This document shows, piece after piece, positions 1 to 64,000 of a stretch of 64,000 nt of DNA. Position numbers and translations under genes: made by a program. Below the pieces are notes generated by a model. That model was not told the DNA's origin, ran no database searches, and saw nothing but the letters and a program-made list of their open reading frames with translations. Origin of the DNA: Siphonodentalium dalli (lineage: Eukaryota; Mollusca; Scaphopoda; Gadilida; Siphonodentaliidae). The DNA lies in contig CP136064.1 of assembly GCA_032622095.1 (NCBI GenBank), positions 177,770,247 through 177,834,246 of the forward strand, in the 5' to 3' direction. Numbering within the stretch: the stretch's first letter is position 1; each line of letters opens with the position of its first letter.

Positions 1-888
1 GTTCAAGTATCGGTTTATACAAAAATCTCAGACCAGGGGGGGGGGGTACTAGGTCTCAGTTGTAGACTATTACCTATAACACACATAATTATTGATTATA
101 TTAAATTTTGTCCAGTTCATAAATAAATATAATCTTTCCTCTACACAATTCCTATTTGGTTAACATAAAGATAAATGCTTCCAAAAAATACATATGTTTC
201 TGTTACCAGAACTTGTACGTTACCACATGGTTCGAATTATGAACAGACCAGACCGACACAGACTTGAATGACAATAAGAAGGCAAACCTTGGTTTACGTA
301 AACCTGAGTTTCAAAAAGACGAGAATACTGACCAGTGCTCCGCAGCATGGTAACACATCGCGATTACCGTGGTTTAGACCTGGTCTAAACTATAGTTTAC
401 TCGAAAACTGGTCCAGACCAGAGACCAGAATTCGGCCGTATGAGTCCGTTTGTGAGAAAATCGTACCGTTCGAACTTCATACCACTATAGCAATAAGGTG
501 ATATGGTTCTTTTTGCAGTGCTTGTTTGTTTATTTGTTTAATTGGTGTTTACATCAATTTAAGTCTAAGCTCACATCATGACATCACAGAGGAACAAATT
601 CGTTAATGTTTCTGTTCCACTTTCAGAGAGACTTTTAAATCAGACAGTGGTTCCGCTATGTTATGCCAAAATAAATCGATACATATTGGCAAATATAATG
701 GGTTTTCGCGTTGCCATGACACCCTGAGCGTGGCTTACTTTAGCGATGGCCATATGTCTAGTTCAGGTGGAAAAGTTGGTATATATGGTAGTGGTGATAT
801 TAGGAATGTATCTCACATCATTCGAGTTCCGATCGTCGGTCTGTTCGGACCGTTTCTCCCGAGCTCAACAAAACTTAGGTCGCTTGGC
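1..888. other. Unassigned DNA at window start
   Basis: I see no gene here. There is an 11-base G run at 36-46 and a 19-base palindrome at 372-390 (two 9-base arms around a central T, core GTTTAGACC). The two short frames at 268-501 and 658-918 have no recognisable domain, splice signals or composition that would support coding. Confidence 0.5.
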
Positions 889-1280
889 CAACATATCCTC
901 GCGCAAATACGCGCATAATCGACCGATAAAGTGAAATAGGTACACAATGTGATTATTTTATTCTGAAATAAGCAGATACTGGAGTCATGTCCGTTATTTC
1001 GTTTTATTGCGCGGGCCACAATGAAAACACATGTTAAAGAGCGAACACCCGAAAAGTAGTGAGTTGGATTAGATGTGTCATTGTGCGCGAGTTGGCTTAA
1101 ATGGGTCATTGTGCGCACATAATCTGCTTAGTATCGCCTCATTATGAGTCGATAATGTGACTAAATGATCTCATTTCATCACATTATCGACTCAAAATAA
1201 GGCGATTCTCAGCAGATTATCAACCTAAAATAAGTTCTATTTTAGGCAGATAATCTTCGCATTTTAAGGAGAACAGGCTG
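889..1280 (-). repeat. Dispersed repeat, copy 1 (inverted partner of 53481-53833)
   Basis: Read on the minus strand, this runs from CAGCCTGTTCTCC to CGCGAGGATATGTTG-like sequence, as the copy at 53481-53833 does on the plus strand. Both contain a hairpin-forming part around CACATTATCGACTCA (about 1130-1230 here). Both also contain a module with TGTGTTTTCAC, GGCCCGCGCC and CTTATTTCAGAATCAAATAA. That module recurs at 14378-14516 and inside the Helitron-like elements at 19006 and 55618, so the unit probably derives from that family. No coding potential. Confidence 0.7.
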
Positions 1281-1451
1281 GCTTGACGATCGGATTTGTC
1301 CAGTTACTAATTGTATTTATTCGGTGTTGGCTTCATTGCCATTTCTTGGCTTAAATACCGTGAACAGTGTGTACACTCTTAGAAAATACTGTCGGTTTGA
1401 CGGTGTCGCATGTCCCATGTCCCATACGTCTGTCGTCTATTTATATTTCAC

Positions 1452-1534
1452 GAACACCCATCTAGATGAATAATAAGTCATTCCAATGTATTTGTATATA
1501 ACTGAATGCGAGAATCCATTTGGTAAAGGACGGG
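1452..1534 (-). mobile_element. Degraded end of a TTAA-type MITE (family 3)
   Basis: This matches the second half of the intact element at 56404-56590 in the same orientation. Shared blocks include AACACCC, GAATAATA, CATTCCAATGTAT and ATAACTGAATG, followed by GAGAAT. The terminal CCC/TTAA has been lost here (GGTAAAGGACGGG instead of AAAGGGTTAA), so this is an old, truncated copy. Flanking DNA (1281-1451 and 1535-1770) holds nothing I recognise. Confidence 0.5.
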
Positions 1535-1770
1535 TCAATATTGCCTCACATTGCACCTGTATCGAAAAGCACTCCCGATTTACTGCATACGAAATGCGTT
1601 CGTTAAATTATTCTCTTTGTACATGTTATGTAGTAAACTATATATAATCCGCATATCATAAATGAAAGCGAGTAAATAACCAAATTGAATTGACCGAATT
1701 ATAGCTGTATACAATGTAGCTCTATTTTGATTTTCCTGTTCCCCTAAATACTGTACTATCCTGGAAAGAC

Positions 1771-2079
1771 GGGAGCCTCGTTGGCTCAGTCTATAAGGGG
1801 TCTCTGCTCCAGACCTTCTCGATCTCCAGTGCTGGCGATATGGTTTCAATTCCCGGTGGAGTCATCGCTGACTTTCTATCCTATATCGCTATCTGGGGTA
1901 GTTGCCAGTTACTCGATGATGGTCGGTTGTTTCGCCGGGCACAGTGGGTCATTCCTCCAGCCAATGAAATCACTGCTAGATTTACCTTAGTGCTTCACTC
2001 CACCAATAAAACTGGCAACGTTTGATATAGTACTGGCTGCTGAAAGCGACGTTAAATCCCAATAAATATATCAATAAAT
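1771..2079 (+). repeat. tRNA-derived SINE
   Basis: The sequence has a Pol III A-box-like block (TTGGCTCAGT at 1781-1790) and a B-box-like block (GGTTTCAATTC at 1842-1852). A conserved-looking body follows. The 3' end reads GCGACGTTAAATCCCAATAA and then an ATAAAT-type tail, a form I know from molluscan and other invertebrate SINEs. The A-to-B spacing is longer than in a real tRNA, so this is a retroposed derivative and not a tRNA gene. I see no convincing target duplication. The overlapping frames 1781-1990 and 1840-2025 are incidental. Confidence 0.65.
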
Positions 2080-2262
2080 CATGGAACAGTGGAAGGACAG
2101 TGGCACAGTCTGTAAGCCACACACAAGAAACCTCATACCGTTAAAATTACATGAGCCAACCCAAGATGTACCGTAGCGTCTTCATGCTGTCGTCTCTGAT
2201 AATAGAGAGGTTTCGTGGACTCACGGTTAGCAGTAACGACTACGTTTAGCTGCTCATTGTCG

Positions 2263-2473
2263 TTAACCCTGCCATGACGGGAGCTGTGCTGGTGCAGTTG
2301 AAGACCATGTGCCAGTGCATACTCTTATATGTGCGAGTCTCCCATAGGGAGCATCGCATATATACGAGAATGAAATGGCTTACAAGATAAAGGTAAATAT
2401 TGTTAGGCCAATGCATTCTCTTATATATAAGAGAATGCATTTGCACATGGTTTTCGCAAAAGTTAAGTTAATA
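2263..2473 (+). mobile_element. piggyBac-like MITE, family 2 (3' end decayed)
   Basis: It starts at TTAA (2263-2266) followed by CCCTGCCATGACGGGAGC, close to the starts at 25409, 26634 and 52361. Inside lie two imperfect palindromes (about 2301-2376 and 2406-2446) built from CATATATAAGAGAATGCATT. The end shows GGTTTTCGCAAAA, as in the copy at 22884-22946, but the terminal repeat is degraded. TTAA targets with a CCC-starting inverted repeat are typical of piggyBac-superfamily elements. No transposase frame is present. Confidence 0.65.
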
Positions 2474-3174
2474 TCGTTATGTAGACTGCAGATAGAGAAC
2501 ATGGTGAATTGGTGGTTTGAATATTACCCGATAAATTCATATTAAGTCGAGTTAGTCGAGCAACCGGAACGGATTTATTAGACAGACTAGACAACAAGGA
2601 ATGGCTGATAAATCGTATGCATGCAGTCAGTTTCGCCTTTACACGATCTACATGTAGCATGCAGATTATGTCAGTCTGATAGATATCCAGACTCCATTTC
2701 ATTACTTTCATCTACGTCTGACGACACTCGCATTCTATTTGATTTCAAAGATGAAGGGAAATTCCCTTTTTTGTGTGTGAAAACTCTTCCTCTAACCAAT
2801 TTCCGTGCAATAAAATGCTCGAATCATGTTTGCTTCAATAAACATGCAGAATACAAGTTTCGCCATTCAGATGCTATGAAATAAAGACCAATGTGATGAA
2901 AATATAGCGATAAGCACGCTATAAAATAAATAGTATTGAGCTGTTCCGCGGTCATGTTGCGTCGTCTCTTTATTTAGAATACGCGCTTGACATTTACTAT
3001 ACGATCGAAGTTGTAATGATCCTTATTTGTCACGTGACGTAATGCCCATAGGTTAGGAGAAAATATTATTTTTTTGAATATCTTTGCAAATTCAATTTTA
3101 TTATGTATACCTGTTCTGTCTGATCATTCCCCAATTATCAATAAACGTACATTAGTTTTGAATTTGAACATACA
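2474..3174. other. Unassigned DNA
   Basis: No recognisable gene or repeat. A frame at 2621-2884 has no domain I know and no supporting splice context. At 3030-3042 there is a CACGTGACGTAATG block (E-box next to a CRE-like half site) that resembles the palindrome at 44339-44352. I cannot show that it is functional. Confidence 0.4.
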
Positions 3175-4428
3175 GGCCCGATTCGTCATCTCAGTTTTAA
3201 ACCTGGTCTATGTAAACCTCTAGGTTTAAACCGCCGTGAGTCAGCAAAATCCGTGGGTTATCAAAGCACAGTTGATTCATTCGCACGCGAGCTTTGCTCG
3301 GATATGGACATGTTCCTTCAATATGATTTTTACAACTATCATGTGTGTGTTTTTTTTTTGGCTTGTGGCAATCACAAATACTGGTGTTTTCTACGAATTC
3401 ATTTGAATCGTTCAACGCTTTAATTTGTATACCAAAACCATGCTACTGCATGACCAGATATGCTATACACATATAGTTTGCAATCCTAAACTTATATCGC
3501 TATATGAGTCAAATTTGATAACATATTTTGATGTAGATCATGCTACAAAGCTCTACTCTGGCTCCGCCCATAAATTCCCATAACATTCCACCAGCTCAAA
3601 CCTGGGAACTTTTTGATTTTCTGCACGACGGAAAATTTCTTACATTGAAAAAAAGCAACGCATGTAATATGGTTGCCCACTTCAAACAGTTCTGATGCCG
3701 CTTCTGGTGTGCACTCATAAGCAAATTGCTTTTACTTGACTGACCTCTTGGTCCAGTATTGATTCGATTATGGAGCCTTTATTCAGCGTCAGAGGAGCAT
3801 GCGTCACATTTGCGCACATTATGATCATTTGAACATATTAATTTAAAAAAATATTTAATTAAATTTAAAACAAATAAATATTAATATAAATTTTAAATAT
3901 TGTTTCTTGTTAGATACAATTCCTTACTCAATTTAACAGCACATTTTTTTCATTTTTTGTTAATTAAATTTTCTTATTTTCAAATCAGTTTTAGAACAGT
4001 TGCGAACAGACAAACGGACATACATATATACAGCTCCTACACCCTTTAATATATACAGATATAATTGTAAATACACCAAAGTTTGTCTTTGCGGGTAAAG
4101 CATCGTGTAGAAAATCTATCACAAACAAAGTGATAAACAGCGCGTGAATTAAACTCGTGCTGATAGACATGCCCTTTGTCAAATGATTTAAACCCACATA
4201 GAGATCGGATTAATGGTCAATGAGCGATACTAATTTCCCAATGAATAAATCCAATGAGCGTGCACGTGTTCGGGATAATTTATGATATGTCTTCTTCTTC
4301 TTCCGATTTCAGTCCACCATCAACAGGCTGATGATTATGACTAATTTATTTTGGCAACGACTGGCGATAATTTCTCTTCATGATTAGGGTTTGTGATAAA
4401 ATAATTGATTTGATTTGAATTTGATTTG

Positions 4429-4430
<2 letters not shown>

Positions 4431-4462
<32 letters not shown>
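4431..4462 (-). repeat. Poly(A) tail of the LINE fragment (poly-T on plus)
   Basis: There are 32 consecutive T on the plus strand, directly downstream (on minus) of the stop codon of the reverse-transcriptase fragment. The position and length fit the 3' tail of a recently retroposed, 5'-truncated LINE. The next plus-strand bases to the left are a TTTGAATTTGA simple repeat. Confidence 0.75.
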
Positions 4463-4463
<1 letters not shown>

Positions 4464-4490
4464 GAGGTCATGATCAGTTGATTGGATTCT

Positions 4491-4940
4491 TTACTGGGTC
4501 GATTTGGTTTCTAGGGACGTCCAGCATGGATATAGTTGGTTCATCATCCTGGTCCTGAACTCATCGACTGGAATGATGGTGACTATTTCTGTTGGTATAG
4601 CATTCCATTCTCTTATGGTCCGGGGAAAGAAAGAAAATTTATGGTAATCGTAGTTGGATTGTGGAATTATGTAGCCAGCCGCATTAGTGTGCCTGGATTC
4701 TCTTGTTCTTTTAGCATATTCATCAATTTTTAATGCAACATGTTGATGGTGAATATTGTGCATCATGAATAATCGAGCCTGGTGCCTCCTGGACTGTAAA
4801 GAGTACCATCTCAGATTATCTATCATGTCTGGATGTTCTTCTGTATCTGTTGAGAGCATATCTAGCAGCGCGTCGTTGTACTTTCTCCAATGCATCTACA
4901 TTCTTGTCTGCATATGGGTCCCATACAGCAGTCTGTAACA
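4491..4940 (-). pseudogene. C-terminal tail of a non-LTR retrotransposon reverse transcriptase, frameshifted
   Basis: Two minus-strand frames together read like the C-terminus of Jockey/CR1-type LINE polymerases. From about 4938 one frame gives AVWDPY and then EKVQRRAARY. After a frame change near 4816-4830 the second frame gives LRWYSLQSRRHQARL and, close to the end, FSFFPRTIREWN. This motif order (VWDP, VQRRAAR, RR-ARL, FFPRTI-WN) is characteristic of the segment after the catalytic domain. The catalytic YADD region and everything upstream is missing. The match stops at about 4940, where a 20-bp tandem array starts, so the copy is 5'-truncated. It cannot encode an active enzyme. The frame change shows it is not under selection. 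The exact clade cannot be fixed from this tail. Confidence 0.8.
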
Positions 4941-5020
4941 TGGAGCATGTTATAAACAGCGAGCATGTTATAAACATGTTATGAACAGCGAGCATGTTAT
5001 AAAAATGGAGCATGTTATAC
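4938..5020. repeat. Short tandem array at the LINE 5' junction
   Basis: Four to five copies of a unit of about 20 bases (GAGCATGTTATAAACAGC-like, with ATGGAGCATGTTATA variants). The array abuts the truncation point of the LINE fragment, so it could be junction filler from 5' truncation or a pre-existing array used as the target. Confidence 0.7.
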
Positions 5021-5224
5021 CCAATAACCATTACATCGGCTTGTCTTTTGGTCCGATTGGTAAGAGGGTAGTTTGACTGCTTGCTCATATCACCAAATCG
5101 AGTTGTCGATTAGCTGGAAACTGAACGACAGAAACGCCCCTTAGACCCGGTTTGGCTGGACCGCCAATGTAGGTTTAAACCAGGTTTAAACTCGGAGTTT
5201 AAACCCGAGATGACGAATCCGGCC

Positions 5225-6788
5225 ACGGCGTTTGGTCAGTTAAGATACGCGACGCTAACGTGTAGTTTATTCGATCACTTCATGAGATAGCAGTCAAATA
5301 CCGCGGGTGTGTCTTGTATGGATAAGTGAATATTAATTGAATTTGCAGAAAGCTATTCATTGGTCATTCAACACATCGCTCGCTGCGTATTGGCTCAATT
5401 TCTCCCGTTTGAAATCATTTTGACCATGAAAGTTTTTAGATCGTAAGCTGATTGAAATGAAACACGGTCTAATTTTATTTAGACTGCTATTATCCCAATC
5501 GTTGCGTTCTGCATGCGAAACGATGTTATGGCCCCACGTGAGTTTTACGGATGCGAATAGTTATTCGTATCCGTTATTCTATATGTGGGTTGCAAAACCC
5601 CTCTAGTAGAGAAATGTTTGTAACCATAGTAACCGGTTACAAATGCGCAGTATTTTTTGTCAGTGCCAAAGAATAACATATATTGACATTGACGACACCC
5701 GCACAAAAATGTGCTATTCACAATCAAGCCCGACCTCTCGAGTACAAAGAGCATGTTACTTAGATAAGATAATATATCGACAATTTACACCCACTTGGGG
5801 CAGATGCCATACATAATAACATGAAATATACAAGCAATATCAATGCATAACAAATTATATATGAAATTGGTAGACCTATAATAAATAATACAAGTAATTG
5901 TTTTATGCTCTCTCTTCAAAGAATTTCCGTACCATGTTACAGACTGCTGTATATCTTTATTTTCGTTTTTCATAAGAAATATGAAATCACCGTGTTATAA
6001 TAAAGGAACTCAATCAATAGAGTTGCGCTTCGCAAATAGTAAATGTAATAGAATCCGCATAATAAACAATCTGGTTGCTGATCGTCTGATAATTTGTCTC
6101 TGAGTGAAGGATCTTCTGTGGAATAGTAAATCATAGCTTACGTATAGATATGGGAATCATATCTGTATATGAATGGACATACAGTGCGAGTCCCAACGTT
6201 GAGGAATTAAGGGGTAAACAAATGAGAAGAAAAACTTATGGGTGCAAAGTGAAAACTAACCATATAACGGAGTTAACGCATTGCCGGCTGAACATCGAGT
6301 CAACTCCGTTGCCCATTGTGAAGTATTTAGTTGTTTCCCTCCTCGTAACCAACAAAACTCAACTATACGTTAACAGTATGTCGGATGCTGCGGTCGCTAT
6401 TAGTATTCTAGCGAAATTAAACTATCGCGTTTCCTCTATGTCAGACAAGATCAGACATCATAAACAACATTAAAATCTGAGGTGGATAATACGATTGGTG
6501 ACTTGTCTGTTGAAGTATCCGATACGATAAAATATTAATATTCCTTCGTAAAATCTCTGATTTGGCGCGAAACGCGTCTATAATCTCATTATATCGCCCT
6601 AATGGAATGAACAATTCCGCCTCGTTATCGGATTTCGAATAAAACTAAAATACATTGATTTTCTTTTCGCAAGTTCGGCATGATCCAATGTTTAAAATTC
6701 AGATATTGGTAGACGGGTCCGACCTAAGAAATTCTATGCGGTCAGATAATTCGAGAAAGATCGAATTCTGTTCAATGTGTGAGCATTA
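5225..6788. other. Unassigned DNA
   Basis: No gene, RNA or repeat recognised. The longest frame (6150-6473, plus, 107 codons) has no recognisable domain and no splice or start context that stands out. Confidence 0.4.
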
Positions 6789-7001
6789 CAGTAATGCCCT
6801 AAATAATTGACTCCTTAAACACAGCAGAATTATGGGTAATTTTTTAGGATTTAGTCGGAAATATGACTTGGTGCCATTCATAGGAAAGCTCTCAGTGAGA
6901 GCTTTCCGATGAATGGCAACAAGCCATATTTCCGACTAAATCCTCCAAAATTACCCATAATTCTGCTGTGGTTAAAGAGTCGATTATTTAGAGCATTACT
7001 G
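6789..7001. mobile_element. pogo/mariner-like MITE, near-complete palindrome
   Basis: The 213-bp element is flanked by TA on both sides (6787-6788 and 7002-7003). Its ends read CAGTAATGCCC and GAGCATTACTG. The two halves are near-perfect reverse complements meeting at AGCTCTCAGTGAGAGCT around 6890-6903. TA target duplication with a CAGT start fits Tc1/mariner-superfamily (pogo-type) non-autonomous elements. A second, deleted copy is at 27661-27788. No coding sequence. Confidence 0.75.
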
Positions 7002-7529
7002 TACAGCTGTGCTTTGCTACACGCAGGCTGTATTGTTGGAATCGTGCTGATTGACATCTTCAGATAGGTCCAAGTTCTCCTCGCGTCGATATCATATATT
7101 TCGAGCTATTCATTTGGATTCCTTTACACATATAGAGGACGAATTCCGCGCAATATTGCAATGCCCATGTTTGAAAGACCGGCGAGTCAAATACATAATT
7201 AAATACTATTATTGTAAACCGAATACCATCAAATTATGCGAACATTTTTAACTGTAGACGATGGAAAACATTGAAAAACGTTTCTTTATTCATTAGACGG
7301 GTCCTGATTTTATTCAAAATCTCCTGAGGTATACTATGTAGGTAATGCATTTAAATCCGACATTTGCACAACCATGAGCTGTTCTCAACTGTTTTATTAA
7401 AATATTTGTAATTTTCACCGTGCACCTTTTTTGTATTTTTGCACAGAATTGAAATGCACTGTACATTATATTCCACAACGAGCTGTTGTGTCATACTTGA
7501 CGACTTGAGTGAAAACAAAATTGAATTGT
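7002..7529. other. Unassigned DNA
   Basis: Nothing recognised. The frame 7051-7251 shows no domain. Confidence 0.4.
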
Positions 7530-7697
7530 CCTCATCATAATCGTCATCGTCATCACCGTCGTCGTCTTTTCAATCGGCGTTGTCTCTCCATCGTAGTCGT
7601 ATCGGTGTAGTCATCATCATCATCATCGTCTTCTTCTTCTTCTTCTTCGTCATCATTATCTTCATCGTCATCAACATCATGATCGTCAACGCCGTCA
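7530..7697. repeat. Imperfect trinucleotide microsatellite
   Basis: Interrupted runs of TCA, TCG and TCT triplets, with (TCA)n near 7610-7626 and (TCT)n near 7630-7646. It would encode Ser/Asp/Glu-rich peptides in some frames, but there is no gene context. Confidence 0.85.
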
Positions 7698-8693
7698 TGA
7701 GGTTTTGAAACTCATGGATATATAGTTACGACTTCGTTTAGCTATTCGTAGTCGTAAAATTCAAGTAGGACCAACATTAGGAATACTGAATACGGCAATG
7801 TACTCCAGAGGTAAAGATGCGTTTGTTCCAACGATTCATTTAACCGCTGTGCTGTGCTCACATGTGTGTAAATTTCACGAAATGTTGCATGAACAAACCT
7901 ACATTATGTTATATCAACCGCCAAGGGTGCTTATATGTAAGGCAGGTGAATGACGTCATATATTTTTTTCTATATCCATCAGTGATTTTTTAGATCGCGG
8001 GTATGGATTTCGGAATAATTATCACGTGACTTCCGGTTAGCAACAGGGTGGAGATTGCAAAAAAACGCGGAATTGGGAATGAAGCATCGCGATGAAAATG
8101 AAAGTAACTAATTCACAACTTACGAAGAATTCACATGTGATTTAGGTCTATTAATTTCAATTAGACCAATTTCTTTGGTTAGCTTAATGAAAACGAAAAA
8201 CGAAGACACGGGTTCTGACGTCATTTTGGATTTGTGGGCCAGAATTCAGACAAGATTGCACAAACCACGACACGTCTTGTCAAAATGACATTTTCTTCTC
8301 CGTCCTGATCACTGTGTGGTGTTACATAAATTATTCTTGGCGCTATGTCTCCGATAAAAGGCAAATTTGAGGCACAGCATGTGTGGTTGCTCCACTATAC
8401 ATGTCACGTACGATTCATATTAACAACTCGTATATAATTATAATGGTATATGGAATGGCTTGCAGTGCGAGCGGAATGTTTTTTCAAGATCGAATGCAGT
8501 CGTTGATAATGTTGAAGAAATATGCCTATACAGCTTCCAAGATAGAGTATTAAATTCTACAAACATTGTCTTGTCCTCCATCTGTAATTCAGATGTTATT
8601 TTCAACGTCACAATTATTCTGCTCATGGATTGAACTATTACACATACTATAGTCACATGCATTAACAGAAATAACATATGGACATTTTTCTGA
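7698..8693. other. Unassigned DNA
   Basis: No recognisable gene or element. A GTCACGTACG decamer at 8403-8412 is the only near match outside 24-29 kb to the motif cluster described there. The minus-strand frame 8438-8677 is not recognised. Confidence 0.4.
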
Positions 8694-8812
8694 AATAAAT
8701 AGGGGATCTACAAATCGTCCCCAGTTTATAGCGGAATTTCCAGACCTAATTTACTGGACGAGTTTTGTAATTTCCGCTATAATCTGGGGACGAATTGTAG
8801 ATTCTATTTATT
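8694..8812. mobile_element. Hairpin MITE-like element
   Basis: The arms (about 8694-8738 and 8771-8812) are reverse complements with few mismatches. Shared blocks are AATAAATAG, ATCTACAA, TCGTCCCCAG and TATAGCGGAA. They enclose a loop of about 30 bases. The size and fold suggest a miniature foldback element. No target duplication is evident. Confidence 0.65.
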
Positions 8813-10381
8813 ACAGGATCCAAAACATACTTATATCAACAAATGGGACGCGAAACTAACATCGGCTTCTATAAGGCATGCGATGACGTTTCACGTAACA
8901 ATGCGTTGTTTGCCCGCGTAAAGAAATAGTCCCAGATAAATAAAGACTCTTTGGCGTATTTAATGGCGTATATTTAATGACATAACTTTTCATACTCTTC
9001 ATTCATTATACTTTGTTGGAAAATATTGGAAGCCATAGTATTTTGAAACGTAGCGTACGAAACAAACGACAAACCAGAAATCAAAGGTTGGCACTATTTC
9101 CTGTTATTAAGCGAACGTTTAATATCACAATTTATAGAATGGGTTTATTGAATGGAATAAGTGCAGGATCATGTAATAATTAATAATGCATGGATAATCT
9201 TGAACAATTAGATTTTCGCTCTGAACGATCTATCAGATAAAGTACAACCAATTGAGGATATTTGTCCGAGGCTTGATACATGGTGGTCGTGTGGTACATT
9301 AAAATTAATTGAGTGTCTGTATCTTTAATTATTTACATCGCCCGTCTGTGTTACACTAATTCATGTTCGATGATTGACCAACTGTCAATTGGGTCACCGT
9401 TTCATACCCAATAACACAGACCGTAATACGAACACGACGTCGCGAATTGTTGACCTACTCACTAAAAGCGGTCTGCAGAATAATTGGTCGTGCTTTTCAA
9501 AGTTCAGCCGAATTGCATCTGAAGCCAGTTATTTGTATCGATCACGTTATCGTTGGTAAGTGCTTGGAAATCTTATATTGAGCTGACTTAATGCCTTGCG
9601 TGGGCTAGTCTCAAATTCTCGGCAGATTTTGTGAAAATAAATAAGAATACACTGAGCTTTTTATGGGAATAAATTACCCAGGCTATATAAATATAAGAAA
9701 TGAATGCATTGGTGTGTGTTGTTGAGAGATACGGTGTTGTGGTCGTTGTGGCACATTTAGTGAGAACCGCTTCTGGGCTCATACAGCGCTGTATCCCCCC
9801 AATAACACACACCCATTACGTTCGTTTCTTAAATGAAGTTTTGGTAAAAAGACCGAAGAAATTGATACCCTATCGGTTTTGACGGTTGTGACATCTGCGC
9901 TGGTACAGTTATCTTAATTTGGAGCTCTAGATTGGATTTGAATAATCTTTGTTACAGTGCATGCGTATGAAGCCCATAGGGAATGGATAGCATTATGCAA
10001 CAGTTCCGTCCTTTCATTTGTTGGCGCTTAGAGTGAACATGCATTTGTGCCAACTTCGGAGGTTTGTATCATCGTATATACACCATGTCTGATTGACCTC
10101 CGAAAATTTATAAACCTCAGTTAAAAGCCGCTATTGATGGGATACGCTGCGTTGCACTTACATCTCAGACGCCAATCTCTATACATGTATATGACATCAA
10201 CAAAAACTTCTCGGGCATGAGTAGTCCCTACGTGACTATACTTCCTGTACATTTTGAGTTATTATGGACCGTAAACGTGACACAGGTATTGTAGAGGGTT
10301 TTAATTGGAAGTTTCACCAACATATCTCCGCTTGAAGGTCCACGGTCCAATCTGACACCATAAAACTACCTTCGATACGCT
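8813..10381. other. Unassigned DNA
   Basis: No gene recognised. At 10335-10365 the block AAGGTCCACGGTCCAATCTGACAC resembles the sequence just inside 22086-22112, so it is probably a small remnant of the MITE family seen at 21624 and 23781. Short frames at 9374-9882 lack domains. Confidence 0.4.
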
Positions 10382-10644
10382 TTAACCCTTTCTCCCTTTC
10401 TATAATGAATGGGTCCTACTATTCAGATATAAAAGTATACATTGGAATGGGCTATTATTCATGTGGAGGGGTTTTCATGATACAGTCAGACGAGTATACA
10501 AGTGCTGAATGATTCATATCCATTGGTAAGAATTGTTCGGATAATAAGTTTAACAAACTACATATGGTCGTGTTTTGAACTTATAATCTGAACATTTCCT
10601 ATTGGAACTACTCATCAATGAGTATTTAGTATAGGAAATGTTAA
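10382..10644 (+). mobile_element. piggyBac-like MITE, family 3
   Basis: TTAA occurs at both ends (10382-10385 and 10641-10644). The start is CCCTTTCTCCC, and the element continues with ATGAATGGGTCC, AAAAGTATACATTGGAATGG and CATGTGGAGGGG. These blocks recur in order at 19945-20198 and, reversed, at 56404-56590. Near the 3' end lies ACTACTCATCAATGAGTAT, also conserved in family members, within an AACATTTCCTAT/ATAGGAAATGTT inverted pair (about 10590-10642). No coding sequence. Confidence 0.65.
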
Positions 10645-13600
10645 ACACCTGAATATAATTAGATCGTGTCAATAAATCCATTAATATGAGGTTCTGATTG
10701 TAAAATATCGACTTTCAAAAATGGAATTATTAACAAGTTTTGGATTTGTTTTATAAGACTAGCAAAAAATTCAATGACAGTTGATGAAAAAGAGCGCACA
10801 TTGTACGTGTAGATAATTACGATCCTTTTACTCGTTTTCGACATAAAACAAATGGTTACTGTTGTAGATTTTCTTTTTGCATGTGGCATACGAATGACGG
10901 TGATTACAAACTATTTTTTCCCGTAATTTTGCCACTGAGCCATATCACGACCAAGAACAGAATCAGGTATCAATATGATCGCAGATAAACTGTGTAGATA
11001 AATCAGACAGTGGATTAGATTAAAACAATGCAATGATGTACAAATACAAGAACCCAATTCCACTTGGAGCCAGGAATATAAATTCAATAACTGACTAGTG
11101 TGCAATCAGAACGTATAAAAGTAGTACAAGCTAGATAATAAATAGCAAATAAAGAACACGATATTACCAAGCATCCACGTCGAAACATGTAAAGTAGCTT
11201 TTAAAATCAGATTCTGCAGTGATAAGGTACTTATAATAGTTGATGAATCGCGCATGAACCTTTATCAATGCGTCAAGCTGATGGTCGGGTGGCTGAGATA
11301 GAATGTCATCCCTCACCAAAACCGACAGCCTCGATCCACAAATATTGTTTCTTGTCTTTGAGAGTTAACCTTTCTCATCAATCATGCGTCCAATTTTTGA
11401 AAGCTCAAAGATGTACCTATCTTTCTGAAAGTCGAAACGTGTGAGTGACTTTGGCGAGCTTTGTTGCGAAGCATGCAACAGGCGATTTTTCTTCGGACAG
11501 TGACAATATTTTAAGTCAGAATTAAGTTGATGAACAGGAACAGTTACTGGCAGCTTCCTTACTTCTCGCTCGTTTTTTTTGGTCTTCCGTTTGTGTGGAT
11601 TAACTACTGCAATTTGCTTAATTTGTGATCATATTTCTCAAAGTGAGTTTGGATGAGCGTGTTATAATTGACATCCGCTGTAAAGCGCGAAACTCAGAAC
11701 ATTCCCTTGGAAACAGCCATGATTCAAAGTGTTTGTGAACTTTGTGTAATTAGCGACTTGCTAGTTCAATCGTTTATTGATTCGAAGAGTCATTACGCGA
11801 TATCAAAGGTGTTGATGTGCGATCAGGAAGTTATCAGACAAACGTTACTGTGGGAAACACTCAAAACCAATAATTTGAAACAAGGTTTTCTTGTGAGTGT
11901 CCGGACGACGGTATTACAGCCATGAAATACTACCAAGGAAGTTGATTGTTCATTCAAGGAACATGGACTTGAGGATCGATGTCGGTTCGACTATTTGATG
12001 ATGGCATCAGAGGATATATGAATTCTATTAGTCTTATATTTATTAGAGAGATTACGCTTCTAGCTATTGTACATACGGAGTGTAGGGTTTCTATGGGTGT
12101 ATCCTTGGTAACTGTGTACTACTATATATTCCTGTGTATCGTGTGTGCAGGCCCAGACGTAGATCATGTTACTTGTAGTACATGTGAACGCCGAAACACA
12201 AGTTTCAATAATATAAAACAGAATGAATGCAACGCAACTGTTGAGTTGTTGACACAAACCGGTTTTTATGCCCTCACAATTGTCGACTACACGCGGGTAG
12301 GTACCAGCTAGAATATGTAACACAATGTAGGGGTCAACAAAGTGTTTGTTGTCACAGCCTACGTGTAACTGCTATTGAGACATTTTAAGACAAAGGTTAT
12401 TGAATCTTACCCAGTTGTCCAAAAAATCAGGGGACCTTCTCCGCAGTCCTTCAACAAGTTGTCAATGTCATATGGATCAGGTTCACCACCATAAGACACA
12501 TAGTATGTGGCCTGATGTTGATCACCTTGCCCAGATATTAGTTTACAAACTAACACAGTATACTAGTTGTATTCACCTGGACATAAATAGTTGTAACACA
12601 AGTGTGTTAATCTAGAATCCACTCATGGCTGATATTACGACAAGTGAATGATATTTGTTTCTGCTACTCGTGATGGCCGGGGATTTATGATATATGTGAT
12701 ACAAGTGTTTGCTTGTTCCTGTAGCAATGCCTTGAAATTGGATGCATTCAGCTTGGGAATCATTTTATCAGACTAAAGAACCATATCCCTAACAATGCGC
12801 TGCACAAAGAATATTTTCAGGATGTGTTGGTTTCACTACAAGGTATAACCAATCGAGATAAAATATATTGAGTTGACCTTGAAAATAATATTTATGATTT
12901 CGTTCAAGTTGGAGGGAACTATTTACAATTTTCAACCAAAATTAACTGCCACAATTTACGGCCTGCTCAAACGGAAAGTCGTTGTTTTGTTGGAGTTTTT
13001 ATTTATCTCGAGTAGACCATTTGAACCATCTGACTTGGTGATTACGTCATCCATGCGTGTAGCTAGGTATGTACTTTCTGCGCTAATAATCAAACTTGTT
13101 GAGTGGACGTTCACCGACTCATAACTGTTTGACACATATGGGTGTATTGTTTTATCGTTGACCCCTCTGCTAGCAAACCCCTCTTTGTACTAGAATTGCC
13201 CTTACATTTGGAATAGAACAAAGATTTTATTAATGGAGCAACACCTTTCTTTCTTCTTGAAAGAATATGACAACAATTGGATGCTGTAATCATTATTGTT
13301 CGCCTCTGCTTTCCACAAGTCACAATCAGATTGGTGTTTGGTGTTGATCAAAATATCGTCTCTGTCACTGACACTTATTTCAATTTGTTGTATAATTATA
13401 ATATTCATCAGATTTTGTTTGCAGCTCTGACTGTGACAGTTCATTTGATTGGTTAATAATATGGGAGCCATATAATTCCTTAGCTTTTCTGGAGGAAACC
13501 AACTTTTGTATCAATATTTCCCGTTGCAGGCGACGTTTCCTAAAGGCCTCACTCTGCTACCTCTTCTTATTATATTGTAGGTCCAGAATCGGTTTTGGTT

Positions 13601-13799
13601 ATAATTTCAAATACACGGTAGACCAGTACGGACCAAAGTGTTTCTAATGGCCCCAACATAGTACATGGCATGCCATAAGCCTTTGTGACACCGATTTTCC
13701 CCCATCAAATTTCATTCTCACAAACATCCATTTTTCTGCGGCTTTGTTGTTGCATTTGAATATACTACTAGTCTTAGAAGATAGCCGATCCAAGAAAAC
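10645..13799. other. Unassigned DNA with unconvincing frames
   Basis: The largest frames are 11979-12311 (plus, 110 codons), 11668-11925, 12873-13124 and 12060-12323 (minus). None shows a domain I recognise. A pyrimidine-rich acceptor-like site ending in AG precedes a Cys-containing stretch near 12150, and GGCC(C/T)GATGTTGATCA-like sequence occurs twice (about 12151 and 12511). These are too weak to call exons. Confidence 0.35.
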
Positions 13800-14003
13800 T
13801 CAGATGTCGGTGAGCATTTGTATATCAATTTGTTTCTCGACAACCCCTGACGTATCATGCTCTTCGATTGAATTTCCATTATTCCACATATCAGTAATTT
13901 CTTGGAGGACTGAATCAAGTGTTTCTGTAGAACTAGAGTGATTTTGTTGTTGCTGCGGTCGGCTTTTAGTAGAACCCGAGACACCCAACCATATCGGCGA
14001 AAA
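13800..14003 (-). CDS. Candidate terminal coding exon, unknown protein
   Basis: A minus-strand open frame of 68 codons ends in TGA at 13800-13802. Directly upstream of its first codon is CGTTTTTGTTAG, a good 3' splice acceptor (pyrimidine tract plus AG at 14004-14005), in phase 0. The predicted peptide has a Gln run (QQQQ), a Ser cluster and then an acidic, helix-prone stretch (LDSVLQEITDMW and further on VVEKQIDIQM). That composition is more protein-like than its neighbours. I recognise no family, find no partner exon nearby, and the overlapping frame 13718-13984 competes. It could be chance. Confidence 0.22.
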   Translation of the reverse strand, partial: FSPIWLGVSGSTKSRPQQQQNHSSSTETLDSVLQEITDMWNNGNSIEEHDTSGVVEKQIDIQMLTDI

Positions 14004-14377
14004 CTAACAAAAACGATTTCTCTATCCAGAGTTATTGCACTTAATTAATATTTAAGAATACGGGGTGCGTTGTCAATTTGAATATAATATTTGTGAAAAT
14101 AACTACCTTGTTCGATATTGTTCTCCACTTATATCTGATCAACCTACTGGAGTGATTCACATCACTTTAATGAGTCCGTTCGCACCCAATCTTTGCAGCT
14201 CTTAGTTGCGATAGTTCGTTTCTTCCGGACGGTTTGCTTCATTATTGTAGTTAATTGAGAAGCAGAGGCCGAACCGAATGCTTAGAGCGAGCACGACAGC
14301 GTACTATAATGAACAATACTGATCGATAGATGGTTCAGGTGCCGTTATTGTGTGTCTCGACGACAGCATATATCATG

Positions 14378-14516
14378 CAAATAGGTTCATATTGGAAGTA
14401 AATACTCACATAGGTTTATATTGGATGGATTTTATTCTGAAATAAGTCCATGCATAGTGCGCGTATATACCCGTTATTCCGTTCAATGGCGCAGTGAAAA
14501 CACATTATAAACAGTG
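14378..14516 (-). repeat. Fragment of the Helitron-associated module
   Basis: On the minus strand this has TGTTTTCACTG, CATTGAACGGAATAACGGG, GACTTATTTCAGAATAAAAT and AATATGAACCTA. These are the same blocks, in the same order, as in 889-1280, 19200-19400, 53700-53833 and 55800-56030. It is an internal fragment and no termini are visible. Confidence 0.6.
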
Positions 14517-14813
14517 TGAATCGGGTAAGTCGTGTTGGTGAACTATTCAACTATTTTTGGCCTCAGAACTTAGAGATAACGTAATTTTAACATCAAAGGT
14601 GTGTTTTAAAAGTCAGTATAGATTGGTTCTGTTGCAAACTTACTAAATACCGGTATATGTCAGTCTATATCACTCCATAAAATGCACAGACACATAAGCA
14701 ATCACTCCATGTCAGCTAATCACATACACCAACATTTAATAGTTGATACGAAACAGAATTGGTGACATTTCTAATATTTTTCCGATTTTTGTTTTTGTTG
14801 TTGTTGAAAAATT

Positions 14814-14957
14814 GCTAAAATGAAAAGAAAGAAAAAACGGTCGAGGGGTGGGTGGGTCTAAAAAATGGCCAAAGATAAAAAAAATCACCACACGTGCCTG
14901 AATTTTTTTCCGTCACCCCCCCCCCCCCCCGCGTTATGTGCTCACGAGAACAGGCTG
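14814..14957. repeat. G-rich/C-rich repeat, copy 1
   Basis: It contains GAGGGGTGGGTGGGT, an A-rich spacer, ACACGTGCCTGAATTTTTTT and a 15-base C run (14916-14930). The same order of blocks is seen at 48185-48350, so this is a dispersed repeat and not random low complexity. Downstream GAGAACAGGCTG (14946-14957) matches the terminus of the repeat at 1269-1280. Confidence 0.6.
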
Positions 14958-15210
14958 ACCTCGAACATAGCACCGGTCATGTACTCACGCTATTTGTGTT
15001 ATCCTTCACCTGCACTGGTGCTAGTGTTACGAATAATCGTTCTGCCTCGTTGATCCTGTATGGAATACGGCTACTTTTTCGATTGGATATTCTTTGCACC
15101 ATCCTCTCGTTATGATTGGTATATCTGAACTGAGCGTTAAAATTATTACTGTTCCTTTCGTTTGTGACATGTCATCTAAATGAAACTACCCCATAATTTA
15201 TTCCAAGTTA

Positions 15211-16522
15211 CCTTACTCTTATTTAAATTCGCGCAGTACTATTTTTCGCTCAGTTTTACGAAAATATTTTTGTCAGTTTTGAATTCGGGCAGCTAGGTGC
15301 GCGAATTCAAAACTGACAAAAATATTTTCGTAAATGGATTTGATGACAGTTTCATATCTTAATCGTCAATGAAGATATGTGTGCACATTAAAGGCATAGG
15401 CGGCGTTCGTTGTAGAAATATTCATATTTGTTAAAATCGCCATCAACAGAAGGATTATTAAAATATATATAGTTTTGTTCATATGTCAAACATAATCAGC
15501 GAGTAAATAGTATATTGTCGTCAAGCCGTACGGTGGTGTACGTAAACAAGAGCCTGCTCGTGTTACAGAAGTTGTGCTTCTGTTTACATAACACAGCGCA
15601 ATTCTATTGGTTAATCACACAGAAATGATATAAACGCTCTTTATTATTTCCATATGAAGAAAACAGCAACAAATAACGCTCTCTATGTTTACCATATCCG
15701 GATCTAAACAAAAGCCAGGAAACGTAACGTTTTTTTGCTTTTGTTTACACAACAAAGGGAAAACAATTGACAATAACATACTGTTTATGCCATATTTATG
15801 ATTGGTATAAGAACAAGGTCTGTCTATATTTTACTATTCTTTCTGCTTATGGCGGTTTTTGACGGAGGTGAATATTTTAACAGCATATACACCGCCAATG
15901 CCGCCCGTATCTTTAAACACCATCATGGCGGCTTTACATAAATTAACATAACTGCATCATCAATGTGTTGTGAAGACTGGTGTTTATACGCCCCAGATAA
16001 TTATTCTGATATTGAAATAGTTATAAACATAATTTAAATAAACTCAAAGAAGTAAAACCGAAACCACGTATAGAAAACTTTTATAAGAAAAATTCAAAAC
16101 TTGGCTGTGGGTTGTGTTGACATATTAACTACTCCGACTGTTTGGTCACGGTGTCAGCCCAGCTTTGTGAATACGCCGACGTGCTTTCGTGCACCCCAGT
16201 CTGCAATATTTGTATTTCTTACAAGTATATCAACATCAATGATGTTACCATGCTGTGTTGCTGTAGAATTATGTCATACATGCACATAGAATTAATGGTT
16301 TACACGTGATTGCCCGCATGTAAATTATAGTCTTACAAGCCTAATATTCGTCCAACCATCCACAATGTATATACAATGTATGTAACTCGTCGACATATAG
16401 CATTCTTGTTTCCATGCGGTTTGGTCTAAACTCAGGAGTCGTACTATTTTTCGCTCAGTTTTCAATTCGCGCACCGACGGGTGTGCGAAAAATAGTACTG
16501 CGCGAATTTAAATATGAGTAAG
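15211..16522. mobile_element. 1.3-kb element with terminal inverted repeats and TA flanks
   Basis: The left end runs CCTTACTCTTATTTAAATTC and then GCGCAGTACTATTTTTCGC (15211-15250). The right end (16483-16522) is its reverse complement with one or two differences. TA lies outside both ends. Subterminal blocks (TCAGTTTT, AATTCGCGCA) are repeated inward. The interior (15335-16430) has no recognisable transposase, and the frame 16101-16289 is unremarkable. Most simply it is a non-autonomous mariner-like element. Confidence 0.6.
15255..15334. repeat. Perfect 33-bp stem, 14-base loop
   Basis: The arms 15255-15287 and 15302-15334 are exact reverse complements (outer TTTACGAAAATATTTTTGTC, inner GAATTCG). 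This is just inside the left terminal repeat of the 15211-16522 element and would form a stable hairpin in single-stranded DNA or RNA. Confidence 0.9.
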
Positions 16523-17598
16523 GTACAGAAAGAGATGATTTACTATATACAGAACTCACACATATCACATGTACATGTACTAGCATTATGAGCAAACTTG
16601 AAAACGTTCTGAGAGTTTTATTGAAATTGAGTTATTTTAGCACCCACATTTACTAGCTTTATTCATGGAGTAAGTGATTTGTCTGACTCTCGTTATGATT
16701 GTTTACTCTGTTTTCATGCCAGGGGCTTTATGTGTCTCAGACGGCAGGCGACAAACGCTGGGTTAGGGCCAGATAGCACTATTTTAAATAATTCAAAAAG
16801 TTTATGCAGTCTCATGCTTTTCTGTGTACGAAAATATATATTGAGGGTTATATATAACTCTAAATAAAGGAAGTACTTCAAAAATATGTTATCTCCAGTC
16901 CAAGAAGACAGATGTTAAAACTTGGTGTGGATTATTGCCATGCACCATAGATTCAAATTTGTTCATGGTGTCATGGTTGATTGAACTTTAGAGTGCTTAT
17001 AAGATTAACATTGCATGTTATTGATTTAACGTCCAAGCTACATGTAAAACATTGTAATGTGTTAAATTATTTTACTGACGGCTACTTACTGTCTTTTAAA
17101 TGAACTGTGGAAATCTGTTTCGAGTTACGGGTTATAGGGGACAGAATCCTAATCATATTATGGCTGTATAAACATTATATGGATACTATTTTTTGTATGG
17201 TCTATAATATGTACTTGAGAGCAAAACTGACCACCAGGGTATGGACTGTGTTCGTTTATCTCAGGTTAGCGTCCTACGGTATTCCAATGTTATTATATGC
17301 CCATCGATGTGAACGTGACACCACTAGTGCAATATTGGCACGAGGGCCCATCAATTCCAATTATTTGAGAACTTGTGTTATTATGTAGATTTGTCTATAC
17401 TAATTTAGTACATAACATTATACTCTATAATTCAACATCAAAACTCTTTTTGATTTTGGTTGCGATCATAGCTATTTACTGTCACTGAGGGATGGGTTAA
17501 ACAATCGCGATGGGCCTCTTGTTATAAGTTTTTAGTTTATGGTAGTCTGTACTAGTGATTTAATCGATTGCCCTTGATCTGAAAATTTCCAATGACTT
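16523..17598. other. Unassigned DNA
   Basis: No gene or repeat recognised. The frames 16679-16867 and 17107-17388 show no domain. Confidence 0.4.
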
Positions 17599-17997
17599 TT
17601 AACCCTTTACCCAACAAACCGGCCAAAACCGGCCAAATAAAGCTTCAACAGCCTAAAATATCTTCCGTCTGTCTCAATAGAACCATACAAATATGGATAT
17701 CATTGGAACCGGCCCCTTGACCACATTGTGATAGTTACAGTTATGCCCTGTGCCAATGCATTCTCTTATATATGCGAGTCGACCATAGGTCGCCTCGCAT
17801 ATATCAGAGAATGCATTGGCCTAAAAAAAATCTTTTTTTAACACTTTTTACCATTTTTCTTACATTCTTTAACAATTTTATAATTTTTAATGTGTTAAGC
17901 CAATGCATTCTCGTATATATGCGAGGCGACCTATGGTCGACTCGCATATATAAGAGAATGCATTGGCACAGGGCCGTTCTGTTGGGTAAAGGGTTAA
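17599..17997. mobile_element. piggyBac-like MITE, family 1, copy A
   Basis: It is bounded by TTAA at 17599-17602 and 17994-17997. The terminal inverted repeats are CCCTTTACCCAACA and TGTTGGGTAAAGGG. The interior has GGCCAAAACCGGCCAAATAA, then two palindromic hairpins (about 17753-17820 and 17901-17967) separated by an A/T-rich spacer of about 80 bases. TTAA targets and CCC termini point to mobilisation by a piggyBac-type transposase elsewhere in the genome. The frames 17772-18023 and 17804-18007 arise from the palindromes and are not genes. Confidence 0.8.
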
Positions 17998-18177
17998 GAA
18001 GCGACAAAACAAAATTTATATGATAATCGATAGCAGCAGCCTTCGTTTAGTTTTCTACACAAACAGCACTGATTTTTACCAATTTCTGAGTGCGTTCATG
18101 GCATCATATGGGCGAATTAATTATACCTAGGTCAACAAGACATGGGTTGTCTCATGCACGCAGTGGAATATCTCTAG

Positions 18178-18790
18178 AATTATTGAGATATGATAACCCA
18201 TTATCGAAATATGATCACCCATAATTGAGATCTGGTAACCCATTATTGAAATCTGATCACCCATAATTGAGATCTGGTAACCTGTTATTGAAATCTGATC
18301 ACCCATAATTGAGATCTGGTAACCCATTATTGGAATCTGATCACCCATAATTGAGATATGGTAACCCGTTATTGAAATCTGATCACCCGTTATTAAGATC
18401 TGATAACCCATTATTTAGATCTGACAGCACATTACTTAGATCTGATAACCCACTATTGAGATATGTTAACCCACTCTGATAACCCGGTATTGATATGTTT
18501 GTGTTAAATCCACACCTAATGTCCACGAGATCTGATAACCCATTATTGCAGCCTGACAGCACATTATTGAGATCTGATATCCCATTATTGCGATCTTGTA
18601 ACCCGGTATTGATATGTGTGTCTTAAAGCCAAACCTAATGTCCACGAAATATGATAGCGCGTTCTTGAGATATGATAACCCATTATTGAGATCTGATAAC
18701 CCATTATTGATATCTTATACCCATTATTGATATGTTTGTCTTATAGCCATACCTAATGTCCTCGAGATCTGATAACCCACTATTGAGATG
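18178..18790. repeat. 21-bp minisatellite with 118-119-bp higher-order repeat
   Basis: The unit is close to GATCTGATAACCCATTATTG plus one base, alternating with TAATTGAGAT/TGATCACCC variants. From about 18487 a larger unit appears, containing TTGATATGTTTGTGTTA and ACCTAATGTCC. Its marker falls at 18514, 18633 and 18751. The 21-bp unit is a multiple of three and so keeps one minus frame open (18127-18411, seven-residue repeats such as GDQISIM). That frame is a product of periodicity. Confidence 0.85.
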
Positions 18791-19005
18791 TATGTGCTTG
18801 CGGACAGAAACTCGACATTTCGGATAAGCAGAAAAAAATTATAGATTTGAAAATCCGAATATCATTTCACTCTATTGAAACCCGTATGATAGTGAGTATC
18901 ATTCAACTTTCATTGAGAGCTGACATATAACTCATATACACAGATATTTTTGAAGATGGACCAGACGAACGAAAATTTATATTTATAGATACGTGCATGC
19001 ATACA

Positions 19006-19521
19006 TCTATATATAAAAGAGTATATATGTCTGTCTGTCCGTCTGTCTGTCGGATTTTTCTCCCATGCCCCTAGACCGATTTCAACCAAATTCAAAAATT
19101 CAAACTTGGAGGTTATAACGGCGTTAGTTTTTTTCTCTCCAAATTTTGATTAAATAAATTTAATTAAATAATTTTAAAAAACGCACAAATTAAAATAAGC
19201 TCACTATGGGCCTATTCAGAATAAAATAAATGTGAATATTTAATATGAACCTATTTGCAGACCAGATTTACGCTATATATATATGTGTGTTTTCACTGTG
19301 GCCCGCGCCATCCAACAGAATAACGGGTAAACGTCCACAATAGGCTTGCTTATTTCAGAATCAAATAAGTCAAATATGAACCTATGTGAATATTTAGGTC
19401 CAAATGAGTGCGCACATGGGCCGCAGTCCCTAACGCACACAGGGGCCGCATGCCCATTTGTGCCGGAGCCGCAGGCCATCCGACGCTGAATAAAGGCAGT
19501 TTCGGGAATCTGTTTCAGATA
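19006..19521 (+). mobile_element. Helitron-like non-autonomous element, older copy
   Basis: It starts TCTATATATAAAAGAGTA after an A, the same start as the intact element at 55618. It continues with the GTCTGTCTGTCCGTCTG tract, a TTTTTCTCCCA and GACCGATTT block, the GGCCCGCGCCATCCAACAG module, and ends near CCGACGCTGAATAAA and CTGTTTCAG (19520). The 3' hairpin and CTRR terminus are degraded (CAGATAT). It has no Rep/helicase frame. A 14-base G run follows at 19682-19695. Confidence 0.65.
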
Positions 19522-19944
19522 TATATAAGATTAACTCTAGAAATCGTGAATATCGGCACCATATTTCATTTCGATCATATAACCAACGGCTGATATATTC
19601 ATGGGGACAGACAATAAAATAAACATTTTACAGATAGGAAGAAAAACGTAGAAAGGAAAAAGCTGCTAGACGGGCGGAGGTGGGGGGGGGGGGGGTATCC
19701 AGTATAACCACATGCAATTTTCTTCGATCTAGGTCTATAGCCAACTTACGCATGTTGGATGCTGTTATCATTCAACATCAGCTGTTGGTAAATCGACCAA
19801 TTCAACTTCAACCTTAAACTTTCTTTCAGACCGGAGAATAAACATCAGATGAATAATCCGACCAAAGGATGGTGGATTATGTTTATAGTAATCTTAGTGT
19901 GAGGGACTGGAAAGAATAACACAGAGACACGATTGATTAGTTGG

Positions 19945-20198
19945 TTAACCTTTACTTTACTGAATGGATTCTCCCATTGAGTTATAAACGTGTATATTGG
20001 AATGATCTATTATACATCTGGAGGGATGTTGATGAAATATACATAGAGTCAAACATATATTACAAATGCAGAAGGTCTCCTCATTCATTGGTGGGAAATA
20101 TTTAAAAAATAAGTTCAACAAACGGTCTATGAATTTATTTTCTAAATGTTTGTTACGGGAATTTCTCGCCAATGAGTATTTACTAATGAAAGGATTAA
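19945..20198 (+). mobile_element. piggyBac-like MITE, family 3
   Basis: TTAA at 19945-19948 and 20195-20198. It starts CCTTTAC and ends GAAAGGA. The internal blocks match 10382-10644 and 56404-56590 in order: TACTGAATGGATTCTCCCAT, GTATATTGGAATGATCTA, CATCTGGAGGGATG and CGCCAATGAGTAT. A frame (20066-20311) overlaps the end and has no recognisable domain. Confidence 0.7.
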
Positions 20199-20704
20199 TT
20201 GACAGGCCCCTTTATGTATACCACTTGAAAGCCACTTGGCGGTTTGCGCTCCAAAATTCACCTGATAATATTCGCTTTAAAAATTTTCTCGGTGTCGAAA
20301 TAGATCGATAAATACCCGATCTACCTTTCTATGAGCATTATATGTCACAGAAAGACGCATTGAAATACAATTGTGAACACTATGATTGGGTCCCAAACAA
20401 CCAGCCAGCCAAAACAACCCATGCACTTGAACAAGACCGAAAATTCGAGTCCGTGAAATTCCTCCACTTGGACTCCTGATGGGTTGGAATTTTCCAGCCG
20501 CTACGTCAAGCTTTCCAACTGATGGAAATGTCCAACCTAGCTCCCCAGCTATGGTTGGAAATTTCCAAACTGATCCCTATTCCAGTCCAAATATTTTACC
20601 GAAGTAAAGAAAATATTCGACTTTTGTTTTAAAAGCAATAGATTTTGTAAATATATTGTGCAATATTGAAAATACTGGTTGGAAAATAAACTATCAGAAC
20701 AATA
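20199..20704. other. Unassigned DNA with TTTCCAACT-type repeats
   Basis: Several copies of (G/A)AAATTTCCAAC-like sequence lie between 20465 and 20585, and again at 20941-21000 beyond the next element. The family is unidentified. Near 20305-20330 the block ATACCCGATCTACCTTTC resembles ATACCCGAACGACCTTTC near 50472, a further minor dispersed repeat. Confidence 0.4.
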
Positions 20705-20937
20705 TTAAAGGGAGACGGAACACTAAATCCGACCATTATGGGACCATCTCCTATTATACTCAACATTATAATTATAATCATTATAATTACCATGTGTTTT
20801 ACATCGTCCATAGAGCACACGAGTGTATTTTGCACTCATCCGTGGATCAAATTCATTCATTTGTTGCATATATTCTGTTGAGTATAATATGAGATGGTCC
20901 CATAAATGGTCGGATTTATTGTACAGTCACCCTTTAA
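20705..20937. mobile_element. MITE with AAAGGG termini
   Basis: The 233-bp element starts TTAAAGGGAGACGG and ends GTCACCCTTTAA. The inverted repeat continues inward through ACTAAATCCGACCATTATGG and GACCATCTC to ATACTCAAC, about 55 bases in all. The interior is AT-rich. No coding sequence. The superfamily is uncertain, because TTAA could be terminal or a target duplication. Confidence 0.7.
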
Positions 20938-21623
20938 CCCATTTCGGGTATGAAATTTCCAACTGATCTGTCATTCATGACAGTTGAAAATTCAGCTCCT
21001 GATTATGTAGGTGGTCCCGAATAGTTCGGAATTTGGTTAGTATCACCCATTGTGGGGCATATGAAAATTGCCTTCATTTGTCTGTATACAGTATTTTTCG
21101 CATAATTCACCAACGGTTATACCTTCATCGCGCATGCAGGAATCCCAATCGCGCAAAGTTTCCCAAAAGTTATTTATCTCAATGCGTTATGTGAAATCTT
21201 AGACAACCCATACCCTTTGCCTTGTAGTTTGCCACGTGCAAAGTAATGATAATTGATTGATATCGCCGCTGATCAGTACACTGCCAATACCAATAGTACT
21301 TTCAGCGCTAACAGAGCAAGCAGAATACCATAGAAGCGTTTCCTGATGCCACTGTATAGCAATTTAGAAGTATTTATCATTCAAATTCAATCATCAGGCA
21401 GCCTTTTCAATAGTATTCAAGGATTGTTATGCAAAGCTGAGTTTAATAAATCTAATCATTGCTGGGCGAGACGAGGCACCAGACTGCGAGAAATAATGGA
21501 CTTCTATGGAGACGGGTCGATGCCTGGTCATGGTGAGGTTACGATGTTCCACGGTAATTATGCGCGAAGCCAAGTGCAATATGTGGGTATTTAACGCAAA
21601 TGATGGTATCTATCTGTATATAG
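20938..21623. other. Unassigned DNA
   Basis: Nothing recognised beyond the TTTCCAACT blocks noted for 20199-20704. The frame 21346-21594 has no domain. Confidence 0.4.
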
Positions 21624-22092
21624 TTTAAAGATGCATTATCCGAATTAACGCTCTTAAATTACTATTTCTTTGGCTTCGGGGGTAAAAAATATTTGATTCG
21701 AGTCGAGGAACCCACTCACCAAAGCTCAGAGTGATCAGATATAGATTTTTGAAGTTTGTTATTTCTCGAGTTCAATTATTTTTGGACCAGAAACAAACAG
21801 GCCTTCAATATGACGGTCTCGATCAAAATTGCGGATGAAGATGGATAACTCCAAAAACAAGTGATATTACGGCCAATAATCAGTATTCGTGAATAATCCA
21901 GTAATAATACGGCCATATTTCGTTGAACAAAATAACACGTTTTGGGAAATTTGATAACATAGTTGACAGTGTTTAGCATTATTTTGTTGCAGTTAATCGA
22001 TTCTGATAACTAAAGCGTATTTTGAAGAAATGTTGTTGTTGTTGTATCTTGATGATATGGGGACTCTCTGATCGGATTGAGTACCTTTAAAG
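21624..22092 (+). mobile_element. MITE family X, copy 1
   Basis: It starts TTTAAAGATGCATTATCCGA. Its other end, reverse-complemented, reads TTTAAAGGTACTCAATCCGA, so the copy has its own terminal inverted repeats. Its body (ACTATTTCTTTGGCTTCGG, TTGATTCGAGTCGAGGAA, CACGTTTTGG, TTTTGAAGAAATGTTGTTG) recurs reversed at 23781-24175. No protein-coding region. The minus-strand frame 21776-21979 is incidental. Confidence 0.7.
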
Positions 22093-22630
22093 ATCCACGG
22101 TCCGATTTGACACAAATAAGTCAGACTTTCCTCTTACTCCGCTTACGAGACAATTTAAGAGAATGAAAAAACTTGCAATCACCATCATTTGTTTCACACA
22201 GGCATCTCAAAAAAACACAAAATCATCCATAAGAGGACACCTTTCGCAGAAGGAAATATAATTAATACGAATAGGATACTACGTCACTAGAATTTGTGTT
22301 CTTTCTATTCGCTGTCGTTTTTCCCTATCTTTTGTTACGGATTTGGATTTTTAACAAAACTCACAAATATACTATATAGTAATAAGTTCGCGATCGTTTC
22401 TGAATGCGCTTAATGTGAGTGACAAGCACGATTGTCTGACAAACGGACTCGTAGTCGTCTTTTCTGCGAAAAAGATTTTGGACCGTTCCAAAAAAAAAAA
22501 TACGACTACTAATAGCTATTCGTAATAATTATATATCGTCGTTCATTATGCGAAGGTGTCTACAAGTAGCAATACGCGTCGAAACGACCACAACAGTTCG
22601 TAATTTAGAACGAACGTTATCATTTACCGC

Positions 22631-22851
22631 ATTTGGGCGAGAGAACAATTGATGCTCTTTATTGGAATTTTTACTGGACTGATCGTCTTTTGGAAGTCGA
22701 TCTCTGGCCATAAAAACCTCATACTAATGGGCTCTAATTATTATTATTTGGGCGAGAGAACAATTGATGCTCTTTATTGGAATTTTTACTGGACTGATCG
22801 TCTTTTGGAAGTCGATCTCTGGCCATAAAAACCTCATACTAATGGGCTCTA

Positions 22852-22860
<9 letters not shown>
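22631..22860. repeat. Perfect 115-bp tandem duplication
   Basis: Copies at 22631-22745 and 22746-22860 appear identical, each starting ATTTGGGCGAGAGAACAATT and ending in ATTATT. Identity of both copies implies a young duplication or recent conversion. The minus-strand frame 22529-22711 overlaps it and is not a recognised gene. Confidence 0.9.

Positions 22861-22883
<23 letters not shown>
22849..22883. repeat. (TTA)n microsatellite
   Basis: About eleven TTA/ATT triplets continue from the end of the second 115-bp copy and abut the truncated MITE at 22884. Confidence 0.9.
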
Positions 22884-22946
22884 GCCATATATAAGAGAAT
22901 TCATTGGCACAGGGTTTTCGCAAAATTTTAGTCATGGAAGGATTAA
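22884..22946 (+). mobile_element. Truncated piggyBac-like MITE, family 2 (3' end)
   Basis: Only the right end is present: half of the palindromic module (CCATATATAAGAGAATTC and then ATTGGCACAGGGTTTTCGCA), followed by AGTCATGGAAGGATTAA. The last bases mirror the family start TTAACCCTTCCATGAC. It ends in TTAA at 22943-22946. The left part is replaced by the TTA microsatellite. Confidence 0.65.
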
Positions 22947-23780
22947 GCAATGCACCAGAAAGATATGACTTGTTGCACCGGGATGCTATAACTTGTAGCA
23001 TACAGCAAGGTAAAAACAAACTGACGTGTTGCCAATACGTTTTAGTATACGTTGCATGTCCGTCTGTTTTGCCGAATAAAAAGTTAACACACGGTAAATG
23101 AATTACGACGACGAGGGACTCACTTTTTGTGTTCTAGTATGTCATTGACTCGTTATAACCACTTTTTTAATACAAAAGATGCATCCCGCGGTACCTGCTG
23201 TAGAGTGTAAAACTCATTACCCTAACCACAACATACTCTATTAGTCACTCGTTAGGACCAGACAACCACTTCTCTGCCCTCTGCAATATAGCTATGAGAT
23301 CATCCAGATCTTAAATCGCTTAAGTATTGTTTCTTTTTCTACATTTTTTCTGCGTATAATTACAATATTATGATGCAAAAATTAATGTTTATTTACAAGG
23401 CTAACTCCGGGTGAATCAATTGATAAGTGTCGATGCTACACAGAGGAAGTGCGCTCTCACGTATAATGAGCGAGTCGGCGGTGTGTTCGACTAGCTGATG
23501 TGATTCCATACATTGTATAATTAAAGTGTTATACGGTACGTGCATATGTGACGAAGTTCTCTGTCTTCGGTCCACCATCCTGTGACGTCTGGTCATCTGT
23601 TTTTTTTTCTTCAAAAGGTGCCATATACCTGTGCAGTGTTATTAAATTCGTTGACGTTATAGGTGAGTCTTATGTTCCTATTATTCCATATTGACATGTG
23701 TACTGCGGTTAATAGTGCATTGGACTTGAAATCCCGATTGTTCATATTATGTCACACTCGTTCGTCGTAATACGTGTATC
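22947..23780. other. Unassigned DNA
   Basis: No gene recognised. The minus-strand frame 23393-23614 has no domain. Confidence 0.4.
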
Positions 23781-24175
23781 TTTAAAGGTACACGGTTTGA
23801 TGGTCCCCGTATCATTAGATTCCGACAACAACATTTCTTCAAAAGACGCTTTACATAGTTATCAAAATCGATTAATTACCAAAAATAATGCTAACCACTG
23901 TCAAATCTAGTATAACATTTTCCAAAACGTGTTACGTATCAACATTTTGTTCAACGCAATTTGGTATCGAGAGTATTAGATGTCTGTCGGCTCGTCGAAT
24001 ATTTGCTAGGCCGCCAAATGTTCCAGGTGGTGAAAAATAACACATTTCAACCATCGATATCTGATAACTCTGAGCGTTGAAGTGTGGTTTCCTCGACTCG
24101 AATCAAATAGTTTCAACCCCGAAGCCAAAGAAATAGTAATTAAGGAGCCTTAATTCGGATTGTGTACCTTAATTT
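23781..24175 (-). mobile_element. MITE family X, copy 2 (inverted)
   Basis: This is the reverse complement of the body of 21624-22092. Plus-strand blocks are CAACAACATTTCTTCAAAA, AAAACGTGTTACG, TTCCTCGACTCGAATCAAAT and CCGAAGCCAAAGAAATAGTA. It starts TTTAAAGGTACACGG and ends with the complement of the TATCCGAATT-type terminus. Together with copy 1 it makes a 2.55-kb foldback with a 1.7-kb interior. The shared individual termini favour two separate insertions. Confidence 0.65.
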
Positions 24176-25408
24176 AAGTTTTCTACAAGAAAGCATGCTT
24201 CAAAAGGACATTGCTCAGTTAAATCCCCAGAGCATGTCTATGTAATCTGTAAGCATGGATTGTTCTCAAACAACGTCATTTGGAACGCACTATACTCGGT
24301 GACATGAACACATCTTCCTCTTCGAGGAACCTGTGATTCTCAGCGTCACGTATGTTACACTGAACTCATTTTTGAAGAATAAAAGAAGTTAATGTTTAAA
24401 AACTGAACACTGATATCAACAATTGTCTAAGTGTCCAGATAGTCAACAGTATATATAATCATAATAAAATTGCAGATCAGTGGATTGATGGTGTTTTAAA
24501 ATGTTATGCCAAAGCTGAAGTCTGTCACGTACGTTACATGAAAAACACACCTTTTTCGCAAACTATTGGTGTCAATCATTGTTTCTATGATTTCTGACAA
24601 CTATATGTCATTTCCAATCAACTACCAGTGACTCAGGCTCACTTTCTTTTGTTTTCAAGAATTAATTTATCTGCAGAGCCTCAAATTGTTCTGCAGTAAC
24701 TCTCAAGTTGTTGGCACGTACGTTACATGGAATTGTCACGTACGTTACATCTTCAAGTCATGGTCAATGTTTTCATGAAAATAGCTTTATAATGCAGACA
24801 TTTATTTGTAAAATTATTTTATTACCACATTTATGTTAAATTGTAATAAAAAAAAATGATTATCCAGAGAATTACAAATCCAAATTCTTTCAAATGGTAG
24901 AAAAGTAAATAGACACTCTTTTGAAGTGTGTCTATATGCTTTTATACCATATGTAAAATACTGTAAGTATAATAAAATGAATCATGTCTGGAGTAAGGGA
25001 AGCTGTGTAGATACAGTGGATAGAAACACACTCTTTCAGTCACACTGCCTTTATCAATGGCAATATAGCTAGATATGTACATATTATGTGTTTCTATGCA
25101 TTGTATGTAAGTATAGTTTGGATATCAAAAGAAATCTAAGATGAACATTTTCAACAGATTTTTGTGAATATCTTGCTGATTTCAAACATAAATTTTCTAA
25201 ATCCTAAGCCAATGGTATTGCATATTTGGGTGAAGTATATATTTCTTTTCCTATGTTCATCTAAAAATAATATCAGTAATAAATCTACCATGGGCCGATT
25301 TACAGATAATATGCTGAGTTATAACAGTATGTAATCTTAGAAATTACACCAATAAAATAATTCCCATATTCACTAAAATTGTGCAGATACCCTGTATGTA
25401 TTCATTCC
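24176..25408. other. AT-rich non-coding stretch with motif copies
   Basis: No gene recognised. Four copies of the GTCACGTACGTTACA motif lie here. Long A/T-rich runs and several AATAAA hexamers give it the look of an untranslated region or intergenic DNA. I cannot tie it to a gene. Confidence 0.4.
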
Positions 25409-25623
25409 TTAACCCTTTCATGACAGGAGCTGCGCTGGTGAAACATTCAACCACATACAACAATGTGTATTGATTCCACCACAATGTGAGCATTTAAACA
25501 TGTAAATAATGGACAACTAATGTCAGAATAGCGCTCTTTGATATATAATGCCAATTATTTTAATAGGCAACTGTCCCAATAAATAGCAATGGAAATAACA
25601 AAGTTATAGTATTGAAGGGTTAA
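25409..25623 (+). mobile_element. piggyBac-like MITE, family 2-related
   Basis: TTAA at 25409-25412 and 25620-25623. It starts CCCTTTCATGACAGGAGCTG, as in family 2, and ends TATTGAAGGG. The interior lacks the palindromic module, so this is either a variant with a different core or a family 2 end captured by a different internal sequence. Confidence 0.7.
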
Positions 25624-25801
25624 TTTGAATTTGGAGAAATGCTAACCAACTATTAGGCAGTTTCTGGAACTCTGGGTAACTGAACAGTAGGAAGTAACTG
25701 GCCTCTGCCTTTCAATAAATCATAAAACATTTTTGTTTCACCAAGTCTTGAACAATTGATTTCAAGAGATTGCACAAATCTACCTATAACCACTAGAGCT
25801 A

Positions 25802-25873
25802 ATGTATATAGCCAATCTGCTGGTGAACAATGGAGATATGTATATAGCCAATCTGCTGGTAAACAATGGAGAT
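25802..25873. repeat. 36-bp tandem duplication
   Basis: Two copies of a 36-base unit (ATGTATATAGCCAATCTGCT and so on) with one base difference. Non-coding context. Confidence 0.85.
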
Positions 25874-26633
25874 GTAGATGTTAAATCATGTAGCTGAAGT
25901 GCTTCTGTTAGTAGAAGCATCATAGTGTAGAACAGAAGGGGCAATTGATGTGTAGTTGCAATAAATTAAAATGTAACAAACGTGACGTCACGTGCGTTAC
26001 ATAACTTATAGAGTATTTAATCGATTTTACCTACCACAAGAACACTTTTGATTAACCGTCATAATTGTTCAATCTATTTACTACATACAATAATGCAACT
26101 GTTATATTCCTTCACATAGTTTTCGTGTAATGAGAATACTAAACAGTTAATTTTTGTCACGTACGTTACAGTTAAACTCATAAGGTGTATTGTGTCATAT
26201 CAAGAAATTGATGCACTGATCGTGGAAGTAGTATGTTTTTCATAGTTTTGACTACTCAAACAATATCAAATGAGATAAAACTATGGCCTAGTGTATATTA
26301 GCAACTATTTTTTCATAACATTAATTTAGAATTAGATTTTCACAAATATTTTAGACTTTTCGTCCCCTGTGTTCCACATGCATAACAGGAAATATACTGT
26401 CAAACTGGAATAAAATTAAAATTTTCCAAACAAATCAGTCTTAAAAATCAAAAAAAAAATCACGATCTTAGGACAAATTCAAATTTTGACCCTTCTGGTT
26501 GACATTTTTTGAGAATCAGGTAGTGTATAGTTTTATTAAACTGACTACGGTTATCCGATTTATTTGAAGATGAATCTATCGATATGCATTCTAAGGCTTA
26601 GAACAGTAAATCATAAACTGTCCATATACAGTA

Positions 26634-26836
26634 TTAAGCCTTTCATGACGGGAGTAGCGCTGGTACAGCACTAACTATCACATGTCAGTACATTCTCTTA
26701 TATATGCGAGTCTCTCATAGGGAGCCTAGCATATATAAGAAAATGCACTGGCTTACAAGGTCGAGGTAAATATTGTTAGGCCAATGTATTCTCTTATATA
26801 TGCGGGGCTCCCTATGGGGGACTCGCATATATGGGG
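26634..26836 (+). mobile_element. piggyBac-like MITE, family 2 (3' truncated)
   Basis: It begins at TTAA (26634-26637) with GCCTTTCATGACGGGAGTAG. It has one complete palindrome (about 26683-26751, centre TCTCATAGGGAGC), the GTAAATATTGTTAGGCCAAT spacer, and most of a second palindrome ending CTCGCATATATGGGG near 26836. The right terminal repeat is missing. Confidence 0.7.
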
Positions 26837-27090
26837 TCGTTATTTCGTTACGTGTATGGCATTCAGAGATTTTCCTGTTATATTTTATAATATAAACTGA
26901 ATATTAATAAATCTCCAGTGTCATCGTGTATCTCACGTTAACCGTCAAACATGGCTTAGTGTCCAATGGGAATATATAATAACCATTCTGTAAAACAATT
27001 TGTTGAGAGTCGATAGACGGAGCATTACACGTGTGACGCAGACAAATGAGTGGAATTTGGAGCTAAATTGCTGTGAATCTTTTGACTATG

Positions 27091-27393
27091 GAGTGTCACA
27101 AGCTGTTTAATTCTGATGGTGGAATGTCGCAAGAGCTATACTCGTCCTTGACCTCGATAACTGGTATACTCGTAGGGCGCGCATCTATAATCTCAAATCG
27201 ACTCCAGTCCACCCGCACGTGCAATTTGACTTATATATCAAGATGTTCCACCCACTTTCGTGTTCTAGAAACTATCCGGAAAATACCCGTTAATTAGTTG
27301 AATATAACGTGACTGCAAATTTTGAGGTGAAGGTCGAGTATAGCTCTTGCGACATTACCCCTCTACCTTAGAAAATTGTGTACTTATGACACT
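27091..27393. mobile_element. Foldback MITE-like element
   Basis: The left arm 27091-27155 and right arm 27324-27393 are inverted copies. The core AATGTCGCAAGAGCTATACT is conserved on both sides, and the outer GTGTCA(C/T)AAG and inner TTGACCTC/GAGGTGAA blocks also pair. The enclosed frame (27073-27297) spans the arm and is not considered a gene. Confidence 0.65.
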
Positions 27394-27660
27394 TTACAAC
27401 AGGATCGGCAATTGAAGGCTTCAAACTCTCTCACAGGCACCGTTACGTGTGTGACACGAAAATGTTACGTGTGTGAAATTTGACAATTACCATCATATAT
27501 AAATAAACACACCACCTGTCATAAATAGTTTCGGATATATCTTATATTTTAACACATTATCAACAAAATCACTACCTTTGACCAATTTAGTTTTAGGATT
27601 TATGTTAATGTTACGTGTGTGACAGCTTCCAAGAGCCTGCAAGATTACTATCAACATGTA

Positions 27661-27788
27661 CAGTAATGCCCAAAGTAATTGACGAGAGCTTTCCGATGAA
27701 TGGCAACAAGCCATATTTCCGACTAAATCCTAAAAAATTACCCATAATTCTGCTGTGGTTAAGTGGTCAATTACTTTGGGCATTACTG
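27661..27788. mobile_element. pogo/mariner-like MITE, deleted copy
   Basis: TA flanks (27659-27660, 27789-27790). It starts CAGTAATGCCCAAAGTAATT and ends with the complement. The right half matches 6894-7001 (GAGAGCTTTCCGATGAATGG, CCATATTTCCGACTAAATCC, AATTCTGCTGTGGTTAA). Most of the left half is deleted, so the long palindrome is destroyed but the termini are kept. Confidence 0.75.
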
Positions 27789-28225
27789 TATGCAGAGTTC
27801 TTACATCACCACATGGAATAAACTTAGGTGAACTTGTAGACATTTCAGTAGACTAAAATTTTGATTCATTTGCAGCCATAACATATCAGGCTGGAGTGTT
27901 ATGTAAACAGTTACACCTGCCTCTTTACAATATACACAAAACATATAATATAGACCAAACCCCCATGCATGAAAGAGGGGAACTATGTCACACAAGTAAG
28001 TTGCACAGGCAACATTTTAGCGTTTTCTGAACTGAACTGGTGTGATAATTCTCAACTCATTCACACATTTATAAATGTTTACTCAAATCACAACAGTAAA
28101 AATTCTTGATTATTTTTCTTATACCTAAATATTCTATAATTCAACACACAAAGACTCAGCTAACACTACTTGATTTCCGTCGAATTGATCGGATGGATAT
28201 CGACGTTCAGACTACCCTCTTATCC
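27789..28225. other. Unassigned DNA
   Basis: Nothing recognised except a weak copy of the GTCACACA-GTAA motif at 27987-28000. Confidence 0.4.
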
Positions 28226-28730
28226 GGTGCCTAATAGAGACCTTTCGCAAAATCACGAATACGATTACGGATATGGAAATATCCCGCCAGTATACGGCCA
28301 AAATTCGATCTTTACGCACGGGAGTTCTTAAATGAGACGAAATATACCCCACTCAGTTTAATTATGTGCAGATGTGTCGAGGATGTGCCACCTGTCCTGC
28401 TTGGGGGCGCTCTAACTTATCCGTGTGGTGTATTACACACGGATAATAACATGGGATCTAAAAGAGACACACATTACTTTTTCCATCAAACATATGTGTA
28501 ACTGAATATATTGGGGCATATGCCGTCTCACCAATTATAGCCATCGTATGTAAATTGTGATGGTGTCAATCTTACTAGGACAATATATCCTATCCGTAAT
28601 CGTAATAGTGATTTTTGCAAAAGGTCTATATTAATAGTGATGTCACTGTTATTGGGGAAAAATGTTCAACATCACTATTATTTGGTATTGAGCCAAAAGA
28701 GAGAAAATGCCATCACTATTGTTAGGCACC
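28226..28730. mobile_element. 505-bp inverted-repeat element
   Basis: The ends are GGTGCCTAATAG and CTATTGTTAGGCACC. A longer inner inverted pair (about 28235-28280 and 28588-28640) has AGACCTTTCGCAAAATCAC and ACGATTACGGATA on one side and the complement on the other. The right part carries repeated AATAGTGATG blocks. No coding region. Confidence 0.55.
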
Positions 28731-29134
28731 GTAGCGTACCTGTGTTGGCCGATTTACATACCAGTCTAAACCTCAATCATTATCATTCGGATCACTTTGA
28801 CTGATAATTCTAATGAGGTAGTGTGAGCATAGCGATAGTCTTCAAATATAATATATGGGAAATGCGGCTGTGCACATACGGGTATTTTAAAGAAAGTATA
28901 TATCATATTGAAGATCCGATTCCTGTCCATGTATCTGTTTTATGGTAAAATCATTACCCCATATTTCATCAACCAAACAGTGTGTGTATATGGAGGTTTG
29001 TGAACATTACTTATAAAAGCCGGAAAAACATCTTAGTATTTAATCATATTGAAACCGGGAATGGAGTGTTACACGCAAACAAATCTAATGGTACAAACCC
29101 AACCGCGTATGGTCATTCGCATATGTTGACATTC
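28731..29134. other. Unassigned DNA
   Basis: No recognisable gene. The frame 28982-29188 runs into the palindromic motif and has no domain. Confidence 0.4.
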
Positions 29135-29172
29135 GTCACACACGTAACGTTAAGTAACGTTAAGTGTGTGAC
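29135..29172. repeat. 38-bp palindrome of the cluster motif
   Basis: Two 18-base arms (GTCACACACGTAACGTTA and its complement with one mismatch) are separated by AG. This is the only place where the 24-29 kb motif occurs as a head-to-head pair. Confidence 0.85.
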
Positions 29173-29509
29173 AGATTTGAGACCTTGATAAACCAAATAA
29201 AACACACAAATATTTGACAGTGTCTTGATAATTTTTAATGACCATCGCATGACATCAGAGAATATGTAAACCAGGGAGTTTTTTTTTACTTTTTCTTTCA
29301 AATCGTTACGTGTGTGAAATATCACTTGTGCTGAAGACATATGGTCGCTGTTGCAAAGTGTGACGATACATGACATATGATATTATGTTTTGTTGGCACA
29401 TGTAGCCAGTTTCTAGATGTGCATTCCCCCCATATCTTAACAATAAGTATACCAATATTCGAACCAAGAAGAACTATTTAGTCAATGGCAAATGCCGATT
29501 TAGCTATAG

Positions 29510-29955
29510 GTTTTTTTTTTATTTGTCCTGCGGATGAATAACACAGTCATGATCTATTTGTCCGGCCAACCGGATGAATAGCCAAGAATCCGCTTTCTGC
29601 TATTTGTCCGGCCGGTCGGGTGAATAGCACAGTAGCCACTTGTAGCTATTGGTCCTGCTGAATAACACGGGAGTTGTGTACGACTGAATAGCACAGAGGT
29701 CACTTGCTGCTATCTGTCCGGCCGGCCATGTGAACATTACAGAAGCCATTTGTTGCTATTTGAAAAGCACAGGAGCTATTTATCGGGCAAACCGGATGAA
29801 TAGCCCTGTGGACGAGCATTTTTTTGCCGTTTGTACTGTCGGATGAACATCGTACAAGAGCTATTTATCGGCTCGTTCGGTTGATACATGTTGTCTATAC
29901 CTGAAAATGTGTTCTAATTGTTCCACCAGTCAGATGAATATCATACAAGCTATTC
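29510..29955. repeat. Degenerate tandem repeat, unit about 55-67 bp
   Basis: At least six diverged copies share GCTATTTGTCCGGCCGG, CGGATGAATAGC and CACAG-AGCCACTTG blocks. The copies vary in length, indicating an old array. No open frame persists. Confidence 0.7.
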
Positions 29956-30523
29956 GTCCGGCAAGCCAATTTTATATCCAAAGATAGTGCATGGTTACCA
30001 GTAACAATGCACTATTGTTTATCAGTATGCTACTAGTATTCTATGCCTAATGAAGTTGATCAACTTGATCCTTACTTCCATACTCCCAATTAGCCATGCA
30101 AGCAAGATGTGATTAAATTGTAATTGTAATGATCTAAAATTGTCATTATATCAATATGTTTATTTCCCTCCTTCCATATCTTGGAACTGATAATATAATA
30201 TACAGAAATGTAAACATCAATATAATATAATGCGATGAATCGTCACTCACTTCATATGGATCTTCTGGGTGAACACTAGATGGGAGCAATCAATTTTTCC
30301 CCGAATTTCGCTGAAAACATGGCTGCCGGTGGCCATCTTGTATTTGACAACTTTGCATGAATAAATCCTTCGGCACACCCTACATTTTATATTGAAGAAA
30401 TTTTGAAAACTTCCAGGCATGTTCAGGATCACTTCTATGGATCAAAAACATGACAGTTGACAGCCGTCTTGGATATTTCTCTTTGCATCACGTAAGATTC
30501 AGATTAAATAATGTTACAAATAT

Positions 30524-30552
30524 AGATATATATATATATATATATATATAGA
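30524..30552. repeat. (TA)n microsatellite
   Basis: Pure TA dinucleotide run of roughly 13 units, flanked by GATAT. Surrounding DNA (29956-32279) holds no recognisable gene. The frames at 30247-30432 and 31289-31504 (both minus) lack domains. Confidence 0.9.
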
Positions 30553-32439
30553 TATTGGCATCCTGCCAGGATTGACATGGCCTTTGTAAGGCCGTCTTCA
30601 TGTCAACCCTCCAACGAATAGTATGTATGTGTGTCTTGCCGATAAGCATGTCGCTGGTATTGTGCATAGATTATTAATGTATGTCTTATGGTGTGGGAAA
30701 ATTGATATATTTAACTGCCGACTCCTGATAATTATCTGTTTGGATCAGACGTGTCATGTTAAGTTGTTTGGAACCGACAATTATATTATATATACCTAAT
30801 AATATATATCGACAGATGCAGGCACCCGCTTAACCGAATTGAATTTTATAAGAACAATGGTTATAGAATGAAGTGGTTATAATATGAAGTGGTTATAATA
30901 TAAAGTTTTCTATGGACGTGGTTGTCGACATGAATTATTGTTTGAATGGTGTACATGATGTAATTCGGCATGCACAACAGCCAATATGTTACATCTAGTT
31001 TATCCTAATCTTCATATGGCTCTTCGGGTTGACCTTTGGTATTACTTAAACATGTACACTTTCCGCATTGCTTATCGTTCCATTGACTGTAATGTATGAC
31101 ATTATCCCATCTCCAAGTTGAACTGCAGTGTCATTGACAATTTCATTTTTTATTTAAGACTTCTGTGGGTTAAATTTATTTTGAGAAACCGAACTGTAAG
31201 CCTACATATTCATTTGGAAATTGGCCAGATCAAATCAGAATGAATTGTAACCGGCAAAAGTCTCAATTAAATAAAAAAAATGTTAGATTTAAAGATGGTC
31301 TATCGCTTTGTAAACATGTGCTATATTGTTACCGGGGTATAAAATATTAGATATGAATCGAAGACTCATGTCCGGAAATACTTCTATATTTTCCTGTCTA
31401 AAAACGTGTGGTTGTTTAGCTAACGAACAATAGTGGTTACTGTTATCAGAGACCAGAACTTTCATTGTGTAATTGTGTCCCAAATAAACGTTAATTAGAC
31501 TCATTATCGCTTATAGCTATAGAATACAACACAGATAATTAATCTGGGACATTTGACGTTCGGAACGTAGCTATGGAAACAGCCTAATGATCTCTACGCC
31601 ATATGGTATCGCCTAAATGGTCTGTTCTAAAAATAGAACAATACGGTGTCCCATTTAATCATCTCATTTCCTAATCAAATATTCGTTCGAATAAACTCAA
31701 TATTAATTGATACAATCGTTTCCGGACAGGGGTCTTCAATTCATATTTATGTTTATAACCACGCAACTATTTCAAATTAGTTATTTAAAGAGATAATCCA
31801 TCTTTAATTACATGTTGTATACATGATGGAAGTGGTCAGACCCCCGTAGTGAGGGAACTGAACTCTGCCTTGCGGTTTGTGTTATATGTATCGATATGAT
31901 AATACTAAAGAGCGTTTAGGCGGATAATTGAAACTGCTATATAATAACTTCGGGGCGTATTCTGTTGGATACACAGAGAATAATTATATAAGCAATGCGT
32001 GTACTTATCGATCTGCGTTCATCCTCGAAATGTGACAAAAGCAAGCAATTACTAGGTTGAATTCATAAGTGAAACTAAAGTGGGTCTGTGGGTAACACTT
32101 TATCGGCTTGTTAGTACTTTAATTATGAGCCTTAGTTCTTTCTCGCGTGATTTGTGCTTAAGATGCATCCGCAGTGTGATCGAAAGCTTGTTATTACAGT
32201 ATTAACAATTCGATAAAGGTGTTACGCACTCTAATGTCATATATCGTTATCAAAGACTTGTGTGGCATAAGATATATTTGTCCCCCAACAGTTTCAGAGG
32301 ACTATTGTAATCAGTCGCGTCAGGCCGCCGCCCGCGCGTGCGATGCATTTGACGGAGTTATGCCCCTTCTGTCCCCCGAAAGTGTTGGAGGACTATTAAT
32401 CAGCCCGTCCGTCCGTCTGTGCGTGCATCCCATCTCTCG

Positions 32440-33066
32440 TGTCCGGGCGTTAACTTGAGCAATATTCAACATAATTTCTTGATATTTGGTACGTGATTCA
32501 CATTTGAAAAGACGCAGACCAAGTTCGAATTTCGTCCCTGTCCAATGATTTTGACGGAGGTATGGGTTTTTTTTGGGTTGTCCGGGTGATAACATAAGCG
32601 ATATTCAACATAATTTATTTATATTTGGTACATGGTTCTCATTTGAGAACACGCAGTCCAAGTTCGATTTTGGTCATTGTCCGATGATTTTTGACGGATT
32701 TGTGCCCACTTTTTAGTTAGAAATCGCATTGTTGTGGTTAACCGGGTGATAACGTGAGCAATTAACAATATTTCTTGATATTTGGTACATCATTCTTACT
32801 TGAGAAGACTCAGGTCACATTCGATTTTCGTCATGGTCCGTTATGCCCCCCCCCCCTTTTTTACATATAAATCTCAGTTTCTGTTTTGTCCAGATGATAA
32901 TTTCAGCAATATTCAACACAATTTCTTGAGATTTGGTACGTGGTTCACATTTGATAACACGCAGGCCAAGTTCGATTATGGTCACGGTCGACGATTTTTG
33001 ACGGAGTTATGCCACTTATTCGACTGCCACCTTGTTTCGGGGGACATGGGGGCATGCGACCTTTGA
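32440..33066. repeat. Degenerate tandem repeat, unit about 140-160 bp
   Basis: Four copies of a unit begin near 32441, 32580, 32741 and 32889. Each contains a TCCGGGTGATAAC-like block, CAATATTCAACA(T/C)AATTTC, TTGGTACGTG, CAAGTTCGATTT-GGTCA and TTTTTGACGGA. I recall this as a common array type in marine invertebrate genomes. A related degraded head with TTTGACGGAGTTATGCCCC lies at 32280-32440. The frames 32219-32458, 32320-32595 and 32782-33066 are by-products. Confidence 0.75.
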
Positions 33067-33589
33067 TTAGGTTCAATTTGAACTCTTGGCATTTTTGCTC
33101 CAACGCCTTATGATACTGGTGGCATACAACATTCTTTTGAAGTATTCCATGTATTGATCGGCTTATTCCAAAAACATGAGATTAATTTCAATTAATTTGA
33201 GGCTTGAATCTTTGGAGCTGCTTTGTAGTTGCAGCATATATCTCTAAATATGTGGTTGTCGATGACGCTTCGGTACAATTTGAGAAGCTAAGTTGTTAAT
33301 ATTTGATGCAAAACGGAAAAGGAAGTTATACCAGTCACTCAAAAGCTAGAACTGTCCGCTTGCCTAACTAAACGGAAATGAACTACATGTACTTAAATAC
33401 ACTCGGAGCGGACACAAAATCATTAATATTCTTCGCTAAGTCTAGTATCATGTCGATATTGCAACACGTACTACTCAATGTACATGTAGTTTCGGATTGG
33501 TCGTGTTTTCAGATGTTATTCCGATTGTGCGAATGGAGTCTGTTGCTATAAATAGAAAAAAGATAGTTACCCAGGACTATCTATTATAT

Positions 33590-33700
33590 ATTTTGGAACT
33601 TATGTCTGTGTGTATGTATGTGTGTTATAGACTCGAAAATTGCTCGACTGATCCGACTAAATTTGGTATATAGGCCTACTTTGATCCCGGGAACAATATG
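33590..33700 (+). repeat. Fragment with Helitron-like TGTCTGTGTG and GATCCGACTAAATTTGG blocks
   Basis: A TGTCTGTGTGTATGTATGTG tract followed by CTCGACTGATCCGACTAAAT resembles the 5' portion of the elements at 19006 and 55618 (GTCTGT tract, CCGATTTAAACCAAATTTGG). No termini are visible here. Confidence 0.4.
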
Positions 33701-35370
33701 GGCGGGCCCAATTTCACGTGCGACATTGTCCTTGACATCGACCTCGCTCATATACACTCATATGTTTCTGGACCAATCGAACAATAGTTTTTACAAAGAA
33801 ACCCTAAATAGCCCTGACGATGTCGGGCACATCAGCTATAGTATTTAATACATGAAGCATGGCATGGAGTTGACTACGCAGGTACAAAATGTTTAGTGGC
33901 CAATGGGTTGGTATAATTGGGTTTGGCAACTTCTCTATTATGCACAAGTTTACTGTTATTAGTTTTAATACGTGTGGGCGTGCATCCATGGCTAACCTTG
34001 TTGAAGGACAGATCTCTCACACACTATATAACCATCGACCAAACACGAACACATGTACGAAACGGTTGGAAAAGTTTCTTTCAAATTTGTCTGCTACAAA
34101 ATACTCACAGTCTCCTGATATGATGCCTACCAAGAAGGGCGAAACAAGCAATTCCCCTCGTGGTATCAAATGTGTAAAAACAGGTATCATAACGAGATTA
34201 TAACGGGCATATTAAATTGAAGTTCCGCAGAGAAATTCCCCACAGGATTGAAGCTGGCCGATCTCCCAAAATTACTGAAATTAAATATCACTTTTTGTAC
34301 ATACCTCCGTATCTCATCTACTTCAATCGTCTAACTACTCCTCGTTTATCTATTTTGTGATGATACCTCATCTTTAGAGTTGACGTTTATCTCTTCTCGT
34401 TCGTGTTTCTTGTGTCGTAAACGCCAGATTGCATACTACACGCACTTGTTAAGATGTAAGTTTATGTGTTGGAGTCGTCTCCCATAAACTCACTAGTAAT
34501 TACATGTATTCGCATTCGTATATAACAAACACGTGCGATTGTGATTGCCAATTGTGCATATCGGCGGAGTGTGTAGTGCGGTTGGGTTTTAACAACTTAT
34601 AACAAGACAGCTCCACCAACGTGCGCAATATCTCTGGAATAAACGGTCAGTTTTGTTTCCGAATGTTCGCTTCAATAGAAATCAATCAAAATGTCGATAT
34701 ATTTGAATATTCGGCCCCTGCACACATGGAGCTACAATCAAAATAGCCATTTTAAACACAGTTATATTCAAGAGATCGTGTTCACCATCATGTATAGAAA
34801 TGCTACATGTATTAGACGATGACACGACCAATCATATAGCGCACGCCTGAGCGATGATGTGTCCGTATGCCTGGAAAATGACACGACGGGTTGCTATGGT
34901 TACATATGACAACCACTGGAGCAACTTGTGTGGGGACGTAATCTTTCTTGAAAAACGAACAGCCGGTTGTAAACAAAGTACATGTACTTATACCAGCCTC
35001 AAGACAAATTCTACAGAACTTCGCCTTTTCTGACTGCCATAACTATAGCATACACATTTGAATGTCTGTTTTGTCAATTATGTAGGTTTGTTAGAGACAA
35101 CTAAACACACGACTAATGGTCCGATTCGCCTTCTCGGGCTCAAACCCGCATCAATGGTATTACAAGAAAACCATAGTCAGAAATGGTAACACCACCAATA
35201 TTATATTATTAGCCATAAATATAAATTATAATATAATTATAATATAAACTAGCTTTCAAATTCCATGTGGGAAATTCTGATACTTCCATATATCAAGTTT
35301 TCCCGTTTCTCGTGTTATACATTAAATTCTTCAATTAAGCTGTCTCGCTTTTTATTACACTAGCTGGTGG
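33701..35370. other. Unassigned DNA
   Basis: The frames 33889-34203 and 33917-34123 overlap and have no recognisable domain. No splice-supported exon was found. A CCGATTCGCCTTCTCGGG block near 35121 resembles the inverted repeats at 3175 and 5224. Confidence 0.35.
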
Positions 35371-35938
35371 GCCCGACTTCGTCCAGGCTGTTTCCCATCT
35401 CCTTTCCGGCGAAAGGCGCGATTTGACCTTGAATTGACTATTTTGAAAGTCAAGGTAAGGCCGGGGTCATGATTTGACCCGTCCAAAACACTCCCCGGAC
35501 AAAACACACCTAGGTATCAAATTTAGTCGAAATCCGTCCGTTTTACCCGATTTTACCTTGAATTGACCATTTTGAAGGTCAAAGTCAGGTGGGGGTCAAG
35601 ATTTGACCCGTCCAAAACACTCCCCAGACAAAGGTACCCCTGGGTATAAAATTTCGTCGAAATCCGTCCGTTTTACCCGATTTGACCTTGAATTGACCAT
35701 TTTGAAGGTCAATGTCATGTCGGGGTCACGATTTGACCCGTCCAAACACTTCCCGGACAAAACTATCCCTAGGTATCAAATTTCGTCGAAATCCGTCCGT
35801 ATTACCCGATTTGACCTTGAATTGACTGTTTTAAAGGTCAAGGTCAGGTAGGGGTCACGATTTGACCCGTCCAAAACACTCCCCGGACAAAAGTACCCAA
35901 AAGTACCCAAAAGTATCAAATTTCGTCGAACTATCTTT
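35371..35938 (+). repeat. 130-bp tandem repeat, about four copies
   Basis: Unit markers GATTTGACCTTGAATTGAC fall at 35420, 35549, 35679 and 35809 (spacing 129, 130, 130). Each unit has GTCACGATTTGACCCGTCC, CACTCCCCGGACAAAA and TCGTCGAAATCCGTCCG. The array is headed by CTGGTGGGCCCGACTTCGTC, a phrase that resembles the boundary of invertebrate retroposons. The frame 35603-35851 follows the repeat and is not a gene. Confidence 0.8.
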
Positions 35939-38590
35939 GATTACCACACGATCGCATGCTTTCCAAACGGTGTGGTTATTATCAATATCAGCACATGTGC
36001 TAATCTGTGTCTGACTATTTTATTGAGCATTCGGGGTAAGACTACAGCTTTTAACGCGACCCATTTTTACTTTTTCATCGACCTAATCCCCCATAATCCC
36101 CCATAACACCAGTGGATTTTATATTTTCAAGCACAGTATACACGCTGGCGTGATAATAAGCACCGATTCAAATGGGACGCTGAGCTTGGTTGTTGTCCAG
36201 TTGATTGATAACTCTAGTGAGAGGAAAGCCGGATTCTTCATCTCCAGTTGAAACATCCGAGTTTAGACGAGTTTACATTGACGGACCAGTGAAACCAGAT
36301 ATAATGGGACTTCGTGGTCGTTCAGTGGCTATAGGTTGGTCGTCAGAGGGTTATATAGACCCGCAAGAAATCTGTAATGAAGGTTTCTGTATCTCCTTTT
36401 ATACGTGAAAGTGTACTGAATCACATATCCAAAATCGGCGGAAATCGCTTTGAGCTAAATTTTCTATTCAAAATGGCGTCCATGCATGATGGCAGTTGGT
36501 ATCGAACAATTTTGAATTTCTGTGGTAGGTGCACCAACTAAAACCAAATTAGTAATAAAATAAAATATACACAAATAATACTTTGTCGCTAAACCATATT
36601 TGTAAAATGTCTGTCCAAAAATGGCCACCAAAACGGACCAAATTGAATAAAATTAACAATTTGTGGAAAATTGAATAGCTAGTCCTATAAGAGTGAACAA
36701 ACTCAAGAATTATGCGAGGAATAATAATTTCAGAGTATAAGGGAAACTTGATAAGAGATGTACAAATTCTCTCTGATGTATCTCACATGAGAGCAGAGTC
36801 TAAGGGTCATACAAGATTAAATCTGGACTTTTTCGGGCGCACAGAAACAGAAACAAATATGCAGTTTTATCTGTACTGTTTATCTTGAATGGCGTGATGT
36901 ATGTGTAATTAAACATTTAAATGGGATTTAATATGGATGTATTGATTGTTTGACCTTTTCTAGAAGCAGAAATATACATATACTCAGAGCAGTGTCACGA
37001 ATGTGACCGATCATCATTTATGTTTATATCTACAACATCAAACCTGCCAAAACTCACTACTATCGAACTATTTGAGAGCTGTTCAGCTGTAAAATGTGTA
37101 GACCCCGCTGGCCGTGTCTTAAAATAATAGTCATTGTTGACTCCGGTCAGGTGATGAAACACGAATATTTCGCTTTCATCACAAGAATCCATAGTGGTAT
37201 ACTATGAATGCAATTTATCAAAATACAAAGGGGTACCATAGACTATTTTCAATAAATTCTCAGCCTAACCACAATTGCCTACATACTCTGTGGTAGAGAC
37301 TGTCTTTATACCTGGATATTATATTTGGTTATATTAACTGAGGCCACATATACGCGAAACGTATAATATACGTTTTCTGCAGCCGCATCACCACGTTTAC
37401 CCCTTATTCCTAATGTTACACATAGCTGATGCACACACACCCATATATAGCAACATTGAGTGAATGGTCAATGTAGAAATAATAGCTTTAAACGCTGATC
37501 ACTTTATATTTAGCACAAGTACGTGGGTGGCATTGGTAAGATATTTTCAAACAACAAGATATTGAAAACAAATATTGTGCAACTAAAATCTGTTGTAATG
37601 TGCCGAATAAAGTAATGTGAAAAAAATTGTCTACTAATAAATCGGTTTGGTAGCAGCATAAAAATTATTCTCACGTAAAATGTACGATGTACCGTCTCTT
37701 CGATCTGGTCAGATGGGTTCAAATCTATTGAAGAGATGAGTATTTCTTCACAGTATAAAAATCATTACGACATACGTGTATGGTTTATTATCACGGAGAT
37801 TGTTGAAAATTCCGGAAATGTAAATAGTATTTATACCGCAAGGGTGTGTAATTCAGTTTCTGCTTTACAGTCAATAATTAGTCATCATTCCGACTGAAAC
37901 TACTACACGCTATGTGGCAAAACATTACTTGTATTTTGCATGCTCGAAATTATTATTTTTGGCCAGACTGTTGGATGCATTCTATGCAGAAAACCCGAAC
38001 ATTAAAGACGCACATAATTGGGTTAACTTGCGCTGCAGTGACCTGTAAATCCATCAGACGGAACTGTGTTAACTATGTGTCCTTTAAAGATATTGAACAA
38101 CTTGTAAATAAAAAATACGTATTATCATTTGGTTATCCAATATGTTGCTTTCGTCGTAGCATTGCTTGAAGTTGCATCCATTTTGACAGGCATTTATTTC
38201 ATGGCATCAATTGCATTATTTTCTGTCCTTCTGTCACTCTTTTCAAACAACTCGGATGAGGAGTAATGACTGTAATGTGTTCCGGTTTGTCGAAAAACCT
38301 ACTTCCCAATGTGGGAAAATGGGCATTGTAAAAGTCGCTGCAAAAACTTGTGCATATGTTATAGATGATATATTTTTGCTTCAAATGACACAAACAAACA
38401 TTCGTTACATAATTTCTTGTACACGTATTCTCGATATATACATTTTGGTTATCGCAATTGAAACAGTTTCATTGTCAATAGAACAACAACGACCAGCCGA
38501 TTCAGTGCAAATTGAGTCCCATCGGCACACTGCATGGAAAGATGCCTCTCAGTGCAATTCTCCTTTTTGAAGAAATATGACCACAGTTAA
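35939..38590. other. Unassigned DNA with one weak exon candidate
   Basis: No domain is recognisable in the frames 36205-36408, 37510-37722 (minus), 37912-38169 or 38211-38570. A minus-strand ATG frame (36995-37192) has protein-like composition and an in-frame GTGAGT donor-like site at 37052-37057, but no matching acceptor or further exon could be found. Confidence 0.35.
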
Positions 38591-39325
38591 GGAGCCAATA
38601 AGGTCCACCTGCACCCCCCCCCCCGATGATTACAAATAACTTTATTTTTATTGTTCCTTATGGTATCCAGATAAAGAATCCGGATTTCACCGAAAAATAA
38701 AGGTGGCCCTACTAGGTACTAGAGCCATTTGAATCCAAGATGGCCGCCATTTCCTCTAATTCAGACCAGCTGTATTTAATCGTTGTAATAGATCGGTTGT
38801 TAGCAAAAAGACACAGACAAAATGTATGCCATTTTGTTGGTATGATGTCCTTCTTCAAAATGACGGCAAATAATTTCGAAAAATCATCAAAATGGCCGCC
38901 GAAAAGACGTCATATGCACGAAAATAGGAAATTTAATTAATATTTCACCATATCTTCAATTTTTCTTCACATTAATCATTAGTAAATGGCAATGTTTTTG
39001 AGACAGTCACCAAGCGTGATAGAGGGGTAAAATTTCGATTTTTTGCAAGACGATTTTGATAGTCATTTTATCGACAAACCACACAGGCTGTTAATAGAAT
39101 GTCAACAACTATGTGCTTTATTTTATTGGACGGATGTTTTACTTCAATGGGAATGAAATTGGTGTAGAACATTTCCAAAATGGCCGCCGAAAATATGAAA
39201 AATGATAAATATTGCCCCAGGGTGTCTTGCAATGGCTTACAAGTTGTGGTTGATATATCAAATTGGCTAATCTGTATTATATACATTGAATACTAACATG
39301 TCTGATGCACCATGGATCATTGTTA

Positions 39326-40289
39326 CGTGCGCTCGCGCAACAGTATGGCGATCAGACAGATTCGTAGGTTGATGTCACTCTACTCCGTTTCACTCCATGA
39401 CGTCACCAAAAACGACGTAAAACCTCGTGGCGTTCTGACATTTTTACTGTGCCGCGTTTTTGCTATGTTTATTTTATGTGTTGTTTTCGATCATTTGTTT
39501 GTCGCCGATATCGCCGTTTGTCGGGATTCCCTGTTTCTATATTTAAAACTGGCATGCTCGTAGTGAGCCTCGATTTCGATTTTTTCTCACAGGTTAAAAT
39601 ACGTCAGAGTTATGACAAAAATAGATCGACCTACATTTTCTCCATCAGAACTCTACATCAAAGAGTCTATATACTCCTTCGGGACCTACATAGACTCCTT
39701 CATTTGGGTATTTTTACTTATAATTGGGAAGTTTTATCATTTTTGGTTCGTGCGAAGACCTCTTTTTATCGTGCGGGAAAAGAGAGACATTCAAAACGCG
39801 ATTCCGTAATTCGACGCAATAGGCTGAATAGCCTAACCTTCAGCCGAGTTCCGTGTCAAATACGACGAATGACGTAACACAAAACAAAACGCATTTGTTG
39901 ACACAAACACCGTTTGAAGAGTTTATTATTACATAAAATGATCGTTATTGATTTATTATTGATTAATTATTGATATTTATTGTTGCATATTGGCTGCTAT
40001 CAATATTTACACAAATGGTATTAATTATTTCTTATAATTGCTCCTTTGGTCAACTTTGACTATCGGAAAATCAAAATCAAAATATGCCGCTGAAAAAAAT
40101 GTATTCGATATTCTCACCCTTTCGGCAACATGGAATTGGTTTTAATTACTTAAATGATTAATATAGTAATTTACCTTTTATCTGTGATGAAATGAGAAAT
40201 GGTAATTGTCTTTTTTTGCTAACATTAAATTAAATTAAATAAATTAAGTAAAATACAGTGCACGTTGGCATCTCTCTGAGTGCATTCTA
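39326..40289 (+). mobile_element. 964-bp segment present only in the left foldback arm, flanked by GTTA
   Basis: GTTA lies at 39322-39325 and again at 40290-40293. In the right arm the corresponding sequence is continuous (CCATGGATCATTG joins directly to a TCACCACTGACATC block). The segment is either an insertion with a 4-bp target duplication or a part lost from the right arm through microhomology. It is locally CpG-rich (CGTGCGCTCGCGC at its start) and has a perfect CRE, TGACGTCA (39398-39405). It also has a strong acceptor-like TTTTTTCTCACAG (AG at 39591-39592). No terminal inverted repeats or poly(A) are seen. Confidence 0.6.
39612..39809 (+). CDS. Candidate small membrane protein, unknown family
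   Basis: A 65-codon ATG frame lies 20 bases after an acceptor-like site. The peptide starts with a polar stretch and has a hydrophobic segment at about residues 29-47 (FIWVFLLIIG and then HFWFV). It ends with a basic tail (RRPLFIVREKRD). The layout (CpG-rich start, CRE, acceptor, then ATG) would suit a short gene or a captured promoter-plus-exon. The longer overlapping frame 39449-39877 is in another phase and less protein-like. I know no homologue, and chance is a real alternative. Confidence 0.2.
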   Translation: MTKIDRPTFSPSELYIKESIYSFGTYIDSFIWVFLLIIGKFYHFWFVRRPLFIVREKRDIQNAIP

Positions 40290-40745
40290 GTTACTATAGT
40301 CACCACTGACATCGCCAGAAATATTGGATTTTTCTCTCACAAACTTGACATAAATATCGGCAAAAATTCACTTTTCAGGGTTGGACAATTTTTGTAAGTA
40401 AAATGCAACTATCATTGGTATCAAAGGTATTTATTGTTTTGATCTATCTTAAATGTGTCACACTACTATTGTGACTCACTTGGTTATTATACGTGTTAGT
40501 TAATTAACTGACAACTACGTTCTATTCTGTTTGTCCCAGTTCGGTATGGGGCATGACAAATTCATTCTAAAGTTGTAGTATGGAATTTTCCGGAGAACCT
40601 CTTTTGTGATTCTGGCCATATTATTGAAAGGAAATGGGCAGAACTTTGAGACGGAACTGAGATGAACCATAATATGTGGCTATTCTGGCCCATTATGATA
40701 AAAAGTGATCAACTGGATAAAAGATGGATGCCAAGATGGCAGCCA

Positions 40746-41840
40746 GGGAGTTACTCTATGATCATAGGTGATGTGAATAGGTATACAGGGAGTTACTGTA
40801 TGGTCATGAATGTTGTGAATATGTATACAAGGAGTGACTATATGGTTATGAGTGGGGTGTTCATGGTGAGATGCATAGGAATATAAGGAGTGGCTGTATG
40901 GGCATGTGTGAGGTGAATCGGTATACATGTAGTGACTGTACGGTGTATTGTTGTGTGTGGCCGATGTGACCGTATGGGTATTGATGTGGTGTATATATAT
41001 AACGAGAGTAGCTACATGGTCATCTGTGAGTTGTTTATGTATATATGAGTGACTGTAATGTCGTGGTGGGATGTATATGTGTACCGTGTGTGGCTGTATT
41101 GTGACATGTGGGTGTATATGTATATTTGTGCTGTCTGTATGATCATCGATGGAGTGCGTAGATAAATAGGGAGTGATTTTATGGTTTGGGGTAATGTGTA
41201 TATGTGCACACGGTATGCTTGTACGGTCAAGATTGAAGTTATATGCATACCTGTGGCTATATATGGAGTTCCCTTTTGGTAACGGTGGGTCGTATATTGA
41301 TATATGTTGTGGATGTATTATCATCGGTGGTGTATAGGGTGTAGATGAATGATCATGGATGGCGTGTACGAGTATACAGTGAGTCGCTGAATTGTCATGT
41401 GCGAGGTGTATATGCAAGTATGAAACTTATGTGTGGTCGTGTGTGCGGGTATTGGTATATTTGGAAGGGCTCACCATTGGTGAGGTGTATATGTATATCT
41501 GGATTGACTCTATGGTCATGGGTATGGCGAATAGATATACATGTAGTGGCTGTATGGTCCATGGTGAGGTGAATAGGTATACAATCAGTGACTGTATGAT
41601 CGTGAATGTGGTGAATATGTATACATAGAGTGACTATATGGTCAGGTGTGGGAGTATACCTGGTGTTCATGCATGGTGACTCATGGCTGTATCGTCATTT
41701 GTGGCATGTACCGGTATAACCAAATATGGCTGTATGGTCAGGTGTACGTGTATAGCTTGGGTGACTATATTGTCATTTGTGTGGTGTTTATGTACATATG
41801 AGGTCATGGGTGGGTTGTACATGTGTAATTTGGGTGGCTA
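40746..41840. repeat. 42-bp minisatellite, left arm
   Basis: Clear unit starts are at 40746, 40788 and 40830, each close to GGGAGTTACTGTATGGTCAT followed by A-GGTGTGAATAGGTATACA. Later units diverge and vary in length. 42 is divisible by three, so one minus frame stays open for 245 codons (40680-41417) with a 14-residue pattern rich in His, Thr and Ile (for example HDHTVTPCIPIHIT). I read this as a periodicity artefact and not a gene. Confidence 0.85.
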
Positions 41841-41962
41841 TCGCTTTCCACAATAACTCAAGGATATGTTAATCAATAGAGAGGTCATGTCAAAGCGTTC
41901 TCCACCTTGATAGTGTTTGTGTACATGGGGGAACGTTAAACGTGGAAAACGATAGCCACCCA
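41831..41962. repeat. Foldback apex: 21-bp stem and 90-base loop
   Basis: 41831-41851 and 41942-41962 are complementary with one mismatch (TGGGTGGCTATCG and then CTTTCCAC / GTTTTCCAC). The 90-base loop (41852-41941) is not repetitive and is therefore the unique centre of the element. Confidence 0.85.
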
Positions 41963-42850
41963 TTACCACACAGTCATTCCATATATACATAAACACCACA
42001 GACATAACAATATAGTGACCAACTGTATAAACGTACACCTGACCCATGACCATGGATGGCCATACAGCCATGAGTCACAATGTAGGCACACCGGGTATAA
42101 TCCTAAACATGACCCATAACCATGGAGTCACTCCTTGTATACCCATTCACCTCACCATTGGCCATACGGTCATCCCATGTATACCTATTCTCCACACACA
42201 CATGGTCAAGTAGACATTCAATATATACATCAACACCACAACAATGACCATAGAGTCACCCCGGGTATACATATCCACCCCACCAATGGTCATATAACCA
42301 CTCGCTTCATACACATACCCTGACCTATGGCACCTGGTATACTCCTTCATCTGACCTATGACCATATAGTCACCCCGTGTGTACCTATTCAAAACATTCA
42401 TACATGATCATGGTCAATCGTTGTATATATATTCACCTCCCTGTATCCCTATTTGTCACACCATAGCAGAATAGCTACTCAAGATATACTAATACTCCCC
42501 AGCCATGTCAGTATATTCACTCCATGTATGCATATGCACATCATCCATGGCCATATAGCCGCTCGCTATATACACATACCCCTCGCCCATGACCATATAG
42601 CAACACACGTGTATACCCGTATAACTTACACATGACCATACCGCAACGAGTCACCAAGCAGGAACACCGGGTATAGTCATACACCTGACACATGACCATT
42701 TAGTCACTCCCTGTATGTATAGCTATTCATTACATTTATGATCATACAGTCACTCATTGGATACATACATGTACTCATCTCACCATTGACATACAATAAC
42801 TCCCTGTATACCTATTCACCTCACCTATGATCATATAGTAACTCCCTGAC
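41963..42850. repeat. 42-bp minisatellite, right arm (inverted)
   Basis: Units here read as the complement of the left arm, for example CTATTCACCTCACCTATGAT and ATAGTAACTCCCTGTATAC. The number and order of units differ from the left arm, so unit-level turnover has occurred since the arms formed. The frames 42135-42323 and 42147-42401 are repeat-derived. Confidence 0.85.
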
Positions 42851-44220
42851 TACCATCTTGGCATCCACCCTGTATCCAGTTGATATGTTTTATCATAATG
42901 GACCAGAATAGCCACATATTATGGTTCATCTCAGTTCCGTTTCAAAGTTCTTCCCATTTCCTTTCAATAATATGGCAAGAAACACAAAAGAGGTTCTCCG
43001 CAAAATTCCATACTGCAACTTTAAAATGAATTTGTCATGCCCCATACGGAACTGGGACAAACATAATAGAACGTAGTTGTCAGTTAATTAACTAACACGT
43101 ATAATAACCAAGTGAGTCACAATTTACTACCTTGTCGGATAACGCAGAGAATATTGTTCGGGATATATGTAAAAAATTAACTTTTTACAAATTTGGTTGC
43201 CATTTTGGAAGCCATCTTGAGCAATTTGGTATATAAACACCGTAGTGTGACACATTTAAGATAGACCAAAACAATAAATACCTTTGATACCAATGATAGT
43301 TGCATTTTACTTAAAACAATTGTCCAACCCTGAAAAGTGAATTTTTGCCGAAATTTATGTCAAGTTTGTGAGAGAAAAATCCAATATTTCTGGTGATGTC
43401 AGTGGTGACAATAGAAACAATGATCCATGGTGCATCAGACATGTTAGTATGCAATGTATATAATACAGATTAGCCAATTTTATATATTTACCTCAACTTG
43501 TAAGCCATTGCCGGACACCCTGGGGCAATATTTACCATTTTTCATATTTTCGGCGGCCATTTTGGAAATGTTCTACACCAATTTCATTCCCATTGAAGTA
43601 AAACATCCGTCCAAGAAAATAAAGCACATAGTTGTTTACATTCTATTAACAGCATGTGTGGTTTGTCGTTAAAATGTCTATCAAAATCGTCTTGCAAAAA
43701 AAATCGAAACTTTCACCCTTTTTTTCAAATCCTCTTTCTGTATCTATTACGGAACCCTCGTCAATGGCAAATGTCTTAAAATGACACTATAATATCACGC
43801 TTGATGACTGTCTCAAAAGCATTGCCATTAACTAGTGATTAATGTGAAGAAAAATGGAAGATATGGTGAAATGTTAATTACATTTCCTATTTTCGTGCAT
43901 ATGACGTCATTTTTCGGCGGCCATTTTGATTTTTTTTCGAAATTATTTGCCGTCATTTTGAAGAAGGACATCATACCAACAAAATGCATTTTGTCTGTGT
44001 CTTTTGCTAACAACCGATCTATTACAACTATTAAATACAGCTGGTCGGAATTAGAGGAAATGGCGGCCATCTTGGATTCAAATGACTCTAGCACCTAGTA
44101 GGGTCACCTTTATTTTTCGGTGAAATCCGGATTCTTTATCTGGATACCATAGGGAACAATAAAAATACGGTTATTTGTAATCATCGGGGGGGGGGGGTGC
44201 AGGTGGACCTTATTGGCTCC

Positions 44221-45139
44221 CCGACTACCTATATACAGTTTTTCAATTTTGCAGTTTTGCAATTAATTTATTATATGTGCACTCACACATGCATTCGCGT
44301 TGTGGATAATGAATGCAGGTCATTGGTTGGTCTAAATTACGTCACGTGACGTCGCACGCCTATCCCCTATAATTACTTGCTTTCATATTGTGTATACGCA
44401 ACTTGCAACGAGCTACGAGATTAACGTTGGAAATGGGAGCGCCACACAGAATGTCAGACCAACTTGCATCCATTTTATGTGGAACGCAAGTAAATCAACA
44501 CCCAATTCTTTAATGTGAATGCATATATATGAACAGTGTTGCATTTATCTGGTGATGTACGGTTCGCCTGCATGGTGGCAATACGACTTGTGTTTAAAGC
44601 AGAAACACCCAGCGTGCACCAACTAAATAAGTGGGTCAAACATGTCCCGACGTGGGCATTCTTGTGGGCATTACGTCATTCAATTTGTCGGACTACGGGG
44701 TCTCTTCGCCCAAAAGATCAATATATATGCAGTTATGTATTGTCTCCCTTGGGCACATATTGCTCCTATATCCAAATCGAAATAATTTCAATCTGGATAG
44801 ATTTTTCACGAGAAATATCTGCTTGCATATAGAATGATGCATTACTTATGCACAAATTTGTATTCTCGCGAGGAAATTCCGTTTGATAAAAAAATATTTA
44901 TCGAGTGAGTGCTGAAAGATGACAATTATTCATGTATTCAGGTGTGCTCCAGCTTAATCTTCTATAGCGTTCAAGGTACACAGAGTCAATCGGCCATGCT
45001 TCTTCCAGTATGTTTAACGCAATGAATAATTGAAACAGTGGGATATCATGTTTATATATAACCCGTATAACAGTTGCATGCACAACATGTCGCATGTGTA
45101 TTTGAGACGCTTTCGATATTAAACTGACATGGCTCATTC
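44221..45139. other. Unassigned DNA with a CRE/E-box palindrome
   Basis: A 14-base palindrome, ACGTCACGTGACGT, lies at 44339-44352 (E-box within two CRE-like halves). The context TTACGTCACGTGACG resembles the complement of 3030-3042. Nothing shows promoter function. The frame 44536-44832 is not recognised. Confidence 0.4.
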
Positions 45140-45525
45140 GAGCTTCAAAATTTTATCTACACAATTTGGAAGGAGGTATACAATAGGTTGTCAAATACAC
45201 GAACTATTGATATACCGGCTTCAAGTCTGGAAAATGCTTGCCATGGTCACAAACATTTCCAAGCTAGTTTTGTTGTCAGGAATAGATACGGCACGCTTTT
45301 TTCTGTTCCATGAATGTTGCACATGGATGTTGTTTGTTTGGTACCCAAACACCGTGTTCAAAGTTGTATTTTATTATGATTTCAATGCGTCTTTCTGGGA
45401 CATATATTGCCCGTATAATGTAGCTCAAGTATCTATACCGACCTATTTCGATACCTGGAAATATTCTAAATCGAATTTTATTGTAGGTGTATGTTTTGAA
45501 GCGGAAACAGCCTTGTGACTTTAAG
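45140..45525 (+). repeat. Dispersed repeat Y, copy 1
   Basis: It aligns with 58329-58670 in the same direction. Shared blocks are AATTTGGAAGGAG, ATATTGATATACCGGCT (with one difference), CCATGGTCACA, AC(C/A)GTGTTCAAAG and TTTGAAGCG. The identity is patchy, so both copies are old. The 129-codon frame 45129-45518 lies exactly over this repeat and is disrupted in the second copy, so I do not call it a gene. Family unknown. Confidence 0.65.
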
Positions 45526-47782
45526 CAACCCTATGTTAAAATGCCAATATAAGTTCTCAAGAACACCAATGTGGCACACCCATCTGTACGATGTTTTTCT
45601 CGATACAATGAAGATCGTTTCATGTAAATAAAGGTCGTTCAGAACTTCGCGTTGCAACATTGGGATCTCACCGCGCATTGGCGTGTACATATCGATTGAA
45701 GGGTTTCGATGAACTATCTACCCCACAGGCGTATTTATCAGATTTTGCTATTTTATAAGCCAGTGGATGTATATGGTATAGAGGTTTAATCGTCAAAGAA
45801 TTTGCGTTCCTCGATATCCTTAAATTGTATATAACAACGAACCCCGTTAATGCGATCGACGACCACATATATATCTTGGCTTTTGTATTTACCAACTGGT
45901 TAAGTTGCGACTACAACTAGTGGATACAACAGCAGAGGTTGGATATTCATATGATATATATTTTTTGATTTGTATTAATTATTGAAGTATTTGTATCGTA
46001 TATATTTGTAATCAAGAATTCCATGGTCAAATTTGTAATAAAATATATAGTTTCAATATAGGAAATATTTTCGATTATAAATTTGAATGTCATCTTGCCA
46101 AAGTATTCCAGATTATTTTTTCAGAATTTAAGATTACCACTTTCTCGCAATCATATATATTTGAAGAGACTAATTGGAGTAATGGGATATGTTTCATTGC
46201 TGGTGCTACTGTCATCAACAAAACATGCACAAATGTCTCAATCAGTAGTATCTATATATAGTATGAATCAAAATGCTCTATAGCTTCCGTAACTTTTCTA
46301 TATAGTGTTGTTCTTATTGGCACGAACTACAACAACGGCGAATTAAGAGAACATCTATCCGATATTGCACCGTTTTTTGTTCAACCAAGCAATAGTCGTG
46401 GCTTAATTTCAGTGTACCCTATATTGTTCGAGAATTCATATGATAGTTTTATTTCGTTCTCGCATCAGCAGCTATGACTATAATCGGGCGTGGATGGACC
46501 AACCGATTAACATTACGCCATCACACCTTACGGCATCTACACTAGTTCCTTAACCTGATTCTTGGTATCTGAAAATATTCAGACCAACAGGAATGTTGTT
46601 GATAACTAGAACAAAATTATTCCAATCATTATTTATATAAAATAGTATAGATAATAAATTCAACTTGTCAAGTGCATGGAGAATATCAAATAGGTTCCAC
46701 CAAAGTCACAACTTCAGTATCAGTGTTAATATCTGAGAACACATGACTAAGCTTTTCTATCGGTAGGTAGAGCGGGTAGCATCATGCTGTCATATGATAG
46801 CAACTCTGTAATTAAGAACGTTGGACCACCCTATATATCAAGTCGTGGTTGTATGTTTACGAACACTCAAGCAGTTTCACCGACTATAGTATATTGGTTC
46901 AATTAATGGTTGTAGATACATGTAATCACATATCTTGCTTTAGTTGCGTTGTCCTCGATGGAAACGTTATGTTGGGCGAACGTTGGCGATATAATGTCCA
47001 GCGGGTATCATGTCCTGAACGAAACAGAACAAGGAAAATTCCTCCAACCACACACAATGAAGAAGCGTTCTCATTTCGTCAAATATACACATACAAACGA
47101 GGCTGAGACGAATGACCAAAGGGTAGATATCTGGGACAAGGATATGTTTTTACGGATCGTCACGTTGATTTATGTGGTGGCAGAATGGGGGCAAGGTTAA
47201 CCTCGGACAAGTTATTGTTTCATACCTACATATAATACTTAGACCTAATTATTTAGGATGTATACATATTAACTCCTTTTGATATAGTCACCATTAGCGA
47301 TGGTATTTCCGGTTTGGATATCAGTGCTGAGCTTATGTTATAGTAAGGTTCTGTGTTATCATAGAGAAAATCATATTTCGAAAACAACTATATAAGTAAC
47401 TCCAATAAGAATGTTGGTTTATTTTGCACACAAATCCACAGGGGGAACTTACACGAACTTTTAATGGCGGTAATCTCATACAGCTGATATATATGACCCA
47501 TTCTAAATGCCTTCATTTAACATGCAGAATACTTCTCTTTTAACATATTTTATTTGAAAACGCCACATAACCCTGTAACTAATGAGAGAAAAGTAACATA
47601 ATTCAAGTGTTCAAATTGGAGCAGAGTTTCTTCTTTTTTTTTGGTGACTAATAGCAGACCGTCTCATGGGAAGACAAGTCTATTCATAGGAACTGTAACC
47701 ATTGAACAAAATGTGGATGTCAATAACATATATATTCACGAGCAAATCCAACACGCGTGTGCGAGGAAATGCTCTCCCATTG
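45526..47782. other. Unassigned DNA
   Basis: AT-rich around 45950-46280. Frames at 45478-45690 (minus), 46083-46283, 46849-47106 and 46949-47200 show no recognisable domain or consistent splice signals. Confidence 0.35.
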
Positions 47783-48350
47783 TCCCAGGGGGGGGGGGGG
47801 GTGAAAAAAATTCTTCCGGCACGTATGCCGGGGTGGGTGGGTGGTCAAAACCACCAACAAGCATTTTTTTCCGCAACTAAAAAAAATAATTCCTGCTTGT
47901 TTTTAGTGTTTTGGCAATGAGTTGGGCTTCAAAACCACTTTGAATCAGTTTGAATGAGAGAAATAATGTAATTCTAACTGGTAAACTGACTGCAGGCAGT
48001 TATCGTGTTGTATTTTGTTGCAAATTTTGACATCCAAGATGGCCGCTGGCAGCCATGTTTTTTTGGCCGAATGACCTCAAAATTACTCATTCCTATTTAC
48101 ATGTCCATGTTAACATCCATGATAAATAGTATGCACAGAAATTCATATACAGCTGTTTACAGTGAATTTCCCCCCGCAAATCTCTGTTTTAGTGTTAAAA
48201 GGGGGGGGGTGGGTGTCAAAAAATGGTCGGAAAAAACTGCCGAAAATGGAAAAAAATTTGGCGGTGGGGGTGGGTGGGTACAAAAAATGATCGAAAGGGA
48301 AAAAATGCCATACGTGCCTGAATTTTTTTTCCGACCCCCCCCCCCTGATT
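47783..48350. repeat. G-rich repeat pair in inverted orientation
   Basis: 47786-47880 has a long G run, GTGAAAAAAATTC, CGGCACGTATGCC and GGGGTGGGTGGGTGG. 48185-48350 has GGGGGGGGGTGGGTG and GTGGGGGTGGGTGGG, then GCCATACGTGCCTGAATTTT and a C run. The C-run end of the second is the complement of the G-run start of the first, so they form an inverted pair. It is related to 14814-14957. The frames 48005-48451, 48143-48412 and 48157-48429 are low-complexity products. Confidence 0.65.
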
Positions 48351-48883
48351 GTCCAGGAACCTTTGTGGTCAAGGTGTGCAAATATAGCAAGTTGTATATT
48401 GTGGATGCGCATGTGCGGGAAATGAGCATGGCGGTTGTAAATTTGATCTGATTTATTTTCTAAGACACCGCATTCTGTGACTAAGATTCATCTTGATCAA
48501 ACCTTTAAAATATAGTATGGACTATCCATCTGACATTGATGGGTAATCCTATATATGTAGTTGTAAGACATCATAGTCACGAACATGTTATATATCAAAG
48601 GAATTTTATACTCATCTGTCACCGTGGAATATATGTTAAAAGTTAAAGTAATTAATTACATGTATAATCTCAGAATATCATCCGAATTGAAATACCTGAA
48701 TATGTGTAAGTCTCTGACCATGGTGTCTAACAGCCCTTCCTTATATATAGGGAGAGATTTGCGGTAATGTTGATTTGAATCCTTAATATTTAACTTATGT
48801 AATTCACATGTTAAAGACATATTATGTACTTGTTCGGGTGTGTGAAACTGATAAGTTAGTATTCAGGCGCTATGGGGAACATG
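48351..48883. other. Unassigned DNA
   Basis: No gene or repeat recognised. Confidence 0.4.
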
Positions 48884-49780
48884 TCTCTATTCCGAAGGTT
48901 CGCTATTCCGAAGGTTCACTAATCCGAAGGTTCACTATTCCGAAGGTTCACTATTCCGAAGGTTAACTATTCCGAAGGTTCACTATTCCGAAGGTTTTTG
49001 TTATTTTAAAAGTTAATTCTATATTCTAAAGTATTGAGAGGGTTCTTTAGTACGAAGACTCTTTTTATGAAGGAGATAACTTAAAACATTAAAAAAATAA
49101 ATGTGATTTTTGTTTTCGTGGGTTTCCTTGAGATTTAACCCTTTGGCGAGTAGAACGACATATATGTCGTCTATCGGCTGCATGAGGACTAAAACGACAG
49201 TTTTAGGAAGTGTTATTTTACGTAGACATAACTTCAATAAATCATCTGATTTATAAATGATTTACATAGGAGTTATTTTGATTAATATAATGTCCCAAAT
49301 GCTAAAGGCGGACTATGTCACTATAACAGTGGGGCTCTTACGGTCAATCAATACTGGAGTGCTATAACTTACCGTATAGCAGAATACCGCTGAATGGACC
49401 TAACTGCAATTCTGACTTTGTATTGATTTTAATGTTGATGTTTCTTTCAAGTACAGATTGCCAGTTCGGGTAGAATGCATCTCTAACTCGTAGTTTATTT
49501 CAGTCATTGTGTTTTCAACTTTCTATAATATTAAAATGATAAACTGATACTGTCTTCTTGCTATTAATAACCGACATCTGGGACAAATTAGATATTAGAT
49601 TGGGGTGTATAAATGTACAGGGGCACAAATTTTGATTCATTTCTGGCTAAAAACTCCCATAATAGAAAACCTTGGGAATAGCGAACCTTCGGAATAGTGA
49701 ACCTTCGGATTAGTGAACCTTCGGATTAGTGAACCTTCGGATTAGTGAACCTTCGGAATAGCGAACCTTCGGAATAGAGA
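48884..49780. mobile_element. MITE with termini made of a 16-bp tandem unit
   Basis: The left end (48884-48996) is TCTCTATTCCGAAGGTTCGC followed by about six more CCGAAGGTTCACTATT units. The right end (49670-49780) is the mirrored array of about six CCTTCGGAATAGTGAA-type units ending GGAATAGAGA. The 897-bp element has no transposase. It carries a TTAACCCTTTGG fragment (49135-49149) and a perfect palindrome ACGACATATATGTCGT just after it. Terminal repeats built from tandem units are unusual for small TIR elements. Confidence 0.8.
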
Positions 49781-50811
49781 ACCCTACCCCTGCATTTAAT
49801 TCACATACACGAATGACGGTGTGTGTTGTCAATTGTGATATACTATTTGTAAAAATTACTCTAAAATTCTCCATTTCTATTTGATCACCGTATACCAGAG
49901 TCGGCGGAGTGTACCACATTACTTTAAATACGCATTCGTGGCTCCAGATGAAATTTAAGTCTCCAGTTTTTAAAGTAAGACATTAGGGACAAGACGTAGC
50001 ACCTGATAACCACATCTGAATTGGCTTTGAGTTTTATGTACAATTGTTTCGATTAATTTCTATATACATGGTCAGAATAAAGCAAATATTAGTATATTTT
50101 ACTTATTTATTCATTCTTTTTATAAGAAAATGACATACAGGTTTCGATAAATTTCATATTACATACATGTTTTCAGCGGAATCGCCTTCAGTTATATTCT
50201 CCATCTTGTAACTGGAAGTCTGGAACTCTGAGTACATCTTTAAATGTTCTTAATATACTGTTTTCCCGCACACACATTATGTTATTAATTCATGTTCCGT
50301 ATTACCGCGTATAATTGGCTATTGGAATACAAGTATCAACAACATATTAGAGAGCACGTGTGAATACAAATACATTATAACGCGTGCATGTTCTTTAGGA
50401 CCACATGAACTCCAATATACAACTAATAATATTCGCAGTTGGATTATTCCCGGTATTGAAATCGGTCAATTAATACCCGAACGACCTTTCACGGAAAAAT
50501 AATACATGAAACGCGCAACTGTCAGGAATACAATGTATAGGTACACGTGCATGTTACGTTATCTTAACATGAAACTGTAAAAAAAAAAAAAAATTCACCC
50601 ACTGCATTCACTTCGTTTTAATAAAACATATGAAGTACATGTACCATAAACGTTTCATATAGCGACGACGACAGCTCTAGATTGTCTTCGCATTGTTCAC
50701 ATGTCCATTTTTACTCGGCCACTAATTAAACATTTCAACAGACACAAACAAAACGATCTTAAATTTCCGGAAAATATATAAAGAATTTGGGTTCAAATGA
50801 ACCACGTGCGT
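49781..50811. other. Unassigned DNA
   Basis: No gene recognised. ATACCCGAACGACCTTTC near 50472 echoes 20305-20330. The A run at 50578-50593 is not linked to a retroposon I can identify. Confidence 0.4.
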
Positions 50812-51178
50812 TTAACCCTTTACCCAACAGAAGGGCCCTGTGCCAATGCATTCTCTTATATATGCGAGTCGACCATAGGTCCCCTCGCATATATAAGAGA
50901 ATGCATTGGCTTAACACATTAAAAATTATAAAATTGTTAAAGAATGTAAGAAAAAATGGTAAAAAGTGTTAAAAAAAGATTTTTTTTAGGCCAATGCATT
51001 CTCTTATATAAGAGAATGCATTGGCACAGGGCATAACTGTAACTATCACAATGTGGTCAAGGAGCCGGTTCCAATGATATCCATATTTGTATGGTTCTAT
51101 TGAGACAGACCGAAGATATTTTAGGCTGTTGAAGCTTTATTTGGCCGGTTTTGGCCGTTTTGTTGGGTAAAGGGTTAA
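50812..51178. mobile_element. piggyBac-like MITE, family 1, copy B (inverted)
   Basis: TTAA at 50812-50815 and 51175-51178, with termini CCCTTTACCCAACA and TGTTGGGTAAAGGG. Read in reverse it matches copy A (17599-17997) across its length, including the paired hairpins, the CTGTAACTATCACAATGTGG block and GGCCGGTTTTGGCCG. Its second hairpin has lost the middle (51000-51027 is a short TTCTCTTATATAAGAGAA form), which explains its shorter length. Confidence 0.8.
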
Positions 51179-52360
51179 GCCCATCTACTTAGTTTGGACC
51201 TTATATTCTTATGATTCTCGCAGGAAATGTCAACGTCATTTCACCGAGTGCAATCCGACCGACTACCAAAGCAAATTAAACTACTACAGTGAATCCAATC
51301 GACATTCCAAGCGGCTATGAAATAATGATATATTAATTGTTGGCAACCGGTTCAAGTTACACAGGAACTCTGTTATTACGCCATATCCATTCTGCGCTTC
51401 CGGTATCGATGAATTGTGAGATAAATGCGATCACAACATCGACAACCCTCATCGATCATATGACAGCGTTATTTCTGACAACAGAACAATGCAAACCCTC
51501 AGTTATCTGGAAGCTTCACCGTCTGATTCTAAACCAGGGGTGATGTTCCACAGATCGAGCTAGCCCAGGGTCCAACGGTCGTGTCGATTCTTGCTCGAGA
51601 AACCCGTTTCACATCTAAACAAACGCATCGTTTGATCAGGTCTGCAATCAAAATGTTTACATTTCCCTCGTTTATGATAACACTTTATATAATCTCTACG
51701 AGGAATCAGCTGCGTAGAATTGATTTGCGGTTCCGGATCGAGATGCTCTTGGGTGCGCTTGCACAACCCTTACTCGAGATTAAACAAGAGATGAAATTGG
51801 TAATTTCCACTTGAAAGGTTCGGACAATGCTCAAGGGAATCCGGCTGGTCTTTGACCAGTGTGCTTGCGAGTATTACTGTATAAAGCACCGATTATTCAA
51901 CCCCGTGGTTGTAGTATAGAGTGGGCTAATTTGTTTATCTATAATATTCTGTTAATTTTAGTCCTTTCGGGGCCCATGATTCGAACTTTAATGTCGTCGG
52001 CGATCTTCGTGCATGCAATATGTCTATATAAACATTTGGATATGAAGTTTATGTTTTCACGTATATAATTATACTGAAGATTTCCAACTGGTTGATATAG
52101 CGTCAAAAAATCAGGTTTTATTTCTAGCAATTTCCATGTATATATTTGAGCTCGTTCGGCCGTGTGTGCCAAAACTTTCGATTTCATCGGCGATCATGGT
52201 GGCTCTATACTTGAAAAGCGCTATTTTTCTTTCCGAAGTGGCATCTGCCATGACTTGGGTTAGATAAGTTTATAAAAGTCCAAATAATATTTCACGTATT
52301 TTGTAGCATATTGTACTCACATAGACGTGATAGCGAACATTAGAATTATATATATGAGTC
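51179..52360. other. Unassigned DNA
   Basis: Frames at 51337-51543, 51581-51814 and 51859-52068 have no recognisable domain. Confidence 0.35.
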
Positions 52361-52602
52361 TTAACCCTTCCATGACAGGAGCTTCCTGGAAATTTTGCGA
52401 AAACCCTATTCCAATGCATTCTCTTATATATGTGAGTCTCTCATAGGGAGCCTTGCATATATAAGAGAATATATTCGCCTAACAATATGTGGCTTGACCT
52501 TGTCAGCCATGCATTTTCTTATATATGCGATATATATAAGAGAATGCACTGCACGTGATATATAATGCTGCACCAGCGCTGCTCCCGTCGTGAATGGGTT
52601 AC
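52361..52602 (+). mobile_element. piggyBac-like MITE, family 2, near-complete
   Basis: It starts TTAA (52361-52364) and CCCTTCCATGACAGGAGC. It ends GCTCCCGTCGTGAATGGG followed by TTAC (one change from TTAA). Between them are two palindromes (about 52412-52477 and 52504-52545) made of the ATATATAAGAGAATGCA module. GCACCAGCGCTGCTCCCG near the right end mirrors GAGCTGCGCTGGTG of 25409, which defines the full terminal repeat of the family. Confidence 0.75.
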
Positions 52603-53480
52603 CCCGCCATGTTTAAAGCAAACTTTGATTAACACGAACGCGTCATTTAAAATCTAGAATCGAGCTTGAATGGTCGGGACTCTTTTACACAATTTGCCCT
52701 GAGAAATGAAATGAGTCGAATAGTTCTATTCAGAATATATTGGATTTCAAATGAAATATGGCACCAATTGTGTTCTTGTTTCTCCCCCATTGTTTCTTAG
52801 ATGACACATTGTAAGCTTATGATATAATTGAGTTGTAGTACTCAATCGCGTGTTCGTCACTATAGTATATAACATGTATATAGGTTCATTGTGAACCTTT
52901 TCTGTTATTCTATTGACTCTAAATATGTTGTGCATTAACAGACTTATAATAGCACGCGTGTATCCCATAAACTATATAGGAACCTGATCTGGTAATATGC
53001 ACATCGGCATTGTTGGTTTTCCGCAGATAATGCTTGATCTTAGTAATGGGTATTATAAATGCCATAGTTATATGGTATTTTTACTGCTGATAATCGGTTG
53101 ATTATGTACTAATGGTTTTCATTCAAACATGAGCATATCACGCAAATTGTTGTGTTCATGGAACAGCTATACATATCGGTCAGATATTGGGTATAGGCGT
53201 GGCGGTGTGATAAATAGCGTCTACCGATTGATCTATCTTCATCAATGGCGTTTGTTGTTGAACACGGTGTGATCATACGAGGTACTTAAGTGCCCAATGC
53301 ATGCACTATAAAAACACAACTCTTGTAAAATGATAGTTCCTTGGTGATTTAAATTCGTGCTTTCTAGTATTCGACTGAATTTCTACCAGTTTATATCTTC
53401 CATTTTTGATCGCATGCATGGGATTCAGCATATGTCGATAACTCTTATTTTATTTAATCTTTTCGGCGAGTCATCTATTT
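52603..53480. other. Unassigned DNA
   Basis: No gene or repeat recognised. The minus-strand frame 52747-52968 and frame 53357-53548 lack domains. Confidence 0.4.
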
Positions 53481-53833
53481 CAGCCTGTTCTCCCGAAATC
53501 CGCACATTATCTGCTTACAATAAAACATATTTTATGTTGATAATCTGATGAGAATCTCCTCATTTTGAGTCGAAAATGTGCTGAAAATGAGATAGTTTGA
53601 GTCACATTATCGACTCATAATGAGGCGATTCTAAGTAGATTATATGCGCACAATGACAAATATAAGCCAAGTAACGACTTTTCAGGGGTACGCTCTTTAA
53701 CATGTGTTTTCACTGTGGCCCGCGCCATAAAACGAAATAACGGACATGACTCCATTGTCTGCTTATTTCAGAATCAAATAATCACACCATGTACCTATTT
53801 CGATTATGAGCGTATTTCCGCGAGGATATGTTG
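53481..53833 (+). repeat. Dispersed repeat, copy 2
   Basis: CAGCCTGTTCTCCCG at the start and CGCGAGGATATGTTG at the end. The middle has TCACATTATCGACTCATAAT, TGCGCACAATGACA and the TGTGTTTTCACTGTGGCCCG module. It is the inverted partner of 889-1280, about 53 kb away. Confidence 0.7.
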
Positions 53834-55617
53834 TCTATTTACTGGTCTTCACTTGAATTGGGGAGAATTGTGTTCCTGAATGTTTCATCATTTGAAGTCG
53901 ACAGTATTCAATTTGCCTCGTATTGTGATTTACAAGACGTCACCCCTTCTGTGTGGCACAAATCACCGTATATATTTGTAAATTTATCGCACAATGTCCT
54001 GTAAACTTATACGTCAACGAAGTCAACATATATAATCTGAGAGGAGGGAATATTGAGGGAATGTTGGAGTATACGTAATTCAGCTGACGTGGTCCAGTCG
54101 ATTGGTCCGGGGGTGGTCTTTCTCAAGAAATAGAAACATGTGCATGTCGTAAGATTCGCAAGATATCATACAATATACATAGGCTCAAGAAAACTAAATA
54201 GGGAATTCTATACTTTATTATACAGTGCTATAAATAGTATTGTATACTAGATGGTCGTGGCTCTAGAATCACGCGGTTCTATACTTTGATTCCAAACACG
54301 AGACAATGTGAAGAATCGATGGAAAACCATTTGATTCCAAATATTTCTTAGAGTGTAGTGTATGTGTTAGTAATTGCATGGGAAGGTTTGTAAGAGATCC
54401 CCTTATTGTTCGGGGGGAATACACTGGCGTATGCAATGAAGAGTGTGTAAGTTATCACATTTGAGTCTTGGCAGTATTCAATTTGAACAGGGACTGGGTG
54501 TGCATGCATGTGTTCAGCGGGGGTCGGAGTAGCCATACCAATATCCCTATACCCGCCAATGTTTAACGTAAGGCCTGCCATATTTTTCAATAAAGCATAA
54601 TCAGAATATGTTCCATGGAATAGCATTTCCTTGCACGATCGAATGATCAACAACGCAAGTTCGATTATAAAGCACCAGCCGATCAGTGCTTACGTGATCC
54701 CATCGCAGTATCACGTGTTTACCAAAGAGATTAACATTATCAGACGTTTTGTCCCTTCCCCTATATACACAGTTACTAATGAAATTTGCGTCCATACAAA
54801 CATTAGCTAATCGGATAGATATTCAAAACTGGAAACACGTTGCATTGTTCGTCTTAAATGCTTTGCGATCATTCCACCGCAATGAATTCCCCCCTGTGAT
54901 GTAGTTAACATATTGTGTCATTTACATAAACTCGAATGGGGATCAAGTAATTGTGTTTGCTCTTATGTGGTAGTTTTGTTTGTGATTATTCTCGGAACAG
55001 CAGACTCCCATGGTGCATATTACATAATAGACACAGAAGACAGAGAATATGCGCCAGCGAATTTATGTATTATACCAATACGGTTCTTGGCTTTATGAGA
55101 TACTTAGTGCAGTCGTTTTCTCAAGTGAATTGTCTTTGTCAGATACTTAGTACAGTCGTCTTCTCGAGTGAATTGTCTTTGGGTTAAACATTGATTATTC
55201 ACATCAGAATAACAATCACATAAACAGTTTAATATGTATAAAAGTAGAATGGCAGAGCTTAATGGGGATTTATGTATGCGTTATATCTGACGAGAGGGAG
55301 TACGCCAAAAAAAAACACATGGTTTTGGGGAAGTCGTTCTCCCGTTATGTATTTTGGACCCATTAAAACTAAATGTTTCGGTCAGCGTTTTAATTTGGGC
55401 TTTGAAGTAGATAAACATTGTAAATGTTGTTTGATTTGTGTATTGTGGGTAAAAAAGAGCAAAAGAGTTCAGACTATTTCATACATTTATGCGGGGCGGA
55501 CTCGTCGTTTTTATATTGCTTTGAGAATGCTAAGACAGGTCGACACAATGTATTTTATTCAGAAGTTATTATTGAGCTACACATGTATATAAGACTATGA
55601 AAATAGTTTTATAATAA
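53834..55617. other. Unassigned DNA
   Basis: The frames 54348-54653 (minus), 54601-54795 (minus), 54913-55187 and 55272-55592 show no domain. A short direct repeat of GAGATACTTAGTGCAGTCGT lies at about 55098-55180, containing TTCTC-AGTGAATTGTCTTTG twice. Confidence 0.35.
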
Positions 55618-56202
55618 TCTATATATATAAAAGAGTAGGATCTGTCTGTATGTGTGTCTGTTCGCATTTTTCTCCAAGACTGCTGGTCCGATTTAAACCA
55701 AATTTGGTGTGGTGACTCGGGGTACTCTGGCGGAGGTTATAACGACTTAGTTTTTCAAATTTTGATTTAAAAATATTTAATTCAATAAATTAAAACAAAA
55801 ACAAATTTAAAATAAGCTCACTATGGTCCTAATTCAGAATCAATTAAGTCCAAAGTGAACCTATTTGCACGAGGATATGTCGCATCAGATATGTACGCTC
55901 TGTATATATGTGTTTTCACTGTGGCCCGTGCCATCCAACGGAAAAACTGGTATAAGTCCTCAATGGGCTTATCCATAATAAGTCCAATATGGACCAATTG
56001 CAATCTTTAGGTCCAATATAAACCTATTTGCAAGAGGATATATTGAAGTAGCATAATAAATAATTATAAATATATAAAAGAGTATAGGATCCGTCTGTCA
56101 TGTGCGCGAAGCGCACATAGGAGGCGCAGACCCCTTTGTTTATGGGCCGCGTGCCCCTCCGACGCTGAATAAAAACTCCCGATGGGAGCCTGTTTCAGCT
56201 AG
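55618..56202 (+). mobile_element. Helitron-like non-autonomous element with intact termini
   Basis: The 5' end is TCTATATATATAAAAGAGTA, preceded by A (55617). The 3' end is CTAG (56199-56202), followed by T (56203). The hairpin CTCCC-GAT-GGGAG (56176-56188) lies 10 bases upstream of CTAG. These are the diagnostic Helitron features: 5' TC, 3' hairpin plus CTRR, insertion between A and T, no terminal inverted repeats, no target duplication. The interior carries GTCTGTATGTGTGTCTG, the GGCCCGTGCCATCC module and, from about 56068, a second TATAAAAGAGTA start, which suggests a nested or chimeric copy. No Rep/helicase frame. Confidence 0.75.
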
Positions 56203-56403
56203 TGATATAAATTGGAAATTCTTCGAAAATTTATTTATTCGTTTTCAAGCTTATGTTGTCGTCACGACGCAGTAGTAATGTGGGGTATAGTTATATATAG
56301 CGCTTATTTGTTATTCCTAGCTCTAAGCACTCCATTGTTCCAGCCTTCAAGCAGAGTAAAATGATTTTGCAGACATTCTGTTTTTGGCGAAGAACTAACC
56401 CAA

Positions 56404-56590
56404 TTAACCCTATACTCATTGACGAGTAGTTCATGTTCCCTTATAAAATGTTCAGATAATACTTGTATTATAATACTCTGGCTGTCGTCTACTTTTATTA
56501 TCTAAACACCCCTCCAAATGAATATTAGACCGTTCCAATGTATACTTTCATAACTGAATGGGAGAATACATTCAGTGTAGAAAGGGTTAA
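56404..56590 (-). mobile_element. piggyBac-like MITE, family 3, intact
   Basis: TTAA at 56404-56407 and 56587-56590. The minus strand starts CCCTTTCTACACTGAATG and ends CAATGAGTATAGGG. The internal order AGTATACATTGGAACGGTCT, TTTGGAGGGGTGT and TGAACTACTCGTCAATGAG matches the copies at 10382 and 19945. Confidence 0.75.
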
Positions 56591-56675
56591 CGTCAATGGA
56601 ATCCATATGTTTTACGCCTCAGTCACACCAATCCAAGTTACATGTAATAGTTCTTTGGGATACGAGACCATGTGT

Positions 56676-56847
56676 TAGAGATATGGAGGGAGAGAGAGAG
56701 AACGAGAGAGAGAACGAGAGAGCGGTAGAACGAGAGAGGGGGAGAACGAGGGAGATAGAGGGGAGAGAGAGGGAGAGAAAGAGAGAGGGAGAGAGAGTGA
56801 ACGAACGAGAGAGAGAGAGAACGAGAGAGATCGAGAGAGAAAGACAG

Positions 56848-56890
<43 letters not shown>
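56676..56890. repeat. (GA)n-rich microsatellite
   Basis: Purine-only array of GAGA with GAAC and GGGA interruptions, ending in a G run. Long frames on both strands (56596-56901 plus; 56638-56910 and 56675-56932 minus) consist only of Arg/Glu or Ser/Leu repeats and are not genes. Confidence 0.95.
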
Positions 56891-56891
<1 letters not shown>

Positions 56892-58328
56892 TCATATCTA
56901 ACTTCTCCATCTAATGAACATATATAAGGCATCTAAATGCATATAGAGTATGGTCATAAAATTACAAGCATCAGATTATAGTCAGCCAATGCGGGAGAAC
57001 AAAACGCTGCTCTAAAAGTGCGTGAACAGCTATAGCGTATATATAATGAGATATTACTGAAATGGTGGCATATGGGCTGGCACTATTCATAGATCTATAT
57101 CTGTTTTCTGTTTGTATATATTAAGCTGGAGATTTAGATAAATCTGCCCTAGTTTACGTTGCAAATGACCCGGCATATTGCAAGTTTTCAATATTTGTTC
57201 TATTACGACATCTTGGGGAACACGTGGCTAATAGTTTTTTTTTCTGTATTCTGCTTGTTCACCACCATTGTTTGCCTTCCACCTGGAATTAGATAACGTC
57301 AGTTCCAGAACCAAACACTCAGCAAACATAATCGCCATGGTATGCGTATGTTGCTCCACTCTCAATCATAAACATAGTAATAAATAATGTAGGTAGAAAT
57401 GAGTCGCTCGCGGGAAAATTACTAAAACGAAAGGGGTTGGGAGAGTAAATGTGGGCATATATAGAAGAGGATAATTATATCGCTCCCACGTATCAAAAAC
57501 CAATTGTGGTTGGTTTTGATAAAAACCAAAATGGGTTGCACATCTGTGACAAGCTTCAATTCCCATTTTGGATTCGTTTGGAACCTACAATTGAGCACGG
57601 GTTTATCTGGTTGCCCATCTTCCTCTATATGGTGAATATAAGCACGAAGTGGTGATAGAGCATTCTATTTGGTATTACATGTGACCACAATCTGATGACT
57701 GTTTATATGGCATTCGCCGTGTTTCATATCTAAGCATATCTTCCCGGAAGGCGTGTTCAACCTGAGCAAAACAAAAACGAACAAGAAAACAGCAGAAGCA
57801 AAACAAAAGGAAAAACATAATTCGATGCTGGACACTACATAATATGTAGCATCAACACACTGAGGTCTACACTCCCATACCGATTGAGATAGCATCGGCT
57901 GTTGTCCTTAGCGCCAAATATTAAATATCAACAACAAAATATCGACAACCTTGACGTACTCGTATACGTCGGGAGTGCTAGCTAAATCAGTCATCGCGGG
58001 TATATTCGCCTGCATTTATGAACCTACCTACCCGGTCCTTCTGTTATCGTTTCACGGATCATCCCATCAAACGACTAACAGAGAAGAAACATTTAAGCTA
58101 CTTGAGAACATATATCCTTATTTTCGTATCACAGTCCAATTAACGCGCCACCCTGCGTGTCCTCCTTAATTACAATAATGGGGAGCTCTTCATCCAGATG
58201 TATTCGTGGGCTTCTCTATCTTAATTCTGGCCACATACACTCGCATGGAATTAACATCATGTTCGCCCTTTCAACACAGAAATGTCCGATGTTCAATGTA
58301 GGATTCTACTAACGGACATGACTCACTC
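56891..58328. other. Unassigned DNA
   Basis: No gene recognised. A small inverted pair (CCAATTGTGGTTGGTTTTGA...AAAACCAAAATGG) sits near 57500. The frames 57366-57566, 57449-57655, 57665-57895 and 57951-58169 have no domain. Confidence 0.35.
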
Positions 58329-58670
58329 TAGCTTCCAATTCTCTCTACGTAATTTGGAAGGAGAAATATAAGATAGGTTGAAAAATACACGAAATATTGA
58401 TATACCGGCTCTGAAAAATATTGTCCATGGTCACAGACATTTTCCAGTTGTTTTCCATATCAGGAAAAACTAACACGGAACAGTCTTTTCTGTGCATGCC
58501 ATGCAAATTGAAGTTTTTTTGTTTTGGGGACCCAAAAATCGTGTTCAAAGTTTATTTTGTACGACTTCAATGGTAGTTCAAGTAGGCCTTATTTATCTAC
58601 GGGGAAAATTCAAAAGCGAATATTATTAGGTGCATTTTGAAGCGCAAACCGCCAAGTGGCTTTAAACTAT
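58329..58670 (+). repeat. Dispersed repeat Y, copy 2
   Basis: Direct-orientation partner of 45140-45525, with the same ordered blocks (GTAATTTGGAAGGAGAAATA, ATTGATATACCGGCTCTG, GTCCATGGTCACAGACATTT, ATTTTGAAGCGCAAACCGCC). It is shorter because of internal deletions. Confidence 0.65.
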
Positions 58671-59100
58671 AAACAAGGATCCCGGCGCATTAAAGTTATC
58701 GAATAAGCTTATAGACACCCACGGTGCTCGGGGGCCCCGGTGGTCCAGTCGGTAGAGTGCCAGGTTCATTAAGCCGTCACAGGCCGTCCAGCGCTGACGA
58801 AGCTGGTTCGAACCCCGTCATAGGGAGGGTGACCGGAATCGTGTATCTGGGCAAGTTTGTCAGTTGCTTTCCGGGGGTCGGTGGTTTCTACACGCAGTGG
58901 AACAATTTCCCTGTGAAATTGAGCCTCTGCGTGGTCTTTCCTCCATCCGTAAAATTGACAACGTCGTGTGTGGCCTAGCGGCTAGAACGACGATAAACCA
59001 TAATAAACAAACAAACCCACGGTGCTCCACTCAGTTAACGTGCCTATAGCGGGTGCCATTTTGCACCAAGCAGTTTCACGATGTGTTATATTATATCGAC
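58665..59100 (+). repeat. Repeat Z, copy 1 (interrupted by a SINE)
   Basis: 58665-58729 plus 59028-59100 match 59578-59715: AAACTATAAACAAGGA, GGCGCATTAAA-TTATCGAAT, GACACCCA-GGTGC, CACTCAG and GGGTGC-AT-TTGCACCAA. The two halves are separated only by the SINE at 58730-59015. Confidence 0.75.
58730..59015 (+). repeat. tRNA-derived SINE with perfect 12-bp target duplication
   Basis: CCCACGGTGCTC occurs at 58718-58729 and 59016-59027, exactly bracketing a 286-bp element. The head has GCCCCGG, the A box TGGTCCAGTCGG (58741-58752) and the B box GGTTCGAACC (58805-58814), with about 17 extra bases between the boxes compared with a tRNA. The body has GGAATCGTGTATCTGGGCAA, and GTGTGGCCTAGCGGCTAGAA near its end. 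The tail is ATAATAAACAAACAAA. An empty version of the same site exists at 59632-59650. The intact duplication argues for a fairly recent insertion. The overlapping frames 58724-58978 and 58864-59049 are not genes. Confidence 0.9.
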
Positions 59101-59136
59101 TGGACAGGCTGGACTATAATTAAAAGTAAACTATCG

Positions 59137-59196
59137 GATAGGAGGGTGGGACCAAACGCCCCTTATGATAGGAGGGTGGGACCAAACGCCCCTTAT
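59137..59196. repeat. 30-bp tandem duplication
   Basis: Two identical copies (59137-59166 and 59167-59196) of a unit containing GATAGGAGGGTGGGACCAAA and CGCCCCTTAT. Confidence 0.9.
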
Positions 59197-59577
59197 GTTA
59201 TGTATCAACGCTTCGGTTCTTAAGTTATGTGTTCGTGATCAGTAAGCATTAGTGGATGTTTAACCCAAAAAGTGTGGATGTACTCGATGGTGTAATTGAA
59301 AATAATTTTAGTTTTTTTTATTGCCCCAGGCACGTACCTAAAGGCCAGGACAGCGTAGCGTAAGACATGAACTTTTTCTGTGACGGCTTTAATACCAAAA
59401 TCGAGGGCATCAAACCTTTCGTATCCTCTGCGCTCTCATACTATAACCATAATGCACCGAACCAGCCACACTAAATGCACTATGCGTGGTATTCCTAACA
59501 CACTCAGGTCGAAACAACACACAATTAACATAAGCATGGATTCCCGATTAAAATAAGCGTATAGGTTTCTGATACTT

Positions 59578-59715
59578 AAACTATAAACAAGGAGTTATGG
59601 CGCATTAAAATTATCGAATAAACTTAGACACCCATGGTGCCCCATTCAGACAAAGTGCCTAGTGGGTGCTATGTTGCACCAATCAGTCTCAGCATGTGTT
59701 GTTGCAGCTTGCAGC
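59578..59715 (+). repeat. Repeat Z, copy 2 (uninterrupted)
   Basis: This is the paralogous empty site for the SINE at 58730: GACACCCATGGTGCCCCATT reads straight through where the other copy has the SINE. It has the same block order as 58665-59100. Confidence 0.75.
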
Positions 59716-61520
59716 ATCCGTCAACACTGCATAGTTTGATCGATCACTGATTATCAATCCCGGAAGTTTTAGCTATTAATTAGTTTGTAGAACACGAAGT
59801 TAATTATAAGATCCAGACACCTGTGCTTTGGTAGATTTACCCAATATACCATAATAGGTAATTGAATCTTGACTATAACAGAGCCTATTTGTGCACTATC
59901 CATCAAGTTACCATCGACCGCTAACCTCTATATACAGCCACTTATCTTATCACATCTGATCGGTTACTAATAGCTGCTCTACTTAAAATAACATCATATC
60001 CGATATCTTCATTGTATTGCCCATCTGACGGGCGTACTCTGAAGGACCGAGCACCCATTTTGCAGGGCATGGTCGATATGGATCTACAAACTCATCAAAT
60101 GATCTATGAATGCGTACCTCACAATCTGTGTCCCGTTTGAATGAATTTTTCCACGTGTCCCGTCAAGCTGGCAAATCGCAATAGATGTATGCCGCACCAA
60201 TGGATGAAACATAGCCAATTTCCATTCAGAAGAGTAGGTGTACCAGTTTCTGGACAATATCAATCATGTCGACAGACCCGTACTCTGGAAGCTGAGATGG
60301 ATGATCGGGACTCCAGATTCCAGTTAAGATTGTGTCATCGTCATTCGCTCAATTTAATTGGAGTAACAGTACTTCGTAACTACACGCAGTGCCATCTGAA
60401 CTGAATGGACCGAATGGTCACCACCGTCCTATCGTCTGAACTACTCAAGGGCGTTCTATTTGGGCGAATTCGATTTGGAAAACCCACAAACTGTCTCTAT
60501 CGTATTTTCGATGAAACATTATTGTATATCGTCGGTGACGTTCAAACACGTCGTAAAACCGCATTTGCCGCCAAAACCAAATTTTACAGGAGAGACAAAA
60601 AACTGAATAACACACGCAGTAGATTTTCTTCTTCGGGATAAACGGACATACGAATGTTATATATTGTCACCGAAAGCTCTCATGTGCTTATGTTGATTTT
60701 AATTCATCAAATTAAGAGATATGGAGTAATTATTCTTTTACGACATCATGGAAGTACATAATTTTTCGCGGTTAATGTTTACGAGGTTTTGCCACTTTTC
60801 CGAGTATTCTGAAACGACAATTTCCTTTCGCGGTTCCATTACGATTTTTCTACATGGTCTTTCGATGTCCTATTTTGTAGGACAAATGGTCATTTAAAGG
60901 TGTTTAGTCGCAACGCCAAATCTTATTCACGTGCGCACTGAAAACTATAAGGGGAAGAATATTCCCGTTGTATGTGCACAAGTATATAGGAGGCGGCAAA
61001 CCCGCCTCATGGCCTCATTGCTTACTGGGGGGGGGGGGGGGTCAATGCATGTCATCCCTGGCAACGATCATCCCCACTGGTCTACGGGTGTACCCATATT
61101 GGCGATTGCCTGGTGGATTCGATAGCACACTATGAATATTGGTACTTCATAATTCTTGTCTCGAGTACTCAACAAAATTGAACAAACTCGGAAGCTTTTT
61201 TATGTTTGCACTAAACTTTTGCACACGCAAATTGTGTAGGGATTTCATTCCCAGGGAAGTGAATTATGTGCGTTTATATGCAAAAACTGCTCTACTTGGA
61301 TAACATGTTCGTGTCCCACGTGCTTAAACATCATCAGTCCAATCCAAAGGTTAACCAAATCCCATCAAGAACGCAAACATAAATAAGCTTCCGTGGTTCG
61401 AGTTCTCTCACCATCGGCTACCCGAGACTGGAGTTATGAGTTTCCTTTCGCATTGGATTATTGGGACCCTTCAGATAGAAAGAAACAATTTGTGAACTAA
61501 ACACAATCCAGTTAAAATAT
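59716..61520. other. Unassigned DNA
   Basis: The frames 60141-60404 and 60405-60641 have no recognisable domain. A 15-base G run lies at 61027-61041. No splice-supported exon was found. Confidence 0.35.
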
Positions 61521-61580
61521 TTTTTGCTCTTACCGAAAACACGAAGTTTAGTTCGTGTTTTCGGCAATTGCAAAAAGTTA
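61521..61580. repeat. Hairpin CCGAAAACACGAA / TTCGTGTTTTCGG
   Basis: Perfect 13-bp stem (61533-61545 with 61552-61564) and a 6-base loop, extended by an outer TTTTTTGC/GCAAAAA pair with 5-base internal bulges. No poly-U or gene context marks it as a terminator. Confidence 0.8.
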
Positions 61581-61643
61581 TTATAAATAATTACTGTTGG
61601 GCGTATTTGTGCAATCAGTATTATATGAATCGCTTACAGTAAT

Positions 61644-61955
61644 GCTGAAAGTGTGATCTTCGTAGGTTTTCATGAGTTGTCGTTCGTGGAGTCCAGATTT
61701 TGCGATTGACATATTTTCGCGCAGTTTTTGTTTACGATAGATCTATACGTTCATTCGTAAATCATTTAGCGGTATTTCTCGTTTGATAATTACATGATAT
61801 TAAGGCAAAACTAATTTTGAAGGCCGTATTCCGTATGCAACGAATAAACAATATAGTAAGCAGAAACCCCGCGAAAATAGGTGAAGGCCATCTCGCGAAA
61901 TCTGGACTCCACGTATGACAACTCATGAAAATCCTACGAAGATCACACTTTCAGC
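61644..61955. mobile_element. 312-bp MITE with terminal inverted repeats of about 60 bp
   Basis: It starts GCTGAAAGTGTGATCTTCGT and ends with the exact complement. The pairing continues through AGG, TTTTCATGAGTTGTC and GTGGAGTCCAGATTT to TCGCG. The interior is AT-rich and non-coding. The flanks do not show a clear duplication. Confidence 0.75.
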
Positions 61956-62179
61956 TAAAGTGATATGGACTAACTTGTATAGAACAGAACTTTATATGTC
62001 AAACTAGCAATACCAAAAGCAACAAAAGCAGGAACGGAACCGCTTGTCCGAGATTCAACACTTCACAGAATGAGTGATCACAAATTATTGAAGAACATCC
62101 ATGCTTCCGCCTCGGTCCAACCACAGGTTCGTGGGATGCAACAAACTATTTACAATAATTAAATCATGCACGATTGTGT
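61956..62179. other. Unassigned DNA
   Basis: Nothing recognised between the MITE and the pseudogene. Confidence 0.4.
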
Positions 62180-62655
62180 TCAGCAGTGCGGTAAATTGTC
62201 GCAAAACTCATGATAGTCTTTCGGAATAACGTATTTGATGTCCTGCAAGTCCTTGAATTTAGTTTGTTTAATCGGAAGTCGAGCGTCGTGCAAACGTGGT
62301 AAGTCATTGCCTACAACGAACACATTGGAAGAATTCCTCGTCGACTTTCTTGGCACATCCTGAAAATTGTCGGAAAAGTCGAGTTTGTATTTAAACTTCC
62401 ATTCAGGGAGAAATTTGAGGCAATGAATGTCAACAACACACGCCTCATCCGGCTTGGAACCAGGTCGAATTGAGTTGTAGAATTTCGTTCTCTAAAATTA
62501 TGGAAAAATGTATGATCCAGATACTTAACTGTGTACGGTTGATTTCGACGAGCATTTTTCATTACATCTACATAGTTGTGCGGAACATATATCGGTCTAT
62601 TTTGCAAAGAGCACTCTATCGTGCAATTAGAGGTGATCCTAAACAAGCCTGTAAA
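62180..62655 (-). pseudogene. Frameshifted C-terminal fragment of an uncharacterised invertebrate protein family
   Basis: One minus frame (about 62646 to 62490) reads RPIYVPHNYVDVMKNAR and then YTVKYLDHTFFHNF. After a one-base loss near 62485-62495 a second frame continues with FYNSIRPGSKPDE. It then gives LPIKQTKFKDLQDIKYVIP and HEFCDNLPHC just before the stop at 62180-62182. The first frame runs on as junk to 62311. The order (YVP-Y--VM--AR, Y-DH-FF-DF, SIRPG-K--D, L-DLQ, H-FYD-LPH end) recalls a repeated, unnamed protein family I know only informally from molluscs, amphioxus and cnidarians. I cannot give a domain name or function. TTTACAG just upstream (about 62655) could be an acceptor. 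The frameshift makes this copy non-functional. Confidence 0.6.
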
Positions 62656-62689
62656 GTTTCAAAACAATTCTCCAATAAATAAAATTACA

Positions 62690-62937
62690 GGGTGTGTTGA
62701 TGGTTTCAAATTTGAAATCCAAGCTGGCCGCCGGCAGCCATGTTTTTTTAACGAATTTCGGTCGAAATAGGTGGCTCACATCTAGAGGTCACCCCGCATA
62801 TTATCCATATGAAGTTTGGTGATGATCGGATGAAAGATGTGACCTGTATAGGGTGTGCTAACGGGAAAAAGTTTACGGACGCACGACTCGACGGACGGAC
62901 GACGGACGCCAACTCATGGCAATAGCTCAAACTTGAC
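62690..62937 (+). repeat. Dispersed repeat with GGCCGCCGGCAGCCATGTTTTT head and ACGGACGGACGACGG end
   Basis: The head AAATCCAAGCTGGCCGCCGG is followed by CAGCCATGTTTTT. The body reads GAAGTTTGGTGATGATCGGA. The end is GACTCGACGGACGGACGACG followed by a GCTCAAACTTGACTACAAGT-type tail. I recall this composition from widespread, short, non-coding repeats of bivalves and gastropods. A head-only copy lies at about 48028-48075. The minus frame 62748-62930 is incidental. Confidence 0.6.
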
Positions 62938-63060
62938 TACAAGTTGAGCTAAAAGCAGATGATCGTTCTTGCAGACGTGTCCGGTGGGATACTTCTACTT
63001 TTTTTGTTGCAATTTTCTGTTATGGAAATCCAATTTTTCCCAATGGGGGAGTCAATTGCG

Positions 63061-63756
63061 TGCGTTCTACATAGCAGGCCCTGACAACGCTCTCCGCTCC
63101 TCTCCGGAGGCCTACACGTCGATTTCCCTGCTATAATAGATAATTATACTATGGACTTTAGATTGAAGGTTTACAAAATCATAGCCCCCATGCGGGTCCG
63201 GGGTAGAATAGGCCTACCGCCCACTGCGAGGGGTAAAAATCCCCTAATGTAGCACCCTGTTTGCCGTGGGGTGCATCCCATGAGTTGTGGTGTAGGAGTC
63301 CTACACTAGGGCGGTTGTATCACGTGAGGCATCGAGTCATCGACCTGCTGATACAACTTAGCTCATGGTCCTCTTTGGTCCTAAATCTCTTGAAGACGGG
63401 TGGATGAGTTGACCCGGCTCAATCAATCGGCTAGTCACGCCTCTTGACATTTTTGTTTCAGATTCAAGTTTTGTTATATGTTTTGCTCGTCTGATGTTTG
63501 AAGTATTGTTTTCAGTTTTTCATGTATGATGTTTCTGTTCTCTCTTGTCTCTTTGTGTTCGTCTGATGATTGTTGAATGTTGAATCCTCTATTGTTCACG
63601 CCTGTCTCACTGTGTCCAGAGAGGTACCGATAGGCTGCTATATGCAGTGGCTAAACGGGTCACCGCTTCAGCTATGTACCAGTATTTGGCCCGATCAGAA
63701 TTTGAAGGGTGGTCCACGGCGGATGCTGGACTAGTTGTCGATATTTTGCTTTTTGT
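63061..63756 (+). mobile_element. 5' leader of a non-LTR retrotransposon
   Basis: A GC-richer block than its neighbours. It has CTCCGCTCCTCTCCGGAG (63090-63107, hairpin-forming), CCCCCATGCGGGTCCGGGGT (from 63185) and a GAGGGGTAAAAATCCCCT stem (about 63229-63246), then a T-rich stretch leading to an ATG at 63757. The CCATGCGGGTCCGGG phrase is one I associate with gastropod retroposons. The exact 5' boundary is uncertain. The adjoining ORF1 supports the assignment. Confidence 0.5.
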
Positions 63757-64000
63757 ATGGCAACTCAAACAAAAACAACAACGTCTTGCTCGTAAGAATG
63801 ATGACTCGCCAACTTGACGCCAAGTTCCAATGATGCTGTGGTATTCCCTCAGTACATGGTTCTTGGCTTTGAACCAAATGTGAAACGACCTTCTATCTTT
63901 GTTATCGACAAAATGCTACAAAGCATTGCTGGTCAATTGAAATCTATCAAACCAATCAGGACTGGGCCAATAAGTGGCTCTCTCTTGATTGAATGCTCAA
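63757..64000 (+). pseudogene. N-terminal part of LINE ORF1 (RNA-binding gag-like), decayed, runs off the window
   Basis: From the ATG at 63757 the first frame stops after 12 codons (MATQTKTTTSCS). The continuing reading moves through two frame changes near 63790-63805 into the frame 63805-64000. That frame gives VVFPQYMVLGFEP and then PSIFVIDKMLQSIAGQLKSI, and, nearer the end, SLLIEC. The pattern (FP-YMV, SPF-I-K-IQ-IAG-PKSVK, G-LLIE) is the start of the ORF1 protein of Jockey/CR1-like LINEs, which binds RNA in the retrotransposition particle. The frame breaks mean this copy could not make a full ORF1. The rest of the element lies beyond the window. Confidence 0.7.

What the first reader, a model, noticed from the sequence alone, without database searches (positions are those of the whole stretch)
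38591..44220. A 5.6-kb foldback element with minisatellite arms, possibly an undescribed family
Inverted arms of 2.3-3.3 kb close on a 90-base unique loop. The inner part of each arm is a 42-bp tandem repeat, and the outer parts are non-repetitive and carry CAAGATGGCCGCC blocks. The arms differ by large indels and point changes, so they have evolved separately and are not an assembly echo. Long inverted repeats with tandem inner units are known for FB (Drosophila), TU (sea urchin) and Galileo elements. The sequence here matches none that I know.
Basis: partly seen in the sequence, partly recalled or inferred. Interest (0 to 1): 0.85.

Follow-up and report, generated by a model that had tools for sequence, protein, structure and literature searches.

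The report
Mobile palindrome and its transposase-encoding partner
The window holds one copy of a hairpin-shaped jumping gene that has hundreds of relatives in this genome and probably moves by borrowing an enzyme from a larger partner found there; its two mirror-image halves appear to copy each other as they evolve.

Summary
Window 38584-44227 is one old copy of a high-copy foldback DNA transposon (825 exact 23-bp termini genome-wide).

A candidate autonomous partner was found: elements of about 7.65 kb with the same ends. Their ~710-bp TIRs match the outer 684 bp of the foldback arms at 96-97.5%, and they hold a reading frame of up to 1425 codons. No Pfam model passes its cut-off and no PDB chain matches. 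Academ is my best guess of superfamily, resting largely on recall.

The arms look like a conversion pair. They are 98-100% identical over the outer 1.2 kb, then fall off inward. Some subfamily-private bases sit in both arms. One 364-bp duplication junction occurs in left arm only, right arm only, or both.

The inner arms are degenerate 42-bp arrays. The loop 24-mer has 2671 copies, 2.5 to 5 times what these ends allow; unexplained.

New variant of a known kind (foldback transposons).

The parts
38584..44227 (.). whole foldback element (window copy)
   Evidence: ends and spans of other copies; left end CAGTTAA and right end CCGACTA
38581..38583 (.). left target-site 3-mer CCA (degenerate duplication)
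   Evidence: exact 3-bp duplications in 17 of 19 other copies
44228..44230 (.). right target-site 3-mer CCT
38584..39194 (+). left outer arm, part shared with the TIR of the partner elements (consensus 1-684; the window copy lacks about 72 bp at 39021)
   Evidence: 96-97.5% to L032, L038 and L040 TIRs; gap; end placed by the motif at 39176
43546..44227 (-). right outer arm, part shared with the partner TIR
   Evidence: end placed by the motif at 43556
39195..40743 (+). left outer arm, foldback-specific part, interrupted by the nested insertion
   Evidence: no match to partner elements over 90 bp at E 1e-8; inverted match to the right arm
42852..43545 (-). right outer arm, foldback-specific part
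39325..40289 (.). nested insertion of about 965 bp, possibly flanked by GTTAC repeats; not part of the family
   Evidence: site uninterrupted in 15 of 20 fetched copies; flanks printed
40744..41840 (+). left inner arm: degenerate 42-bp tandem array
41955..42851 (-). right inner arm: degenerate 42-bp tandem array
41853..41941 (.). loop; its 24-mer at 41851 is present 2671 times in the genome

Best explanation
It is a non-autonomous cut-and-paste DNA transposon of foldback structure. A protein made by ~7.65-kb partner elements with the same ends most likely recognises the shared outer TIR and inserts either kind of element with a 3-bp target duplication. The arms are kept alike by one arm being copied onto the other, mainly in the outer part, most plausibly during repair of a break or hairpin at the palindrome. 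Such copying carries point changes and a 364-bp tandem duplication from arm to arm, while the inner 42-bp arrays have drifted apart. Shown: common ends, common 3-bp duplications, the common 684-bp TIR, mirrored changes, and elements with the duplication in one or both arms. Inferred: that the partner's protein is the transposase and acts in trans, and the route of arm copying. The Academ superfamily is a guess (about 0.5).
For: 825 exact termini with 0 backward controls. Exact 3-bp duplications in 17 of 19 copies with both ends, against 0 or 1 of 19 at six control offsets. Partners L039 and L040 have 3-bp duplications TGT and GAT; partner TIRs match foldback consensus 1-684 at 96-97.5%. At least five near-full partner copies at 97-98%. 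Arms 98-100% identical per 100 bp to 1200 bp, then 96, 92, 84, 67%. No arm-specific fixed base in the outer 1383 bp of ten copies. Three subfamily-A bases in both arms, absent elsewhere and from partner TIRs. Same duplication junction in both arms of L037; on C1, of 34 complete elements, both arms 4, one arm 9, none 21.
Against: No transposase model matches the partner protein and no PDB chain does. L032 itself lacks an exact duplication (CAT/CAG). Arm copying is incomplete: subfamily A has one right-only base at 146, and L016/L018/L020 have left-only bases at 249, 262 and 388; in L037 the mirrored units are not consistently closest (L1-R1 97.6%, but L1-L2 96.3% exceeds L2-R2 93.9%). Core identity rises again toward the loop (74-83%), so the decline is not monotonic. 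Four of 9 one-arm elements do not have the expected length and 4 of 21 without an exact junction are also 5.2-5.3 kb. Most loop copies lack these ends.
Confidence: 0.78

Rival explanations
1. The element is a foldback transposon, but the partner is not its mobiliser: the ~7.65-kb elements merely share or captured the same TIR, and another transposase does the work.
For: The partner protein has no recognised transposase domain. Other long copies with the same ends carry different, unrelated interiors (L029, L030, L031).
Against: Partner copies have the same ends and 3-bp duplications (L039, L040) and the frame lies in the same place in L032, L038, L039 and L040. The protein belongs to a large family in this genome (89 matches), as expected of a transposon gene.
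Confidence: 0.15
2. Arms are alike because the outer arm was recently duplicated in inverted orientation in one progenitor, with no copying between arms afterwards.
For: Identity falls from about 99% to 67% between 1.1 and 1.6 kb, as a duplication boundary might; many private changes are in one arm only.
Against: The fall is graded. Bases that mark a subfamily, absent from the others and from the partner, occur in both arms, and one duplication junction occurs in left, right or both arms.
Confidence: 0.12
3. The palindromes arise by host template switching or segmental inverted duplication, not transposition.
For: Near-palindromes can form by snap-back synthesis (established knowledge); 11 of the 20 copies first fetched lack one or both ends (one search set).
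Against: Fixed ends with 3-bp direct repeats and unrelated flanks in 17 of 19 and hundreds of dispersed termini.
Confidence: 0.03

Closest known systems
Galileo (Drosophila, P superfamily); PMC3573991, PMC4168063, PMC3688188, passages seen
   Same: Long TIRs of 0.5-1.2 kb and more; copies of two TIRs only; growth by tandem repeats and by recruiting internal sequence; proposed recombination and conversion between TIRs; several transposase-binding sites in TIR repeats.
   Different: 7-bp target duplications and a THAP/P-type transposase; here 3 bp and a protein with no Pfam transposase match.
Tetris (D. virilis foldback); PMC4079207, passages seen
   Same: Non-autonomous foldback with internal tandem repeats in the TIR that seeded satellite arrays.
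   Different: 8-10 bp target duplications, assigned to Mutator; three complete copies; autonomous copy not found. Here 3 bp, hundreds of termini, partner proposed.
FB (D. melanogaster) and TU (sea urchin) foldbacks (recalled)
   Same: Long inverted arms with tandem inner repeats.
   Different: Longer target duplications (about 8-9 bp, recalled).
Academ transposons; PMC10294476 passages (bivalve expansion, mean 5565 bp), rest recalled
   Same: Long element and protein, 3-4 bp duplications and XPG-like C-terminal part (last two recalled).
   Different: No Academ profile or sequence could be compared; no Academ foldback seen in the searches made.

Membership tests
Foldback transposons (structural class) | Long near-palindromic inverted arms with repetitive inner part, in dispersed copies | tested here: met
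Foldback transposons (structural class) | Target-site duplication at copies with both ends | tested here: met
   17 of 19 exact 3 bp
Same family as the ~7.65-kb partner | Equal duplication length and terminal alignment over positions 1-11 (Repbase rule, PMC4455052) | tested here: met
   3 bp in L039 and L040; alignment from base 1 over 684 bp in L032
Galileo / P superfamily | 7-8 bp target duplication | tested here: not met
   3 bp
Mutator foldbacks (Tetris, FB type) | About 8-11 bp target duplication | tested here: not met
   3 bp; no Pfam transposase hit in partner ORFs
CACTA/EnSpm | Termini CACTA or CACTG (recalled) | tested here: not met
   termini TAGTCGG, although 3-bp duplication fits; no Pfam hit
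PIF/Harbinger | 3-bp TWA-type duplication and DDE_Tnp_4 domain (recalled) | tested here: not met
   duplications are varied; no Pfam hit
Zator | 3-bp duplication (PMC10045372) and Zator transposase | tested here: inconclusive
   duplication length fits; no Zator profile to compare
Academ | 3-4 bp duplication (recalled) | tested here: met
Academ | XPG/FEN1-like nuclease part in the protein (recalled) | tested here: inconclusive
   motif-like by eye in L032/L038; no Pfam or PDB match
Academ | Sequence homology to Academ transposase | not testable with these tools
   no Academ profile or sequence on hand

The most novel reading that the evidence does not exclude
This is the first foldback family tied to an Academ-type transposase, and its natural series of copies (364-bp duplication in no arm, left arm, right arm or both) catches arm-to-arm copying in the act: the long TIR is an active conversion unit that grows in 364-bp steps and seeds satellite arrays.
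Probability: 0.38. Interest if true: 0.75.

Novelty: new variant of a known kind. Interest (0 to 1): 0.6.

Why it matters
How foldback transposons form and keep their long mirror-image arms is an open question, and an autonomous partner is often missing (the Tetris paper says its own was not found). Here a candidate partner, exact ends and hundreds of copies in graded states lie in one nine-contig genome, so both questions can be tested by counting and by assay. If right, it extends foldbacks to a 3-bp-duplication lineage and shows a recent source of tandem repeats.

Tried and rejected
Rejected: chance or assembly artefact; membership of Galileo/P, Mutator, CACTA and Harbinger (see table). L029 holds a 767-aa ORF that I read by eye as hAT-like; Pfam gave it no match at E 1, its interior is not shared with the other three long interiors, and it is taken as a nested insertion. 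Another outer arm on truncated copies was sought among 11 flanks and not seen. A relative of the partner protein in viral contigs: none. An empty site among the fetched loci and window: none. Rfam (gathering threshold) and tRNA scans of the window: nothing. Substitution counts between partner frames were too few and mixed (ratio 0.56-3.36) to argue for selection. The abundance of the loop was not resolved: loop 24-mer 2671, arm 24-mer 1402 or about 700 arm pairs, left-core 24-mer 290, termini 825 exact and 1063 with up to 3 mismatches. A count of a 24-mer at the right edge of the loop was asked for many times and never answered (last). Structure prediction of the partner protein was not tried, because the tool's list of permitted sources does not include loci obtained in this way.
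Full report
What is there. The window lies in a 2.23-Gb, nine-contig genome, at C4:177770247-177834246. Blast of the region on itself gives inverted arms in blocks of 94-96%, and 86% where the block enters the minisatellite. A 201-bp probe from the left core (41300-41500) gave 40 scored matches out of 2676 first-look candidates: the window itself and 39 others at 97-98%, on 8 of 9 contigs. I fetched 20 stretches covering 21 of those 39 places. They were picked for similarity to the window core, so they over-represent its subfamily.

Boundaries. In fetched copies the arms begin TAGTCGGGGAGCCAATAAGGTCCACC. The first 23 bases occur 403 times forward and 422 times reverse, with none for the backward control; with up to 3 mismatches 1063 times. 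Of the loci examined, 19 held both ends. In 17 of these 19 the three bases outside the two ends are identical (GTT, CAG, TAT, GAT, TAC, CAT, GTA, TTT, ACC, AAA, AAT, ATA, ATT, GTA, ATC, TGT, GAT). The misses are L028 (ATG/AAA) and the partner L032 (CAT/CAG). At six control offsets 0 or 1 of 19 match. Eleven of the first 20 copies lacked one or both ends and dropped out of the count (L009, L014, L015, L017, L021-L027); L031, whose right end lay outside the stretch, and L038, whose left end is absent, were not given to that call. The window copy, also not counted, has CCA and CCT, and its left end reads CAGTTAA, four transitions from TAGTCGG.

Sizes and deletion forms. Among the first 100 exact termini listed (all on C1), 34 facing pairs lie within 20 kb and 32 termini are unpaired. 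Spans cluster at 4.85-5.0 kb (8), 5.2-5.33 kb (9) and 5.64-5.74 kb (4), with short forms of 362, 645, 1098, 1876 and 2141 bp and five long forms of 7.7-17.9 kb. The short forms fetched, L033-L036, have exact 3-bp duplications.

The partner. Among the long forms, L032 spans 7657 bp and has ~710-bp TIRs (98.9% to each other) with long ORFs between. A search with its last ORF scored 84 of 3573 candidates and gave 89 matches: five near-full copies at 97-100% (L032 itself included; one of them with two stops), a relative at 62% in a 1575-aa frame and many at 30-60%. Three more copies were fetched. L040 has both ends and GAT duplications. L039 has TGT duplications but almost no left TIR and a duplicated right end. 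L038 lacks the left end and holds a 1425-codon open frame. Foldback consensus 1-684 matches these TIRs at 96-97.5%; the rest of the consensus has no match over 90 bp in the four partner loci. Pfam shows only DUF6589, below its cut-off (21.5 and 13.5 bits against 27). No PDB chain matches at E 10, and no paper in the library mentions DUF6589. The C-terminal part reads to me like an XPG/FEN1-type nuclease, which I recall as a mark of Academ; this is a lead, not a test. The interiors of four long copies (L029-L032) share nothing by blast.

How the arms evolve. In a consensus of ten copies (nine with both ends, and the window copy without its nested insertion) the arms are 98-100% identical per 100 bp over the first 1200 bp, then 96, 92, 84 and 67%; in the core identity is 51-67% and rises again to 74-83% toward the loop. 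In the outer 1383 bp no site is fixed (80% or more) for different bases in left and right arms, and arm divergence within a copy (0.7-5.2%, mean 2.7%) is like that between copies (means 2.3-3.4%). Subfamily A (L013, L016, L018, L020) has three private bases in the outer 700 bp, in left and right arms alike (8/8, 6/6, 8/8) and absent from other copies (0/11 each) and from five partner TIRs. Copying is not complete: of A's 19 left-arm and 6 right-arm private changes 3 are in both; the left-only ones lie at 747 and further in, but one right-only change lies at 146, and L016/L018/L020 together have left-only changes at 249, 262 and 388 besides five in both arms.

The duplication. L037 carries a tandem duplication (unit 364 bp) with an identical junction in both arms; mirror identity of units is mixed (L1-R1 97.6%, L2-R2 93.9%, L1-L2 96.3%, R1-R2 93.1%). 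The junction 25-mer occurs 267 times in the genome, controls 0. On C1, of the 34 elements with both exact ends it is in both arms of 4, one arm of 9 and neither arm of 21 (exact junctions only, so a mutated one would be missed: L030 has two in its right arm by direct reading and one in the list). Length agrees for 3 of the 4 both-arm elements (5.65-5.67 kb; the fourth holds a large insert) and 5 of the 9 one-arm elements (5.25-5.32 kb); the other four are 2.1, 4.91, 4.96 and 9.8 kb, and 4 of the 21 without junction are also 5.2-5.3 kb, as expected from a second class with an expanded left core (L013, L016, L018, L020). The loop gives orientation for nine of the 34: right-only at C1:16619049, 40705030 and 130236619, left-only at 68733205 and 92165313, both at 84670863, none in three. 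Of the first 100 junctions listed, 73 clusters, 15 are facing groups 4-7 kb apart, and runs at 363-366-bp spacing reach four in a row near C4:226971637-226972751, like the start of a satellite. The partner's right end has a direct repeat at the same 364-bp offset (86.8%), and the consensus arm has weak repeats at offsets of 364, 357 and 348.

Mechanism offered. Cut-and-paste by the partner's protein in trans (inferred) with a 3-bp staggered insertion (shown by the duplications). As the element is a near-palindrome, a broken or extruded arm can be repaired from the other. Copying that favours the outer part would keep that kilobase alike, carry duplications across, and leave the inner arrays to drift. 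The repeated AARATGGC motifs, at roughly 350-bp steps from position 303, could be protein-binding sites, as the THAP sites in Galileo TIRs are (PMC3688188, passages); they also resemble the vertebrate YY1 site as I recall it. Both are inference.

Comparison. Galileo papers describe TIR growth by tandem repeats and recruitment and propose that long TIRs attract recombination and conversion (PMC3573991, passages; PMC4168063, passages). Tetris shows a foldback seeding satellites; its paper says most foldbacks seem to be Mutator (PMC4079207, passages). Zator and Academ are short-duplication superfamilies (PMC10045372, passages, for Zator; Academ recalled). Academ is reported as expanded in bivalves (PMC10294476, passages). 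No listing or 108 shows a foldback with 3-bp duplications or an Academ foldback; Repbase could not be searched.

Open point. The loop 24-mer is present 2671 times; of the first 100 loops listed on C1 only 14 have an exact terminus within 6 kb. The arm 24-mer gives about 700 arm pairs and the left-core 24-mer 290.

Noticed in passing
48884-48998 and 49666-49780: Two inverted arrays of a 16-bp unit (CTATTCCGAAGGTTCA), about seven copies each, 96% complementary and 667 bp apart; a second, small element with tandem-repeat arms.
   Followed up: partly
39325-40289: Nested ~965-bp insertion in the left arm, with possible 5-bp GTTAC direct repeats; no match in other fetched loci beyond 24 bp in L011.
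   Followed up: partly
L010:7043-8179 and L017 (reversed) 7396-8519: Two unrelated inserts of about 1.13 kb sit at the same TTAA of the right arm, each with short inverted ends and TTAA on both sides, like TTAA-targeting transposons.
   Followed up: partly
genome-wide; window 41851: Loop 24-mer is present 2671 times, far more than the termini; most loop copies lack these ends.
   Followed up: partly
L024:4561 and 6389: Core with loop duplicated in tandem, about 1.83 kb apart, in one copy.
   Followed up: no
18179-18785: 21-bp and 119-bp tandem arrays with ATCTGATAACCCATTATTG units.
   Followed up: no
35419-35898: 129-bp tandem array, 3.7 copies, related sequence also in L020, L025 and L038.
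   Followed up: no
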